The translations under genes were made by a program, and so were the position numbers. From Acidipila sp. (lineage in GTDB: Bacteria; Acidobacteriota; Terriglobia; Acidiferrales; UBA7541), in contig JAAFGT010000019.1 of the NCBI GenBank assembly GCA_010365215.1, positions 1 through 64,000 of the forward strand: a stretch of DNA of 64,000 nt, given 5' to 3'. This document shows, piece after piece, positions 1 through 64,000 of this stretch (position 1 is its first letter; every line of letters starts with the position of its first letter). The notes beneath the pieces were generated by a model. The model was not told where the DNA came from. It did not search any database and saw nothing but the letters and a program-made list of their open reading frames with translations.

Positions 1-392
1 GCCACGTCTCTTGTAGGGGCGGGGGTCGCCCCGCCCCTTGTCCGGGGAAGCGTTCGCTCCCGCATCCACGCCCGCACCGCTGCGCCGCAGTCCAGTAAGA
101 CCCTTGCGCGCTCCACTTTTGGCTTGACATCATTCCGGGAATCCGCAAACCTACTAAGTTTGGGAACTAGCCAGCGTGCCGCGCCGTACTTGCGGACGAA
201 CTTCGAACAAGACGCGTCCTCTGCAATCGTCATCAGGGGCCGTCTGGTCAAATCCCGAAGCGTCAACATGAGGAAGAAATAGCCAGGCAACACGTATGGC
301 GGGAGGAAAGTATCTCCCCCGGCGTGAGCCGCTGTCGAAGAATGCGCTTTTAAGGAATCGAAGGAATCGCAACTAAGGAATAAATAGCCGCC
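1..392. other. Intergenic region upstream of yajC
   Basis: No convincing gene is visible here. It holds a GC-rich palindrome at 15-38 and a TTGACA hexamer at 124-129. No good -10 box follows the hexamer at 16-18 bp, so a promoter for the yajC operon is possible but not shown. The short minus-strand open frame at 154-372 has arginine-rich, low-information translation and is probably chance. An upstream gene (queuine tRNA-ribosyltransferase is the common yajC neighbour) is not seen. Confidence 0.5.
15..38. repeat. Perfect GC palindrome (REP-like)
   Basis: Arms AGGGGCGGGG (15-24) and CCCCGCCCCT (29-38) are perfect complements around a 4-base loop. There is no T-run, so it is not a standard terminator. 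It resembles the dispersed intergenic GC palindromes found in many high-GC genomes. Confidence 0.5.
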
Positions 393-722
393 ATGTTTCA
401 CGAGTTCATGCCAACTTTTCTTCCGCTGCTGGCGCAGAGCCAGGGAGCGTCCAGCTTTCTGCCCTTGCTGCTTCCCTGGGTATTGGTGATGGGAATTTTT
501 TACGTGCTGCTGATCATGCCGCAGCAGAAGCGGCAAAAAAAGCTGCAGGAGATGCTGGCCGATTTGAAGATGGGCGACAAAGTGATCACCAGCGGCGGCA
601 TTTACGGCACCGTGGTGGGCCTGGAAGATAGCGCCGTGCAGTTGCGCATCGCCGACCAGGTGAAGGTCAAGGTCTCGCGCGCCGCCATTGCCGGGTTGCA
701 GCCGGAAGTCAAAGAGACTTAG
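393..722 (+). CDS. yajC: Sec translocon accessory subunit YajC
   Basis: YajC is the small inner-membrane partner of SecDF in the holotranslocon. The 109-residue product has one membrane segment at about residues 21-42 (ending VLLIMPQQKRQ), then a basic stretch and the typical cytoplasmic part with MGDKVITSGGIYGTVVG. Length and layout are normal for the family. A purine-rich AAGGAA lies about 13 bases before the ATG. It is followed after 36 bases by secD on the same strand, the classical order, so function is secure and co-transcription is likely. Confidence 0.95.
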   Translation: MFHEFMPTFLPLLAQSQGASSFLPLLLPWVLVMGIFYVLLIMPQQKRQKKLQEMLADLKMGDKVITSGGIYGTVVGLEDSAVQLRIADQVKVKVSRAAIAGLQPEVKET

Positions 723-758
723 TCGAGTTTATCGAGCAAGGAGCGTTGGTTTCTCGCG

Positions 759-2384
759 ATGCAAATCAATATTAAGTGGCGGTTCATCCTCATTCTGGGC
801 GTCATTCTGCTTTGTATTTACGGACTGTTTGGTGTGCCCACATTTCCCACTTCGTTTGCGCAGATGCGCCAGAACTTCTCCGACCGCATCCGGCTGGGCC
901 TGGACTTGCGCGGCGGCACCCACCTGATCCTGCAGGTGCAGGCACAGGAAGCGGTAAAAGGCTACACCGATCAGACGCTCGACCGCCTGCGCAAGGAACT
1001 TGCCGACAAAGGCATCCACGGCGAAGTCAGCGAGGCCGACGACACCCACGTCCTGGTGCGCAATCTGCCTCCCGACCAGGTCGGTGCGTTCCGCACTCTG
1101 GCCGGCGGAGAGTACCGGGACTGGAATGTTTCCCCGGCGCCCGGCGACGCCTCGGGCTACTCCCTGGGTCTGACCCAGGACGCCATAAAAACCATTCGCG
1201 CCGATACGCTGCGGCTATCCGTCGAAACCATTCGCCGCCGCATCGACCAGCTTGGCCTCACCGAGCCGGTAATCAGCGAACACGGCCGCGGTGACAACGA
1301 AATTCTTGTGCAGCTCCCCGGCGAGGGCGATCCCACGCGCGCCAAGGCCATAATTCAGGCTGGCGGGCAGCTGGAATTGCGCAAAGTGGCCGACCAGGGT
1401 CCGTTTACTTCCGAAGCCGAAGCGATGGCTGCATTCAATGGCATTCTGCCCCCAGGCACCGAGTTGCTCCCCGGGAAAAACGAGCGTCGCACTGGTGATA
1501 CCGGCCCATCGACACCCATTTGGTACCTGGTGGACCGCATCCCGGCAGTTACCGGCAAAGACTTGCGCGATGCCAAAGCATCGCCCAGCGCGGATGTTCC
1601 CGGTCGCTACGAAGTAGGCTTCCGGCTCACGGTTGAGGCCGGCCGCCGCTTCGGCGCCTTCACCGAAGCCAGCATCGGCAAGCGCATGGCTGTAGTTCTT
1701 GAGCGTAGGGTGGAGACCGCCCCCACCATCCAGAGCCAGATCACCGATTCCGGTAGAATCACCGGACAATTCGGTCGCGAAGAGGCCAACGACCTGGCGC
1801 TGGTGCTGCGCTCCGGCGCGCTCCCGGCGTCGATTAAGTACCTCGAAGAGCGCACCGTAGGCCCGTCGCTGGGCGCCGATTCCATCCGCCAGGGCTTCCG
1901 CGCGTCGGTAGTCAGTCTGCTCGCGGTGATGGCTTTCATGCTGATCTATTACCGCCTCTCCGGGGCCAATGCCGTGTTGGCTTTGTTCCTCAACCTGCTG
2001 ATTCTCTTGGCGGCGCTGGCCTATTTCCAGGCCGTCTTGACGCTGCCGGGAATCGCCGGCGTCATCCTGACCATCGGCATGGGCGTCGATTCCAACGTGC
2101 TGGTCTTCGAGCGCATCCGCGAAGAGTTGCGCAGCGGGAAGGCGAATGCCCCGGCGGTAGAGGCGGGCTTCGGACACGCCTTCCTGACCATCATCGATAC
2201 GCACGTCACCACAGTGGTTTCCGCTATCTTTCTGTTCCTGTTCGGCAGCGGCCCGGTCCGCGGGTTTGCGGTCACCCTGGTGATTGGCTTGGTTTCCAAC
2301 GTTTTCACGTCCGTATTCGTCTCCCGGACAATTTTTGGCTGGAATCTCAGCCGCATGCCGCGGGAACAGCCGCTCAGCATTTAA
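759..2384 (+). CDS. secD: Protein translocase subunit SecD
   Basis: SecD, with SecF, uses the proton gradient to pull secreted proteins out of the SecYEG channel on the periplasmic side. The 541-residue product shows an N-terminal membrane segment (about 8-28), the D1 motif LGLDLRGGTHLILQV, a long periplasmic domain, and a C-terminal bundle of five membrane segments. The bundle carries VGPSLGADSI and IGMGVDSNVLVFERIREELR, including the conserved aspartate of the proton path. AAGGAG lies 14 bases before the ATG, slightly far. It sits between yajC and secF, as usual. Confidence 0.97.
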   Translation: MQINIKWRFILILGVILLCIYGLFGVPTFPTSFAQMRQNFSDRIRLGLDLRGGTHLILQVQAQEAVKGYTDQTLDRLRKELADKGIHGEVSEADDTHVLVRNLPPDQVGAFRTLAGGEYRDWNVSPAPGDASGYSLGLTQDAIKTIRADTLRLSVETIRRRIDQLGLTEPVISEHGRGDNEILVQLPGEGDPTRAKAIIQAGGQLELRKVADQGPFTSEAEAMAAFNGILPPGTELLPGKNERRTGDTGPSTPIWYLVDRIPAVTGKDLRDAKASPSADVPGRYEVGFRLTVEAGRRFGAFTEASIGKRMAVVLERRVETAPTIQSQITDSGRITGQFGREEANDLALVLRSGALPASIKYLEERTVGPSLGADSIRQGFRASVVSLLAVMAFMLIYYRLSGANAVLALFLNLLILLAALAYFQAVLTLPGIAGVILTIGMGVDSNVLVFERIREELRSGKANAPAVEAGFGHAFLTIIDTHVTTVVSAIFLFLFGSGPVRGFAVTLVIGLVSNVFTSVFVSRTIFGWNLSRMPREQPLSI

Positions 2385-2497
2385 GAACGTTCAGTATTTC
2401 GGAAAACGTTTAATAAAATACGCCCCGGGGCGCCCCCGGCGGGAACCACAGCCCCTCCGCCGGTGTCTAATCCTCAGGAAGGAAGAGCTATAGCGCC

Positions 2498-3733
2498 ATG
2501 ATGGAAATTTTTCACCAGGTGAATATCGACTGGATGGGCAAGGCGAAGTATTTCGCCGGCCTCTCAGTGCTACTGCTTTTGGTCGGCTGGGCCTCCATCT
2601 GGCATCAGGGTGGGCTGCGCTACGGGATCGACTTCCGCGAAGGGACTATGGTCACAGTAGGTTTCGCGCAAGAGCCTTCCATCGATGTAGTTCGCAAGGG
2701 ACTTGCGGCCGAGGGTCTGGGGAACAGCACCATTCAGCAGATTCATGACATCACCCGCCCCGACACGCACGACCTGGTCATTGGCGTCGATACTACCGGC
2801 GATCAGGCGCTCGATACTGCGAAAACCGCCATCGTAAAAGCCCTGCAGAAGACCTTCCCCACCACCGACCCCAGCCGCGCCGACCTGAATGCCGTAGGGT
2901 CTCAAGGACTCGCCGAAGCTTTGGTCCGGCGGGATCCGTTGGGGTACAGTACGGCCGCCGGGGACCATTACACGACCATCGCCAAGCGGATTACCGATTT
3001 CCGCGATAGCCAGCGCGGCGGCCTGATCGCCAATCTCGACGAACTGCGCGCACCGCTGCTGGCAACGCCCGACGTCCAGCAGGGGCATGGCTCCGCCGAC
3101 GCCGTGCTGTCCGTCCTGAAAGACAGTTACACCGTCGGCGCCTACACCATCCGCAACGTGGAGATCGTAGGCCCCAAAGTAGGCGGCGAGCTCCGCAAGC
3201 AGGCCTTGCTGGCCACGCTCTATGCTTTGGCCGGCATGCTGGTTTATATTGCGTTCCGCTTTGAGTGGGTGTACGGTGCTGCGGCAGTACTAGCCGTGTT
3301 TCACGACGTCCTGATTACGCTGGGGCTATTTTCGATTTTCCATTTCGAGATATCGCTCACCGTCATTGCGGCGCTGCTAACCTTGGTCGGTTACTCGATG
3401 AACGACACGATTGTCATCTTCGACCGCGTTCGCGAAAACACGCGCTTGATGCGCCGCGAGCCGCTGGCCGTCATCGTAAATCGTTCCATCAACCAGACGT
3501 TATCCAGGACGATACTTACCAGCGGCCTTACGTTCCTCACCGTGCTGGTGCTCTTCGTACTGGGTGGAGAGACCCTGCGTAGTTTCTCCTTTGCGATGGT
3601 GGTGGGTATTGTGGTAGGAACTTATTCCAGTTTCGGGATTGCAGCGCCACTGGTGGTAGCCTGGAACGATTGGCGCGGCGGCAAGTCTCCGGTAGGTTCG
3701 GTAGCGCGCGCGCGGCAATCGGAAGCGACTTAA
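2498..3733 (+). CDS. secF: Protein translocase subunit SecF
   Basis: SecF is the SecD partner in the proton-driven export motor. At 411 residues it is longer than the roughly 300-residue E. coli protein, because of extra sequence at about residues 90-200 of the periplasmic part. Diagnostic stretches are IDFREGTMVTVGF near the N-terminus, VEIVGPKVGGELRKQ, and LVGYSMNDTIVIFDRVREN in the membrane bundle. Two ATG codons stand in tandem after GGAAGGAAGAG; either could start translation. The 113-base gap after secD holds GC-rich inverted repeats, including CGCCCCGGGGCG, that could modulate expression. Confidence 0.96.
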   Translation: MMEIFHQVNIDWMGKAKYFAGLSVLLLLVGWASIWHQGGLRYGIDFREGTMVTVGFAQEPSIDVVRKGLAAEGLGNSTIQQIHDITRPDTHDLVIGVDTTGDQALDTAKTAIVKALQKTFPTTDPSRADLNAVGSQGLAEALVRRDPLGYSTAAGDHYTTIAKRITDFRDSQRGGLIANLDELRAPLLATPDVQQGHGSADAVLSVLKDSYTVGAYTIRNVEIVGPKVGGELRKQALLATLYALAGMLVYIAFRFEWVYGAAAVLAVFHDVLITLGLFSIFHFEISLTVIAALLTLVGYSMNDTIVIFDRVRENTRLMRREPLAVIVNRSINQTLSRTILTSGLTFLTVLVLFVLGGETLRSFSFAMVVGIVVGTYSSFGIAAPLVVAWNDWRGGKSPVGSVARARQSEAT

Positions 3734-3767
3734 ATGCGAGCCTGTCGCAGTCGACGGGAGGTGACCT

Positions 3768-4505
3768 ATGTTCGATGATCTGGTCTTATCCGGAAATACC
3801 AAGAAAAAGACGAACAGCGGCTGGACTCTGTTTTTGTCCCTGCTGGTGCAGGTGTCCATCCTGGGGATCATGATTCTGATCCCACTGATCTACACGGAAG
3901 CGTTGCCGAAAGGGATGCTAGCCACCATGCTGGTGGCGCCGCCTCCGCCGCCTCCGCCTCCGCCGCCACCCGCCGCGGCGCCCCAGGTGATCCGCCGGCC
4001 AATCCAGCGCATCATCAATAACGGCAGAATGGTTGCGCCCACGGTAATTCCCAAAGACGTAAAAATGTTCAAGGAAGAAGATCTGCCCCCCGAAACGGGT
4101 GTTGGTGTTTCCGGTGGCGTCCCCGGCGGAATTGCCGGCGGCTCCTCGGGCGGCGTATTAGGCGGAATTCTGGGAGGCACGGGCTCTGCTCCGCCACCTC
4201 CGAAAGAGGCCAAGAAGCGCATCACCGTAGGCGGAAACGTGCAGTCGGCCAAGCTGGTGAACCAGGTCAAGCCGCTTTACCCCCCGCTGGCCAAGCAGGC
4301 GCGTATTTCTGGTACTGTAAGGCTCCATGCCATCATTTCGAAAGATGGGTCGGTGCAGCAGTTGGAGATGGTGAACGGCCATCCGCTGCTGGTGCAGTCA
4401 GCGCTCGACGCGGTGCGCCAGTGGCGCTACCAACCGACGCTGCTCAATGGTGAGCCCGTCGAAGTGGAAACTTTCATCGAGGTCGTTTTTACGCTGAGCT
4501 CCTAA
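3768..4505 (+). CDS. TonB-family energy transducer
   Basis: TonB proteins carry energy from an ExbB-ExbD motor to outer-membrane receptors. The product (245 residues) has a cytoplasmic N-terminus, one membrane anchor (about 22-42), a run of 11 prolines near residue 60, a glycine-rich linker (about 110-145), and a C-terminal TonB fold from about residue 165 (PLYPPLAKQARISGTVRLH, then WRYQPTLLNGEPVEV). The start is well supported by GGGAGGTGA five bases upstream. It lies directly after secF and before exbB and two exbD genes, so it belongs to a complete Ton module joined to the Sec genes. Confidence 0.92.
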   Translation: MFDDLVLSGNTKKKTNSGWTLFLSLLVQVSILGIMILIPLIYTEALPKGMLATMLVAPPPPPPPPPPPAAAPQVIRRPIQRIINNGRMVAPTVIPKDVKMFKEEDLPPETGVGVSGGVPGGIAGGSSGGVLGGILGGTGSAPPPPKEAKKRITVGGNVQSAKLVNQVKPLYPPLAKQARISGTVRLHAIISKDGSVQQLEMVNGHPLLVQSALDAVRQWRYQPTLLNGEPVEVETFIEVVFTLSS

Positions 4506-4550
4506 GGGCCGGCGAAATCCGTTGGACTTGAACGAGGAGGAGTGAACCTG

Positions 4551-5279
4551 ATGCTTGCCAATCTATCGTTGACGTGCTTCCTGCTGTTGCAGGAGGCTGC
4601 TGGATTTACGGATCCCCGCCAGCTCTGGAACCAGATGGGATGGGTGGCCAGGATTGTGGTCATCATCCTGTTCGTTATGTCGGCCTGGTCGGTGGGCATC
4701 ATGATCGACCGCGCCATCATGTACAGCGCCGCGCGCAAACAGTCGCGGATGTTCGTGCAGCAGGTGGCCGGTGCGCTGCGCGACGGCAAACTCGATGAGG
4801 CCATCTCCATCGCCGAGCGCAACAAGAAGAGCCACATCGCCAAAGTTGTGGCCACAGGGCTCTCGGAGTTCCAATCGGCCTCGACGCAGGTGCAGGACCA
4901 GGAACTGGTGGATGCCGCCAAGCGCGGTCTGGAGCGCTCGGTGGCCATCGTACATGCCGAAATGAAGCGCGGCCTTTCCGGCCTCGCCACCATCGGCTCC
5001 ACCGCGCCGTTCGTCGGCCTGTTCGGCACCGTGGCCGGCATCATGAACGCCTTCGAAGGCATCTCCAAGCAGAAGGTCACCGGCCTGGCCGCCGTAGCCG
5101 GCGGAATTTCCGAAGCGCTGGTCACCACGGCTTTCGGCCTGTTCGTGGCCGTCCCCGCGGTGTGGGCCTACAACTACTTCACCAACAAGGTGGAGGCGTT
5201 CGACGTTGAAATGGACAATTCCTCGACGGAGTTGGTGAACTATTTCATTACACGTCGCGGAGTGGTCGGAAAAAAGTAA
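4551..5279 (+). CDS. exbB: ExbB/TolQ/MotA-family proton channel protein
   Basis: ExbB forms the membrane proton channel that, with ExbD, powers TonB. Three membrane segments are visible: one near the N-terminus (IVVIILFVMSAWSVGIMIDR) and a pair in the C-terminal half flanking the family signature TIGSTAPFVGLFGTVAGIM. I chose the ATG at 4551 because AGGAGG ends 10 bases before it. An in-frame GTG at 4542 is only one base from the same AGGAGG and is therefore unlikely. The gene lies between the TonB-like gene and exbD, six bases upstream of the latter. Confidence 0.93.
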   Translation: MLANLSLTCFLLLQEAAGFTDPRQLWNQMGWVARIVVIILFVMSAWSVGIMIDRAIMYSAARKQSRMFVQQVAGALRDGKLDEAISIAERNKKSHIAKVVATGLSEFQSASTQVQDQELVDAAKRGLERSVAIVHAEMKRGLSGLATIGSTAPFVGLFGTVAGIMNAFEGISKQKVTGLAAVAGGISEALVTTAFGLFVAVPAVWAYNYFTNKVEAFDVEMDNSSTELVNYFITRRGVVGKK

Positions 5280-5285
5280 ACGCCC

Positions 5286-5741
5286 ATGGCCTATAAACCA
5301 CCTGTCGGAATCGTGATGGCCACGCCGAACGTAATCCCCATGGCGGACATCATGCTCGTGCTGCTGATCATCTTCATGGTGGTCACGCCCATGCTCCAGA
5401 AGGGCGCCCCGGTGGACCGCGCGCTGGTCAGCAATCCGCACGAAATGCAGGACGCGGACAAGGAAGACGCCATCATCGTGGCGGTTACACGATCCGGCGA
5501 TATTTTCCTGGGCTCCACCAAAATCGCCAAAGAATCGATAACCAGCAGCATAAAAGACAAGCTCACCAACAAGCCCGGCGCTACGGTCTACATCAACGGC
5601 GACCGCCGCGCCAAGTACGGCGATGTGGTAGCCGTGGTGGACGAAATCCGCGCCGCCGGCGTGGACCAGCTCGGCCTGCTCACCGATAAGGTGCCCGCAA
5701 GCAACAAGCCCAAGGCGCCTCCGCCGCCGACCGGAGATTAG
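5286..5741 (+). CDS. exbD: ExbD/TolR biopolymer transport protein (first copy)
   Basis: ExbD is the second motor subunit and binds peptidoglycan and TonB in the periplasm. The product has 151 residues, with an N-terminal stretch NVIPMADIMLVLLIIFMVV containing the conserved membrane aspartate, followed by a periplasmic domain ending in proline- and lysine-rich sequence. It begins six bases after exbB and has only a weak ribosome site, so translation may depend on exbB. A second exbD follows at 5860. Confidence 0.93.
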   Translation: MAYKPPVGIVMATPNVIPMADIMLVLLIIFMVVTPMLQKGAPVDRALVSNPHEMQDADKEDAIIVAVTRSGDIFLGSTKIAKESITSSIKDKLTNKPGATVYINGDRRAKYGDVVAVVDEIRAAGVDQLGLLTDKVPASNKPKAPPPPTGD

Positions 5742-5859
5742 AACCAGCGCAACGCCGGATTGCAAGTTGAACGAAGCGCGTTTAACGAGCCAGGTAAAAA
5801 CGGCGAGTTCAACCAAGGCCGCCGTGGCGAATCAATAGGGAATCAACAGGGAGACAGTT

Positions 5860-6288
5860 ATGGGAATGGCAATCGGTGGAAACAAGGGATCCATGGCGGA
5901 GATGAACGTCGTCCCGCTGATCGACATCCTGCTCGTTCTCCTCATCATTTTCATGGTGATCACGCCCCTCACGCCCAAAGGCCTCGATGCGCTGGTGCCG
6001 CAGCCCACGCCGCCGGACGCCAAGCAGCAGCCGGAAGTGAACGACAAGCTGGTCGTGGTGCAGGTGGCGCAGGACGGCACTCTCAAGATCAACTCTGAGC
6101 CGGCTACCTGGGACACCCTGGAAGCGCGGCTGACGGAAATTTTCAAGACGCGCGCCGAGCGCGTAGCATTCATCAAGGGCGACGAAGGCGTGGAGTTCGA
6201 ACGCGTGGCTCGGGCCATCGACATCATGCACAGCGCCAACATCGACAAAGTCGGGCTGATTACTTCCAAGGTCGAAGCGGGCCAATAA
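5860..6288 (+). CDS. exbD: ExbD/TolR biopolymer transport protein (second copy)
   Basis: This is a second ExbD/TolR of 142 residues. It contains NVVPLIDILLVLLIIFMVI with the conserved membrane aspartate and a periplasmic domain of normal length. It has its own ribosome site (GGGAGAC before the ATG). It is clearly a paralogue of the preceding exbD, not a copy error, since the periplasmic halves differ widely. Tandem exbD genes are common in Acidobacteriota, Bacteroidota and myxobacteria, where both may join one motor. Confidence 0.93.
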   Translation: MGMAIGGNKGSMAEMNVVPLIDILLVLLIIFMVITPLTPKGLDALVPQPTPPDAKQQPEVNDKLVVVQVAQDGTLKINSEPATWDTLEARLTEIFKTRAERVAFIKGDEGVEFERVARAIDIMHSANIDKVGLITSKVEAGQ

Positions 6289-6360
6289 TCCGCATTCGCT
6301 GCGGCCGCCGGGGGCATACCAGGCAGGCCGCGTGCGGTTAGTACAAATTCCGGAACAGGG

Positions 6361-7212
6361 ATGGCTATAGTCATGACCAATGCGTCTTGCGCGGCCCGCT
6401 CGGGCCGTCTCCGTTTCGCTTCCATTCTCGCGGTGCTGCTGGCCTTCTCGGCCACCGGTTGCGAGAAACTCAAAGCACGCGACATGCTCAATAAGGGTGT
6501 GCAGTCCTACAAGGCCCAGCAATACGACAGGTCCGTGGAATACTTCAAGCAGGCCAAGAGTCTCGACCCCAGCCTGGTCAACGCGCAGCTCTACCTGGCC
6601 ACCGCCTATTCCAATCTCTATGTCGACGGCTCGCCCGCCCCGGACAACGTGGAGAAGGGAAATCAGGCCGTTGCTGAATTCAAGGAGGTCCTGCGCGTAA
6701 ACTCCAAGAACCTTTCCGCCATCGACGGTCTCGGCTCCATCCTCTACCGCATGGGCGGCCAGCCCTTCGATCCCAAGAAGCTGGAAGAGTCCAAGAGCTA
6801 TCACCTGCAGCACATCCAAATCAGCCCCAACGATCCTGAGCCGTATTACTGGGTCGGGGTAATCGACTGGCTGCTCTCTTTCCGCGCCAACGTCACCATG
6901 CGCAGCGAATTCAACAGCAACTCCCCGAAAAAGCCGCTGAAGGAAGGCGAGCCGCTGCCCGATAAGCTGCGCGAGCCTTTTTCCGGCAAGTATGCGCAGG
7001 TCATCGACGAAGGCATCGAAAAGCTTAAAAAAGCCATCGAGCTGCGTCCTGATTACGACGACGCCATGGCCTACCTCAATCTTCTCGACCGCCAGAAGGC
7101 GGACGAAGTGCAATCTGCCGACGAGCGCAATAAGTTCCTGGCCGATGCCGACGCTCTGATCGAGAAAGTGAAGGAAATCAAGCAGAAGAAGGCCGAAAAG
7201 CCGACCGCTTAA
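6361..7212 (+). CDS. TPR-containing lipoprotein
   Basis: The product (283 residues) starts with a basic, hydrophobic signal ending in a lipobox (FSATGCEK, cysteine 34), so it is probably lipid-anchored. The mature part has tetratricopeptide-like repeats (AQQYDRSVEYFKQAKSLDP and later ELRPDYDDAMAYLNLLDRQ) and a lysine-rich C-terminus. A second in-frame ATG lies at 6373. It follows the Ton genes on the same strand and is closed by the hairpin at 7241-7263. I infer a role in envelope assembly with the Ton module; no enzymatic motif is seen. Confidence 0.85.
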   Translation: MAIVMTNASCAARSGRLRFASILAVLLAFSATGCEKLKARDMLNKGVQSYKAQQYDRSVEYFKQAKSLDPSLVNAQLYLATAYSNLYVDGSPAPDNVEKGNQAVAEFKEVLRVNSKNLSAIDGLGSILYRMGGQPFDPKKLEESKSYHLQHIQISPNDPEPYYWVGVIDWLLSFRANVTMRSEFNSNSPKKPLKEGEPLPDKLREPFSGKYAQVIDEGIEKLKKAIELRPDYDDAMAYLNLLDRQKADEVQSADERNKFLADADALIEKVKEIKQKKAEKPTA

Positions 7213-7240
7213 TTCGCCTACTGCAGCCGAATCTTTGCCG

Positions 7241-7263
7241 GTGCCGGGGAGCTTCCCCGGCAC
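7241..7263 (+). terminator. Likely intrinsic terminator after the Sec-Ton gene run
   Basis: Perfect 10-bp stem GTGCCGGGGA / TCCCCGGCAC with a 3-base loop. The following T-tract is weak (TGTCGTTTTC), so termination may be partial. Confidence 0.6.
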
Positions 7264-7335
7264 TGTCGTTTTCGCGCAGTCCCGTTCTCCCTTCATTCCC
7301 TCCCACCCGCCCCGGGGGCTAGAATAGAAGACGTC

Positions 7336-9534
<2,199 letters not shown>

Positions 9535-9561
9535 GCCGGGCGTGGGCGCGCCGCGCTCGCA

Positions 9562-10866
9562 GTGAAACTTACCGCCTCGAACATGGCCGCCTCGAACATG
9601 CCCACCTCGAACATGCCAGCATCGAAATTAAGCAACGCTCGTCCCGCGCCTCACGTGGACGTAGCCGTCATTGGCGCCGGCGCCTTCGGCGGCTGGACCG
9701 CCTTTCATCTGCAACGCAGGGGCGCGCGCGTGGCCCTTCTCGACGCGTGGGGCGCGGGCCATCCACGCGGCACCTCCAGCGGCGACACGCGCATCCTCCG
9801 TTTCACTTATGGCGCGAAATCGCTCTACACGGAATGGAGCTGGCGCGCGCGGGAGCTGTGGCTGGAATGGGAAAAAAATTGGCGCGTGCCGCTATTCATT
9901 CCCAACGGCGTGCTGTGGCTGTGGAAAGAAGAAAATGAATATTTCCGCGAGAGTGTGGCCGCGCTAGCCCGCCTGCGCATTGCTATCGAGCGTCTGGGCC
10001 GCGCGGATCTCTCCCGCCGTTTTCCCCAAATCTGCGATGACGGTGTTTCCTTCGCCACCTTCGAGCCGGACGCCGGCTTTCTTCGCGCCCGCCTCGCCAC
10101 CGAGCTCGTCGCGGCGAAAGTGGCCGAGCACGGCGGCGACGTGCGTATTGCATCGGCAACTCCCCCGAGCGGCGCCGGTCCGCGCCTGAAACGCCTGCTG
10201 CTCGCGGAAGGCCCCGCCACCGCCGGCCATGCGCCGAAGCTCGCCGGCAGCGGCACGGCAAACTCTGAAATCACTGCCGATGCCTTCGTCTTCGCCTGCG
10301 GCCCCTGGCTGCGGAATCTATTCCCCGAGCTGCTTCAATCGCGCCTGGCCATCACTCGTCAGGATGTTTTTTATTTTGGCGTGCCCGCCGGTGACCTGAA
10401 CTTTTCTCCTCCGGCCATGCCTGCCTGGTGCGAATACGAAACCGAGTTTTATGGAATCCCTGCATTTCACGGTAGCGGCTTCAAGCTGGCAAACAATCAG
10501 GGCGTTGCCGGGTTCGATCCCACGAACGGCGAGCGTGTGGCCGACCCTGGGAATCTTGAAAACGCGCGCCGCTACCTGGCCCGGCGGTTTCCCGCACTGG
10601 CCGCAGCCCCGCTGGTGGAGACCAGCGTCTGCCAGTACGAGCGCACTCCGGATTCGCATCTGGTGCTCGACCGGCATCCGCAGTATGAAAATGTGTGGAT
10701 CGTGGGCGGCGGCTCCGGTCACGGATTCAAATTGGGGCCGGCGGTGGGAGAATTTCTGGCGAATGTAGTGCTCACCGGCGATCGCGAACGCATCCCCGCC
10801 GAGCTGCGCCTGGGGGCCAGTGCCTTTCCGGAAACAGGCGCGCTTCCCGCCAAAGCGGCGTTCTAG
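9562..10866 (+). CDS. FAD-dependent amine oxidoreductase (SolA/monomeric sarcosine oxidase type)
   Basis: The enzyme family oxidises secondary amines such as N-methyl amino acids with covalently bound FAD. The product (434 residues from GTG 9562) has an N-terminal dinucleotide fold (VAVIGAGAFGGW), the HPRGTSSGDTRILRF region, and near the C-terminus VCQYERTPDSHLVLDRHP, whose Cys357 matches the flavin-linking cysteine of monomeric sarcosine oxidases, followed by SGHGFKLGPAVGEF. The start is uncertain: a 15-bp repeat at 9577-9621 supplies three further in-frame ATGs (9583, 9598, 9613), and the conserved fold begins only at about residue 32. The substrate cannot be deduced. Confidence 0.85.
   Translation: MKLTASNMAASNMPTSNMPASKLSNARPAPHVDVAVIGAGAFGGWTAFHLQRRGARVALLDAWGAGHPRGTSSGDTRILRFTYGAKSLYTEWSWRARELWLEWEKNWRVPLFIPNGVLWLWKEENEYFRESVAALARLRIAIERLGRADLSRRFPQICDDGVSFATFEPDAGFLRARLATELVAAKVAEHGGDVRIASATPPSGAGPRLKRLLLAEGPATAGHAPKLAGSGTANSEITADAFVFACGPWLRNLFPELLQSRLAITRQDVFYFGVPAGDLNFSPPAMPAWCEYETEFYGIPAFHGSGFKLANNQGVAGFDPTNGERVADPGNLENARRYLARRFPALAAAPLVETSVCQYERTPDSHLVLDRHPQYENVWIVGGGSGHGFKLGPAVGEFLANVVLTGDRERIPAELRLGASAFPETGALPAKAAF
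9577..9621 (+). repeat. Three 15-bp tandem repeats at the start of the oxidoreductase gene
   Basis: Units begin TCGAACATG at 9577, 9592 and 9607, with a partial fourth at 9622. Each unit carries an in-frame ATG and encodes a Ser-Asn-Met block, so the repeat multiplies possible start codons. Confidence 0.85.
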
Positions 10867-10924
10867 CCCGCGCGTTACAATCCTTCCAAGCACCTGACCC
10901 AACCCGAAAGGACGGGTGTCTCCC

Positions 10925-11575
10925 ATGGTTGCCAAAATGTTCGCCAAAATGAACTGCAAAATGATTCAGGCTCCCAGCATTCGCGTCCTGGCGATATTAT
11001 TTCTCTTGTCGATCTGCCTCTCGGGATGCCAGCGTTTCGAATACGTCAGCACGCGTCCACTCGACGAAGCCGGCTTCAGCTACAGCGGGATTCAGGACCT
11101 GCGCGCCCTCGACCTCAACAATGCCGAAGTGGCCGAGCTGGTAAAAGCCAAAACCGGTGGCGTAGCTGAACAAACCTGCATCGACCTGTTGCGCGAGGCG
11201 CGCAGCCGCAAGCAGCGGTTTACCACCGGCGCCGAAGTGTCTCAACTGCGCGCGGCCGGCGTGGGCGACTCCGCCATTCTCGAGCTGGTGCGGCTCAACC
11301 AGCTTGGTCCATGGACCGGCGACTCCGAAGCCATACGCCTGGCCGGAATTTCCGATCGCGTGGTGGTCGCCGTCGCGAGGCGGCGCGCGGGAGGTCAAGC
11401 CGTGCTTTCCGGCGCGTCACTCACGCGCTTGAAAAATGCCGGCGTGGGCGAGCCCGCGCTCTACGAGCTGGCCACGCGTGGAATCACCGACGCCGACGCG
11501 AAAGTAATCGCCATAGGCCGCCGAAAGCGTGGGGTTACCGATGCCATGGTGCTGCGCGCCTACCCCGCCCGTTGA
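10925..11575 (+). CDS. Lipoprotein with helical repeats, function unknown
   Basis: The product has a hydrophobic signal ending in the lipobox CLSGCQRF and is probably a lipoprotein. The mature part contains repeated helical units of the type LRAAGVGDSAILELV and LKNAGVGEPALYELA, seen in many acidobacterial proteins of unknown role. Four in-frame ATGs at 12-bp spacing (10925, 10937, 10949, 10961) open the gene; the last gives the most normal signal peptide, about 22 residues, while AAAGGA upstream favours the first. No enzyme motif is seen. Confidence 0.75.
   Translation: MVAKMFAKMNCKMIQAPSIRVLAILFLLSICLSGCQRFEYVSTRPLDEAGFSYSGIQDLRALDLNNAEVAELVKAKTGGVAEQTCIDLLREARSRKQRFTTGAEVSQLRAAGVGDSAILELVRLNQLGPWTGDSEAIRLAGISDRVVVAVARRRAGGQAVLSGASLTRLKNAGVGEPALYELATRGITDADAKVIAIGRRKRGVTDAMVLRAYPAR
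10928..10963 (+). repeat. Three 12-bp tandem repeats at the start of the lipoprotein gene
   Basis: Units 10928-10939, 10940-10951 and 10952-10963 each end in AAAATG or CAAAATG in frame, giving the residues AKM, AKM and CKM after the first ATG. This parallels the repeat at the start of the preceding gene. Confidence 0.75.
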
Positions 11576-11651
11576 GTTGTCCTTTTTGAAACTGTCATGC
11601 TGGTTTCAAATGCTGGTTCCGGCCTTTTCGATTTATTTCCACTTTCACATC

Positions 11652-11679
11652 TTGAACTTTCGACGGTAAACGCTAAACT
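11652..11679 (+). promoter_or_regulatory. Candidate sigma-70 promoter of ridA
   Basis: TTGAAC (11652-11657) and TAAACT (11674-11679) with a 16-bp spacer. Downstream, a perfect 7-bp hairpin (GCTCGAC-CAAA-GTCGAGC, 11722-11739) lies just ahead of the ridA start and could affect translation. Confidence 0.45.
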
Positions 11680-11754
11680 TGCGGCTCGGTTCATTCGAAC
11701 ATTCGGTTCGTGTGAATTTCCGCTCGACCAAAGTCGAGCCACCGTGAGGCCACC

Positions 11755-12132
11755 ATGCGACAAGTTATCTCTTCGAGCGACGCCCCGAAAGCCATCGGCC
11801 CTTACTCCCAGGCCATTCGCGTCCCCGGCATGCTATTTCTCTCCGGACAGACGCCGATCGACCCGGCCACCGGGGTCATGGTCGAAGGAGACATCGCCAA
11901 GCAGACCGAGCGCGTGCTCGAAAATCTGAAGCACGTGCTCACCGCCGCCGGCAGCTCGCTCGAACGCGCCGTGAAGACCACCGTGTTCCTCAAAGACATG
12001 GGCGACTTCGGCGCCATGAACGAAGTTTACGCCCGCTACTTCCCCAACGATCCTCCCGCGCGCACCACCATCGAGGCCGCGCGACTGCCCCGCGACGCGC
12101 GCGTAGAAATCGACCTCATCGCGCTGGCCTGA
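11755..12132 (+). CDS. ridA: RidA family reactive enamine/imine deaminase
   Basis: RidA hydrolyses reactive 2-aminoacrylate and related enamines released by PLP enzymes. The 125-residue product matches the family from end to end: AIGPYSQAI near the N-terminus, FLSGQTPIDP, and the catalytic-arginine region PPARTTIEAARLPRDARVEIDLIA at the C-terminus. Length is typical. It has its own candidate promoter and is followed after 45 bases by the M28 peptidase gene. Confidence 0.95.
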   Translation: MRQVISSSDAPKAIGPYSQAIRVPGMLFLSGQTPIDPATGVMVEGDIAKQTERVLENLKHVLTAAGSSLERAVKTTVFLKDMGDFGAMNEVYARYFPNDPPARTTIEAARLPRDARVEIDLIALA

Positions 12133-12177
12133 AATAGAATCGCAGGTATACTGCGCATTCCGCCCAGGGGGACATCC

Positions 12178-14511
12178 ATGCGGCATTCCCGAATCATTCT
12201 TTTTTTCTGCGCGCTCGGTTTCCTGCTCGCGCCGGCCTCGGCGGGCGAGCAGACGCTCCCCGGTTTTTCCGCCGCCACCTCGCGCGCCGAGCGGGAGTTG
12301 GAATCGAAGTTCCGCGCAATTCCCAAGCCGGAAAACATGCGCGCCTATATGGAGCATCTCTCCGCGCGCCCGCACAACGTAGGCTCGGCGTTCGACCGCG
12401 AAAATGCCGAATGGATTGCCGCGCACTTCAAGGACTGGGGCTGGGAAACACAAATCGAAAACTTCGAAGTGCTTTACCCCACGCCGAAGGAGCGTGCGCT
12501 CGAGCTGGTGGAAGGCGGCCCGCGTTTTGTGGCCAAGCTGGAAGAGCCCGCAGTCGCCGGGGATCCTACCTCGGCGCAAAAGGCCGAGCAGCTTCCCAGC
12601 TACAACGCCTATTCCATCGATGGCGACGTCACCGCGCCGCTGGTTTACGTGAACTACGGAATCCCCGCGGACTACGAGCAACTGGATCGCCTGGGAATTT
12701 CCGTGAAAGGCGCGATTGTCATCGCGCGTTACGGCCATTCCTGGCGCGGCATCAAGCCCAAAGTTGCCGCCGAGCACGGCGCCGTGGGCTGCCTGATCTA
12801 TTCCGACCCCGCCGATGACGGCTTCCAAAAAGGTGACGTCTATCCCAACGGTCCCTGGCGCCCGCGCGACGGCGTGCAGCGCGGCAGCGTCAAAGACGGC
12901 CCCACCTTCGAAGGCGATCCGCTGACTCCCGGCGTCGGTGCCACCAAGGACGCCAAGCGCCTGGCCATCAAAGATTCTCCGGTGATCACGAAAATTCCAA
13001 CGCTCCCGCTATCGTATGGCGATGCCGGGCCGCTGCTGGCCGCGCTGAAAGGCGCGGTAGCTCCGGCGAACTGGCGCGGCGCTCTGGGAGTCACCTACCA
13101 CATCGGCCCGGGCCCGGCGAAAGTGCGTCTGAGGGTGAAATCGAATTGGGACATGAAGACTCTCTATGACGTGATCGCGCGGATTCCCGGTTCCAGCGAA
13201 TCCGACCAGTGGGTGATTCGCGGAAATCATCACGACGCCTGGGTCAACGGCGCGGAAGATCCTACCTCCGGCCTGGTGGCCATGCTCGAAGAAGCGCGCG
13301 CCCTCGGCGAGTTGCGCAAAGGCGGCTGGCAGCCCAAGCGCACCATCATTTACTGTGCGTGGGACGGCGAAGAGCCCGGGTTGCTGGGCTCGACCGAATG
13401 GGTGGAGACGCACGCGGCGGAGTTGCGCGCCCACGCCGCGGCTTATATCAACTCCGATTCCAACGGCCGCGGTTATTTATTCGCTGACGGCTCGCACTCG
13501 CTGGAAAAGTTTATCAACGACGTGGCCCACGATATCCAGGACCCGGAGAAAAATATCACCGTCTGGAAACGCGACCAGCTCGAGCGCATTTCCACCGCCG
13601 GCTCAAAAGAAGAGCGCGAAGAATTGCGCCAGCGTGCCGACCTGCGCATCGGCGCGCTCGGCTCCGGCTCCGACTTCGCGCCCTTCCTGCATTTCGCCGG
13701 GGTGGCTTCGCTCAACGTCGGCTATGGCGGCGAAGATGGCGGCGGCATCTACCACTCGGTCTACGACGATTTCTACTGGTACACGCATTTCAGCGACGGC
13801 ACCTTCGTCTACGGCCGCGCGCTGGCGCAAACCGCGGGCACCGCGGTGCTGCGGCTGGCCGGCGCCGATCTGCTGCCCTACAACTTCACTAGTCTCGCGG
13901 AAACCATTCACAGCTACATCGACGAGCTGCAAAAACTCCTGAAGAGCAAGCAGGAAGAGGTCCGCGAGCGCAATCTCGAGATCGAGGAAGGAGTCTTCAG
14001 CGCCACCGCAAATCCGCGGGAAATCTCCATTCCTCCCACCGCGCAGCAGACTCCGCCGCACATCAATTTTGCTGCGCTGGAAAATTCCAGCGAAGCGCTA
14101 GCGCGCAGCGCTCGGCGCTACCAGAAAACCTTTGAACGCGTCACCGGAAACACCGCGGAGAACGCCACAGGAAACGTGGCAGGTAATGTGGCAGGCAATG
14201 TGGCAAGCAAGGTAAGCGACGCGCTGGCCGCAGCGTCGCTCGCCGACGTTAACCGCACATTGCTGCAAAGCGAGCGCCTTCTGAGCAGCGATGAAGGCCT
14301 GCCCGGCCGCCCGTGGTATAAGCACATGATCTACGCCTCAGGCTTCTATACCGGCTACGGCGTAAAAACTCTCCCCGGCGTGCGCGAAGCCATCGAGCAG
14401 AACAGATGGACGGAAGCCGACACACAAATCCTGCGCGTCGCAAAAATCCTCGACGCCGAAGCCGCCCTAATTGATTCCGCCACCGCGAAACTCGAAGCTC
14501 TCGCCAAATGA
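12178..14511 (+). CDS. Secreted M28 family metallopeptidase (glutamate carboxypeptidase II-like)
   Basis: The 777-residue product has a signal peptide (cut near ASAGEQ), a PA domain (KGAIVIARYGHSWRG), the zinc peptidase core and a C-terminal helical dimerisation-type domain. All metal and catalytic residues of the family can be placed: RGNHHDAW (H352/D353), GEE (E398/E399), NSDSN (D427) and IYHSVYDDF (H526). It probably trims glutamate-rich or other peptides outside the cytoplasm. A 12-bp repeat near codon 660 encodes GNVA units between helices. GGGGGAC precedes the ATG. Confidence 0.93.
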   Translation: MRHSRIILFFCALGFLLAPASAGEQTLPGFSAATSRAERELESKFRAIPKPENMRAYMEHLSARPHNVGSAFDRENAEWIAAHFKDWGWETQIENFEVLYPTPKERALELVEGGPRFVAKLEEPAVAGDPTSAQKAEQLPSYNAYSIDGDVTAPLVYVNYGIPADYEQLDRLGISVKGAIVIARYGHSWRGIKPKVAAEHGAVGCLIYSDPADDGFQKGDVYPNGPWRPRDGVQRGSVKDGPTFEGDPLTPGVGATKDAKRLAIKDSPVITKIPTLPLSYGDAGPLLAALKGAVAPANWRGALGVTYHIGPGPAKVRLRVKSNWDMKTLYDVIARIPGSSESDQWVIRGNHHDAWVNGAEDPTSGLVAMLEEARALGELRKGGWQPKRTIIYCAWDGEEPGLLGSTEWVETHAAELRAHAAAYINSDSNGRGYLFADGSHSLEKFINDVAHDIQDPEKNITVWKRDQLERISTAGSKEEREELRQRADLRIGALGSGSDFAPFLHFAGVASLNVGYGGEDGGGIYHSVYDDFYWYTHFSDGTFVYGRALAQTAGTAVLRLAGADLLPYNFTSLAETIHSYIDELQKLLKSKQEEVRERNLEIEEGVFSATANPREISIPPTAQQTPPHINFAALENSSEALARSARRYQKTFERVTGNTAENATGNVAGNVAGNVASKVSDALAAASLADVNRTLLQSERLLSSDEGLPGRPWYKHMIYASGFYTGYGVKTLPGVREAIEQNRWTEADTQILRVAKILDAEAALIDSATAKLEALAK

Positions 14512-14608
14512 CGCTAGTGGCTCTAGCGCTTGCGAGCCCGGGAATGCGATCGGGAGGGCAGCGAGGGCTCGGGAAGACGCGAGGTTTAAAAGTGGAAGGA
14601 GATCGTTA

Positions 14609-15457
14609 ATGAAACAGACGCGGGATGCCTACCAGACAACGACGACAGGCCATAAATTGGGAAGCGGTCACCACCTTGATAGGCACTACTACGCTTTGCA
14701 GAAGGAATATGAGGAAACACTTCGGGCCGCCGGTTTTCAATCCGGATGGCACGTTTTAGATGCGGGTTCCGGCAATGGATTGTTTTTGCCGCTTCTGTCC
14801 GAGCTTGTTGGATCGTCGGGGGCAATCAGTGCCATCGATCTGGCACCGGAGAACATTGAAGAGGTTGAAGAATTAGCAAAAAGCGGAAACCTGGCCTGCC
14901 CCGTGGAAGCCACGGTGGGCGATCTTACAGCGCTGCCCTATGAGGATAACCATTTCGACGGATTGTGGAGCGCCAACGTAACTCAATATTTCACCGACGA
15001 GCAGCTCTCACAACTCATGGGGGAATTTCGGCGTGTCGTGAAACCTAACGGCGTGATAGCGATCAAGGGGGTGGATATTTCCGTCTGGCAATTTCAACCG
15101 CAACATCCGATCTTAATGTGGCGATTACTTGAACTCGAATCTCGAGATAACACTCAGTTGTCAGGGGCAATGAGAGGCACGCGACTGCCGGGTTGGTTTC
15201 GGGACGCGGGACTGACGGAGATCGTGAGTAAAACAACGCTAGCGGAACGACGCCACCCACTAAAGGGTGTTGAGCGGGAATACATTCGGGGCAACTTGGA
15301 ATTCTTGTCAAAACTGGCGGCGGGTCAGAAGTTGCCGGAAATCGATGCTAAGGAGTGGAGAGCGATAGCCGATACTCCTGACGCGCTCATAAACCATCTC
15401 GATTTCTGCTATCGGGAAATGTACGTTCTGACCACCGGGCGAGTCCCCATGCCATAG
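14609..15457 (+). CDS. SAM-dependent methyltransferase
   Basis: A class I methyltransferase of 282 residues. The SAM-binding motif is VLDAGSGNGLFLPLLSEL, followed by the acidic motif AISAIDLAPENIEEV and VGDLTALPYEDNHFDGLWSA, as in the UbiE/type-11 group. I start at the ATG at 14609 because GGAAGGAGA lies 5-9 bases upstream; the frame remains open further upstream. Its base composition is more AT-rich than the genes before it, and it ends shortly before a tRNA gene, which suggests later acquisition. The substrate is unknown. Confidence 0.85.
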   Translation: MKQTRDAYQTTTTGHKLGSGHHLDRHYYALQKEYEETLRAAGFQSGWHVLDAGSGNGLFLPLLSELVGSSGAISAIDLAPENIEEVEELAKSGNLACPVEATVGDLTALPYEDNHFDGLWSANVTQYFTDEQLSQLMGEFRRVVKPNGVIAIKGVDISVWQFQPQHPILMWRLLELESRDNTQLSGAMRGTRLPGWFRDAGLTEIVSKTTLAERRHPLKGVEREYIRGNLEFLSKLAAGQKLPEIDAKEWRAIADTPDALINHLDFCYREMYVLTTGRVPMP

Positions 15458-15609
15458 GCGCACTTCTGAGATCGAGGCGACGGCAATCAGGCAAATCGAT
15501 ATTCGACCGGAATCGGAAAACTTGTGTCCACCGGATCTGACGCTTTTGGGGACGAGAGCCCAGAAATGAGAAAATTATGGACAAACCGCGTAGTTACTCT
15601 TGATTTAAT

Positions 15610-15686
15610 TGGTGGGCCTGGGATGACTCGAACATCCGACCTCGCCCTTATCAGGGGCGCGCTCTAACCACCTGAGCTACAGGCCC
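15610..15686 (-). tRNA. tRNA-Ile (anticodon GAU)
   Basis: On the minus strand the sequence folds as a complete cloverleaf. The acceptor GGGCCTG (from 15686) pairs with CAGGCCC, the D-arm is AGCTCAGGTGGTTAGAGC, the anticodon loop is CTGATAA with anticodon GAT, and the T-arm is GTCGGATGTTCGAGTCATCC. The CCA end is encoded (15610-15612). It stands alone, not within an rRNA spacer where this tRNA often sits. Confidence 0.97.
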
Positions 15687-15984
15687 AACGGAAAGTAATG
15701 CTTCCGAGCAAGACATTTATGATAGACGCGCCCCGGCACAGGGTCAAGCAAGTCCGCCGGTTCGGTCGCGAGCCGCTTGCGGTACTTCTCCGCAAGCTGA
15801 ACATCGGCCGCTTCGAGTCGGATTTGCTCGAACCTACCGACGGGAACTGCGTAGCTGTGGGCAAGATGGCCTTTCACGGAAAAATGGGTTGGAGGTCTTT
15901 TTTGCGTTTCTAGGTTGTAGCGGGTTAGATTTGGCGTTCGTCTCTCATCTTGAACGCGCTGTCCGAAAAATAGACGACGACCGC
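15687..15984. other. Intergenic region beside tRNA-Ile
   Basis: About 300 bases without a secure gene. A minus-strand frame reaching 15677 (from a possible GTG near 15877) has a natural-looking composition, including AEKYRKRLATEPADLLD, but it runs into the tRNA and has no ribosome site. It could be a gene remnant. No integrase or attachment duplication is seen. Confidence 0.3.
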
Positions 15985-16653
15985 TTAGTTGAAGACATCA
16001 CTCGTTCGCTCCGCGCCTAAGAAGCGAGCAACACCACGCCACAGAGGACGGAATGAGAAGGCAACCTGGAGAACGAAACAACACCCGCCGAAGATAAATA
16101 CAGCGCAATACGAAGACGGCATGTGAACTACTGCCCAACCGCTCGTGAACGCGCTTCCAACGAAGAGAACAGGCAAGATTAGATGTGGAAGGCGACGCAC
16201 CATAGACTTCGGTTCGTCGTCATCCGTGGGCACGCGGGTCTTCGCCCGTGGATTTAACTGCAAGACGGCGAGGTAGTCGAGTAAGTTCTTGTGCGTATCA
16301 AACTCAGAGACCGAGTGGTCATGCGAACCGAATAATTCCGTCTCGGTATCCCGAAGGTGTGCGAGCGCGGGGGCGGCTGCGGTAACAGAACCGATGTAGA
16401 CGAGCGTAAGAAACAGCAGCACGAACGGAGTGATTCCCAAAACTCCATCCGACTTCAGTTCGAATGGGCCTATGTGGAAAGAGACCGAATTGCCGTCGAC
16501 GAACGCCACTCCCCAAGCTACACAGATGTAAGTGAGCAACAACGTTACGTAGATACCTTGCGCTCGTCCGATGGACTGCACGTTTGTGTTTGCTAACTCG
16601 AAGCGTAACTTCGCTTTTTCGTTATCGGTTATCATTGACGCAGATTCTAGCAT
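15985..16653 (-). CDS. Orphan membrane protein, function unknown
   Basis: I do not recognise the family. The product (222 residues, or 216 from the ATG at 16635, MITDNEKAK) shows four hydrophobic segments: about 34-54, 72-95, 160-178 and 180-200. A cytoplasmic-type middle loop contains HSVSEFDTHKNLLDYL. It looks like a real gene because both strands around it are otherwise poor in plausible frames and the hydrophobic pattern is regular. It lies in the AT-richer stretch near tRNA-Ile. Confidence 0.6.
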   Translation of the reverse strand: MLESASMITDNEKAKLRFELANTNVQSIGRAQGIYVTLLLTYICVAWGVAFVDGNSVSFHIGPFELKSDGVLGITPFVLLFLTLVYIGSVTAAAPALAHLRDTETELFGSHDHSVSEFDTHKNLLDYLAVLQLNPRAKTRVPTDDDEPKSMVRRLPHLILPVLFVGSAFTSGWAVVHMPSSYCAVFIFGGCCFVLQVAFSFRPLWRGVARFLGAERTSDVFN

Positions 16654-16714
16654 GCGAACTTTGGTGCGTGCCTACTTCGTGGACCTCAGGCGGGTAACAG
16701 TAAAGGGTTTGCTG

Positions 16715-17305
16715 TTAGTTGTGATCAACATCGTTGTAGGCTATGCATTCTTTCAGCTTTTCCAGCATGGCTACTCCAGTTCCGGTGCAGAATTGCGTCC
16801 AGTGCCGAGCACCAAAAACGTCGTTGTAGGTGATTTTTCCGTAGAAAATTATGAACCGATTTCCATTGGCGATGTCTTGACGAAGGGCATCGTCTGGCAC
16901 TATGGACTCTGAGATTGAGGGGCCGTAGCGAACGACTACAGAAGTCATCGGCACCGGAGAGTTGGGGAAGAGAGCACCGACATACAATTTGTTATGCGCG
17001 TGGCCAATCCTGAAGTCATCCAACGCTAGCTTCTCTCCCCTCTTCAATACGGTAGCAATGTAATTCCCTTCGACGCCTGTGGCTGGAGTTTTTCCGGTGT
17101 TCTGTATCTGAATCACGATTGGGATAGACGACCCGTTCAGGGGAAACGTAGTGGGAATGACTATGCTGACCCAAGCTCGCTGGTCCACGCGCATGGCTTG
17201 ACGCACGATGCAAGCCTGCCAGAAGGTAGCAATAAGAGCGAGTGCAGCAATAGCGAGAGCGATTCCAGAGTGCCAAGATTCCTGCGTGTGGTCTGCGTCC
17301 TTCAC
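16715..17305 (-). CDS. Single-pass membrane protein, function unknown
   Basis: The 196-residue product has one N-terminal membrane segment (about 15-33, GIALAIAALALIATFWQA) followed by an external beta-rich domain with VDQRAWVSI, IQIQNTGKTPA and GKITYNDVFGARHWTQFC. This layout, with RAWV and NTGKTPA motifs, recurs in hypothetical proteins of soil bacteria, but no function is known. It lies 61 bases upstream of the previous membrane protein gene on the same strand, so the two may form one unit. Confidence 0.65.
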   Translation of the reverse strand: MKDADHTQESWHSGIALAIAALALIATFWQACIVRQAMRVDQRAWVSIVIPTTFPLNGSSIPIVIQIQNTGKTPATGVEGNYIATVLKRGEKLALDDFRIGHAHNKLYVGALFPNSPVPMTSVVVRYGPSISESIVPDDALRQDIANGNRFIIFYGKITYNDVFGARHWTQFCTGTGVAMLEKLKECIAYNDVDHN

Positions 17306-17358
17306 GTGGCCGAGTGTAACCCTCCGACAGGTTTAGAACTGCGCGAAAACCCTTACAA

Positions 17359-18009
17359 CTATCTCGCCGTAGGGTGCGCCCGCTTGCGCGTGCAGACATA
17401 AACCACCGCGGGAGGCAGATTCCGCCACACGATCTTCGACTTCACCGAAGCAAAATTCTGGTTCAGGAATTTCGGCACGTTCAGCCGCCCATTGCGCCCC
17501 GGCTGCGGGATAGAGTTCACAATCTGCGCGGGCAGGTAGTGGTACTGCAAAAACACGCTCTTGCTATCCAGCGCCGCCAGCACGCTGTTCAACACGGCGT
17601 GGCGCAGGCGTGTGGGCATCAGCGAGAAACTCAACGACGACACCACGGCGTCCACGCGTTCGAAGCCAAGTTGAGCCACCTGCTTGTCCAGAGTCTCCGC
17701 GCTAGTATTCAGCAGCATGAGGCGCGGGTCGGTAATTTTTCTGCGCAGGTAGCGGTAAAACCGCGGGTTGATCTCGAAGGCCAGCAGCGCAGCGTCTTTA
17801 GGAAGCAGATCCAGCAGCGCGCGGGTGATCACGCCGGTCCCCGCCCCCAGCTCGACCACCACGCCGGCCTTGCGTTTGCGCAGCGGCTCGGCCATGGCTC
17901 GCGCCAGATGCTTTGAGCTCGGCGCCACGCTCGCCACCGACGTATAGTTCGCCAGCGCTTCTTCTAAAAATAAGGCCAAGAAGTTTCCTGAGGGCTTGCC
18001 GCCCGGCAC
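17359..18009 (-). CDS. PmtA/KsgA-like SAM methyltransferase
   Basis: The product (216 residues) has a clear SAM-binding motif VVVELGAGTGVITRALL, then LLAFEINPRFYRYLRR and VDAVVSSLSFSLMP. The N-terminal region (NYTSVASVAPSSKHLARAM) is that of the bacterial phospholipid N-methyltransferase group, which converts phosphatidylethanolamine to its methylated forms at the membrane; distant rRNA dimethyltransferases share the core. I favour the lipid enzyme from the SPSS-type start and the short C-terminus, but the substrate is inferred. Confidence 0.75.
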   Translation of the reverse strand: MPGGKPSGNFLALFLEEALANYTSVASVAPSSKHLARAMAEPLRKRKAGVVVELGAGTGVITRALLDLLPKDAALLAFEINPRFYRYLRRKITDPRLMLLNTSAETLDKQVAQLGFERVDAVVSSLSFSLMPTRLRHAVLNSVLAALDSKSVFLQYHYLPAQIVNSIPQPGRNGRLNVPKFLNQNFASVKSKIVWRNLPPAVVYVCTRKRAHPTAR

Positions 18010-18198
18010 GGTGGCTCCGGTGCGGCAAATCCAATCCCCGGCGGATTATATACCCACTTCCACACTCCGCGCATACCCTTCGCGCGCGCTCAAAAATCAC
18101 TACCGCGTGTATCCCGCGAGGCGTAGGATACGTCTTCTTATCCATATCGGCCGGCGGGTTATACATATCGGCCTCAAGGCCTTTGGGGGAAACCAGCA

Positions 18199-21100
18199 AT
18201 GAAGATGGCAGGAACTTTGTGTCTCCGCGCAGTGCTGTGGGCAATGATTCTGGCGGCCGCGGGCGTGGGCATCCACGCGCAGCAAGTGGACGAGTCGCTC
18301 TACAAGGGCATGAAGTGGCGGCAGATCGGCCCCTTCCGCGGCGGACGCGTGCTGGCCGTCGCCGGCGTTCCCGGCGACGCGCAAACCTTTTACTTTGGCG
18401 GCACGGGCAGCGGCATCTGGAAGACCACTAACGGCGGCGCCGACTGGACTCCACTCTTCGATAAGCAATCAGTCTCGGCCATTGGCGCGATCGCCGTGGC
18501 CGCTTCGGATGCCAACGTCATCTACGCCGGCACCGGCGAAGCCTGCATCCGCAGCAACATCTCTCACGGCGATGGCGTCTATAAATCCACCGATGCCGGC
18601 AAGACCTGGGTGAACATCGGCCTCAAAGACACGCGCCACATCGGCCGGCTGATTATTCACCCGCGCGATCCCAATATCGTTTTTGTCGCCGCGCTCGGGC
18701 ACGCATTCGGCAACAACGCGGAGCGCGGCGTCTTCCGCACGCAGGACGGCGGAAAAACCTGGGAAAAAGTTCTCTACAAGGACGACAAAACCGGCGCCAT
18801 CGACATCACCTTCGATCCCACTAATCCGCACATCCTCTTCGCCGCGCTGTGGGAAGCCTCGCGCAGCCCGTGGGGACTCAACAGCGGCGGCCCAGGGAGC
18901 GGGCTCTATAAGTCCACCGACAGCGGAGCTACCTGGAAGCGCCTGGAGGGCAATGGCCTGCCGAAGGGAATTCTCGGGCGCATCGGCGTTACCGTATCGG
19001 GCGGTGACGGCAATCGCGTTTACGCGCTGATCGAAGCCGAAGAGGGCGGCCTCTACCGTTCCGATGATGGCGGCGACAAATGGACGCGCATCAACGAGGA
19101 TCGCAACTTCCTGCAGCGCGCCTGGTACTACACGCACGTTTTCGCGGATCCGAAAAACGTGGACACGCTGTACATTCTCAACGTCCGCGCGCACCGTTCC
19201 ACCGACGGCGGCAAATCCTTCCAGCAGATCAAGCCTCCCCACGGCGATAATCACGGCCTGTGGATCGACCCGACGGAACCGCAGCGCATGATTCTGGGCA
19301 ATGACGGCGGCGCCACCATCAGCGTTGACGGCGCCAAAACTTGGACTCGCCAGGACAGCCAGCCCACCGCGCAGTTCTATCACGTCATCACCGACAATCA
19401 TTTCCCTTACAACGTTTACGGCGCGCAGCAGGACAACTCCACCATCGGCATCCAGAGCCGCGGCGAATACGGCGTTATCGGCCGCTGGAACTGGAATCCG
19501 GTAGGCGGCGGCGAGAGCGGCTACATTGCTCCGGACCCGCGGGATAACGGGGTCATCTACGCCGGCGGCTACGAGGGCGAAATCACGCGTTACGACCGGC
19601 GCACCGGTCAGATACAGGAGATCGGCGCGTGGCCTGAGCCCAGCGACGGCGAAGGCGCCGCCAAATTAAAATATCGCTTCCAGTGGACTGCGCCCATCGT
19701 GCTCTCCCCGCAGGATCCCAACGTGCTCTATCACGGCTCCCAAGTGCTCTTGATGAGCAACAACGGCGGCATGAGCTGGACGCCGATCAGCCCTGATCTC
19801 ACGCGCAACGACAAGTCCAAGCAGGTGGCCCCGGGCGGCCCCATCACCAAGGAAGATACCGGCGCGGAATATTACGACACGATTTTCAGCATTGCGCCTT
19901 CCACCATCGAAAAGAATCTGATCTGGGTAGGCTCCGACGACGGCCTGGTGCACGTAACGCGCGATGGCGGCAAAAACTGGGCCAATGTCACGCCGAAGCA
20001 GATGCCCGAATGGGGCCGCGTGGATCTGATCGAAGCATCGCCGCACGATCCCGCCACGGCCTACATGGCCGTCGAGCGCCACATGCTCGACGACTATCAT
20101 CCCTACCTTTTCAAAACCAGCAACTACGGCAAATCCTGGTCGCCGTTGACCGCAGGAATTCCTGACGGCACCTTCGTGCGCGCGGTTCGCGAAGACCCCA
20201 AGCGCAAAGGCCTGCTGTACGCCGGCACGGAAACGGGCATCTACGTCTCCTTCAACGACGGCGCGCAATGGCAGCCGCTGCAATTGAACCTGCCCACTAC
20301 GCCCATTCACGATCTGGTGATCAAGGACGACGACCTGGTGGTAGCCACGCACGGCCGCTCCTTCTGGATTCTTGACGACATTTCGCTGCTGCGGCAGGTC
20401 AATGCCAACCTGGCCAAGGGCGACGCCTATTTCTACACTCCTGCGGCCACTTATCGCGGGCCGTTTGGCGGCGGCTATCCCATTCGTGGGCCGTTGGGGC
20501 AGAATCCGCCGTACGGTGTGATCTTTGATTATTTCCTCAAGGCCGCGCCTGCGGAGAAAGAAGACGTCACTCTGGAAATTGTCGATCGCCAGGGCAAGAG
20601 CATCCGCAAAATCTCCAGCCTCAAAAAACCGGATGCTTCGCCCGACGCCGATGACGAGGATGAGTCCGACGCCAAACTACCCGTGGAAGCAGGCATGAAC
20701 CGCTACGTCTGGGACATGCGCTACGAACCGGTGGCGCACATTCCCGGCTATTCCACCGGCGAATACGGCGACGGATTAAAAGGGCCGCTGGTTTTGCCCG
20801 GCTCCTACACCGCGCGCCTGACCGTGGGAGGGAAGTCGCTGGAAGTTCCCTTCGAGGTCAAGCTCGATCCGCGCAACACCGCGTCGCAGGCGGACCTGCA
20901 GAAGCAGTTCGACCTGCGCGTAAAAATTCACGACCGCCTGGCCGAGGATTATTCCACGGTCAACCAGCTTCGCGATCTGCGCGTGCAGCTCAAAGGCATC
21001 GAGAAGCGCCTGCAAAACGATGCCGCGCACAAAGAAGTTCTCAGCGCTGCTGAAGAGCTCGAAAAGAAAATCGATCCGGTCGAAGCCGCGCTCATCAACC

Positions 21101-21384
21101 CGAAACTCAAAGCCACTCAAGACAGCTTGAACTGGGGCCTCGGCGTGGACGGCAAGCTTGGTGAATTTGCAGGAGTAGTGGAAAGCGCCGACGCCGCGCC
21201 GCCCGCGCAGGCCTACGAAGTATTCGATAGCCTAAGCCAGCGCTTGGCAGGGCCCCTGGCGCAGGCCAAAGACCTGCTGGGCAAAGACCTCGCCGCCTTT
21301 AACGAGTTGGCCCGCAAGGACGGCCTCAACGCGCTGCTGCTTCCCCCCACCGGCGAAGCACTAGCCCCAGGCGGCGCCAAGTAG
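18199..21384 (+). CDS. Secreted Asp-box (BNR/sortilin-like) beta-propeller protein
   Basis: The 1061-residue product has a signal peptide (cut near IHAQQ) and about twelve Asp-box-like turns such as TTNGGADW, STDAGKTW, TQDGGKTW, STDSGATW, SDDGGDKW, STDGGKSF, SNNGGMSW, TRDGGKNW and SFNDGAQW. Together they predict two beta-propellers (about 30-720). The rest forms a beta-rich domain with an ordered helical tail (about 900-1040). Relatives are the VPS10/sortilin-like glycosyl-hydrolase-type proteins abundant in Acidobacteriota. No catalytic set is evident, so binding or processing of peptides or glycans outside the cell is an inference. Confidence 0.88.
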   Translation: MKMAGTLCLRAVLWAMILAAAGVGIHAQQVDESLYKGMKWRQIGPFRGGRVLAVAGVPGDAQTFYFGGTGSGIWKTTNGGADWTPLFDKQSVSAIGAIAVAASDANVIYAGTGEACIRSNISHGDGVYKSTDAGKTWVNIGLKDTRHIGRLIIHPRDPNIVFVAALGHAFGNNAERGVFRTQDGGKTWEKVLYKDDKTGAIDITFDPTNPHILFAALWEASRSPWGLNSGGPGSGLYKSTDSGATWKRLEGNGLPKGILGRIGVTVSGGDGNRVYALIEAEEGGLYRSDDGGDKWTRINEDRNFLQRAWYYTHVFADPKNVDTLYILNVRAHRSTDGGKSFQQIKPPHGDNHGLWIDPTEPQRMILGNDGGATISVDGAKTWTRQDSQPTAQFYHVITDNHFPYNVYGAQQDNSTIGIQSRGEYGVIGRWNWNPVGGGESGYIAPDPRDNGVIYAGGYEGEITRYDRRTGQIQEIGAWPEPSDGEGAAKLKYRFQWTAPIVLSPQDPNVLYHGSQVLLMSNNGGMSWTPISPDLTRNDKSKQVAPGGPITKEDTGAEYYDTIFSIAPSTIEKNLIWVGSDDGLVHVTRDGGKNWANVTPKQMPEWGRVDLIEASPHDPATAYMAVERHMLDDYHPYLFKTSNYGKSWSPLTAGIPDGTFVRAVREDPKRKGLLYAGTETGIYVSFNDGAQWQPLQLNLPTTPIHDLVIKDDDLVVATHGRSFWILDDISLLRQVNANLAKGDAYFYTPAATYRGPFGGGYPIRGPLGQNPPYGVIFDYFLKAAPAEKEDVTLEIVDRQGKSIRKISSLKKPDASPDADDEDESDAKLPVEAGMNRYVWDMRYEPVAHIPGYSTGEYGDGLKGPLVLPGSYTARLTVGGKSLEVPFEVKLDPRNTASQADLQKQFDLRVKIHDRLAEDYSTVNQLRDLRVQLKGIEKRLQNDAAHKEVLSAAEELEKKIDPVEAALINPKLKATQDSLNWGLGVDGKLGEFAGVVESADAAPPAQAYEVFDSLSQRLAGPLAQAKDLLGKDLAAFNELARKDGLNALLLPPTGEALAPGGAK

Positions 21385-21500
21385 CGGTCTATCTGTAGCG
21401 GAGAAAATCCGTTCCGGCATTCCGAGCGCAGCGAGCAATCTCTATGGGCTGCGTGGGAGCAGCGCCTGATCGTGTGCGAGATGCGCGCCACGAGCCGGCG

Positions 21501-21845
21501 TTAGCCCAGCGACTGCTCGGCTGTCTCCACATCTGGAAAACTCTTCAATACTTTCTTTACCCGCGCGATATCCAGCACCGCATCTACGCGCGTGTTGATC
21601 GCCGCCATCGCCAGTGTCTGCCCATTTTTCTGATAGGCCACGTGCATCTGCACCAGCGCGCCCACGCCCGCGGAATCCATATAAGGAACTCCCGCCAGGT
21701 CCAGGATCACCACCGAAGCCGTCTCCGCGCGCAGCGCTTTCAAAAAGTCCGGCACCGTCTCCAGGGTCACGCGCCCGGTCACATGCACAACCCGCCGCCC
21801 GTGGCGCTCGGTGCTCTCACTGACAATTTTCAGTCGCTCAGTCAT
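21501..21845 (-). CDS. STAS-domain anti-sigma factor antagonist
   Basis: A 114-residue single STAS domain. It contains VVILDLAGVPYMDSAGVGALVQ, in which the serine of DSAG is the usual phosphorylation site in SpoIIAA/RsbV-type antagonists. Such proteins release a sigma factor from its anti-sigma kinase. I start at the ATG at 21845, four bases after AGAGAGG; the frame continues upstream without a site. No RsbW-like kinase or sigma gene is adjacent, so its partner lies elsewhere. Confidence 0.87.
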   Translation of the reverse strand: MTERLKIVSESTERHGRRVVHVTGRVTLETVPDFLKALRAETASVVILDLAGVPYMDSAGVGALVQMHVAYQKNGQTLAMAAINTRVDAVLDIARVKKVLKSFPDVETAEQSLG

Positions 21846-21931
21846 AGGCCTCTCTGTCTGGCGCATTCTAGCAACGAACGTCGTCATTACGACTCATTTT
21901 GATGCCAGCGAAGTAGATTGCGCCCCAAGGT

Positions 21932-22016
21932 AGCACAGCCAATCCTGGCTGTGCTCTTTCTTTCCCTTCACGCACCGACCTCTCTCCAAAAACCGCACAG
22001 GCAAGCGTGGCTGTGC
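21932..22016. repeat. Two related palindromes of a dispersed GTAGCACAG family
   Basis: First: AGCACAGCC (21932-21940) / GGCTGTGCT (21947-21955), a perfect 9-bp stem. Second: GCACAG (21995-22000) / CTGTGC (22011-22016), reading TGGCTGTGCTAC on the plus strand up to the decarboxylase stop. A third relative is at 49993-50020. Confidence 0.65.
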
Positions 22017-22019
22017 TAC

Positions 22020-23522
22020 TCATACCCGCTCAGCCGCTTCGCGCACCAGCGTCCACAAATTCGCGACGTGCTCCCGTTCAGTCCCGGCGGCTCCAATCGA
22101 AACGCGCACCATCCAGCGGCCGTCCAGTATCGCCGGAGTCAAATAAGCCGCGCCCGATTTGTTTACCCGCTCCACCCAGCCGAGCGTGTGGCGATCTAAA
22201 GCCTGCGCGTTTATAGCGCGCGCATCATGAGCTTGCCCGTCCGCGTGGTCCCCGATGACCATGCCAGGCGGTTCGTGGCGGATACAAACCGTTTGCAGCG
22301 GGACAGGAGCCACCACCCGCCAATGGGGAGTAGCCCGCACCTCTCCCGCCAGCCACTGCGCATTAGCCAGATCCCTGCGTAGCCGCTCCTGCAATGCCTC
22401 CACTCCCTGTTCGCGTATCAGGAACCACAGCTTCAGCGCACGGAATCTTCGCCCCAGCGGCAGACCCCAGTCGCGCAGATTCTTCACCCGGCCATCCGCG
22501 CCGGTCTGCAGGTAGCTCGGGTTGGTCGACATCACGCGCACCAGATGCTCCGGCTCGCGCACATAAAACAGCGAGCAGTCGAACGCCGCGCCCAGCCACT
22601 TGTGCGGGTTGAGCACCAGCGAATCGGCGCTCTCCACGCCGTGCCACATCCAGCGGCATTCCGGAAGGATCATCGCCGAGCCGGCCATCGCCGCATCCAC
22701 GTGCAGCCACAGGCCATGCCTTTTCGCGATTCGCGCGATGGCTTCCACAGGATCGAGCGCCGTGGAAGTCGTAGTTCCCGTAGTGGCCACAATGGCGCAC
22801 GGACGCAGCCCCACGGCCACGTCGTGCTCGATCAGCGCCTCCAGCCCTTCAGGCCGCATGGCATATTTTTCGTCGTGCGGCGCCACGTGAACGTTCTCGC
22901 GCCCAAACCCCGCCAGCAGCGCAGCCTTCTCCACCGAGCTGTGGCTGTGCGCCGACGCGTAAACCACCAGCGGCTGCTTCTCCGCCTGCAAGCCGCCGCG
23001 ATTCAACCCATAGTCGGTGGTCTTCTCGCGCGCGCATAACAATGCCACCAGCGAGCTAGTCGAAGCCGTGTCCTGAATCACGCCACTCCAATTCGCGGAA
23101 AGCCCCAACATCTGCCGCATCCAGTCGGTCATCACCTCTTCCAGCTCGGTCAGCGCCGGACTCGATTGCCAGGAGAGCCCCAGCACTCCCAATCCCGTGC
23201 TCACGTAATCGCCCAGCACGCTTGAGAGCAAACTGTTCGCAGGGAAGTAGCCGAAGAACTGCGGGTGCTGCCAGTGGGAAAGCCCCGGCAAAATAATTTT
23301 ATCCAAATCGCGCAAAATAACTTCAAACGGTTCGCCCGCCACCGGCGGCTCCGCCGGCAACAAGCCCTTAATCTCACCCGGCGCCGTCCGCGCCATCACC
23401 GGCAACCCGCCCATCCGCGCGCGATAGTCCGCCACCCAATCCACAATCGCGTGCCCCGCCTTCCGAAATTCTTCAGGAGTCATTCCGCTTCCGTAGTCCT
23501 CGTGGCCGTTCGCGTGGTTCAT
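22020..23522 (-). CDS. PLP-dependent amino acid decarboxylase (group II, aromatic-type)
   Basis: The 500-residue product matches the aromatic amino acid/DOPA decarboxylase family. It opens with MTPEEFRKAGHAIVDWVADY, has the cofactor aspartate motif LWLHVDAAMAGSAMI, and carries the PLP lysine in NPHKWLGAAFDCSLFYV. Length is typical. It probably decarboxylates an aromatic or related amino acid to an amine in the cytoplasm; the substrate cannot be read from sequence. It stands alone, about 170 bases from the nearest upstream gene. Confidence 0.92.
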   Translation of the reverse strand: MNHANGHEDYGSGMTPEEFRKAGHAIVDWVADYRARMGGLPVMARTAPGEIKGLLPAEPPVAGEPFEVILRDLDKIILPGLSHWQHPQFFGYFPANSLLSSVLGDYVSTGLGVLGLSWQSSPALTELEEVMTDWMRQMLGLSANWSGVIQDTASTSSLVALLCAREKTTDYGLNRGGLQAEKQPLVVYASAHSHSSVEKAALLAGFGRENVHVAPHDEKYAMRPEGLEALIEHDVAVGLRPCAIVATTGTTTSTALDPVEAIARIAKRHGLWLHVDAAMAGSAMILPECRWMWHGVESADSLVLNPHKWLGAAFDCSLFYVREPEHLVRVMSTNPSYLQTGADGRVKNLRDWGLPLGRRFRALKLWFLIREQGVEALQERLRRDLANAQWLAGEVRATPHWRVVAPVPLQTVCIRHEPPGMVIGDHADGQAHDARAINAQALDRHTLGWVERVNKSGAAYLTPAILDGRWMVRVSIGAAGTEREHVANLWTLVREAAERV

Positions 23523-23709
23523 CCACGCGATGGCGTGACGTCTCGACGCCTATAAAACTGGGGATGTCGCCAGGAAGCGTATCAAGGTCGGGAAAACGAT
23601 GCCAGAGTCAGCTAAGTGACCCGCGAGTGGAATCGATACAGCATCAATTCAAACAAAAGGCACTCAAGATTGAGATTTATTTCACCAACTTGAAAGTGGA
23701 CGCGGCCGC

Positions 23710-24258
23710 CTAGGATGCCGGCACAGCCGATTGTGCCGGTTGCGATGGCGCCTTTTTCCTCAGGACCGCCGCGGAAATCAGCGTGATGGCCAGCCCGATC
23801 GGGAAGGGCTCGATGAACGTCATCGCTGCGTTGAGGAGCGGGTTGTCTTCTATCTCCTTGTATCTTTTTACTTCTTCCATTTTCGCCTGGATGGCGGCAG
23901 GGCCCGCGCCCGAGGCCTTGAGCTTCGCGATCAGATAGGCGCCATATTTGTCCATGAAATCGGGCAGGAAGTTGAAGTAGAGAATTTCCCAGGTCACGAC
24001 ATAAAAGACGCACGAAATCAGGGTAATGGAGATGCCGACGGCAAACGCTTTGGCGAAGCTGATTTGGCCGCCGCCCACGTTGTCGCGGTACGAGCGGATG
24101 CCGAAAAATACCAGCAAGAACGAGAGCACGATGGCCGTGTAGCCGATGACCATGCCCTTGTCGAAGCTTATACTGTGCAAGAATGGCAAAGTGGCCACCA
24201 TCATCAGCGAGGAAAGAGCGCCAGAAATCAGCCCGAAAGTCAGCACGGTCTTTTTCAT
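23710..24258 (-). CDS. DUF4199 membrane protein
   Basis: The product (182 residues from the ATG at 24258) has four membrane segments: about 5-25, 33-55, 70-92 and 145-165. The loop following the third contains NFLPDFMDKYG, as in DUF4199 proteins. I chose this ATG because GGAGA lies about nine bases upstream and MKKTVLTFGLISGAL is a normal start; the frame stays open 13 codons further. The function of the family is unknown. Confidence 0.8.
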   Translation of the reverse strand: MKKTVLTFGLISGALSSLMMVATLPFLHSISFDKGMVIGYTAIVLSFLLVFFGIRSYRDNVGGGQISFAKAFAVGISITLISCVFYVVTWEILYFNFLPDFMDKYGAYLIAKLKASGAGPAAIQAKMEEVKRYKEIEDNPLLNAAMTFIEPFPIGLAITLISAAVLRKKAPSQPAQSAVPAS

Positions 24259-24340
24259 CGATTTAAGTCTCCTTTTCCCTCGATTCCGTGAAACCACGTT
24301 TAACGTGCCCGAAATTTAGCGGGCGCCGCCGGCGCTGCGG

Positions 24341-24745
24341 TCAGTCTTCCTTTGGCGGTTCCCATAACTCGATGCGGTTGCCGTCCGGGTCGGTGATCCA
24401 GGCGAAGCGGCCGTAGTCCTGGTCTTCGCGGTGGGGATCGATCTCTACTCCCGATTTCTTAAGGTCTTCGAGCAGCGCGTCGAGATTGTCGACGCGGTAG
24501 TTGACCATGCAGCTGGCTTTGCTCGCGCCGAAATATTTCGTCGTCTGGGGGAAGATGCACCATGCAGTCTGGGCTTTGGGGCCCGGCTCGGTGCCGTCTG
24601 CTGCCTGCAGCTCGCGCCAGTGAAATGATGCTCCCTGGCCGTGCGGTTCGCGCTGGATGCCGAGATGCTTCTCATACCAGTCGTAGAGCTGCGGCGGGTT
24701 CTCTGATTTGAAGAAAATTCCACCAATACCGGTTACGCGCTTCAT
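24341..24745 (-). CDS. VOC (glyoxalase/bleomycin-resistance fold) protein
   Basis: A 134-residue single VOC domain. It opens with VTGIGGIFFKSENPPQLYDWY and closes with ITDPDGNRIELWEPP, whose glutamate is a usual metal ligand. Family members are small metal enzymes such as glyoxalase I, epoxide or antibiotic-modifying enzymes, and dioxygenases. Substrate unknown. GGAGGCTC precedes the start. Confidence 0.88.
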   Translation of the reverse strand: MKRVTGIGGIFFKSENPPQLYDWYEKHLGIQREPHGQGASFHWRELQAADGTEPGPKAQTAWCIFPQTTKYFGASKASCMVNYRVDNLDALLEDLKKSGVEIDPHREDQDYGRFAWITDPDGNRIELWEPPKED

Positions 24746-24854
24746 GAGCCTCCTTGACCTGATTTCACGGTGCCGAAGTGTAGCGTGACTTAAGCGGCGT
24801 GGTGCGAAGGATTTGTGGTCTTGGGCGGGTACTTACGGTGAGGGATAGCACTCC

Positions 24855-24887
24855 AAATAAAAAAGCCCCGCTAACCACGCGGGGCTT
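24855..24887 (-). terminator. Intrinsic terminator of the 16S rRNA unit
   Basis: On the minus strand a 9-bp GC-rich stem (AAGCCCCGC / GCGGGGCTT, arms 24863-24871 and 24879-24887) is followed by TTTTTTATTT. It lies about 150 bases beyond the 16S 3' end, with no other gene between. Confidence 0.88.
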
Positions 24888-24899
24888 CGCCGCTTTAGC

Positions 24900-24936
24900 T
24901 CTTTGACTTAATCGGATGAGACTTGCCAGAACCCGT
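24900..24936 (-). other. 16S rRNA trailer arm of the processing stem
   Basis: Read on the plus strand, this is TCTTTGACTTAATCGGATGA and so on. It is nearly identical, in inverted orientation, to 26652-26686 upstream of the gene; about 34 of 37 positions pair. In the transcript the two arms would form the double-stranded stem cut by RNase III. A second perfect hairpin, GTCGGCC / GGCCGAC (24935-24953), follows on the 16S side. Confidence 0.85.
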
Positions 24937-25030
24937 CGGCCTGATTGGCCGACCGAACTCCCAGTCCGTGAACCGGGTGAGCGACATCCCCCTGCATACA
25001 CCACAGAGGTATTCGCTATTTCTCTTTTAT

Positions 25031-26565
<1,535 letters not shown>

Positions 26566-26651
26566 AACCTGATGTTCCAACCCCTTGGGCGCCGAAGCGC
26601 TTCAGAGGCAGAACGAACTATTGAATCGTTCGGCAAAACCAAAAAAACCGA

Positions 26652-26686
26652 ACGGGTTCTGGCACGTATCATCCGATTGTCAAAGA
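26652..26686 (-). other. 16S rRNA leader arm of the processing stem
   Basis: On the minus strand it begins TCTTTGACAATCGGATGATA and pairs with the trailer at 24900-24936. It lies about 40 bases after the predicted transcription start. A local inverted repeat, CGTTCGG / CCGAACG (26627-26656), follows it. Confidence 0.85.
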
Positions 26687-26730
26687 ACAGACGTCCCTGG
26701 CAGGCAGGAAGGCCCTAGAGGCAATTACCG

Positions 26731-26759
26731 ATACTACGCAAGTAGGCTCACTATGTCAA
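26731..26759 (-). promoter_or_regulatory. Strong sigma-70 promoter of the 16S unit
   Basis: Minus strand: TTGACA (26759-26754), a 17-bp spacer, and TAGTAT (26736-26731). This near-consensus promoter predicts transcription from about 26724, 160 bases ahead of the mature 16S 5' end. Confidence 0.85.
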
Positions 26760-26826
26760 CCCGCGATTTTACGTTATCCACAGCCGCTCGCCGAAAGCCG
26801 ATGCCCTAAAGGCCAGAGCTGCAAAC

Positions 26827-26862
26827 AACGGCACAAAGAACGGCACAAAGTACGGCACAAAG
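26827..26862. repeat. Three 12-bp tandem repeats downstream of the zinc-ribbon gene
   Basis: Units of (A/T)ACGGCACAAAG at 26827, 26839 and 26851, plus a partial TACG. They lie between the end of the zinc-ribbon gene and the 16S promoter. Confidence 0.8.
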
Positions 26863-26896
26863 TACGACGCGGCGGTGCGGCCAACGCGACGCGGAG

Positions 26897-27634
26897 CTAC
26901 TCCCGGACGCGGGTGTACACATGTCCCGCGCCATCGGGATCCACCACGCTCATCGAATCTCCCGACAACTGGCAATGCCAGATCACAATGTCGTGAGAAA
27001 AGATGGCATCCGGCTGCAGGCGGAGAGTCCCGTCGCCGCTGAAAACGTAAACACCGTGATCTCCGACCAGGGCGCTCTTAATGCTGTAGCGGCCGTCATC
27101 GGAAAAGACCAGGTGAGTGTCGCCGATGAGCGTGGTGGTCTTCCAATCGCCGACGATCGGGTTTTGCGGAGCGGCGGCAGGCGGCGGAGGCGTTGGCACA
27201 GGAGCGGTAGTCGCAGGCGTATCCACGGGCGCTGGTGCGGGCGCGGCGGGGTTATCGGACACGGGCGCACTATCCGGAATGACGCCGGGCGCGTCTCTTC
27301 CGGATTGTATCGGATTCCGACGCAGGCCGAACGCCAGCGCGATTACCAGGAGAAGACAAGCGGCAAAACCCACCAGAACCCACAGAGCGGCTTTGCTTTT
27401 TCCTGTTACCGCAGGCGATTCGGGCTCCGGTTGCGGATGGATTAGCGGCAGTCCGGGCAAGGCCGCGCGAAGCTGATCTTGCCCGCTTGAGACTCCGGAG
27501 CTTTCACTATTGAGAACCCGTTGCGCAATCTCCTTCTGCAACGGCAGTTGACCGGGCGCAGCGATTGCCTTGCCGCAAGCGCTGCAGAAGGAGGCATCGT
27601 TGGGATTCGCAGCACCACAGTAATTGCAGAACAT
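26897..27634 (-). CDS. Zinc-ribbon membrane protein with lipocalin-like C-terminus
   Basis: The product (245 residues) begins MFCNYCGAANPNDASFCSAC, a CxxC...CxxC zinc ribbon. It continues through a linker to one membrane segment (about 95-117), then a proline- and alanine-rich spacer, and ends in a domain starting NPIVGDWKTTTLIGDTHLVF, like small extracytoplasmic beta-barrel domains. Start ATG 27634 is chosen because GGAGGA lies three bases upstream and the ribbon begins there. A near-consensus promoter at 27859-27887 implies a leader of about 220 bases. Function unknown; a sensor linking the cytoplasm and outside is one inference. Confidence 0.78.
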   Translation of the reverse strand: MFCNYCGAANPNDASFCSACGKAIAAPGQLPLQKEIAQRVLNSESSGVSSGQDQLRAALPGLPLIHPQPEPESPAVTGKSKAALWVLVGFAACLLLVIALAFGLRRNPIQSGRDAPGVIPDSAPVSDNPAAPAPAPVDTPATTAPVPTPPPPAAAPQNPIVGDWKTTTLIGDTHLVFSDDGRYSIKSALVGDHGVYVFSGDGTLRLQPDAIFSHDIVIWHCQLSGDSMSVVDPDGAGHVYTRVRE

Positions 27635-27858
27635 GATTCCTCCGTCGTGGAAATTGACGAAGTATACATTGGGGATTGTCATAGCGACAAACGAAACGGG
27701 TCCGCGGCCGGGTGCGGACGGGGGATCCCGGTCCGTGCCCTGTGCGCATTACCCCCTCCCCCCCGGGGAGTTTTTCGTAAGCAAGGAAAGTAAAGGACTT
27801 ATAAAGCAGTGAAGTCGTAAGCAAGAGCTCCCTACGGCCACCTTTATCCTCCTGAGTA
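27635..27858 (-). other. Long 5' leader of the zinc-ribbon gene
   Basis: About 220 untranslated bases lie between the predicted transcription start and the ATG. The region holds an 11-bp direct repeat (TCGTAAGCAAG on the plus strand at 27775 and 27815), a run of C/G with CCCCGGGG near 27762-27769, and no known riboswitch that I recognise. Confidence 0.4.
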
Positions 27859-27887
27859 ACTATACCATTAAGATATCAGTATGTCAA
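27859..27887 (-). promoter_or_regulatory. Strong sigma-70 promoter of the zinc-ribbon gene
   Basis: Minus strand: TTGACA (27887-27882), a 17-bp AT-rich spacer, and TATAGT (27864-27859). This is one of the best promoter matches in the window. Confidence 0.75.
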
Positions 27888-28030
27888 GGACGCGCAGAGA
27901 ATTCGGAAGCGGAATCAAATTAAGAAACAAAGTGGGAGCGGGACGAGGGGTTGAACAAAGAAGGGTCAAGAACCGCACCCTTAAAACCGAAGGGTTGGCC
28001 ACCCGCCCGCGTATAGTGCGGTCGACATTC

Positions 28031-28930
28031 TCATATTGTGATTTTGATGTTTTCAGTTATTTGCATCTCCATGAGCGCATCTAACTTGAAGGGTTCTCCT
28101 GGTTTATGAGTAGAAACAATATGGGCCAGTTGTGCTTTATCCGCACGAGTTATGAGAAACATGATTTGCTTCTTTGCTAGCGTGTTGAATTGCTTTCTCA
28201 GGGGACCCTCCCATAGTCCAAGCGATAAACCCAATGCCCGACGCACCTCAAACGCCGCCAGATCAGCAGCCTGTAATGGCTCGCAATCTTTATCATTGGC
28301 GGTAGAAAAAGTAGCCATATACTCGGCCGCATTTGGATTTGTTTGCTTAAGATTTCGGTAAGCTTTGTTCGCAAGCGGTGCGTGCTCCTCATCTTCATCG
28401 CATACAAACGAAACGCAGTCTTTTGCTGAGCTTGTGTCCATTCTCTTAAGTTTTTCCGATTTCACATCACTTTCTAATACTTTCATGGCCCACGCGCATT
28501 GAATCATTGCTAAATCATATGCCAAACGATAAGGGCTATTGCCCAGAATGGCACGAGCGTTCCGCTTTCTAATAGCATCGTAGAAGTCTTTCTGGACTAC
28601 ACCAACTCCTTGAACACAGAGATACGGCTGGTCATCAAAAGCTACCGGGGCTGTGATTAAATTTAGAAACTCCTGGTTGATGGAATCAAGTTTTAAGCGT
28701 TCTGCTCCTGTGATGTTCCTAGGGTCAACAACGAACTTTGCAAATTGTTTTGTACCTCGTTCGCATTCCGACGCCTTGAAGTATCCGATACCAATGTCCG
28801 AACGATTCCGAAGAACTTCCCAACGGCGCTCAAGCTCGAATAAAGGAACACCTCGGCCCAATAGACCACCCACAACAAACACCCCTCCCGGTGTCATATC
28901 GAAACTCTCATCCATGTACGAAACAATCAA
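28031..28930 (-). CDS. DUF3800 protein
   Basis: The 299-residue product begins MIVSYMDESFDM, the Y-x-D-E-S signature of DUF3800, and has a central SAKDCVSFVCDEDEE and the later LQAADLAAFEVRRAL. These are consistent with the RNase H-like fold predicted for this family. Its role is unproven; members often sit in mobile or accessory DNA. Base composition is AT-richer than the surrounding housekeeping genes. It runs in the same direction as the DUF5677 gene upstream, with a 130-base gap. Confidence 0.85.
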   Translation of the reverse strand: MIVSYMDESFDMTPGGVFVVGGLLGRGVPLFELERRWEVLRNRSDIGIGYFKASECERGTKQFAKFVVDPRNITGAERLKLDSINQEFLNLITAPVAFDDQPYLCVQGVGVVQKDFYDAIRKRNARAILGNSPYRLAYDLAMIQCAWAMKVLESDVKSEKLKRMDTSSAKDCVSFVCDEDEEHAPLANKAYRNLKQTNPNAAEYMATFSTANDKDCEPLQAADLAAFEVRRALGLSLGLWEGPLRKQFNTLAKKQIMFLITRADKAQLAHIVSTHKPGEPFKLDALMEMQITENIKITI

Positions 28931-29060
28931 AACGTAATAGCCTCTCCTTGTAGCGTCGAGCAGTAACTGTTCAAAGAATACTTCTCAGCAGTACGCCACT
29001 CGCCTAAGTAGTTCCATCCTTCTGAGGATCAAGTGTTACTCCCCACTTACCTCGGGCTGC

Positions 29061-29954
29061 TCAGATTATCAGCCTGCTTAGTTTTGAGCGGTGGATCCGA
29101 ACACACTCCCTGCAAAGTTTGTGAACCGCACTTTTACGTCGCAACTTCAATAACTGATCCGCCACCTCAAACGAAAACACCAAAAGGACGTGGGCCGATT
29201 TAACAGCTTCATCCGAATTAATCGAGTCGGGCCCTTGCTCAACGTAAAATTGTTCCTCTTCGACGATCCTATGCGCGAGATCCGATGGCGAAGCGTGGAC
29301 AAAGGCATTGGGCACCAAGTAGGAATAAAGGTAGTGATTCTGAAGACCCACCGCTTTACTCAAGACGTCAAAACCGGCGTCAGTCCACTTGCTGGTGAAA
29401 GTCTTACCAAATTTCAGTTTGAGTTGTTCAATACCGACACTTAGCTCTTCAATGCGCTGATTCAGGACCTTGCGCAATGCCTCGCCCTTTCGGCCTGAAT
29501 ACAAATCGCGGGCGCGATAAAGCCTCTTACGCCTCTCTACTAATTCGAAGTACATGTACGGCTCGGCTTGGTCTGGAAACTTTATAAAGTAGGCCGCCAG
29601 CACTACTCGTTCGAACATTGTGCGTACACGAGCTTGGGCTGCACCACCGTGTGCGTTAACCGCTAAACAGAGGATTTGCTGAAAGTCCTCCTGGGCGAGG
29701 CTCAAGTGAGAAAATGCTATCAACTCATGTGGTTTACTAATTTTGTGCTTTCTTTTCGACTTAAACACGTCCCAAGAAAACTCCATCAGTTCTGGAAAGG
29801 CGCGGACAAACGACAGGTTCCGTTCTGCGAATTTTTTCCATTCGTCCGGAAAGCCGTAGCCGATTTCATATGCATTGAGCAATATCTCGCGGCGGACTTC
29901 AACCTGAAATTGGTCTATGTCAAGATGCGGTTTGTCTGGTTGGCTCTGTGACAT
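29061..29954 (-). CDS. DUF5677 protein
   Basis: The 297-residue product is mostly helical. It contains VRTMFERVVLAAYFIKFPD, YFELVERRKRLYRAR, and later YLVPNAFVHASPSDLAHRI, a pattern that matches the DUF5677 family. The C-terminus has KLCRECVRIHRSKLSR. Its function is unknown; relatives occur in accessory islands. It lies upstream of and parallel to the DUF3800 gene and divergent from the membrane protein at 30123. Confidence 0.7.
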   Translation of the reverse strand: MSQSQPDKPHLDIDQFQVEVRREILLNAYEIGYGFPDEWKKFAERNLSFVRAFPELMEFSWDVFKSKRKHKISKPHELIAFSHLSLAQEDFQQILCLAVNAHGGAAQARVRTMFERVVLAAYFIKFPDQAEPYMYFELVERRKRLYRARDLYSGRKGEALRKVLNQRIEELSVGIEQLKLKFGKTFTSKWTDAGFDVLSKAVGLQNHYLYSYLVPNAFVHASPSDLAHRIVEEEQFYVEQGPDSINSDEAVKSAHVLLVFSFEVADQLLKLRRKSAVHKLCRECVRIHRSKLSRLII

Positions 29955-30122
29955 GGTCTTACCCTCGCTAGATGGAAAACGACAGATTTGAGAGGGTCAT
30001 CGGATCCATTCTCGTACGTCGCTCACTCACACGCCGACAACATCGCGCACGGCGTATACTCCTTGGTTATAGGCAGCAGCGCGGGCCACGATTGAACAGG
30101 CTGACGAAATAAAGGACGCGTC

Positions 30123-30854
30123 ATGAAATTTCCGAATTGGTTCAAGCTCTTCTGGTGGAGCTCTTTGCTGTTAGCTTTTTCATCAATTCTCATCCCGAGG
30201 TACAAGGGTTTTGTCGCGGGCCAGTCAACCCCGGTCGATCTCCTCCTGTCCCTTGTTTGGGTGGCGCTTCTCCTCCTGCCCCTCTTTCAAGAGATTAGCT
30301 TGTTTGGAGTAAGCCTCAAAAAAGAAATTGAGTCCCTAAAATCCGACTTTAAAAAGGAAGTAACGAGCCTGCGAGCGGATATCCGAAACTCGGTAGACGT
30401 ACGGGCACAAATCAGTCCCAACTTCATATTTCCGACCCCACCCCCCGACTCACAGCTTCCGGCGATGGAGAAAAGGCTCAACTCGGTGATCGAGGATGCT
30501 TTAAAAAGCCGTGGTGTTCAACATTCCGAGGCCCCCATGCCAGAGCTGACAGCTTCGGAAGATGCTCGGTTCATGTTCGGTGTCAGATTTAGCATTGAGC
30601 GCGAACTGCGGCGCATTCGGCAGCACCGAATGCCAGAAGATAACCCGTCGCGGCGATTCGTTCCTACGCTGCAGCTTGCTCGCTGGCTGGCGGACTCAGG
30701 GCTAATAGACAGAGGGATCGAAGGAGCAATCCGGGAGGTCTGGTTCGTTGCTTCGCCCGCGATTCACGGTGAACCTGTTACACCGGTTCAAGTGGCTTTC
30801 GTACGCGATTTGGCTCCGCGCTTAGTTGCTGCCCTAAGAGCCATAGAATCATGA
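30123..30854 (+). CDS. Membrane-anchored coiled-coil protein, function unknown
   Basis: The 243-residue product has two N-terminal membrane segments (about 10-26 and 38-57), a predicted coiled coil (VSLKKEIESLKSDFKKEV, about 66-95), a proline linker, and a helical C-terminal domain with RELRRIRQHRMPE and EVWFVASPAIHGEPV. The last motif resembles the HG-containing end of DUF4145-type helical domains, but I cannot assign it. AAAGGA precedes the ATG. It is divergent from the DUF5677 gene across about 170 bases, so the two may share control. Confidence 0.65.
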   Translation: MKFPNWFKLFWWSSLLLAFSSILIPRYKGFVAGQSTPVDLLLSLVWVALLLLPLFQEISLFGVSLKKEIESLKSDFKKEVTSLRADIRNSVDVRAQISPNFIFPTPPPDSQLPAMEKRLNSVIEDALKSRGVQHSEAPMPELTASEDARFMFGVRFSIERELRRIRQHRMPEDNPSRRFVPTLQLARWLADSGLIDRGIEGAIREVWFVASPAIHGEPVTPVQVAFVRDLAPRLVAALRAIES

Positions 30855-31021
30855 TGGGCTAGGTGCCCCGTTCTCTGCGGAACAAAGGCCGGGAGGCTTC
30901 GCTTTTGACGAAGTGGCGAGTGAGAAGAGAGAAGCGAAATTCGAAGATCGAAATGCGAAACGCGAAAATCGGAAATGATAAGAAAACCGGCTTGCTTGTG
31001 AACCGGAGATACTCGGGGATA

Positions 31022-31726
31022 CTAACCGGACGGATTATTTGCTTTTGATTCGGGGGTACTGCCCTTTAAGACGAGCCAGAGCATGAGCGCCATCTCGCCG
31101 AAGAGCGCGGGTTGGGAGAAAATAAACACCTTGTTCTGATATTGCGGTAACAGCAAGCCCGTAAGGCTCATGATCACGTAGGCGAAGCCGTTGATGACGA
31201 GCCAGACGCCCAGAAAGCGCGGCAGGAAGCGCGACCTGTACACAAGGATCGCCAATGGAAAAAGCCATACACCCCAAAGAGTCTCCGCGGCAGTGGTTTG
31301 ATGGTCGCCCAGGCGGAGGAGCAGCATGGCCAGCGCGTCCTGCTGAGGTTTGTCGAATACAGACAAGAAATCGGCACCCCGCGCGATCATCAGGACGCCA
31401 GCATCGCTTGCGGCACCAACAAAGCTGATGAGAGCCGGCATCACGCCCCCGAAAATTACCACCAGTACAGCGAGGTTCTGGTCCACTCCTTTGAACAACC
31501 GGTAAAAGGCCAGCATGAGGAAAATCAAGATGACCGCGCCGACCAGGTCGCTGACCATACCGAAACGGAAGAGCCATTCGTGAGCGGCGATGTTGTTGAC
31601 CGTCGCGGTTGCGTTCCCATGCACGAACAGCTTCTCGGGAATATATATAAGGCGCAGTGGGCCGATAACAACGAGGAGCAGGTACCAGAATCCGGCGACT
31701 CGCCCGGGGTTGTGGGTCGAGCTCAT
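31022..31726 (-). CDS. DUF4386 membrane protein
   Basis: The 234-residue product has six hydrophobic segments and the family features RVAGFWYLLLVVIGPLRLIY at the N-terminus, NIAAHEWLFRFGMVSDLVGA, and ETLWGVWLFPLAILVYRSRF. DUF4386 is a widespread integral membrane family of unknown function. GGAGGGC lies just before the ATG. Confidence 0.88.
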   Translation of the reverse strand: MSSTHNPGRVAGFWYLLLVVIGPLRLIYIPEKLFVHGNATATVNNIAAHEWLFRFGMVSDLVGAVILIFLMLAFYRLFKGVDQNLAVLVVIFGGVMPALISFVGAASDAGVLMIARGADFLSVFDKPQQDALAMLLLRLGDHQTTAAETLWGVWLFPLAILVYRSRFLPRFLGVWLVINGFAYVIMSLTGLLLPQYQNKVFIFSQPALFGEMALMLWLVLKGSTPESKANNPSG

Positions 31727-31894
31727 GTGCCCTCCTTGTGAGGATTTTAGCCTGAGATACGGCGGAGGCCGTCAAGAAGTTCCGCGACACGAGCAGAGGC
31801 GGCTCGTGGTGGTGGACGCGGCGAGCACGCAAGAGCAGTGACGAGTGCCGAGTGATGGGTGGCGAGTGAAAAGAGGACAGGGCCTTCGGCGAAC

Positions 31895-32080
31895 TCAGGC
31901 CCAGCGGGCTATGCGGGCAGTAGAGTGGGACTCCCTCGGTGAGGGCGACGCCAATCTTCTTGCAATCGCCAGCGGCAAGCGAACTGGCACGAAGTAGTCG
32001 GCGGGATCTAGATAATCTTCCCCGGATTCGTCGATCACGCGGACGAGACCTTCGTTGCCCGCGGGCCGATCGTGCAGCTT
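31895..32080 (-). pseudogene. Remnant of a small conserved hypothetical protein
   Basis: The minus strand reads in frame NEGLVRVIDESGEDYLDPAD, then YFVPVRLPLAIARRL, to a stop at 31895. This matches the C-terminal half of a small (about 70-residue) family of the form GLxRVIDESGEDYLYPAxxF. The N-terminal half is missing: a stop lies about nine codons upstream of 32080 and no start or ribosome site is present. It is probably a decayed gene cut by the events that placed the padR promoter here. Confidence 0.5.
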
Positions 32081-32112
32081 CTGGCGACACCCCTGACTTC
32101 TCTAAACTCCTG

Positions 32113-32151
32113 TTGACGACCAACAGAACTGTGCTACACTCCTGTTGACCA
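32113..32151 (+). promoter_or_regulatory. padR promoter with a direct-repeat operator candidate
   Basis: TTGACG (32113-32118) and TACACT (32135-32140), spacer 16. The 11-mer CTCCTGTTGAC occurs twice, at 32107-32117 over the -35 box and at 32139-32149 near the start point. PadR proteins commonly repress their own promoters, so these repeats are candidate operators. Confidence 0.55.
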
Positions 32152-32164
32152 TCTAAAGGAGCAT

Positions 32165-32500
32165 ATGCCGCCTTCCAAAGCTGAAGTCTTGCAGGGCACT
32201 CTCGATCTGCTGGTGCTCAAAACCCTCGACACCATGGGCCCGATCCACGGCTTTGGCATTGCCATGCGCATCCAGCAAGTCTCCGAAGACCTGTTGCAGT
32301 TGAACCAGGGAACACTCTATCCCGCGCTTCTGCGCCTGGAGCAGCGCGCCTGGATCGCCTCCAAATGGGGCGTGTCGGAAAACAATCGCAAGGCCAAGTA
32401 TTACTCGCTGACCCGCGCCGGCCGCAAACAGCTGGAGCAGGAAGTGGAAAGCTGGGACCAGATGTCCGCGGTGATCAACCGTGTGCTGGGGACCGGCTAA
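32165..32500 (+). CDS. PadR family transcriptional regulator (acidobacterial type)
   Basis: The 111-residue product is a PadR winged-helix repressor: LQGTLDLLVLKTLDTMGPIH, then GFGIAMRIQQVSEDLLQLNQ, GTLYPALLRLEQRAWI and AKYYSLTRAGRKQLEQE. It has the short form without a long C-terminal helix pair that is typical of acidobacterial PadR proteins. It starts four bases after AAAGGAGC and is followed after six bases by the large permease, with which it surely forms one unit and probably regulates it. Confidence 0.94.
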   Translation: MPPSKAEVLQGTLDLLVLKTLDTMGPIHGFGIAMRIQQVSEDLLQLNQGTLYPALLRLEQRAWIASKWGVSENNRKAKYYSLTRAGRKQLEQEVESWDQMSAVINRVLGTG

Positions 32501-32506
32501 AAATCC

Positions 32507-35170
32507 ATGCGCGAACCTCACCGAGTATTTATCCATCGTGTGGCCGCACTTTTCGGCCCTCGCCGCCGACTCGAAGACGACCTGGACGCGGAACTGCGCG
32601 CGCACGTGGAAATGGCCGTGGAGCAAAACCTGCGCAAAGGTATGACCGCCGAGGCCGCGCGCCGCGAAGCGCTGCGTCATTTCGGCGGCGTCGACCAGAT
32701 CAAGGAAATCTACCGCGACCAGCGAGGAATGCCCATGGTCGAGACCGCGCTGCAAGACATCCGCTACGGCTTCCGCATGCTGCGGCGCAATCCGGGCTTC
32801 TCGCTGCTCGCCATCCTCTGCCTGACCTTAGGCATCGGCGCAAATGCCGCGGTGTTCAGCTGGATCGAAGGAATCCTCATCCGTCCGTACCCCGCGGTGG
32901 CCCACCAGGAAAATCTGCTGGCGCTCAGCGGGACAGCTACAGGTACAACCGGCTTTGAATCGCTCTCCTGGCCTGATCTGATCGATTATCGTAATCGCTG
33001 CACGCTGATCGACTCGTTCATCGTCGGCAAAATCATGGGGTCCACACTGAGCATCGGCGACCGCGCCGAGCGCGCCCCCGGGCAGATCGTATCCGCGAAT
33101 TATTTCGATGCCCTCGGCGTTCGCCCCATTCTTGGGCGCGGATTCCTGCCCGAAGAAGACACCGGGCGCAACGCGCATCCCGTCACGGTGATCAGTTACC
33201 AGCTCTGGCAAGACCGCTTCCACAGCGACCCGGCAATCGTCGGCAAGACGCAAATCCTGAACGGCCTGCCGCACACCATCATCGGTGTGGCGCCGCGAGG
33301 TTTTTACGGAACCTTCGTGGGATATGCCATGCAGTTCTGGGTTCCCGCCTCGATGGAAGAAAGATTCGAAGCCGGCGGATACAAATTGGAAGATCGCAGC
33401 GCGCGTTGGATTGAAGCTTTCGTGCGGCTCAAGCCCGGCGCGGCTCTGGCGCAGGCCCAGCATGAAATTTCCGCTGTGGCCAAACGCCTGGAAACCGATT
33501 ATCCCGAAACCAACCGCGGGCGCGGGATCAAGCTGCTGCCGTTGTGGCAAACGCCTTTCAATAAAGCCAGTGAGATGCTCCCCACGCTGGGCATCACGTT
33601 CGTGGTGGTGTTTTTTGTGCTGCTCATCGCCTGTGCCAACGTCAGCAATCTCTTGCTGGTCAGGTCTCTCGCGCGGCGCCAGGAAATCACCGTTCGACTC
33701 GCGCTGGGCTGCGGCCGCGCCCGGCTGGTCAGGCAACTTCTCACCGAAGGCCTGATCCTCGCCACTCTCGCCGCTGCCGGCGGACTGCTGGTGGCCTACT
33801 GGAGCCGTAACCTGCTCATGGTGATGTACACGGCGCAGAGCGGAATTTATCTGGGTGGGGAGCTCGACTGGCGAGTGCTCGCCGTCAGCGCCGGCGTTGG
33901 CCTGATGGCTACTCTGCTCTTCGCCCTGGTGCCGGCGATTCACACCAGCAAGATCGATCTTGCCGCCGCGCTGAAATCCGATTCGGGAGGCGTGGTGGGC
34001 GGCCGCGGAAAAATGCGCCTGCGCTCCGCCCTGGTGGTGGTACAGGTGTCACTAAGTTTCGTCCTATTGGTCGGCGCGGGTCTGCTCCTGCGCAGCCTGC
34101 AGGGAATGCGCACCGCCAGCCCGGGCTTTTCTACCAGTGTGCTCACCACGGGCGTGGACCTGTTCTCGGCGGGCTACGATACGCAGCGCGCCAAGAATTT
34201 TCAGGATGAACTGCTGGATCGCGTCCAGGCGCTTAGCGGAGTCCAGTCGGTGGCCTACTCGCGCGTCAGGCCATTCAGCTTTTTGCCTTACTCTTCCGCT
34301 CCCATCGCCGTCGATGGCTATCAGTCCGCGCCCGGCGAACAGCCGGAGGTGAAGTACAACGAAGTGGGCCCTTCCTATTTCGAGACCATGGGGATCCCGC
34401 TGGTATCTGGCCGCAGCTTCACCCGCGCCGACAATGAAGCGGCTCCTTTAGTAGCCGTGGTGAATGAAATCATGGCCGCTCAGTTTTGGCGCGGCGAGGA
34501 TCCCATCGGCAAGCGCATGCAGGTCAAGGACCGCTGGATGCAAGTGGTCGGCGTTGCCAGGCTGGCCAAGTATTCCACCATGCTCGAGCCGCCCAAGCCG
34601 TTTTTCTATGTGCCTCTGCGCCAGAATTTCGCGGTGCGCGTCATACTGAATATCCGCACCCCGCAAGCTCCCGGCACCATGGCCGCGGCGCTGGTGCGCG
34701 AAGTCCACGCACTCGATCCCGAGCTGGCGCCGTACGAACTGATTACCATGCGCGAACAGGTGGACCGCATGAGCTCGTCGCAGCGCATCGCCGTCACACT
34801 CCTGAGCATTTACGGCGGCCTGGCACTTCTGCTTGCCGCCATCGGACTTTACGGCGTGATGGCCTCCGCCGTTTCGCAGCGCACGCGCGAGCTGGGCCTG
34901 CGCATGGCTCTCGGCGCCAGCGCGACAAATCTCATGCGACTGGTAATGACTCACGGCCTCGCACTCACCGCGGGCGGGGTAGTGCTGGGCGCAGCGGCAG
35001 CATTGCTACTCACGCGATTACTCGGCTACCTGCTCTACAACGTCAGCCCGCGCGATCCACTGGCCTTCGGCGCAGCCTTCGTAGTTATGACCGCCGCCTC
35101 GGTGGCCGCCTGTTTTATTCCCGCCTGGCGCGCCACGCGCACCGACCCCGTCCGCGCCCTGCGCGATTAA
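32507..35170 (+). CDS. ADOP-type FtsX/MacB-like permease with PadR-associated N-terminus
   Basis: The 887-residue product has a cytoplasmic N-terminal helical part (about 1-75, RRRLEDDLDAELRAHVEMAV), then two repeats of the MacB periplasmic domain plus FtsX membrane domain. Membrane segments occur near 100, 365-390, 420, 460, 510, 770-790, 820 and 855. FtsX signatures include CANVSNLLLVRSLARRQEI and VSQRTRELGLRMALGA. This is the acidobacterial duplicated permease family, found next to PadR genes and usually without a linked ATPase. The transported substrate is unknown. Confidence 0.92.
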   Translation: MREPHRVFIHRVAALFGPRRRLEDDLDAELRAHVEMAVEQNLRKGMTAEAARREALRHFGGVDQIKEIYRDQRGMPMVETALQDIRYGFRMLRRNPGFSLLAILCLTLGIGANAAVFSWIEGILIRPYPAVAHQENLLALSGTATGTTGFESLSWPDLIDYRNRCTLIDSFIVGKIMGSTLSIGDRAERAPGQIVSANYFDALGVRPILGRGFLPEEDTGRNAHPVTVISYQLWQDRFHSDPAIVGKTQILNGLPHTIIGVAPRGFYGTFVGYAMQFWVPASMEERFEAGGYKLEDRSARWIEAFVRLKPGAALAQAQHEISAVAKRLETDYPETNRGRGIKLLPLWQTPFNKASEMLPTLGITFVVVFFVLLIACANVSNLLLVRSLARRQEITVRLALGCGRARLVRQLLTEGLILATLAAAGGLLVAYWSRNLLMVMYTAQSGIYLGGELDWRVLAVSAGVGLMATLLFALVPAIHTSKIDLAAALKSDSGGVVGGRGKMRLRSALVVVQVSLSFVLLVGAGLLLRSLQGMRTASPGFSTSVLTTGVDLFSAGYDTQRAKNFQDELLDRVQALSGVQSVAYSRVRPFSFLPYSSAPIAVDGYQSAPGEQPEVKYNEVGPSYFETMGIPLVSGRSFTRADNEAAPLVAVVNEIMAAQFWRGEDPIGKRMQVKDRWMQVVGVARLAKYSTMLEPPKPFFYVPLRQNFAVRVILNIRTPQAPGTMAAALVREVHALDPELAPYELITMREQVDRMSSSQRIAVTLLSIYGGLALLLAAIGLYGVMASAVSQRTRELGLRMALGASATNLMRLVMTHGLALTAGGVVLGAAAALLLTRLLGYLLYNVSPRDPLAFGAAFVVMTAASVAACFIPAWRATRTDPVRALRD

Positions 35171-35213
35171 TTTGTATGAGGCCGGCGGGGCGACTCCGGA
35201 AGCTCGCGCCGAA

Positions 35214-37643
35214 TTACTCCGTGCGCAACGTGCGCATCGGATCGGTAGCCGCCGCACGCCGCGCCGGATTGTAAATCGCCAGCATGCACACAAACAGCAG
35301 CAAAGCCGCCACCCCCGCCAGCGTGACCGGATCGCCGGGCTGTACATCAAAAAGAAAACTGGACAGCAGTTTCCCCGCGCCCAGCGCTCCCACAATGCCA
35401 ATCGCCAGGCCGATCAGCACCAGCCGCAGGCCTCCGGTCATCACCAATCCCAGCAGGTTGTTTTTCTGCGCTCCCAGCGCCACTCGAATTCCAAACTCGC
35501 GGCTGCGTTGCGCCACGGAGTGGGCCAGCAGCGCGTAAAGCCCCACCACCGCCAGCAGTAATCCCACACCCGCAAACGCGGCAATCAGGTAGGCGGGCAG
35601 CCGCCGCAGGAAAATCGAAGGCGACTGCTCAATAAGCTGGGTCATCGACTGCACCTCCGAGATCACCGCCCTCCCGTCCACTTCGTGAATCGCGCGTTGC
35701 GCCGGCAGGGCCAGCGATTCCGGCGGGTATGCCGTGCGCAGCACCACATTCATTCCCGAATCCGCTGACTGTAAAAATGGCTCGTAGATAATCGGGTTGG
35801 GCTTGGCATCGAGCGCCGTGGCGTTTTCATCGCCTACAATTCCCACGATCTCCCAGATATTGGGATCGTTTGTGTAGGTAAAATCGATCCGCTTCCCGAT
35901 CGGGTTCTCTCCCGGAAACACGCGGTCGGCCAGCGTCTGATTGACGATCGCCGCATGCGGCGCGGTGGGTCCGTCGCTCTCGGTAAAAAATCTTCCCGCG
36001 CGCAGCGGAATGCCCATCACCGAAAAATAGTTCGCGCTGATTTCCCGGCTGTTGGCTTCCACCGATTCGGTGGCGCTGGCGGCGCGCCGCCCTTCGCGCA
36101 CGAAGATGGAAGTATTATTTCCGCCGGTCAGCGGCAGCGTGCTGATGGTGGCCGCGCCGGTGACTCCGGGCAGCGCGCCCAGCCGCGCCATCAAATCTCG
36201 ATGGAACGCCCGGGCATGCGCATCATCCTGATTATTTGCGCCCAGGTTCACATACAGGGTCAGCAGATTGGCGGCGCGAAAACCTGGATCCACGCGCAGC
36301 ACCTGCGAAAGACTCTTCATCATCACCCCGGCCCCATAAAGCAGCACGATGGCCATGGCAATTTCCCCCGCCACCAGCACATTGCGTATGCGCGCGCGGC
36401 CTCGCCCCGAACTGGCTGCTCCGCTTTCGTGCAGAGTTTCCCGCAACCCCGGCCGCAGCGAGACCAGCGCGGGCGCAAGCCCGAACAGCACGCCGGTGCA
36501 AAGCGCCAGCCCCACGGCGAAAAGCAGAAATCCAGCATCCACCTTCAGATCCTGCCACGCGGGCATAAACCGCAGCGCCTCTTTCGGCAGCATCGACATG
36601 GCCAGCGGCAGTAGCCCCTTGCTGAGACCAGCCCCCGCCAGTCCTCCCAGCAGCGCCAGCAGGCAACTCTCCGTCAGCAGCTGGCGCACAATCCGCCAGC
36701 GGCTCGCGCCGATGGCCAGGCGTATGGACATCTCCTTCTGCCGGCCCACCGCCTGGATCAGCAGCAGCCCCGCCAGATTCCCGCAGGTAATTAGCAGCAG
36801 GAATCCCACCGCGCTCATCACCAGCAGCATCGCCGGCCGCACAGGTCCCACAATCTGCTCGCGCAGGCTCACCAACTGCACTCCCACGCCGGCATTCGAA
36901 TCCGGATACTGCTGCTCGAGCGACCGCGCCAGAGCGCCCATGCCCGCTTGCGCCTTCGCCAGATCCACTCCGGGCTTCAGCCTGCCCAACGGGAAGAACC
37001 AATGCGCGTTGCGCCGCAGCCTCCAGCCCTCGGCGCGCAGCGGGAGCCAGAACTCGGCTGATCCGCCCGGCGCAAACTGGAAATCCTTCGGCAGCACGCC
37101 AATCAGCACGCGCGGAAGGTCGTTGATCACGATGGGCCGCCCCACCACTTGCGGATCGCCGCCAAATCGCCTCTGCCATCCGGCGTAACTCAGCATCACC
37201 GTCCGCTCCGACTGTGGCGACTCTTCACCGGCGCTGAATACCCGCCCCAACATCGGCCGCACTCCCAGAACATCGAAAAAATTACTGCTGACCACGCACC
37301 CGTACACCTGTTCCGCCCCGTCGCGCCCGCTTGCGGTGAGCCCCACCTGCGCGTAGCCACCCAGCTTCTCAAAAACGGTGTTCTCCGCGCGGAAGTCGGC
37401 AAAATCCGGATAAGAAGCCTCCATGCGGGAAAAGACGCCCGTCGTGCGCGTCTCCCACATCTGCACCAGGCGGTCCGCACTTGGATAGGGCACCGAGCGG
37501 AAGAAAGCGGCTTGCAGAATGGTGAAGGTCACGGAATTGGCCGCAATTCCCACCGCCAGCACAAATATCACTGCCAGTGCGAGGCCAAAGTTCTTCCACA
37601 ACTGTCGCCACGCATACCGGAGGTCTTGCAGCAAAATGGACAT
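35214..37643 (-). CDS. Second ADOP-type FtsX/MacB-like permease (no PadR partner)
   Basis: The product (809 residues) starts MSILLQDLRYAWRQLWKNFG and carries two FtsX/MacB repeats, with GNLAGLLLIQAVGRQKEMSI and VAQRSREFGIRVALGAQ. I chose the ATG at 37643 because AGAGG lies seven bases upstream and the sequence starts as in the family. Unlike its neighbour it lacks the long cytoplasmic N-terminal part and has no padR. The two permease genes converge, 43 bases apart. No ATPase gene is nearby. Confidence 0.9.
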   Translation of the reverse strand: MSILLQDLRYAWRQLWKNFGLALAVIFVLAVGIAANSVTFTILQAAFFRSVPYPSADRLVQMWETRTTGVFSRMEASYPDFADFRAENTVFEKLGGYAQVGLTASGRDGAEQVYGCVVSSNFFDVLGVRPMLGRVFSAGEESPQSERTVMLSYAGWQRRFGGDPQVVGRPIVINDLPRVLIGVLPKDFQFAPGGSAEFWLPLRAEGWRLRRNAHWFFPLGRLKPGVDLAKAQAGMGALARSLEQQYPDSNAGVGVQLVSLREQIVGPVRPAMLLVMSAVGFLLLITCGNLAGLLLIQAVGRQKEMSIRLAIGASRWRIVRQLLTESCLLALLGGLAGAGLSKGLLPLAMSMLPKEALRFMPAWQDLKVDAGFLLFAVGLALCTGVLFGLAPALVSLRPGLRETLHESGAASSGRGRARIRNVLVAGEIAMAIVLLYGAGVMMKSLSQVLRVDPGFRAANLLTLYVNLGANNQDDAHARAFHRDLMARLGALPGVTGAATISTLPLTGGNNTSIFVREGRRAASATESVEANSREISANYFSVMGIPLRAGRFFTESDGPTAPHAAIVNQTLADRVFPGENPIGKRIDFTYTNDPNIWEIVGIVGDENATALDAKPNPIIYEPFLQSADSGMNVVLRTAYPPESLALPAQRAIHEVDGRAVISEVQSMTQLIEQSPSIFLRRLPAYLIAAFAGVGLLLAVVGLYALLAHSVAQRSREFGIRVALGAQKNNLLGLVMTGGLRLVLIGLAIGIVGALGAGKLLSSFLFDVQPGDPVTLAGVAALLLFVCMLAIYNPARRAAATDPMRTLRTE

Positions 37644-37765
37644 GAGACACCTCTGCGCATATAGACGCGCGCCAGCACACTTCGTCTCACGTCCCGCAGC
37701 AGCTTGCGCACATCCTGTGGCATAGTTCATTCCTGCAACGGCCTGCGGCCGCGGGGAGGGTGCTC

Positions 37766-38533
37766 ATGACCTCATGCAAGGTGGGATTAAGATGGCTTGC
37801 GCTGGCTGTCCTTGCGCTGCTGGCAATCGCGTTCTGGACCGCCCCAGCGGCGGCGCAGTTTCCCGAGAAGTTCACCAATCTGCAGGTCTTGCCCAAAGAC
37901 ATTTCCCGCGAGCAGTTGCAGTCCACCATGCGCGGTTTCGCTTTCGGTCTGGGTGTGCGCTGCGACCACTGCCACGTGGAAAAAACGGATGATGCCAAAA
38001 AGCCCGTGTTGAATTACGCCTCCGACGATAAGCAAACGAAGAAGACCGCGCGGGTCATGCTGCAGATGGTCGCGGCCATCAACCGCGATTACATCAGCAA
38101 GGTATCGGACATGCCCGCCGAGCCGGTGAAATGCGTCACCTGTCATCGCGGCCTGGCCCAGCCCCGCACGCTGAACAGCGTCCTCGCCGACACCATCGAG
38201 GAAAAAGGTGTGGACCCCGCGCTGGCCCAGTACCAGCATCTGCGGCAGAAATACTACGGCACCGGACAATATGATTTCGGCGAGACTCCCTTGAATCAGC
38301 TCGCCGAATCGCTCCTGGCGCAAAAGAAAACTAAAGAAGCAGTCGCCGTCATGGAGATGAACTTCGCCTCCAACCATCCTGATTCGCTTTACGCCTACCA
38401 CATGCTGGCGCAAGCCCACCAAGCCAACGGCCAAATCGAAAAAGCCCTCGCCGACTACAGCAAAGTCCTCGAGCTGCATCCCGACGACGACTGGGCAAAC
38501 GAACAGATCAGTTCCCTCTCCCATCCGAAATGA
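37766..38533 (+). CDS. Dihaem c-type cytochrome (reaction-centre subunit type) with TPR
   Basis: The product (about 255 residues) has a signal peptide cut near PAAAQFPE, two haem sites (CDHCH and CVTCH, about residues 72 and 126), the family motif FTNLQVLPKDISREQL and AFGLGVRCDHCH, and a C-terminal TPR (AYHMLAQAHQANGQIEKALA). The first part matches the photosynthetic reaction-centre cytochrome subunit family, which in non-phototrophic Acidobacteriota is present as short dihaem proteins of unknown electron-transfer role. ATG 37766 is preferred because GGAGGG ends five bases before it; a GTG lies at 37760. Confidence 0.88.
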   Translation: MTSCKVGLRWLALAVLALLAIAFWTAPAAAQFPEKFTNLQVLPKDISREQLQSTMRGFAFGLGVRCDHCHVEKTDDAKKPVLNYASDDKQTKKTARVMLQMVAAINRDYISKVSDMPAEPVKCVTCHRGLAQPRTLNSVLADTIEEKGVDPALAQYQHLRQKYYGTGQYDFGETPLNQLAESLLAQKKTKEAVAVMEMNFASNHPDSLYAYHMLAQAHQANGQIEKALADYSKVLELHPDDDWANEQISSLSHPK

Positions 38534-38622
38534 TGACGGATTGCTCTGGATATGAATTCTGTGTGGGGAAGATGGAAGATTTGCCGGCTAATCGAAAGTA
38601 ATCTCAGAACCAATTCAGACGA

Positions 38623-39021
38623 TCATGGCTTTTGGTTTGTCGCCGGTGGTTGAGAGTCTTTCTCTTGCGAAGAAATCTCCACTCGTTCCTTCTTGATTTC
38701 CAGCCTGGTCCTCGCGAACAGGTTCATATAAACATTCGCCACCCAAACCAGCGAAAACTCGCTGACCAGGTATCCCCGCCAGTCGCCGTACAACAATTTG
38801 TAATGCGTAAGAAAAAGAAAAGCCGCGGCGACGTAATGGCTGAAACAATATTCGCAGGTAAAAACATAGAAGAATTTGCGCTGCGCCAGATTCCGGCATT
38901 CCTTGCTTTTGCGTTCACACCAGGTTCGCGGCTCCTTGAAAAGCTCTTCATGCGTGATCGTCCAGGTGATCGTCGCAATCGGAACGGCCAGAATAAACAG
39001 CGCCAATATTTCCTGCAGCAT
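38623..39021 (-). CDS. Small membrane protein, function unknown
   Basis: The 132-residue product has an N-terminal membrane segment (about 4-22), a central segment (about 60-80) after FFYVFTCEYCFSHYVAAA, and a third near 88-105. The CEYCFSHY motif recurs in proteins annotated as hypothetical membrane proteins in several phyla. The C-terminus is charged (LEIKKERVEIS). No ribosome site is obvious. I infer a real gene from the hydrophobic pattern. Confidence 0.6.
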   Translation of the reverse strand: MLQEILALFILAVPIATITWTITHEELFKEPRTWCERKSKECRNLAQRKFFYVFTCEYCFSHYVAAAFLFLTHYKLLYGDWRGYLVSEFSLVWVANVYMNLFARTRLEIKKERVEISSQEKDSQPPATNQKP

Positions 39022-39268
39022 GATCCATCAACTCCGCGCCGTGTCCGGGCGCCCGGGCATCAAACTTTTCGAGGAAGTCGCGCCGGTGCTCTGTGCGCGC
39101 CACCGCCCAGCACATCAGCCTGCCACGCGCGCTCCAAGCCGGCAATACAACACTTCCTGTAGGGTTTGAAAGTGAGGCGCGCTGCCTCATTCAGGACGCA
39201 GGCATGCCGCAGCAGGGCACGCCAGGACTCTTCGCGGCCCTGGGGGGGAAGCCGGTAAAATTACGAAG

Positions 39269-39529
39269 TTAGAACTGGGGAAAACGAATATTCATCTTAT
39301 AGCAGACGAAGAGAAACAGGATCGCGCCCACGATCGAAAAAATGAGCCCGGCGGGATGGAATCGTTCGTTTCTCGGCCGCGCAAACATATGCGTAAGCGC
39401 GCCGCCGATGATCGATCCGATGATGCCCAGCACGATCGTCCAGAAGATGGTCATGTGCATGTGCATCACCGATTTCGCGATAACTCCGGCGATTAGTCCG
39501 ATCAGCACATACCAGATTAAGTGCAACAT
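39269..39529 (-). CDS. GlsB/YeaQ/YmgE family membrane protein
   Basis: An 86-residue protein with three membrane segments and the family pattern LIGLIAGVIAKSV, TIVLGIIGSIIGGAL and a final hydrophobic SIVGAILFLFVCYK. These small inner-membrane proteins are linked to envelope or general stress. I start at the ATG at 39529, preceded by GGAAAAGGAT; the longer frame upstream has unlikely composition and overlaps the divergent kinase. Confidence 0.85.
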   Translation of the reverse strand: MLHLIWYVLIGLIAGVIAKSVMHMHMTIFWTIVLGIIGSIIGGALTHMFARPRNERFHPAGLIFSIVGAILFLFVCYKMNIRFPQF

Positions 39530-39637
39530 ATCCTTTTCCTCCCTCCCAACGCCGCGAGTATAACCCAGGTTAATCCTCAAGCACACCCAGGTCGGCAGCC
39601 GCGCTGCGTTGACTTGGTGCGCGGCAAAAACTAAGAT

Positions 39638-42376
39638 ATGCGCCCAGTGGCGGACTCTTCCTCTCGCATCGGACAAACCGTTTCGCACTACCGCATCGCT
39701 GAGAAACTTGGCGGCGGTGGCATGGGCATTGTCTATAAAGCCGAAGACACGCGGCTGCACCGCTTCGTGGCGCTGAAATTTCTGCCCGACAATGTAGCCA
39801 AAGACGCACAGGCGCTAGCGCGTTTCGAGCGGGAGGCGCAAGCGGCGTCAGCTTTGAACCATCCCAACATCTGCACCATTTACGACATTGGTCAGGAAGA
39901 GGGCCAGGCTTTCATCGCCATGGAACTTCTGGAAGGCGCCACGCTGAAATATCGCATTGCCGGTCGGCCTCTGGACGTTGAAACGCTGCTGGCGCTCGGC
40001 ATTGAAATCGCCGAAGCCCTCGACGCTGCTCACGTCAAAGGCATCATTCACCGCGACATCAAGCCTGCCAATATTTTTGTTACCGAGCGAGGCCACGCCA
40101 AGGTTCTCGATTTCGGGCTGGCCAAGGTTACTGCATCAAGAGTCGGGGCGCGCAACGCGGATACTCTGGCCACTTTTGGAGTGGACTCCGAACAGCTCAC
40201 CAGTCCGGGCAGCACCCTGGGTACCGTCGCGTACATGTCCCCCGAACAGGTTCGCGGGAAGGAGCTCGACGCACGTAGCGATCTCTTTTCCTTTGGCGTG
40301 GTCCTCTACGAAATGGCCACCGGCGCGCTTCCGTTTCGCGGCGAAACTTCCGCGGTGATTACCGACGCCATTATGAATCGCGCCTTCGCCAGCCCGCTGC
40401 GACTCAATCCCGATCTGCCCGCCAAATTCGAAGACATCATCAACAAGTCTCTCGAAAAGGATTGCGACCTTCGCTATCAATCCGCTTCGGACATTCGCGC
40501 GGACTTGAAGCGCTTGCGGCGCGATTCGGACTCCGGCCGAATCTCCACGCCCCGAACCGGTGTCGTTTCACAGCCCGCGCCGGAACCGTCCGGCTCGTCG
40601 CGCACATCCATCAGTGGGAATATTGCTGCGCCCACGGCCGAGCAGTTGCCGCCCGGCTTTGCGCGAAATAAATACCTTCTTCCGGTTGCCGCAATCGCCG
40701 CAGTTGCGATCATCGTTGCCGTGGTTTTTGCCGCTTATCATTTTGGAGCCGGTTCCAGGGCGCCCGGCGAGTCGGCAAAGATCGTCCAAATCAGCCATTG
40801 GGACAAACCAATGGATCACGCCAGGTTATCTCCCGACGGCCACACGGTGGCATTCACTTCGCCCATCGGGGGCATCTCGCAAGTTTTCATTATGCTCACC
40901 TCGGGGGGCGAGCCGCTGCAGTTAACCAGTGATGAAGCCGACAAAGTTGTTTCCAGCTTCTCCCCTGACGGGACCGAGGTTTACTACCTCAGAGTCTTCG
41001 GGCGGGACGAGAGCTGGGTGGTACCCACACTCGGCGGAAGCCCCCACCGCGTCGTAAGTGGTCACGCTTTGGCGCCTTCGCCCGACGGCGCATTCCTCTA
41101 TTACACCAAGATAGGAACGCGCGCAGTTTTTCGCGCCAATCGCGCGGGCCTGGGCGAGGAGCAGTTGTTTAATTTTGACGCTGCTAACTTTCCGATTGTT
41201 CGCATTCTTCCATTTCCCGATGGAACCCGCCTGCTTGTCTTCACTGCCGATTCTATTTCCTTCATTGAAACCTTCCACGCCTACGTTCTGGACCTCTCGC
41301 AGCGATCCTCTCTCGATCTGGGCGAGATTTCCGGAGTTGTGGGCGCCATAGCGTGGGCAGAAGCGGGAAAGTCAATTTTGTTCAGCCGCACCGTCAACGG
41401 ATTGACCAATATCTGGAAATTTAATTTGAAAGACAAGACCTCGACGCAGGCCACATTTGGAACCGGCCCGGATGAATCGCCCATGCCTGACCCTGCGGGA
41501 AAAGGGCTTTATCTGGTAAGCGGCAAATCTTCCGGTTTCCTGACGGCATACAACATCGCTAGCAAGTCCTCGATTGATATCGCCTCGGAAAACGCCACGC
41601 AGCCGGCAATTTCGCATGACGGCAAACGCTTGATGTACATCACCATTCCGGCAAAGGACCGCATGGAACTCTGGGTCGCCGATATCGACGGCAGCAACAA
41701 ACTAAGACTTTCCACGGCTACTTCGTTGGCCACAGCGAGCTGGGCGCAAGATAATACCCGCCTCACTTTTATCGTGGAAGAAAAGGGCCAGCCCGGTAAA
41801 GCTTACATTGTCAGCGCCGACGGCAGCGGTCTTCACCCGCTTACCTGGAATGGCGGGACGATTCAAAGTGTCCTGTGGAGCGGCGACCAGAAATCCATTT
41901 ACGTCAACAGCTTCGACAAAGGCATTCCTAACGGCACCATCTGGCAAGAAAGCGCCGAGGGCTCGTCGCCGGAGAAACTGATCGATGGTTGCGGTTTCGC
42001 CTGGGACGTAGCGCCCGGTGGGCAATATCTCCTCAGCCTGATTCCGGGCGGAGATAAAGCGGGGATTTACGGGATTTCCATCGCAGAAAAAACGTGCACG
42101 TCCCTGGTGCCGGGCGTGGTGACCTTCAGTATCTTGTTTGCGCCCGACGGCAAATCGATCTTGTACGCCATTCCCGCGCGCCGTGACGTCACGATTTACC
42201 GGCAGAACTGGCAAGCAGGAAAACTGCTCGGCCAGGCACAGGTTGCCGTGAAGCTTCCGTTTGCGTTTCCCCTGGTCAGCGGCGGGAACGCCTACGACAT
42301 TTCGCGCGATCTTTCCACTGTCGTTTATGCACGCCCCGGCGGCCACGCCGACCTCTATCTATTAAGCCAAAAATGA
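39638..42376 (+). CDS. Ser/Thr protein kinase with external PD40 propeller
   Basis: The 912-residue product has a cytoplasmic Hanks-type kinase domain (about 15-285): the glycine loop LGGGGMGIVYKAED, the catalytic VKGIIHRDIKPANIF, and DFGLAK. One membrane segment lies at about 345-368, and the C-terminal half has WD40-like PD40 repeats (ISHWDKPMDHARLSPDGHTV, SFSPDGTEVYYLR, SHDGKRLMYITIP and others). This kinase-membrane-propeller layout is common in Acidobacteriota and suggests a receptor that senses an external ligand and phosphorylates cytoplasmic targets. The target is unknown. Confidence 0.92.
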   Translation: MRPVADSSSRIGQTVSHYRIAEKLGGGGMGIVYKAEDTRLHRFVALKFLPDNVAKDAQALARFEREAQAASALNHPNICTIYDIGQEEGQAFIAMELLEGATLKYRIAGRPLDVETLLALGIEIAEALDAAHVKGIIHRDIKPANIFVTERGHAKVLDFGLAKVTASRVGARNADTLATFGVDSEQLTSPGSTLGTVAYMSPEQVRGKELDARSDLFSFGVVLYEMATGALPFRGETSAVITDAIMNRAFASPLRLNPDLPAKFEDIINKSLEKDCDLRYQSASDIRADLKRLRRDSDSGRISTPRTGVVSQPAPEPSGSSRTSISGNIAAPTAEQLPPGFARNKYLLPVAAIAAVAIIVAVVFAAYHFGAGSRAPGESAKIVQISHWDKPMDHARLSPDGHTVAFTSPIGGISQVFIMLTSGGEPLQLTSDEADKVVSSFSPDGTEVYYLRVFGRDESWVVPTLGGSPHRVVSGHALAPSPDGAFLYYTKIGTRAVFRANRAGLGEEQLFNFDAANFPIVRILPFPDGTRLLVFTADSISFIETFHAYVLDLSQRSSLDLGEISGVVGAIAWAEAGKSILFSRTVNGLTNIWKFNLKDKTSTQATFGTGPDESPMPDPAGKGLYLVSGKSSGFLTAYNIASKSSIDIASENATQPAISHDGKRLMYITIPAKDRMELWVADIDGSNKLRLSTATSLATASWAQDNTRLTFIVEEKGQPGKAYIVSADGSGLHPLTWNGGTIQSVLWSGDQKSIYVNSFDKGIPNGTIWQESAEGSSPEKLIDGCGFAWDVAPGGQYLLSLIPGGDKAGIYGISIAEKTCTSLVPGVVTFSILFAPDGKSILYAIPARRDVTIYRQNWQAGKLLGQAQVAVKLPFAFPLVSGGNAYDISRDLSTVVYARPGGHADLYLLSQK

Positions 42377-42399
42377 GTTTTAGGTAAGCCCGCCGCCCT

Positions 42400-42447
42400 A
42401 AAAAAAAACGCCCCAGGCAGGCGAGAGACTTCCACCGACCCGGGGCG
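42400..42447 (-). terminator. Likely terminator of the BON-protein gene
   Basis: On the minus strand CGCCCCGG (from 42447) pairs with CTGGGGCG (ending 42409) across a loop of about 24 bases, followed by a run of nine or ten T. It sits about 30 bases beyond the stop of the BON gene. Confidence 0.7.
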
Positions 42448-42475
42448 CACGATAAGTGAAACAATGCGAAGCGGC

Positions 42476-43063
42476 TTACTTTCCGGATTCCGTGCGCAAA
42501 TTATTGTTCACGGAAAACACCCCCGAAACTCCGTTCGCGCGTATGTTGGCAACGTTCTTTTCCCCTTCCGTGCTGACCACGCCTTCCAGCGTCAAATGCC
42601 CGTTCTTCACCACGATGTGAATGGGCTGCTGGATTCCCACGGAATAGCGCTGCAACATCGGATCGCCGTAAATTGCGCGATACGCCGCCCAGCGAATGCG
42701 ATCGTCATTGGGCGATGGAGGAAGCACCTCAATCTGATTGACGACGGTGGTTACGCCTTCAATCCGTTTCACCGCGCCCTCCGCATCCGATTTCAGCGAA
42801 GGACGTGTTACTTCACCGAGCAGCGTCACGTTATCCCCATCCACCTTGAAGGCCAGATTATCGAACACCGAAAAATACGGCAGCATCACCAGTTCGTGCC
42901 GCACTTCCCGTTCCAGCCGCTGCTGGATTCTGTCGGAATCCTTCGGCTGGCGTTGCTCCTGGGGAGTCGTGGAGGCTCGGACGGCGGGGGTCGTCACAGC
43001 GATCGTTGCCGCCAGGGCCAGAGAAGAAAATAGAGCCACACCTCTTTTCGAGCGAATCGTCAT
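42476..43063 (-). CDS. Periplasmic BON-domain protein
   Basis: The 195-residue product has a signal peptide (LFSSLALAATIAVTTPAVRA) and two BON domains: about 55-115 (VDGDNVTLLGEVTRPSLKSD, with VKRIEGVTTVVNQIEVLP) and about 125-190 (IHIVVKNGHLTLEGVVSTEG). BON domains bind membranes or lipids and occur in OsmY-like stress proteins. It ends before its own terminator. Envelope protection is an inference from the family. Confidence 0.88.
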   Translation of the reverse strand: MTIRSKRGVALFSSLALAATIAVTTPAVRASTTPQEQRQPKDSDRIQQRLEREVRHELVMLPYFSVFDNLAFKVDGDNVTLLGEVTRPSLKSDAEGAVKRIEGVTTVVNQIEVLPPSPNDDRIRWAAYRAIYGDPMLQRYSVGIQQPIHIVVKNGHLTLEGVVSTEGEKNVANIRANGVSGVFSVNNNLRTESGK

Positions 43064-43280
43064 AGATCACCTCGTCTTATGTCATCTAGCCACAAGCACA
43101 ATGCCGTCTTACAGATACCTCTGCCGGGCATTCGCTCTCTAGGTATTAGATGCTCGCCAGCGCCGCGGATTTGCATCTGGAAAAAAATGACCCTGATGCC
43201 GCGCCTTAGCTCTGTCGCCGACACACGAAGCGGCGTAAACTCGTTCTGGAATCAGCCCGCAAGCGAAAAAACAACCGGAC

Positions 43281-44057
43281 ATGCAGCCGGCTATGCAAGA
43301 CGACACCGACATTGGCGGCCGCTCTCCGCGATTTCCCGTGACGCGCTGGTCCGTCCTGCTCGCGGCGCGCAGCGAAGATCCCGCCCAGCGCACGCGCGCG
43401 TTCGAAACCATCGTCTCCGGCTACTGGAAGCCGGTCTACAAATACATTCGCATTCGCTGGAACAAATCCAACGAAGACGCCAAAGATCTGACCCAGGAAT
43501 TTTTCGCGCGCGTAATCGAAAAAGATTTTCTCGCGAACTACGATCCCGCGGCGGCGCGGCTGCGCACCTTCCTGCGCGTCTGCGTCGACAGGTTCCTCTC
43601 CAACCAGGAAAAATCCGCGCGGCGCCTGAAACGGGGCGGCGACGCGGTGATGCTGCCACTCGAGTTCGAAAGCGCGGAAGCCGAGCTGGCCTGCGGCGCC
43701 CACGCCGCCACCCTTTCCACTCCCGCCGCCATGGAGGATTATTTTGAGAAGGAATGGCTCCGCCATCTCTTCTCGCTTTCTCTCGATGCTCTTCGTCTGC
43801 AGTTAACCGCGGACGGCAAGCTGATTTATTTCCGTCTGTTCGAGCGCTACGACCTGGAAGAGGAAGACGCCGCGCGTCCCACCTACGCGCAACTCGCCCG
43901 CGAATTCGGTGTCACCGCCACCGCGGTCACAAATTATCTGGCCTGCGCCCGTCGCGAATTTCGCCGCACAGTTCTCGAGAAATTGCGCGACATGAGCGCC
44001 ACCGAAAATGAATTTCGCCGCGAAGCTCGCGCCGTCCTGGGAATCGACCCGCTATGA
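43281..44057 (+). CDS. ECF-like sigma-70 factor coupled to a kinase
   Basis: The 258-residue product has an ECF-type region 2 (RWSVLLAARSED, then DAKDLTQEFFARVIEKDFL, in which the DLTQEFF core binds RNA polymerase) and a region 4 helix-turn-helix (TYAQLAREFGVTATAVTNYL, then ACARREFRRTVLEKL). It is longer than most ECF factors because of an insert between the regions. There is no anti-sigma gene; instead the stop overlaps the start of a Ser/Thr kinase gene (ATGA at 44054-44057), so control by phosphorylation is likely. Related sigma/kinase pairs are known in Planctomycetes and Acidobacteriota. Confidence 0.85.
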   Translation: MQPAMQDDTDIGGRSPRFPVTRWSVLLAARSEDPAQRTRAFETIVSGYWKPVYKYIRIRWNKSNEDAKDLTQEFFARVIEKDFLANYDPAAARLRTFLRVCVDRFLSNQEKSARRLKRGGDAVMLPLEFESAEAELACGAHAATLSTPAAMEDYFEKEWLRHLFSLSLDALRLQLTADGKLIYFRLFERYDLEEEDAARPTYAQLAREFGVTATAVTNYLACARREFRRTVLEKLRDMSATENEFRREARAVLGIDPL

Positions 44058-45154
44058 AGTGGCTCTCCGATCACGCGCTTGAGCGCCTGCGCGAAGCGGC
44101 CGAGTCACCGGATCTCTCCGGCACGCGCTACCGCCTGCTCGAGCGCCTCGGCCGCGGCGGCATGGGCACCGTCTATCTCGCGGAAGACTCCGCGCTCGGC
44201 CGCCGCCTGGCGCTAAAGGTTCTGCATGAGCCGGACGCGCCGCCCGATCTCGCCGCGCGGCTGGTCCACGAAGCACGCATTCTCGCGCGGCTCGAGCATC
44301 CCGGCATCGTGCCGGTGCACGACGTGGGAACGCTCGCCGACGGCCGCGTGTTTTACACCATGAAGTACGTGCACGGCGCGCGGCTCGACGAGCATGTTCA
44401 CTCCGTCCCAGCGACCTCCGATCGTTTGCGCCTGTTCCAGAGAATATGCGAGGCAGTGGCCTTCGCTCATGCGCGCGGCGTACTGCACCGCGACCTGAAA
44501 CCCGAAAATGTGATGGTCGGGCCGTTCGGCGAAGTCCTGGTAATGGACTGGGGCGTAGCCAAAATACTTCGCGCCCCTGCAACCCGCGAAGCAGCGGCAC
44601 AGACAGTCCACGCCACTGGCGTGCCCGCGCTTGACGCCGAAGAGATTCCCGCAGCCAGCACCGGACTGCCCGGAAGTTTCAGCCTGCTCCCTGCGGATAC
44701 CGCACACGGAACCGTGCTCGGAACTCCCGGCTATATGGCGCCCGAGCAAGCTCTCGGCGACACACAAAACCTTGACCAGCGCGCCGACATCTTCGCTCTG
44801 GGAGCGATTTTATTATTTCTGCTCACTGGCAGTAGACCAAAATCTGGCGCTGCAGCGAATAGCAGCGCATTCAGCGTCTCGGGCGTCTCGGGCGGTCCGG
44901 GCACTCGCGTCCCGCGCGCTCTTCAGGCCATCTGCTCCAAAGCCATGGCGCACAGTCCTTCCGGGCGGTACTCTTCGGCACAAGAGCTGGCCGCCGATGT
45001 TGCTCGCTATCTCGACGGCCTGCCCGTTGCCGCGTATCCGGAAAACCTGGTGGGTCGCGCCGCACGGCTTGTTTCGCGGCACCGCGTGGCCGTCCTCCTG
45101 GTGGCGGCCTATCTGCTCACGCGCGTGCTTCTGCTTCTCGTAATGGGCCGTTAG
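44054..45154 (+). CDS. Ser/Thr protein kinase translationally coupled to the sigma factor
   Basis: The 366-residue product has a Hanks-type kinase domain (YRLLERLGRGGMGTVYLAED, LALKVLHE, VLHRDLKPENVMV). The usual DFG is MDWGVAKIL here, a variant seen in some bacterial kinases that keeps the metal-binding aspartate. An alanine- and serine-rich stretch lies between the DWG and the APE motif (GYMAPEQALG). A single membrane segment at the extreme C-terminus (about 343-362) anchors the kinase with its domain inside the cell and no external sensor. The start overlaps the sigma factor stop by four bases. Confidence 0.9.
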   Translation: MKWLSDHALERLREAAESPDLSGTRYRLLERLGRGGMGTVYLAEDSALGRRLALKVLHEPDAPPDLAARLVHEARILARLEHPGIVPVHDVGTLADGRVFYTMKYVHGARLDEHVHSVPATSDRLRLFQRICEAVAFAHARGVLHRDLKPENVMVGPFGEVLVMDWGVAKILRAPATREAAAQTVHATGVPALDAEEIPAASTGLPGSFSLLPADTAHGTVLGTPGYMAPEQALGDTQNLDQRADIFALGAILLFLLTGSRPKSGAAANSSAFSVSGVSGGPGTRVPRALQAICSKAMAHSPSGRYSSAQELAADVARYLDGLPVAAYPENLVGRAARLVSRHRVAVLLVAAYLLTRVLLLLVMGR

Positions 45155-45343
45155 CCTGTAACGGCGCATGCCGCTGCGTCAGGATGCACAAAACTTTAGC
45201 CGTGATACTTTTCATCTTTATTCCGGCCTCGTTAAAGGATTTGGAAAAAGCGTGTAATAGAAGATCAAGCGGGGAACACAGCGCCCGCATCGTCACGAAG
45301 TGAACGCTAAGCAAATGTCTTAAGGCGCAAGTTAAGGAGCGAA

Positions 45344-45700
45344 ATGAATAAAATCTTGCTGGGACTCATTCTGGGAGGAATCCTCGGCGTATTCGACGGG
45401 CTGACCGCCTGGTTCACGCCCGACGCCCGGGCGGGAATCGTAGGAATCGTGATTGGCTCAACGATCAAGGGAATTATTGCCGGTATCGTAATCGGTTTCT
45501 TCAGCCGGAAATTCCATTCCCTGCCGCTGGGCATCGCGTTTGGCCTGGCCGTCGGCCTGCTGCTTGCGTTTCCCATCGCCTACATGCAGCACAAATATTA
45601 TTTTGAGATTATGCTTCCCGGCGGCATGGTCGGCCTGATTGTGGGATATGCCACGCAGACTTACGGTGGAAACCCGCAGCTAGCCAACGCACGCTCCTGA
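45344..45700 (+). CDS. Small glycine-rich membrane protein
   Basis: The 118-residue product is almost entirely hydrophobic, with four segments rich in small residues: LLGLILGGILGVFDG, GIVGIVIGSTIKGIIAGIVI, LGIAFGLAVGLLLAFPIAY and MLPGGMVGLIVGYA. AAGGAG precedes the ATG. Related small membrane proteins of unknown function are common. It is followed 28 bases later by the DinB-fold gene on the same strand. Confidence 0.75.
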   Translation: MNKILLGLILGGILGVFDGLTAWFTPDARAGIVGIVIGSTIKGIIAGIVIGFFSRKFHSLPLGIAFGLAVGLLLAFPIAYMQHKYYFEIMLPGGMVGLIVGYATQTYGGNPQLANARS

Positions 45701-45728
45701 AGCCACAGACGAAGAACTAGGAGGAAAA

Positions 45729-46343
45729 ATGAATTGCCGCTTTGCAGTTATTACGATCTGTAGCGGGATATTCGCCCTGGCAGCCTGTGTAGTCGCTGCG
45801 CGCGCGCAGGGCAGCGCGCCTGCCGCCGTTTCAACTGCGCCCAAATCCGGTTTCCGCGCCGAGTTTTTGACCGAACTGACTGTGGTGCAGGGCCGGCTGC
45901 TTCGTCTAGCGGAAGCCATGCCTGCGGAAAAATATACCTGGCGGCCGGGCGAGGGTGTTCGGTCGGTGAGCGAAGTGTTTCTGCACGTGGCCGCGGCGAA
46001 TTACAATTTGCCCGGCGAATGGGGCGCCACGCTGCCCGCCGGCGTGGTCACGCGCGGCTTGGAGAAGTCCACCACGGAAAAGTCCGCGGTCATAAAAATC
46101 ATGCAGGATTCATTCGGCTATCTGCGGTCCACGATCGCTTCCATGTCCGACGCGGATGCGGAAAAAAAGGTGGCCTGGTTTGGTGGTGAAAACACCTACC
46201 GCGGCCTGCTGCTATTCACCATTCGCCATATGGCCGAGCATTTGGGCCAATCGATTGCTTACGCGCGGATGAACGGAGTTGTCCCACCCTGGACAACCGA
46301 TTTTGAGAAGGAAACGAAGAAGGACCCGCCCAAAAAGCCGTGA
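45729..46343 (+). CDS. Exported DinB-fold protein
   Basis: The 204-residue product has a signal peptide (cut near ARAQGSA) and a four-helix DinB domain with likely metal histidines in VSEVFLHVAAANYN and IRHMAEHLGQSIAYARMNG. DinB-fold proteins include thiol-dependent S-transferases; the exported form is common in Acidobacteriota and has no proven reaction. TAGGAGG precedes the start. Confidence 0.85.
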   Translation: MNCRFAVITICSGIFALAACVVAARAQGSAPAAVSTAPKSGFRAEFLTELTVVQGRLLRLAEAMPAEKYTWRPGEGVRSVSEVFLHVAAANYNLPGEWGATLPAGVVTRGLEKSTTEKSAVIKIMQDSFGYLRSTIASMSDADAEKKVAWFGGENTYRGLLLFTIRHMAEHLGQSIAYARMNGVVPPWTTDFEKETKKDPPKKP

Positions 46344-46438
46344 GCGGCTCTAAATTGGGCAGCGATAAATTGAATCACAACACATCGGACGGCGATGCAT
46401 AGTGTAGCGATGCAGTGAGTTTCGATAAACCGACTGGA

Positions 46439-46888
46439 ATGAATAAAGATTCGCTCGCGCCATTTGCTCGGCGGAAATATCTCAGCCTGGAAACGCTGCG
46501 CGTAAATGGCCGGGCTGTTGCCACGCCTGTATGGTTCGCCGAATCGGCAGGCGTCCTCTACGTCTACTCCCTTGCGGAGTCCGGCAAAATAAAACGCATC
46601 CGCAACAACCCGCAAGTGCGCGTGGCTCCATGCGACATGCGCGGCAATCTAAAGGGTGGATGGCTTCCTGCTGCCGCAAGCCTGCTCGAAAACGATGAAG
46701 CCCGCCGCGCAGGCGATCTGCTGAATCGAAAATACGGCTGGCAAAAAAGAGTTCTGGATTTGTTCGCGCGTTTTCGCCCGCGTCCGCGCGCTTACATCGC
46801 CATCCGCCTGGACCAGGCGCGCGCGCCTGCTCGCACCAGCGGGTCTATCCCGCAGGCTCCTGCGCCAGCTTCGCCAAGGTCTCAGTAA
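46439..46888 (+). CDS. PPOX-class (probably F420-dependent) oxidoreductase
   Basis: The product (149 residues) has the split-barrel flavin/F420-binding fold: FARRKYLSLETLRVNGRAVA and TPVWFAESAGVLYVYSLAES, then GKIKRIRNNPQVRVAPCDMR. Members reduce varied substrates with F420 or FMN; the TPVWF and GK-IKR pattern favours F420, but this is not certain. ATG 46439 is preferred to an in-frame GTG at 46415. The last 44 bases overlap the convergent mtnA gene, so the alanine/proline-rich tail may not be conserved. Confidence 0.82.
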   Translation: MNKDSLAPFARRKYLSLETLRVNGRAVATPVWFAESAGVLYVYSLAESGKIKRIRNNPQVRVAPCDMRGNLKGGWLPAAASLLENDEARRAGDLLNRKYGWQKRVLDLFARFRPRPRAYIAIRLDQARAPARTSGSIPQAPAPASPRSQ

Positions 46889-47915
46889 ATGGCGCGCGCG
46901 CCACACCGCGTTCCGTGATAATCGCGGCAATGAACTTCGCCGGAGTCACATCAAACGCCGGATTTTCCGCCGCCACATCCGGCGCAATGCGCACGCCGCG
47001 CAGGTGCGTCACTTCCTCCTGCGGCCGCTGTTCGATGGGAATGTGCTCTCCATTCGGAATGGAAAGATCCAGCGTGGAGAGTGGAGCAGCGACATAAAAG
47101 GGAACATCGTGTTCCCGCGCCAGCACGGCCATCGGGTAGGTCCCGATTTTATTAGCGGTATCGCCGTTTGCGGCGATGCGGTCCGCGCCCACAACGATCG
47201 CGCCAATTTTTCCGGTCTTGAGCGTATGCCCCACCATGTTGTCGGTAATCAATTTCAGCGGGATGCCTTCCTGATGCAGCTCCCATGCAGTCAGCCGCGC
47301 GCCCTGCAGGTAGGGCCGCGTTTCCGGCACCAGGATTTCCAGCTTGTGTCCCTCGCGCACGGCCACGCGAATCACGCCCAGAGCCGTGCCGATTCCGCCG
47401 GTGGCCAGCGCTCCGGCATTGCACTGCGTCATCACGCGCCCATCACGCGGCATCAGCGCAGCGCCGAAATGCCCGATGGCCTCGTCCTGTTCGCGACGCT
47501 CGCGATGCACGGCCAGCGCTTCTTCGACTAATGCCTCGCGAATTCGGGGCAACGCGCCAGCTGCCGCGGGGTTTGCCTTGGCGACCTCCGCGTCAAATTT
47601 GCGCCGCATCCGCGCCAGCGCCCAAAAAAGATCCACGGCGGTGGGCCGAGTCTTGGCCAATACATCGCAAATCTGTAAAAATTCCGCGCGCAATTCGGGA
47701 ATGGTTTGCGCGTGTGACTGCCGAGCCCCCAACGCCGCGCCCATCGCCGCGGCTACTCCGATAGCCGGTGCGCCGCGGATGACCATGTCCTTGATGGCGC
47801 CAGCTACGTGGCGATAATCCGTGTAGGTGTGATACACCACTTCGCCGGGCAGCCGCCGCTGGTCCAGCATCACCACGCCCTCTTGCGTCCACACTATTGG
47901 TTCCACCGGTTGCAC
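46845..47915 (-). CDS. mtnA: S-methyl-5-thioribose-1-phosphate isomerase
   Basis: MtnA isomerises 5-methylthioribose-1-phosphate to the ribulose form in methionine salvage from methylthioadenosine. The product (356 residues) has KDMVIRGAPAIGVAAAM, the catalytic cysteine in TQCNAGALATGGIGTALGVI, and the catalytic aspartate in VVGADRIAANGDTANKIGTY. I start at the GTG at 47915 (GTGCAACCGGTGG), which has GGAG eight bases upstream. The frame stays open far upstream but overlaps the CPBP gene and is not natural there. No other salvage gene is nearby. Confidence 0.94.
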   Translation of the reverse strand: MQPVEPIVWTQEGVVMLDQRRLPGEVVYHTYTDYRHVAGAIKDMVIRGAPAIGVAAAMGAALGARQSHAQTIPELRAEFLQICDVLAKTRPTAVDLFWALARMRRKFDAEVAKANPAAAGALPRIREALVEEALAVHRERREQDEAIGHFGAALMPRDGRVMTQCNAGALATGGIGTALGVIRVAVREGHKLEILVPETRPYLQGARLTAWELHQEGIPLKLITDNMVGHTLKTGKIGAIVVGADRIAANGDTANKIGTYPMAVLAREHDVPFYVAAPLSTLDLSIPNGEHIPIEQRPQEEVTHLRGVRIAPDVAAENPAFDVTPAKFIAAIITERGVARAPFTETLAKLAQEPAG

Positions 47916-47977
47916 GCTGAAGTCTCCGTGTCGCGCTGAAAAGTATTTGCCCGTGGGAAAGCGGATCCGAAATCCGG

Positions 47978-48958
47978 TTAGAAATGCCGCAGGCCGCCCG
48001 TAGCCACATAGGTCCCAAGAAAAAGCAGCCCGTTGTAGCCCAGGTGAAGCAGATAGCTGACCGTCACCGACCCCGACCAGGCCCGCGCCGTGGTGAACAC
48101 AATTCCTACGGCCACCAACAGGCTGATCTCTCCCCAGCCGCCCCACAACTGTTCCGCGTGCATCAGTCCGAAAAACGTTCCGGTGAGGATTACACCAATC
48201 ACCACGCCGAATCTTCGCGCCATCACCGGATAGAGAAACCCTCGGAACACCGTCTCTTCCACCAGCGGCGCGACTAACAATCCGAAAGCCATCATGTAAA
48301 GAATGCTGCGGCGGTCGGCCAGCAAAGCCTGGATGGGAAGTTTTGCGTTTGTGCCTACGAAGATCGTGGCGAATTGAACGCACACCGCCAGCAATGCGCC
48401 CCCGCCCAGAAACGCCGCAGTCTTTCCAATTCCTGAAAGCGCCGAAGTGGCCGGCACGGCTTCGCCCGGCTTGACCGAGCGACGCGGAAACCCTCGCCAC
48501 CCCAGCGTGCGCCACACCGGCCCGATGGTGCGCATGCGCACCATGGTGTAGAGATAAGCGAGCAGCAAAGCGAACCACGCCGCCTGCCGGCAGACGATGA
48601 ACGCGGCATTGGTGGTTGCAAATTCGATGATTTTTTCGGGCTTCACTCCGGCGAAGCTGATGGCCAGCCACGCGGCCACGTCGTTGGCCAGTTCCAGCAT
48701 GCCTAAGCCGAAAAAAATAAAAATCACCATGTCGACAAAGTCCCATGGTGCGTTCAGATCTTCGCGCACCGCGGCGGCTGGTGGGGGCGTCCTGCCGCCT
48801 GCAACCACCCCGGGTGGCACACCGCCGGGAGTACCGCGTAATAGCGAGGGCTCACCCGAATGCTCCCCCGGCGTCACCTCGGGCGAAAGCGCAGGTGCCG
48901 CGGGGACGGCGGGGGCCTCAGCAACAGAATCGTCAAGCGGAAAAAGTGGCTCGGGCAT
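47978..48958 (-). CDS. CPBP family intramembrane metalloprotease
   Basis: The 326-residue product has a proline/glycine-rich N-terminus (about 1-65) followed by six to eight membrane segments. The CPBP/Abi active-site motifs are present: EETVFRGFLYPVM (EExxxR) and later FFGLMHAEQLW and YLLHLGYNGLLFLG. The family includes CAAX-type proteases and bacteriocin-immunity proteins. It is upstream of mtnA on the same strand with a 62-base gap, and 16 bases downstream of the next gene, so the three are probably co-transcribed. Confidence 0.9.
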   Translation of the reverse strand: MPEPLFPLDDSVAEAPAVPAAPALSPEVTPGEHSGEPSLLRGTPGGVPPGVVAGGRTPPPAAAVREDLNAPWDFVDMVIFIFFGLGMLELANDVAAWLAISFAGVKPEKIIEFATTNAAFIVCRQAAWFALLLAYLYTMVRMRTIGPVWRTLGWRGFPRRSVKPGEAVPATSALSGIGKTAAFLGGGALLAVCVQFATIFVGTNAKLPIQALLADRRSILYMMAFGLLVAPLVEETVFRGFLYPVMARRFGVVIGVILTGTFFGLMHAEQLWGGWGEISLLVAVGIVFTTARAWSGSVTVSYLLHLGYNGLLFLGTYVATGGLRHF

Positions 48959-48974
48959 CTTCTGATTTTACGGG

Positions 48975-49961
48975 TTATTGCGGCTTTCGGCTATCTGCTT
49001 CCACCAGCGCCGCTGCCAGCAGCGGCAACAGCACCTCGTGGTGCCCGGTCAGCGAGTAACCGTGCGATCCCGCGCCGGTAGTGGGCCGTTTGACCACATT
49101 CTGCTGCGGCCGGTACTGGGAAATAAAATCGAAGTTGGCGGTGGTGATCGGAGCGAGCCTGGTGCCCAAATTTCGCGCCACGGAAACTGCTTTCAGAAAA
49201 ACTTCCGGCAGAATTACCGCCGAGCCCCAATTGAGATAGACGCCGCCAGGCTGCATGCCTTTGACCAGCGCGCAAAACAGCCGGAAGTCGTGATGCGTCG
49301 CCGCGCCCAGCGCCGCGCCATCAGCCGCGCGATGCATGTGCGGAATGTCCGTGCCGATGGCCAGATGCACGGTCACGGGAACGCGAGCGCGATACGCCGC
49401 CAGCAGCACGCTTTCCCGCGGGAATCTAGCGCGCAGCCGCGGGCTCATCAACAATTTTCCCGCGGCCTCTCCCAGCCCGATGCCGCCGCGCTGCGCGCCC
49501 ATCGCCATTTCGTTCAGGTAGAGCCCGGTCTCTTCGGCCATGCCGAACTCGCCGCGGTCCAGCACCGCATCCACATCTTCCGATGTATTGCCCACCAGCG
49601 CGATCTCAAAATCGTGCACCAGCGCTGCGCCGTTCATGGCGATTCCGCTGACAAATCCGCGCCGCAGCAGATCGATGAGCACCGGCGCCAGGCCCACCTT
49701 GATGACGTGGCCGCCGATGCCCCACAGAATCGGACTTTTACGCGCGCGCGCCTGCACGATCGCCGCGGCCACCGCGCGCAAATCGTTTCCCGCAAGAATG
49801 CGCGGCAGCGACTTGAGAAACTCGCCGACGCCCGCGCCGCGCCGGTGCGGTTTGGCGAAGTCGGCCACGGTCACTTTGCTTCGCCGCCCGGCCAGCGGAT
49901 AGGTCTTGATGCGCTGCAGACTCAGCGGCTCTGCGTCGTAGATGCTCGCTTTGGTTTTCAT
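48975..49961 (-). CDS. Protein with deoxyhypusine-synthase-like layout
   Basis: The 328-residue product is not a family I recognise at once. Its order of motifs follows deoxyhypusine synthase: an early beta-alpha unit (SGIAMNGAALVHDFEIALVG), VPVTVHLAIGTDIPH, PGGVYLNWGSAVILPEVFLK and a C-terminal GSHGYSLTGHHEVLLPLLAA. The catalytic lysine of the real synthase (WGKI) has no counterpart at that place. It could be an NAD-binding or polyamine-linked enzyme of the same fold; this is an inference from eye alignment only. The genes mtnA and a CPBP protease lie downstream on the same strand. Confidence 0.5.
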   Translation of the reverse strand: MKTKASIYDAEPLSLQRIKTYPLAGRRSKVTVADFAKPHRRGAGVGEFLKSLPRILAGNDLRAVAAAIVQARARKSPILWGIGGHVIKVGLAPVLIDLLRRGFVSGIAMNGAALVHDFEIALVGNTSEDVDAVLDRGEFGMAEETGLYLNEMAMGAQRGGIGLGEAAGKLLMSPRLRARFPRESVLLAAYRARVPVTVHLAIGTDIPHMHRAADGAALGAATHHDFRLFCALVKGMQPGGVYLNWGSAVILPEVFLKAVSVARNLGTRLAPITTANFDFISQYRPQQNVVKRPTTGAGSHGYSLTGHHEVLLPLLAAALVEADSRKPQ

Positions 49962-49992
49962 GCGGAAAGAATCCGGGCCTAGCGCCTGTTAT

Positions 49993-50019
49993 GTAGCACA
50001 GGCGAGAGTGCCTGAGCTA

Positions 50020-50020
<1 letters not shown>
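49993..50020. repeat. Palindrome of the GTAGCACAG family
   Basis: GTAGC-A-CAGGC (49993-50003) pairs with GCCTG-A-GCTAC (50010-50020) around a six-base loop, with one internal mismatch. It begins with the same bases as the pair at 21932-22016 and lies directly at the uvrA stop. Confidence 0.6.
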
Positions 50021-53004
<2,984 letters not shown>

Positions 53005-53077
53005 TCAGTGTGTCCGGAGCGGTTCTGACCCGCCTGGCGCCCCTCAGCGGGCTTTGGAGCGGCCAGATTAACCTTCC

Positions 53078-53106
53078 ACGATAACAACGCGCCGCGGCTG
53101 GGTCAA
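53078..53106 (-). promoter_or_regulatory. Candidate sigma-70 promoter of uvrA
   Basis: Minus strand: TTGACC (53106-53101), a 17-bp spacer, and TATCGT (53083-53078), about 70 bases before the start codon. No obvious LexA box is seen near it. Confidence 0.55.
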
Positions 53107-53574
53107 GCCGACGATTTCGTGAGCGTTTAGATTTGATTCGTGAGAAGCGCTGCGGATTTAACGTAAGGCCGGGCACATGGACGGGTTCCACCGGCTCTAC
53201 ATGGGTTTCCCGGGGGGTCTCAGGAAAATTTACCCGCGCTATAAACATTTTACCCATGGTGCGCTTGCTAGCTGCTGCGCTTACAACACTTTGCGTTTGG
53301 CCACGAGCGTGCCATATAGAACTGCTATGAGGGGAAGGTAGGCGGCGAATCCTTCTTAACGGGGGATTTTGGGCTGGGCCCGCCTGCTCTTTCCCTCTCT
53401 TTTTTTGCCTTTTCTTCTCCGAAACCCCCGACCTCTGCAAGAGAACTCCCGTGAAACGAATCAGCTTTAGCGTTTGCGCTTTGCTCGTGGACATATGCGT
53501 AATAAGGGGTGCAAACGCGTGGGGGCAGGTAAACCCATTAACTTGGAGCACCTTCCCAAAGTGATTGGCGCGTT
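53107..53574. other. Intergenic region between uvrA and the efflux operon
   Basis: No secure gene. A 37-codon plus-strand frame starts at the GTG at 53451 (VKRISFSVCALLVD...) and resembles the start of an exported protein, but it stops at once; it may be a gene remnant or chance. T-rich tracts near 53390-53410 could aid transcription termination of neither strand clearly. Confidence 0.3.
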
Positions 53575-56500
53575 TTAATCGGCAGGCGCCGGTGCGGCCG
53601 CCGCTGGTTCCGCGTGCTCGCTAAATCCTTCCTCAACTCCGCTCAGGTAGTAATGCACGATGGGCGTAATAATCAGCGAGAGCACCATGGAGATCAGGAT
53701 TCCGCCGATCACGGCGATCGCCAGCGGCTGCAACATCTGCGAGCCGGCGCCCCAGGCGAAGGCCAGCGGCAGCATTCCCGCCACCGTGGCCATTGCGGTC
53801 ATGACGATAGGCCGCAGCCGGCGGCGCCCCGCCTGCATCATGGCTTCTTCACGCGAGTAACCCAGCTTCCTGAATTTCTGCTCGGCATCCAGAAGCAAAA
53901 TTCCGTTCTTGGCCACGATTCCGATGACCATGATCACGCCCATAAATGAAGAGATGTTGAAGGTGATTCCGGTGATCAACAGCGACAAAAATACTCCGGA
54001 GATCGAAAGCAGCGCCGAGGAAAGAATGGCCAGTGGCGCCGCGAACGTGCCGAACTCGAAAAGCAACACGAGAAATACCAGGATCACCGCCAGGATCAGC
54101 ACCAGCATCAGGTCGTGGAACGAGCGCTGCTGCTCCTGGTACGTACCGCCGTACACCACGCGAATGCTGGGAGGCAGGTGCAGGGCGTCCACCGCATCCT
54201 GCACCTTCTTGATGCCGGTGCCGAGATCCACTCCTTCGAGCCGCGCGGTCACCGCGACGGAGCGCTGCAAATTTTCCCGGCGAATCTCGTTCTGTCCGGG
54301 CACTTCGGTGATGGTAGAGAGCGCACCGAGCGTCGCCGTCTTGCCCGTGGAGCTCACCATTACGGTGTTGGACATGGCATCGAGCGAGGCGCGATTGGCC
54401 TGGGGATATCGCACACGAATGGTATAGGCGCGTTCGTTCGCCACCAGCGGCGTCGTCGCCGGCTCGCCTTCGAGGATGGCCACTGTGTTGGTAGCGATTT
54501 CCTCCGGCGTGAATCCCGAGCGCGCCGCCACCACGGGGTCGACGTTAAAGACCACGGCCGGACCGCTGATGGTGTTCTCGATCCCGTTCAGCACGTCCAC
54601 TACGCCGGGAATTTTCTTGATGGAATCGGCCACGCGCGTAGCCGTACTCTCCAGCACCGCCGGGTCCGTGGCAAACAGCTTGATCTGCACCGGCTCGGGC
54701 GCGCTGGTTAGGTCGCCAATCATGTCCTGCAGCAGCTGGATGAACTCCTTATCCACCTGTGGTTCCTGCTTGCTGATCTCCACGCGCAGGTCGGCCACCA
54801 CATCGTCCACGCTGCGTTTGCGCTTGGCCTTCAACTTCACGGAGATGTCGCCGGTATTCGCTTCCGTCACTGCCGCCAGCCCGAGCTGCATCCCGGTGCG
54901 CCGCGAAGTGCTTTCGACTTCCGGCACTTCGTGGATTATTTTTTCCAGGTGGCCCACCACCCGGTCGGTTTCTTCGAGCGAACTGCCCGCCGGCATGATG
55001 TAGTCCAGGATGAAGCCGCCCTCATCCATCGCCGGGAGCAGATCCGAGCCCGTATTGCGATAGCAGGCATAGGCGATGACGATCAGCGCCAGGCTGATCA
55101 AGAGGAGCCACACCGGCCCGGCCAGCGCGCGCCGCAACCAGCGCTCGTAAAACGTCACGATGCGTCCAAAGAAACCTTGCATCTGGCGGTCTTCCGCTTC
55201 CAGCAGGCGCTTGGTGTGTTCCTCCTCGGTCAATTTTTCCCGGGAGGCTTCCGCCGTCTTGGCGCTGTCGGTGGTTTCACGCAGAAAATACTGGCTGAGC
55301 GCGGGTGTCCAGGTAAGCGCCAAAGCCAGCGAAGTAAACAGGGCTACGCTCATGGTGATGGCCAGCGCCCCGAAAAACGTTCCGGTCACGCCGGTAATCG
55401 AGATGAGCGGGAGAAAAACCACGACCGGCGTGATGGTCGAACCGATCAGCGGCTTTGTGATTTCTTTCAGCGCGCTGCGCACCGCCTCGTGGCGGTTCAA
55501 CCCGGAATCGCGATGCAGGACGATGTTCTCCACCACCACGATGGCGTCATCGATCACCAGCCCCACGGCCGCGGCAAGCCCGCCGAGGGTCATGAGATTG
55601 AAACTCTGGCCCATGAGCCGCAGCGCAATACACGTGACGAGAATGGTTACCGGAATCACCAGACCGGCGACGATCGACGTGCCCCAATCGCGCAGGAACA
55701 GCACCAGGATAATGGAAGCCAGGATTAACCCGATCAGAATCGCGTCGCGCACGCTACTGATGGAATCGCCGACGATGATCGACTGATCGTAAAACGGGGT
55801 CAGAACCACGCCCGCGGGCAACGTCTTCTGGATCAGGGTTATTTCCTGGTGCACATCGCGCGCCACCTGCATGGTGCTGCTGTCCGGTTGCCGGTTGATA
55901 TTCAGCAGCACCGCCGGCTTCCCGTTAGCGGTGACAATCGTGTACACCGGGCGCACTCCCGGCGCTACTTCCGCCACGTCGCCGATGCGCACCGGCACAC
56001 CCGCCAGCGTGTTCTTGATCACCACGCCGGCGATCTGCTCCGGGCTGCGCAACTGCGCGCTCACCAGGCCCAGGAAGAGCTGGTGGTTGCGCGCCAGAAG
56101 CCCCGGTGAATCGATAATATTTGTGCGCCGCACCGCCTCGAGGAGGTCCGGCACGGTTACGCTGGTGGCCAGAAGCCGCGCGGAATCGGGCGAAATGTGG
56201 AACTCCGGCTCTTGCCCGCCCTGAATCACCACGGTGGAAACGCCATTCAGGCGATTCAAGCGCGGCTTGAGCTCATAAGTGGCAAGTTCCCAAAGCTGCG
56301 TCTGCGGCACCGTGTCCGAGGTGAGGCTATATCCCAGGATGGGAAAGCTGGCGAAGGTCAGACGGTTGGTCATGATCCTCGCGCCCGGCGGCAAAACCGC
56401 TCCCACGCGAACCAGCGTAGCGTTCACGCGCTCCAGCGTCTGGAACATATCCACGTTCCAATCGAAGTAGAGGTCAATCTCCGCCGAGCCGCGGCTGGTG

Positions 56501-56754
56501 ATGGAGCGTACCTGCTGCAAGCCCTGCACGCTGTTGACGGCTTCCTCGATAGGCCGAGTGATGGTGACCATCATCTGATCGATCGGCATGACGCCGTTAT
56601 CGATGGCGATGACGATGCGCGGGAAGTTCGTGGTCGGAAACACAGCGATGGGAATGGTGAATGCCAGATAGACGCCCACCAGGGCCAGCACCAGAATCAG
56701 GAAAATGATGGGCCGGGAGTGCTGGGAAATGCCGGACGAAGATGGTGGCGTCAC
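53575..56754 (-). CDS. RND family multidrug efflux pump (HAE1/AcrB type)
   Basis: The inner-membrane pump of a tripartite exporter, driven by protons. The 1059-residue product has twelve membrane segments in the usual 1+5/1+5 order, two large periplasmic loops, and the TM4 motif GGLAAAVGLVIDDAIVVVENI with the conserved aspartates. ITGVTGTFFGALAITMSVALF and the C-terminal FMGVIMVIGIVAKNGILLLD also match. Substrate residues are not decisive; hydrophobic drugs are the likely cargo. It is last in tolC-adaptor-pump order, 51 bases after the adaptor. Confidence 0.95.
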   Translation of the reverse strand: MTPPSSSGISQHSRPIIFLILVLALVGVYLAFTIPIAVFPTTNFPRIVIAIDNGVMPIDQMMVTITRPIEEAVNSVQGLQQVRSITSRGSAEIDLYFDWNVDMFQTLERVNATLVRVGAVLPPGARIMTNRLTFASFPILGYSLTSDTVPQTQLWELATYELKPRLNRLNGVSTVVIQGGQEPEFHISPDSARLLATSVTVPDLLEAVRRTNIIDSPGLLARNHQLFLGLVSAQLRSPEQIAGVVIKNTLAGVPVRIGDVAEVAPGVRPVYTIVTANGKPAVLLNINRQPDSSTMQVARDVHQEITLIQKTLPAGVVLTPFYDQSIIVGDSISSVRDAILIGLILASIILVLFLRDWGTSIVAGLVIPVTILVTCIALRLMGQSFNLMTLGGLAAAVGLVIDDAIVVVENIVLHRDSGLNRHEAVRSALKEITKPLIGSTITPVVVFLPLISITGVTGTFFGALAITMSVALFTSLALALTWTPALSQYFLRETTDSAKTAEASREKLTEEEHTKRLLEAEDRQMQGFFGRIVTFYERWLRRALAGPVWLLLISLALIVIAYACYRNTGSDLLPAMDEGGFILDYIMPAGSSLEETDRVVGHLEKIIHEVPEVESTSRRTGMQLGLAAVTEANTGDISVKLKAKRKRSVDDVVADLRVEISKQEPQVDKEFIQLLQDMIGDLTSAPEPVQIKLFATDPAVLESTATRVADSIKKIPGVVDVLNGIENTISGPAVVFNVDPVVAARSGFTPEEIATNTVAILEGEPATTPLVANERAYTIRVRYPQANRASLDAMSNTVMVSSTGKTATLGALSTITEVPGQNEIRRENLQRSVAVTARLEGVDLGTGIKKVQDAVDALHLPPSIRVVYGGTYQEQQRSFHDLMLVLILAVILVFLVLLFEFGTFAAPLAILSSALLSISGVFLSLLITGITFNISSFMGVIMVIGIVAKNGILLLDAEQKFRKLGYSREEAMMQAGRRRLRPIVMTAMATVAGMLPLAFAWGAGSQMLQPLAIAVIGGILISMVLSLIITPIVHYYLSGVEEGFSEHAEPAAAAPAPAD

Positions 56755-56805
56755 AGCTTGTTACCGCGGGTGATGGAAAAATTTATTGGGGCGGAATCCA
56801 TCGGC

Positions 56806-58182
56806 CTAAGGCTCATCTTTCTTCTCTTTTGTCTCGCCCGGTTTCGGCGGCTCGACCACCTGGATCTTGGTCTTGTCGGCTAGTCCGAACGCACCCACGG
56901 TTACCACGCGCTCGCCCGCCTTGACCCCTTCCACAATCTGCACCTTTTCGCCCTCGCGGATGCCAACTTTTACCGGACGCTGCTCCGCGTGTTGCTCCCC
57001 TTTCTCCTCGACAGCGATCATCACCGTGCTGGCGCCGTCCGTGCCGGTGAGCAGTGCAGCGGCGGGGATGACGATGGCATCGCCAACCGTTTGCGCCAGC
57101 ATGTTCACGGTTACGCTCGAGCCCGCTTTCAGTTTCTGCCCGGCATTTTTCGTCTGAATCCACACTTCCACTGTGGTGCTGTTGGGGTCCAGCGCCGGAC
57201 TCACCAGCGTGACTTTCCCGGGAATGGCTTCGGTCTCTCCGGGCACGGTCAGCGTGGCTTGCGCGCCCACTTTGAGGCGCGCCGCTTCCGTCTGCGCGAT
57301 GTGCGTTTTGGCGATCACTTGCGAGAGGTCCATCACCGTCATCAGCGGCGTGCCTGCCGCGGCCATTTCTCCGGGAAACAGCGGCCGGTCGGTGACCACT
57401 CCGTTGATGGGGCTGCGGATTTCCGAATAACTCTTCTGCGCTTGCGCGCCGAGATATTTGCCCTTGGCCTGGCCGAGCTGCGCCTGAGCCGATTTCAACG
57501 CTTCCTGCTTGCCGAAGCTCTGCACCGCCTTCAGGTGTCTATCCGCCAATTCGTACTGGTTGCGCGCCTGCGTCAGCGCTACCGCGGCTACGTCTAATTC
57601 CTTGCGTGGCAGCGCGCCCTGCTCCAGCAGGGACTTCCGGCTGTCATAGACCTTTTGCTGCGCGTCGAGCATCTGCTTGGCGATCTGGCGATCCTGCTCG
57701 GCCTTCTGTGTATCTTCGGGCAGGCTCATCCCCGTGCTGGTCTTGTAAGCTGCTTCCGCCTGATCGTACATCCCGCGGTTTTCGATCTCCGAGGCGATCA
57801 GATCGCTGTTCTCCAGTTCCGCCAGCAACTGGCCCTGCTTCACCGGGTCTCCCCGCTTCACGTAGAACTTTTTCACGGGAGCGCTGATCTTGGGCACCAG
57901 AGCCGCCTGGTTCAGCGGGAAAACAACCGCCTGCGCGGTGACCATTTCGTGAATGGGCTGCACGGCCGCGGCTTCCAGTTGCACGCTGACCACCGGCTCG
58001 ACCTCGGCGACTTTCTTGGTGCAGCCCGCCACGAGCAGGCAAAGCGCAGCGATTCCGGCCGCGGTTGCAGTGGCCGTTTTGGATATTGCGTCGGGCGAGA
58101 AGAAATTTCGCGTCCACACTCTTCTCTCTGCCTGGTAGTCTTTTTTATTGCCAGCTGGGTTTTTGGGCACGTCTACTCTCAT
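56806..58182 (-). CDS. RND periplasmic adaptor lipoprotein
   Basis: The 458-residue product bridges the pump and TolC. A lipobox (LLVAGCTKK, Cys54) indicates lipid anchoring. It has the biotinyl-lipoyl halves (AVVFPLNQAALVPKISAPVK, IRSPINGVVTDRPLFPG), a helical hairpin of about 110 residues, a beta-barrel (KVGAQATLTVPGETEAIPGK), and a membrane-proximal domain. The ATG at 58182 is four bases from the tolC stop and has AAGAGG immediately before it, an unusual zero spacing. The first 25 or so residues are unusually polar, so a later start is possible. Confidence 0.92.
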   Translation of the reverse strand: MRVDVPKNPAGNKKDYQAERRVWTRNFFSPDAISKTATATAAGIAALCLLVAGCTKKVAEVEPVVSVQLEAAAVQPIHEMVTAQAVVFPLNQAALVPKISAPVKKFYVKRGDPVKQGQLLAELENSDLIASEIENRGMYDQAEAAYKTSTGMSLPEDTQKAEQDRQIAKQMLDAQQKVYDSRKSLLEQGALPRKELDVAAVALTQARNQYELADRHLKAVQSFGKQEALKSAQAQLGQAKGKYLGAQAQKSYSEIRSPINGVVTDRPLFPGEMAAAGTPLMTVMDLSQVIAKTHIAQTEAARLKVGAQATLTVPGETEAIPGKVTLVSPALDPNSTTVEVWIQTKNAGQKLKAGSSVTVNMLAQTVGDAIVIPAAALLTGTDGASTVMIAVEEKGEQHAEQRPVKVGIREGEKVQIVEGVKAGERVVTVGAFGLADKTKIQVVEPPKPGETKEKKDEP

Positions 58183-58186
58183 CCTC

Positions 58187-59713
58187 TTAAAAGTTTCCTG
58201 TCAGCGTTTTCAGATTGGCTAGCGCTACACGATACCGCACCAGGGCGTCATCATAGGCATTGCGCGTCTCGACCAGCAGGTTTTGCGCGTCTACCACGTC
58301 TGTCACCGAGACCTCAGCGGCCTGGTAGCGCAAGAGGGACAACCGGAGATTCTCAGTGGCCAGCTGCGCCGCCCTGGCCAGCATCACCAGCTCGGCGCGC
58401 ACCGCGTCGGCCTCATGATAAAAACTTTGCAAGTCGCTCAGCAGCAGCCGTTGCGCATACGTCAGTTCCGTGCGCGCTTGCTCCCTGCGCAAGCTGGCCT
58501 GGCGGACTTTACTTTGTGTGGCTCCCCAGTTCCAGATGGGAAGCAGCAGCGTCGCTGTCGTCGAATATCCCAGCAGCGGTAGTCCGTTGCTATCGCGCGT
58601 GGCAAAGCGATTGGCATCGATTCCGTAGGCATAGTCCACCGATACAGTCGGCAGATAACCGGTCCACGCGCTAAACACTTCGCGCTTCGCCGCCTCCAGC
58701 GTGGACACGGCAACTGCCAGTGCGGGATTTTTGCGCATTCCCATCGCCTGCACTTCCGCGTAGGTGGGCAGCGCGTCAGCAGCTTGTGAATCGTCTACCA
58801 CGGTAAAGTTCAAATTGAAATTAGGAAACAGCAATACCGCCAGCCCCAGGCGCGCGCGTTCCATATCTAATTCAGAGTCCCGCAGCGCCTTCCGTTTTTG
58901 CTCGTACTGAATATCCGCTTTGATGGCGTCGGAGTGCGCCACTTCCCCGCCCTGTTCCAGCTTATTGGTCAGATCGAGAAAGCTCTGGGTATCGCGCACG
59001 CCTCCCTGCGCGGTCGCGTATTTGCGCTGTGCCGCCACCATCCCGTAGTAGGCCGACGCAACTGTGACCACCAGCCCGCGTTGGGCAATCACCGAACGCG
59101 CCTGCGCCACCGCTTCGATCGCGGCAGTGCGCCGGTAGTCGGCGAACCTGGCGGGGTCCAGGATCGGCGTATGCACCAACCCCTGAGCGATATATTCGTG
59201 CACGCCGTTGTTGGGCAGGAACCGGCCTGTGGGCGATCCGTTGCCCTGCGTATAGATGTACTGCGTATTGAAGGCTACGGAAGGGAGCAGTGCCGATCGC
59301 GCCTGCACGTGATCTTCGTGGGCCACGCCCAGGTCGGTAAACGCCGCCTGGAAGAACGGAGAATTCTTTTTCGCGCGCTCCAATGCGTCCGCGAGGGTGA
59401 GCGTCAGTGGCGCTCCGGTTCCGATGGCTTGCGCGTAGGACGAGGGTAGAGCATCAGGTGCCTCTGGGAGCGTGCTGAAAGGTTGCGCGTTTTCCAGCGG
59501 TGGTGGTTGCGGCGGAGCCGGCGCAGTAACCGGCGGCGCTGTGGTCTGCGCTGCCGCAGGCAGGGTTATCACTCCCATCGTCAGCGTCATCATCAGGGCC
59601 GCAGTCAGGCAAAACGCCCCGGCCGCTAGCGGCGAAACTCGATACTTTTTCCTCGCGTTAATGTTCGGGATAGTCATGCTGTTCACGCTAGTCGTCTTCA
59701 TCATGTTCATCAT
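58187..59713 (-). CDS. TolC-family outer-membrane efflux channel
   Basis: The 508-residue product has a signal peptide (cut near ITLPAAAQTT) after a start with four ATGs (MMNMMK), a proline-rich linker, and two OEP repeats. These have paired coiled-coil helices and strands: LTLADALERAKKNSPFFQAA, VQARSALLPSVAFNTQY, EVSVTDVVDAQNLLVETRN. Export of the pump's cargo is likely. AAGGA lies nine bases before the first ATG. It opens the efflux operon and is divergent from the two-component genes. Confidence 0.94.
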   Translation of the reverse strand: MMNMMKTTSVNSMTIPNINARKKYRVSPLAAGAFCLTAALMMTLTMGVITLPAAAQTTAPPVTAPAPPQPPPLENAQPFSTLPEAPDALPSSYAQAIGTGAPLTLTLADALERAKKNSPFFQAAFTDLGVAHEDHVQARSALLPSVAFNTQYIYTQGNGSPTGRFLPNNGVHEYIAQGLVHTPILDPARFADYRRTAAIEAVAQARSVIAQRGLVVTVASAYYGMVAAQRKYATAQGGVRDTQSFLDLTNKLEQGGEVAHSDAIKADIQYEQKRKALRDSELDMERARLGLAVLLFPNFNLNFTVVDDSQAADALPTYAEVQAMGMRKNPALAVAVSTLEAAKREVFSAWTGYLPTVSVDYAYGIDANRFATRDSNGLPLLGYSTTATLLLPIWNWGATQSKVRQASLRREQARTELTYAQRLLLSDLQSFYHEADAVRAELVMLARAAQLATENLRLSLLRYQAAEVSVTDVVDAQNLLVETRNAYDDALVRYRVALANLKTLTGNF

Positions 59714-59791
59714 GGCGGGTAATCCTTATTGGTTTTCCTGCGGGAATGAAGGTATCGCAGGTGGACGACATGTTCAACCTATGGGGAATCT

Positions 59792-59818
59792 ATGAAGATT
59801 GGCTGAAACCAGGATAAA
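59792..59818 (-). promoter_or_regulatory. Candidate response-regulator operator of the efflux operon
   Basis: On the minus strand, TTTAT, TTCAG and TTCAT occur at exact 11-bp spacing (59818-59814, 59807-59803, 59796-59792), about 80 bases before the tolC start. This is the spacing of OmpR/PhoB-family tandem half-sites. Confidence 0.55.
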
Positions 59819-59825
59819 ATTGCCT

Positions 59826-59884
59826 TCAGAGTGGCTGCGGGCCGCGCCGCTTGGCTCGTGGGGCGTGGCCCGCAGCCACTCTGA
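59826..59884. repeat. 18-bp perfect inverted repeat between the divergent operons
   Basis: Arms TCAGAGTGGCTGCGGGCC (59826-59843) and its exact complement (59867-59884) enclose 23 bases that can pair further. It lies between the two 11-bp-spaced operator candidates. Confidence 0.85.
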
Positions 59885-59891
59885 ACACAGT

Positions 59892-59918
59892 TTCATTTCG
59901 GCTTCATGCCGCCTTCAT
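59892..59918 (+). promoter_or_regulatory. Candidate response-regulator operator of the two-component operon
   Basis: Three perfect TTCAT half-sites at exact 11-bp spacing (59892-59896, 59903-59907, 59914-59918), 28 bases upstream of the regulator start. It mirrors the degenerate set at 59792-59818 and suggests autoregulation. Confidence 0.65.
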
Positions 59919-59946
59919 TTCCCGCGGCGAGTATGATGAAGGGACC

Positions 59947-60627
59947 ATGCGTATTCTGCTGATTGAGGACGAATCCAAGGTATCGGATTTCGTCGCTCGT
60001 GGTCTCTCGGACGAACGTTACGCGGTAGACACCGCGCGGGACGGCAAGAGCGGCCTCGAATTCAGCACCACCTACCAGTACGACCTGATCATTCTTGACC
60101 TGATGCTCCCCAAAATCAGCGGCGCCGACGTGCTGCGGCAGATTCGCCGCAAGAACACCACCGTGCCCGTCCTGGTGTTAACTGCGCGCGACAGCATTCA
60201 GGACAAAGTAGGCATCTTCGAAGCTGGCGCGGACGATTACCTCACCAAGCCTTTCGCTTTTGCCGAGCTGCTGGTGCGCGTCAAAGCCCTGCTGCGCCGC
60301 GGCCCGGTCAATCGCGCCAGCACCATCCGCGTCGACGATCTCGAGCTGGACCGCCTTTCGCAGCAGGTCAAGCGCGCCGCCAAGCGCGTGGAGCTCACTT
60401 CCAAGGAATACTCCCTGCTGGAGTATCTGATGTGCAACGCCGGGCGCGTGCTCTCCCGCACTATGATCATCGAGCACGTGTGGGATCAGAGTTTCGACGG
60501 CATCACCAACATCGTCGACGTCTACGTGCGCCATCTGCGCACCAAGATCGACGAAGGCCATGAGCGCAAATTGATTCGCACCGTGCGCGGCGTGGGATAT
60601 TCCATCAGCGATGGAAGTGAAACGTGA
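59947..60627 (+). CDS. OmpR-family response regulator
   Basis: The 226-residue product starts MRILLIEDESKVSDF, with the acidic pocket E8-D9 and the phosphorylation site in DLIILDLMLPKISGADVL (D51). It also has conserved T and K (VLVLTARDS, DYLTKPFAF), and a winged-helix output domain (RVELTSKEYSLLEYLMCNAG, then VDVYVRHLRTKID and IRTVRGVGYSI). Start ATG 59947 is chosen because the receiver begins there; the frame is open upstream. It overlaps the sensor kinase by four bases. Control of the divergent efflux operon is inferred from the shared TTCAT repeats. Confidence 0.95.
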   Translation: MRILLIEDESKVSDFVARGLSDERYAVDTARDGKSGLEFSTTYQYDLIILDLMLPKISGADVLRQIRRKNTTVPVLVLTARDSIQDKVGIFEAGADDYLTKPFAFAELLVRVKALLRRGPVNRASTIRVDDLELDRLSQQVKRAAKRVELTSKEYSLLEYLMCNAGRVLSRTMIIEHVWDQSFDGITNIVDVYVRHLRTKIDEGHERKLIRTVRGVGYSISDGSET

Positions 60628-62087
60628 ACACTCATTCGCTACGCTTCCGTATGACCGCCTGGTACGCCGGACTGCTGGCCGGTTTTTTGTTGCTCTTCGG
60701 TCTTGCCGTCTACCTGGGGCTCAAGCACTATCTCGATTCCGGCCTCAGGAATTCGCTTTCCCAGCAGACCCGCTCCATCGCCGAAAAACTGCTGGTCGAT
60801 GTCGACCACCGGGGCGAGAAGCACGTCGCGGACGAGGCCAGCGAGAACTACTCCCCGGAGATCAACGGCCGTTTTCTGCGCATCACCCGCGCGGACTCCA
60901 GCACCCTGTATCAATCCAGCCAGCCTCGCGACGGCAGTTTCGACGCCACGCGCGTTCCCATCCTTCGCGGCCCGGTCAAGCAGGAATTTTTCCGCGACGA
61001 ATTTGTCGGCGGTCACCGTCTGCTGTTCCACACGTTTCCCTACACCACGCCGGAGGGCAGAGCATTCTGGATCGAGGCGGGCGCGCCCTACCATCCGGTA
61101 GCCGAGCTGCTGGATGACCTGCTGATTATTCTGGCCTTCGGCACGCCGCTGATCATTGCCGGCGCCATCGCCGGTGGCTACTGGCTGATGCGCCGCGCGC
61201 TGCAGCCCGTGGACGACATTACCCAGCAGGCCGAGCGCATCACTTCCCGCAATCTCAGCGAGCGGCTATCCGTGGCCGCCACGGGTGATGAGATCGAGCG
61301 CCTCTCGATTGCGCTGAATCGCATGATCGGCCGCCTGGACGATGCGTTCCAGCACATCAACCGTTTCTCCGCCGACGTTTCCCACGAGCTGCGCACCCCG
61401 CTCACCATTTTGCGCGGTGAGCTCGAGTCCATCGCCCAGCGGCGTCTGCCCCCGGAAATGCTGGAGATGATCGGAAGCGCGCTGGAGGAAACCGAGCGCC
61501 TGGCCAAAATCGTCGATCACCTGCTGACCATCTCCCGCCTGGATGCCGGGGAATCGCGTACATTAAAAATTCGCCTCGACCTTGGGCAGTTGGCCATTTC
61601 CACCGCCGATCAGATGCGCCTGCTCGCCGAAGAGAAGTCTATTTCGCTGGTCTACGAGGTGGCCGAAGGCGTGGAAGTCGAAGGCGATCCCGCTCGGTTA
61701 CGCCAGGTCATCGCCAATCTGGTCGACAACGCCATCAAGTACACGGCGAAAAACGGCCAGGTGAAGCTGCATGTGGCAGCTTCGGGCGGCAAGGGCATCC
61801 TGGAAATTGTCGACAATGGAGTGGGCATTTCAGCAGAAGCTCTGCCCAACATCTTCGAGCGCTTCTACCGCGCGGATCTGGCGCGCACGCGCTATTCCAG
61901 CGGCGCGGGCCTCGGCCTCTCCATCGTGAAGGCCATCTGCACGGCTCACGACGCTGAGATCAAAGTATTCAGCACCGAAGGAGAAGGCAGCCGATTCCGC
62001 GTCGAACTGCCTTTGGCCTCGAGCCTCTCTCTCAACGAGTCACGTGCAAACTCCCCGCGCGCCGCAGTTTCCAATCCGGCTCAGTAG
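60624..62087 (+). CDS. Sensor histidine kinase
   Basis: The 487-residue product has two membrane segments (about 13-32 and 168-190) enclosing a periplasmic sensor of about 135 residues, a HAMP linker (RALQPVDDITQQAERITSRN), a HisKA domain with the phosphorylated histidine in FSADVSHELRTPLTILRGEL, and a HATPase domain (NLVDNAIKYTA, EIVDNGVGISAE, SSGAGLGLSIVKAIC). It starts at the GTG at 60624, overlapping the regulator stop. The signal sensed is unknown; an envelope or drug signal fits the efflux neighbourhood. Confidence 0.95.
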   Translation: MNTHSLRFRMTAWYAGLLAGFLLLFGLAVYLGLKHYLDSGLRNSLSQQTRSIAEKLLVDVDHRGEKHVADEASENYSPEINGRFLRITRADSSTLYQSSQPRDGSFDATRVPILRGPVKQEFFRDEFVGGHRLLFHTFPYTTPEGRAFWIEAGAPYHPVAELLDDLLIILAFGTPLIIAGAIAGGYWLMRRALQPVDDITQQAERITSRNLSERLSVAATGDEIERLSIALNRMIGRLDDAFQHINRFSADVSHELRTPLTILRGELESIAQRRLPPEMLEMIGSALEETERLAKIVDHLLTISRLDAGESRTLKIRLDLGQLAISTADQMRLLAEEKSISLVYEVAEGVEVEGDPARLRQVIANLVDNAIKYTAKNGQVKLHVAASGGKGILEIVDNGVGISAEALPNIFERFYRADLARTRYSSGAGLGLSIVKAICTAHDAEIKVFSTEGEGSRFRVELPLASSLSLNESRANSPRAAVSNPAQ

Positions 62088-62431
62088 AGAGCGAAGCAGG
62101 TCTTCGGGTAAGCGTCCACGGTGGATCGCTAGCCGTTATCTCTCTATAATTAAGCCAGTTATGCAGCAGACCAGCTCAATTTCCAGCGGTAGCGCCATCC
62201 TGAAAGTTGGTACGCTGCAACCAGCCGCGGGCACGCTTTTCCGCGCAACCTTTACCCGTTATCCGTCAGCCCGTGTTTAACCCAATGGCGCGTATCGAAC
62301 AGAACAGCGCGGCCTTTGGTTTAAGTTCTACCCTACGCTCCAGGCTGTTCTACGCTTGGGACGAGAAGGAGCATGCACGGCGCGAGCTACGGAATCCAGC
62401 GTGCCTGAAAGCATGCAGAAGGAGCTGAGCG
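62088..62431. other. Intergenic leader of the FecR-like gene
   Basis: About 340 bases without a gene. TATAAT occurs at 62145-62150 but the matching -35 (TGGATC, 62122-62127) is poor. AAGGAG at 62419 serves the next gene. No hairpin with a T-run is seen after the kinase. Confidence 0.35.
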
Positions 62432-64000
62432 ATGAAGAATACAGTTCGACTCACAAATTTTTGCGGGCGCCTGTGCGTAGCGCTCTGCCTATTGATTCTC
62501 GTTGTGCAACCGGTTTTCGCGTTCAATGATCCACCTACGCGCGTGGCCCGGCTGAATTATGTGCAGGGGGATGTTTCCTTCCAGCCGGGCGGCGAATCGG
62601 ACTGGGGCTGGGCTGCCGTGAACCGGCCCATGACTACGGGCGACAGCCTGTGGACCGGAGATAGCTCGCGCGCGGAGTTGCACGTCGGGTCCACGGCACT
62701 CCGTGTAGGCCCGCAGACCTCGGTCTCCTTCTTGAATCTGGACGACCGGACGATGCAGACCCAGTTGAACTCCGGCACCATCGACCTGCGCGTGCGCAAT
62801 CTTTATGGCAACGTCATCGAGGTGGATACTCCCAATATTGCATTTACCGCGCTGCGGCCGGGAGACTACCGCATTACCGTCGATCCCAATGGGGATTTCA
62901 CCACCATCACGCTGCGCGCCGGGCAGGGCCGGGTGGATGGAGGAGGCCAGGCATTCCTCGTGGATGGAGGCTCACAGGTTCAAATCTCCGGCACGGACTA
63001 TATTTCCTATGACGTTTACGATCTGCCCTCCCGGGATAATTTCGACCAGTGGTCCTACACCCGGGGGCTGCGCGAAGATCGTTCGCGGTCGGCGCGGTAC
63101 GTTTCCCCGGAACTCACCGGCTACGAAGACCTCGATCAAAATGGCACCTGGCGGGTGGATCGCAATTACGGCCCGGTATGGACTCCCACGCATGTGTCGC
63201 AGGATTGGGCGCCCTACCAGCAAGGCCACTGGGCTTGGGTAGATCCGTGGGGCTGGACGTGGGTGGACGACGCGGCTTCGGGATTCGTCACTTCCCACTA
63301 TGGCCGCTGGACGTACATAAATAATGGGTATAACAGTGGCAACAGTGGTCAAAACAACGGAGGATACAACAACGGCGGATATAACAGCGGCTCCGGCAAC
63401 GGTGGCTATAACAATGGCTCCGGCAACTACAACAACGGTTCGAACAATGGCTACTGGGCCTGGGTCCCGCCGCGCCGTAGCGCGAGCCGGGGTGGATATT
63501 CGCAGCCTCCCGTCTACTCCCCGGCGCTGGTCTCCTTTGTTGGAGATTCGAACTCGTGGCAAAATTTTGGCAATGGCGGCGGAGTGGCGTGGTTTCCCCT
63601 GGCGCCCGGCGAAGTCTACGTGCCCGCGTACCAGACCAGCCCGGCGTATATCACCCGGGTGAACGTCAGCAACACCGCGGTGCAGCAGCCGGCGATTACC
63701 AGTGCGGTGAACTTCATCAACAATCAGGTGGCGAATAACCAGGCGAATAATCAAGCGAATAATCAGGCGAATAACCAAGCGGCGAACCGGCCGGCGGCCA
63801 ACCCGCCAGCTGTGGTCTACGCGAATCAGAAAGTGGCCGGCGCCGTTACTGCCGTGCCCCGCGCAACCTTCGTGAACGCGCAGCCCGTGGCTCCCGCTGC
63901 GGTAAAAGTTACCGTCAGCGCAGTTGCGGCAGCCCCGGTGGTTCGTGCCGCTCCAGTAGCGCCGGTGAAAGCAAGCGTGATGGGAGCCAGCGCTGGCAGC
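62432..64000 (+). CDS. Exported FecR/DUF6600-like protein (3' end beyond window)
   Basis: The first 523 codons are present; the frame is open at the edge. A signal peptide (MKNTVRLTNFCGRLCVALCL...VFAFNDPP) is followed by a FecR-like beta domain (LNYVQGDVSFQPGGESDWGW, about 45-190). Then come DUF6600-type tryptophan motifs (YGPVWTPTHVSQDWAPYQQG, WAWVDPWGWTWVDD), an asparagine/glycine-rich stretch (about 300-345), a further YWAWVPP motif, NNQA repeats (about 430-450), and an alanine/valine/proline-rich tail. An envelope or surface role is inferred. AAGGAG lies seven bases before the ATG. Confidence 0.85.
   Translation, partial: MKNTVRLTNFCGRLCVALCLLILVVQPVFAFNDPPTRVARLNYVQGDVSFQPGGESDWGWAAVNRPMTTGDSLWTGDSSRAELHVGSTALRVGPQTSVSFLNLDDRTMQTQLNSGTIDLRVRNLYGNVIEVDTPNIAFTALRPGDYRITVDPNGDFTTITLRAGQGRVDGGGQAFLVDGGSQVQISGTDYISYDVYDLPSRDNFDQWSYTRGLREDRSRSARYVSPELTGYEDLDQNGTWRVDRNYGPVWTPTHVSQDWAPYQQGHWAWVDPWGWTWVDDAASGFVTSHYGRWTYINNGYNSGNSGQNNGGYNNGGYNSGSGNGGYNNGSGNYNNGSNNGYWAWVPPRRSASRGGYSQPPVYSPALVSFVGDSNSWQNFGNGGGVAWFPLAPGEVYVPAYQTSPAYITRVNVSNTAVQQPAITSAVNFINNQVANNQANNQANNQANNQAANRPAANPPAVVYANQKVAGAVTAVPRATFVNAQPVAPAAVKVTVSAVAAAPVVRAAPVAPVKASVMGASAGS

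Follow-up and report, generated by a model that had tools for sequence, protein, structure and literature searches.

An ECF-like sigma factor gene and an overlapping Ser/Thr kinase gene of Acidipila sp. are followed by a third gene, which encodes a small membrane protein and is preceded by a two-box promoter-like motif. These three genes probably constitute a self-contained signalling unit in which the kinase controls the sigma factor and the sigma factor drives the third gene. Judging from its distribution among related genomes, the motif is very likely the promoter recognized by this sigma factor. The third gene, the motif and the probable regulon were absent from the preliminary description of this DNA, and they provide the best lead on the output of the pathway and possibly on its membrane input. 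The features lie in the 64,000-nt stretch of contig JAAFGT010000019.1 that was analysed (the window) and are listed in Table 1.

Table 1. Features of the sigma factor–kinase–third gene locus in the window.
Feature	Coordinates	Strand	Details
ECF-like sigma factor gene	43281..44057	+	258 aa
Sigma region 2.2 motif, D66-A-K-D69-L-T71-Q72	43476..43496	+	fits DxxDxxQE (motif as defined in an excerpt of PMC13147305)
ATGA start/stop overlap, sigma factor/kinase	44054..44057	+	
Ser/Thr kinase gene	44054..45154	+	366 aa, catalytic residues intact
DWG codons, kinase residues 165-167	44546..44554	+	
Predicted kinase C-terminal membrane helix, residues 344-365	45083..45148	+	conserved Tyr353 and Arg357
Two-box promoter-like motif before third gene	45232..45262	+	33.1 bits; next-best window site 9.0
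Third gene, four-helix membrane protein	45344..45700	+	118 aa, no named family
DinB-superfamily gene	45729..46343	+	28 nt past third gene

The window sigma factor scored 40.0 bits with TIGR02937 (cut-off 42.9; E 3e-10; residues 40-228) and 20.6 bits with Pfam Sigma70_r2 (cut-off 24), with region 2 alone being matched by the latter. As the protein is divergent and falls just below the cut-offs of these general models, the label 'ECF-like' that it had been given is a fair one. A search of PDB sequences returned no match at E<=0.01. The sigma factor is the sole member of its kind in its own 4.1-Mb genome (E<=1e-3), and no anti-sigma gene is present within the pair, as had been stated. The sigma factor profile matched 46, 25 and 17 times in three planctomycete genomes (G494, G495 and G493, respectively), none of which had the third gene; from this expansion we conclude that the window sigma factor belongs to a large kind, of which it is one branch. 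Upstream of the sigma factor gene in several loci of one genus (L043-L056) there is a conserved TTGTCAGC, followed about 17 nt on by CATAGACT. Read by eye, this element is like a housekeeping promoter and would serve the sigma factor–kinase pair.

The pairing on which the preliminary description was built proved to be conserved, so that loss of the pair in relatives, named there as a refuting outcome, was not observed. Among the 89 genomes of the family set, 27 contained a sigma factor match, yielding 25 strong loci including the window. Four of these were unreadable past the sigma factor gene, three because of contig ends (L030, L031 and L033) and one because of a stop (L032). The kinase gene was adjacent to the sigma factor gene in all 21 readable loci (window included), and the junction was ATGA in 20 of them, the remaining one having a 29-nt gap. 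Conservation to this extent indicates that the overlap is not due to chance. The preliminary description had also proposed translational coupling; the overlap behind that proposal stands, and the pair is probably co-translated. Scanning named genomes yielded 80 loci, with the relatives being mostly from Acidobacteriota. Once these were merged with the family loci and duplicates were removed, 89 loci remained, 84 of which had an intact sigma factor gene and at least 250 nt of downstream sequence. A same-strand kinase gene was found within 300 nt of the sigma factor gene in 74 of the 84, with a 4-nt overlap in 58 of the 74 (45 ATGA and 13 GTGA or TTGA). Among the ten loci without a near kinase, several had an upstream gene for a large DFG kinase, or a kinase gene on the opposite strand. 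The pair occurs in Acidobacteriota, Planctomycetota, KSB1/Calditrichia and Myxococcus, and its culturable carriers include Myxococcus dinghuensis and Sulfidibacter corallicola. At three Phycisphaerae loci (L129, L131 and L133) the sigma factor gene is preceded by the gene for a large kinase (about 1,200 residues, DFG) in place of the mini-kinase found in the window. Other neighbours of the window pair were rejected as conserved partners. The gene for a BON-domain exported protein (42476-43063), divergent from the sigma factor gene, was found at none of 88 loci, and a PNPOx gene at 13 of them, which belong to a single genus.

The window kinase matched Pkinase with 123 bits, and alignment showed that Lys55, Glu73, Asp147 and Asn152 are retained. 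It has the catalytic Lys, HRD Asp, Asn and DxG Asp of Hanks-type Ser/Thr kinases, and a disordered insert occupies residues 175-221 of the activation segment, after DWG. The substitution of DWG for DFG, reported previously for the window kinase, is constant in its relatives: all 80 aligned kinases that cover the site contain DWG, the 81st being frameshifted there. The genome that contains the window has 31 Pkinase matches; among the eight loci inspected, the seven other kinases with a readable motif were all DFG. A crude motif search that found no DxG in many of the kinases had raised a pseudokinase reading, which the alignment traced to an artefact of the search pattern; no pseudokinase was found among the 81 aligned kinases, and those covering the catalytic sites were intact. 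The last helix is predicted to end at residue 365 of 366, one residue short of the C-terminus, from which it follows that this membrane-tailed kinase has no external domain, in agreement with the preliminary description. Within this helix Tyr353 was conserved in 78, and Arg or Lys at position 357 in 80, of the 81 kinases. A parallel to DWG comes from CK2 alpha, in which Trp likewise replaces the Phe of DFG and is reported, in the excerpted text of PMC9608649, to disfavour the inactive DFG-out state. CK2 alpha is otherwise unrelated, being a soluble eukaryotic enzyme with the motif alone in common. By this analogy, the window kinase may be regulated by a partner or by place rather than by a DFG switch. 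A second kinase gene is situated directly upstream (39638-42376; 912 aa, DFG, PD40 repeats), and no link between it and the sigma factor–kinase unit was seen.

Two broken loci pointed to the third gene. In L132 and L142, from two Acidobacteriota genomes, the sigma factor ends at about residue 171-183 and is fused into the end of a gene related to the third ORF of the window; both are apparent deletions that took out the kinase gene. Relatives of the third gene were then recorded at 65 of the 88 other loci. A profile search located it after the kinase gene at 63 of the 67 mini-kinase loci with room for it, compared to one of the 13 loci that had no kinase or one of another type (p 4e-10, a value that overstates certainty because related genomes were counted as independent). 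The sole exception among these 13, L038, turned out to be a frameshifted mini-kinase. Four mini-kinase loci had no adjacent third gene, and the genome of one of them (L091) had no third gene anywhere. The association extended to whole genomes. Among 396 genomes of the phylum, in which the best seven sigma factor candidates per genome were scored, the third gene was present in 21, a close sigma factor in 20 and both in 19 (p ~3e-29, overstated for the same reason); the close set was delimited post hoc and consists of 19 genomes at >=251 bits and G389, which has a half-length fragment at 144 bits. Among the 89 family genomes, the third gene was present in 25, the sigma factor in 25 and both in 21. 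The third gene and the sigma factor–kinase pair reside on separate contigs in G159, G154 and G330. The mini-kinase and third genes adjoin one another even where the sigma factor gene is elsewhere, as in a KSB1 genome (L095) and in Phycisphaerae (L130, L131 and L133).

The predicted fold of the third protein consists of four long helices (pLDDT 91.7). In the 63 aligned third proteins Asp18, Gly19, Ser39, Lys42, Pro92 and several glycines are invariant. No family in Pfam, NCBIfam or PHROGs scored above its cut-off. The best match among PDB sequences was to the soluble protein Nova-1 (22 bits, E 0.001), with three more at E ~0.6, and Foldseek returned nothing at E<=0.001. The distance matrices of sigma factor, kinase and third protein agree with one another over 63 loci (r 0.81-0.89), an agreement that shared descent alone would yield. 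Nine loci (L043, L045, L046, L049-L053 and L056) have, a few hundred bases further downstream, another copy of the third gene that has diverged and is not preceded by the promoter motif. The third protein belongs to a widespread, highly conserved and unannotated family, which the unit links to a probable signalling pathway.

The motif upstream of the third gene has the consensus tTAAAGGAATt-N7-aCGTTGAATAGAA, and CGTGTAATAGAA is a box of the predicted third-gene promoter. The spacing of the two boxes is shorter than usual for ECF promoters. Scores above 6 bits were obtained for 85 of 92 third-gene upstream regions, 81 with an identical spacer; as 99% of shuffled regions scored under 12.1 bits, seven of the 85 must be read as lying between 6 and 12.1 bits or as otherwise weak. 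A start-codon filter removed from this count the nine diverged second copies, which have no motif, and L174, which has the motif at 22.2 bits. A matrix built from 20 family regions placed 54 of 82 other regions above the 99% shuffle level; the 28 that failed this out-of-sample test include the nine second copies. Four loci (L118, L127, L202 and L205) have a weak or missing motif despite having the sigma factor. Upstream of the sigma factor gene itself there was no motif in any of the 89 loci (best score 1.9 bits), and for this reason the pair does not appear to be under the control of the two-box promoter.

In the genome that contains the window, the copy before the third gene is the single perfect site. 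A search for a wider regulon there was negative, with 15 further sites at two to three mismatches compared to 18 in the backward control. Additional sites were found in other genomes, upstream of genes for DinB (G009, G012 and G013), DUF6265 (G009, G024 and G011), AHSA1 (G063 and G066) and a glyoxalase-family protein (G374), with one protein of each kind checked in Pfam. These sites scored 20.8-29.4 bits compared to stray matches of up to 24.8. Because some of them are no better than strays, their recurrence upstream of the same genes carries more weight than the scores. The DinB gene of the window probably belongs to the third-gene transcript. DinB had been rejected as a fixed neighbour, being present at one of 88 loci, and the link to it came back via the promoter motif.

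Distribution of the motif also bears on whether it could belong to another regulator, with the sigma factor having unrelated targets and the three genes being merely co-inherited. Two genomes are consistent with such an arrangement. G323 contains the motif, the third gene and a shortened kinase gene in the absence of a sigma factor (E<=1e-8), which looks like a recent loss, and G011, in which a motif-like site precedes the DUF6265 gene, lacks both the sigma factor and the third gene. Inheritance of the whole locus would also account for some of the co-occurrence. However, the motif was present upstream of 84 of 90 third genes in genomes with the sigma factor compared to one of seven in genomes without it, a small sample that includes four diverged genes (94-139 bits) and two genes of a single genome. 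The six that lacked the motif include two close third genes in G069. Moreover, co-occurrence persists for unlinked genes, the motif is retained where the third gene is unlinked from the sigma factor gene, and extra sites occur in genomes that have the sigma factor. We therefore regard another regulator as unlikely and consider this sigma factor the probable reader of the motif.

By analogy with characterized pairs, the kinase likely acts on the sigma factor and, with somewhat less assurance, would do so by phosphorylating it, as proposed in the preliminary description. Phosphorylation of the sigma factor is known for EcfP/PknT (excerpts of PMC8999054) and EcfK/PknS (excerpts of PMC13147305). 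In the mechanism known for EcfP, which belongs to ECF43 (PMC8999054, in part), the kinase phosphorylates a Thr of region 2.2 in an intrinsically inactive sigma factor and thereby restores the negative charge needed for RNA polymerase binding. The same gene pairing is found here, and T71, inside the motif, is Thr in 85 of 87 partnered sigma factors. However, the window protein spells DAKDLTQE in region 2.2, and the acidic contact is intact throughout: D69 and Q72 are each kept in 87 of 87 partnered sigma factors, and position 66 is acidic (D or E) in 71 of them. All 24 related sigma factors that lack a kinase of this type likewise have T71, and the other two partnered ones have V or I there. 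As Asp69 is invariant, we consider it improbable that the kinase acts through an EcfP-type charge at region 2.2. Phosphorylation elsewhere, in the linker or in the region-4 helix near T217, could activate or silence the sigma factor, and we give this possibility a little less than even weight. PknS targets functionally important linker sites of EcfK (PMC13147305, in part). Of the 87 partnered sigma factors, 54 have S or T and 13 have D at linker position 150; position 217 is Thr in 77 of them compared to 7 of the 24 others. Against these sites, the window sigma factor has Ala at position 150, nine of the 87 have Asn at position 217, and a phosphosite search across the alignment of 87 partnered and 24 other sigma factors found no residue that is both invariant and specific to the partnered ones. 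It is also conceivable that the kinase retains the sigma factor at the membrane in the manner of an anti-sigma factor and directs catalysis at another target, e.g. itself. Strict co-translation, the membrane tail and the lack of an anti-sigma gene would fit such a role, but the catalytic residues are kept in every kinase that covers them, whereas they should decay in a protein that served as a holder only. We attach little probability to this role and favour phosphorylation of the sigma factor.

Our model is as follows. The kinase would be anchored in the inner membrane by its last helix alone, and its synthesis would be coupled to that of the sigma factor through the conserved overlap. It would control sigma factor activity, most likely through phosphorylation, as in the known kinase-linked ECF groups. 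Active sigma factor would then transcribe the third gene from its dedicated two-box promoter, joined in certain relatives by a handful of small genes (DinB, AHSA1, DUF6265 and glyoxalase), while the pair itself would seemingly be expressed from elsewhere. The third protein would be the main output. Because its gene stays beside that of the membrane-tailed kinase in genomes whose sigma factor gene is elsewhere, the third protein may, speculatively, act back on the kinase within the membrane; we suggest only tentatively that it binds the kinase helix. A fuller version is more doubtful still. In this three-part circuit a constitutively primed DWG kinase would sense the state of the membrane via its Tyr/Arg tail helix, held by the third protein, whose helices contain the invariant Asp18 and Lys42. 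The kinase would set the activity of a sigma factor with the third protein as its main or sole target, thereby closing a feedback loop.

Kinase-linked ECF sigma factors are already known as a kind. Our literature search, which did not extend to the main ECF classification and EcfP papers, found no published description of a sigma factor–kinase–third gene unit with its promoter. Section 3.4 of PMC8999054, as excerpted, describes six kinase-linked ECF groups, five of which keep the acidic motif and have a mechanism that is said to be open. ECF59, ECF61, ECF62, ECF217 and ECF283 resemble the window pair in having a kinase neighbour and a DAED-like motif, a likeness drawn from the excerpted description rather than from group profiles, and four of their five model sigma factors are from planctomycetes (PMC8999054). 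Unlike in the window, no membrane-protein partner or promoter is mentioned for these groups in the excerpt. ECF43, represented by EcfP/PknT of Vibrio parahaemolyticus and EcfK/PknS of Xanthomonas citri, shares with the window an ECF sigma factor gene adjacent to that of its cognate Hanks-type membrane kinase and the lack of an anti-sigma gene. The two differ in that the window-type sigma factor keeps the acidic Asp of region 2.2, its DxxD not being replaced by uncharged residues plus a phosphorylatable Thr. PknS has an external domain (PMC13147305, in part), whereas the window kinase has none and contains DWG. Finally, unlike ECF43, the window unit includes a third membrane protein gene with its own promoter-like motif. 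A promoter and a target gene can thereby be predicted for an acidic-motif, kinase-linked sigma factor, and control by the kinase should be readable with a simple reporter.

Follow-up and report, generated by a model that had tools for sequence, protein, structure and literature searches.

Pho boxes, the targets of PhoB, are tandem repeats with TCAT-like ends whose half-sites recur at 11-bp steps. For AgrR of Cupriavidus metallidurans, the box has been mapped experimentally: its 16-bp core consists of two inverted half-sites of 6 bp separated by 4 bp, some operators have further direct half-sites in phase, the box lies in a class II position, and the system shows autoregulation and divergent resistance operons (PMC7380067). 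The cop boxes of CopR (Pseudomonas syringae) and PcoR (E. coli pRJ1004) likewise have an inverted repeat in a 16-bp stretch (PMC7380067). In E. coli, unphosphorylated CusR binds the cusR/cusC spacer and has been reported to repress cusCFBA when no inducer is present (PMC8249747).

The locus studied here lies in a 64-kb window, the whole stretch of 64,000 nucleotides that was analysed, and resembles E. coli CusR/CusS-cusCFBA (PMC8249747) in that a response regulator-kinase operon diverges from a TolC-type/adaptor/RND operon and that the spacer between the two carries the regulator site, predicted in the present case (Table 1). Unlike in CusR/CusS, the spacer holds two separate back-to-back operators. 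We conclude that positions 59792-59918 very probably comprise two outward-facing operators of the response regulator encoded from 59947, which would activate both its own operon and the divergent pump operon. We infer binding by this regulator, and activation rather than repression, from known OmpR-family regulators.

Table 1. Features of the divergent efflux and two-component locus (positions in the window)
Feature	Position	Strand	Basis or remark
RND inner-membrane permease	53575-56754	-	ACR_tran PF00873, 721 bits
RND periplasmic adaptor	56806-58182	-	TIGR01730, above cut-off
TolC-type outer membrane channel	58187-59713	-	OEP PF02321; first gene of divergent efflux operon
Putative -10 of tolC promoter, TAGGTT	59776-59781	-	weak candidate; 10 nt past last half-site
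tolC-side operator (44-bp motif, putative)	59792-59835	-	33.5 bits, matrix from 79 relatives without the window
tolC-side half-sites CTGAAG, TTTTAT, TTTCAG, CTTCAT	59824-59829, 59814-59819, 59803-59808, 59792-59797	-	
GC-rich near-perfect hairpin	59825-59888		-61.6 kcal/mol, z -9; arm ends include both inverted half-sites
RR-side operator (44-bp motif, putative)	59875-59918	+	32.2 bits, matrix from 79 relatives without the window
RR-side half-sites CTGAAC (inverted), TTTCAT, CTTCAT, CTTCAT	59881-59886, 59891-59896, 59902-59907, 59913-59918	+	
Putative -10 of response regulator (RR) promoter, TATGAT	59932-59937	+	13 nt past last half-site; read from the sequence
OmpR/PhoB-type RR, predicted ligand of both operators	59947-60627	+	PF00072 101 bits, PF00486 96 bits, above cut-offs
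Sensor histidine kinase	60624-62087	+	HAMP, HisKA, HATPase_c; overlaps end of RR gene

The response regulator carries the receiver and winged-helix (Trans_reg_C) domains of the OmpR/PhoB family. Its best NCBIfam model is that of the heavy-metal regulators CztR/SilR/CopR, TIGR01387, with 262 bits against a cut-off of 279.2; the kinase falls just under the cut-off of TIGR01386 (274.3 against 292.55 bits). The response regulator fails the model for CusR (PRK09836, 240 against 420). The closest solved DNA-binding domain is that of PcoR (2jzy), whose recognition helix reads NVIDVAVRRLRSKI where the response regulator has NIVDVYVRHLRTKI. This helix (NIVDVYVRHLR) is nearly invariant among relatives and mostly different among paralogues.

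The first-pass annotation had reported three perfect TTCAT boxes at 11-bp steps before the response regulator gene, and they are indeed present on the forward strand, starting at 59892, 59903 and 59914, far above chance expectation: the pair TTCAT-N6-TTCAT was observed twice in the 64 kb, both times within 59792-59918, against 0.08 expected from the shuffled window. On the reverse strand, 59792-59818 reads TTTAT-N6-TTCAG-N6-TTCAT, two mismatches from the triplet. On the inner side of each set we detected an extra half-site in the opposite orientation, in register with the 11-bp array (CTGAAC and CTGAAG; Table 1). The perfect triplet occurs only twice in the whole 4.1-Mb genome, and the second occurrence straddles the start of a gene unrelated to the regulator and pump system. 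Searching the genome for the triplet, as had been proposed for finding further targets, mostly returned chance sites (a sortase-like gene start, a DedA-like gene upstream region and a CinA-like gene start). Since most of these places are unrelated, the triplet by itself serves poorly as a motif.

De novo motif finding on the 120 bp upstream of relatives' response regulator genes, with the window left out of both the search and the resulting matrix, identified one strong 44-bp motif, TTCTGAAcGaaTTTTAATcttgcgTTCatggcggtTTAAT. Its core is [A/C]TGAA[C/T]-N4-TTTNAT, a 6-4-6 pair of inverted half-sites as in CopR/PcoR/AgrR-type operators, followed by two in-phase half-sites at 11-bp steps. Box 1 resembles the other boxes better as its reverse complement (r 0.70) than directly (r 0.41), and in 137 sites the pattern.TTNA. 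was matched by 96% of reverse-complemented box 1, 99% of box 2, 71% of box 3 and 79% of box 4. The orientation of box 1 and this fit together define the core as two 6-bp half-sites in inverted orientation, 4 bp apart, followed by two direct half-sites. The inverted pair is best conserved, boxes 3 and 4 being weaker direct additions. Thus the direct 11-bp repeats proposed as the binding motif were retained as boxes 2-4, but box 1 is inverted, so that the array is not a PhoB/OmpR-style tandem repeat in a single orientation; the operator is longer, and its core is the inverted pair of boxes 1 and 2.

In its 6-4-6 core, in-phase direct half-sites, promoter position, putative autoregulation and divergent operons, the predicted binding site is like the AgrR box. 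It differs in the half-site, which is ATTACA there and [A/C]TGAA[C/T] here (TTCA on the other strand), and in that a pair of additional direct half-sites downstream is usual here, extra ones being present at some operators there. The inverted repeat within 16 bp is likewise shared with CopR and PcoR, with different half-site letters. With PhoB the system shares the fold and the 11-bp steps, whereas the core here includes an inverted half-site. The CopR/AgrR-style layout is thus maintained in several phyla although the half-site is another one. Searches of open-licence papers turned up neither the letters of the motif nor an acidobacterial operator of comparable type, and no mapped operator of such kind for Acidobacteriota and Verrucomicrobiota, both abundant soil phyla. 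The type of switch is known; the operator sequence and the larger set of genes seem not to have been described. They provide a specific, testable motif and a list of predicted targets for an efflux-linked two-component system in the two phyla.

When the window was scanned with the matrix from the 79 relatives, the third-best place after the two operators reached 8.8 bits, and 30 Markov-simulated windows gave maxima of 3-19 bits. A matrix built from 37 non-acidobacterial sites scored the tolC side at 22.8 and the response regulator side at 16.7, the next best place in the window at 0.1. The set before tolC had been described as a degenerate counterpart with the opposite orientation and the same step. 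Orientation and step were confirmed, but the site is not degenerate: by its score in Table 1 the tolC-side copy is as good a site as its partner. When the two copies are compared, 21/24 box positions but 5/15 spacer positions are identical, which points to selection on the boxes and therefore to two selected sites rather than a simple inverted duplication of DNA.

The interval 59792-59918 is also exactly one 127-bp imperfect palindrome (90/127 positions self-complementary) with a very stable inner hairpin. The TTCAT repeats might then be by-products of this palindrome, which would be a terminator, a repeat element or a hairpin with a structural role and would have TTCAT-like words in its arms by chance. 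However, the boxes are conserved without the hairpin, which was present neither in the equivalent gaps of relatives nor, by BLAST-type searches, elsewhere in this genome or in 60 related genomes; the agreement of boxes but not spacers also argues against such an origin. Rfam matches were limited to eukaryotic miRNA and snoRNA models well below gathering scores, of a type that any long hairpin can match. We regard this explanation as extremely unlikely and already largely refuted. If 59825-59888 were extruded as a cruciform, box 1 would be blocked in both operators.

The 79 response regulator loci came from one scan; their regulators share 68-85% identity with that of the window, and they belong to Acidobacteriota, Verrucomicrobiota and MAGs labelled Proteobacteria. 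A site lies directly upstream of the regulator gene in 68/79 loci, in divergent position in 25/79 and just past the kinase gene in 11/79, counts that are not independent, since the relatives share ancestry. At least one copy was found in 77/79 loci; the first-pass annotation had staked its reading on the repeats recurring in orthologous loci, and they do. Eleven of the 79, including the closest relative (L012, 85%), carry no copy directly upstream of the regulator gene, so autoregulation is not universal.

The motif follows the regulator. Orthologues at 68% identity (L092) and at 78% over a fragment (L119) are accompanied by sites of 42.9 and 35.4 bits, and response regulator paralogues of ≤56% identity in related genomes by no such site (maximum 13 bits). 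Among 299 genomes of the class, the regulator is encoded in 12 at E ≤ 1e-84, and G035 adds a thirteenth with a fragment at 78% identity. The strict motif is present in 8/13 genomes with the regulator and in 3/286 without it (Fisher p 1.4e-10), and the reversed-pattern control gave 0 matches in the 299 genomes. The three genomes with the strict motif and no close orthologue count against assigning the operator to this regulator; they represent a single genus, which has its own similar site. In that genus (g57; L139, L140 and L141) the strict motif is conserved (e.g., TGAATCCGATTTAATGGTGCGTTCACAGCGGGTTAAT). A receiver-like protein is encoded divergently in L140 and L141.

These observations bear on the idea that the sites are those of a different OmpR-family regulator, PhoB for instance, which would control both the response regulator and the pump. 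Such a regulator is suggested by the likeness to Pho boxes (11-bp tandem repeats with TCAT-like ends), and the response regulator itself matches many OmpR-family models. The co-occurrence of the motif with the regulator orthologue across the class and its absence beside other response regulator genes argue otherwise, and the response regulator is not itself a PhoB, reaching only 199.1 bits against the cut-off of 296.2 for TIGR02154. Control by another regulator is thus very unlikely.

If the response regulator is indeed the ligand of both operators, the partner kinase would phosphorylate it and a dimer would occupy the inverted pair, with further molecules on the two promoter-proximal half-sites. 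The last half-site overlaps the presumptive -35 region, where the bound regulator could recruit RNA polymerase (class II activation). One copy would then drive the regulator-kinase operon, giving positive autoregulation, and the other the divergent tolC-adaptor-RND operon. The earlier proposal that the regulator controls both itself and the RND pump is accordingly strengthened, at the level of sequence comparison, by the 68/79 arrays upstream of regulator genes and by operators before TolC/RND operons elsewhere. Against shared control speaks the weak -10 of the tolC promoter.

The same regulator might instead bind both sites to repress the pump and its own expression, and be released on phosphorylation, for which E. 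coli CusR offers a precedent (PMC8249747). The geometry points the other way: -10-like hexamers in the relatives cluster 10-13 nt downstream of the last box, and the last half-site covers the -35 region, as in the class II activation reported for AgrR (PMC7380067). We consider repression unlikely. If TATGAT is the -10 element of the regulator promoter, the transcript would begin only ~1-3 nt before the ATG (window positions 59932-59949) and be leaderless or nearly so. A similar spacing is seen in some relatives, e.g., L016.

Other genes with the same operator offer a handle on the purpose of the pump. The operator precedes TolC genes in L015, L017, L018, L020, L022 and L030. In Verrucomicrobiota and the proteobacterial MAGs, the usual order is regulator-kinase-adaptor-RND in one direction behind one operator. 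Extra operators in the acidobacterial relatives precede genes for YncE-like propeller proteins (17 loci), amidohydrolases (11), TonB-receptor-like proteins (8), TolC operons (6), MmgE/PrpD-like proteins (4) and a few transporters, names other than Amidohydro_1 and TolC having been assigned by reading the sequences rather than by family search.

In the genome of the window itself, scanned with IUPAC patterns rather than the matrix, the strict motif was found only at the two intergenic sites. A third site with two mismatches (L123 1501-1537; G000:C38:13905-13941) precedes an Amidohydro_1 gene, of the type found behind operators in 11 relatives, and itself follows a TonB-receptor-like gene. Because control patterns at up to three mismatches gave five matches, this site is weak evidence alone. 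We tentatively suggest, as a possibility somewhat short of even, that the operator marks an undescribed cross-phylum two-component regulon, probably spread horizontally, which in Acidobacteriota couples the RND pump to a YncE-like propeller, a secreted-type amidohydrolase, TonB-dependent receptors and an MmgE/PrpD-like enzyme. If true, such a regulon would point to a small organic compound that is sensed, taken up, degraded and exported, rather than to a metal. In L012, a divergent operator lies at -214 and another 5 kb downstream, near an MmgE/PrpD-like gene.
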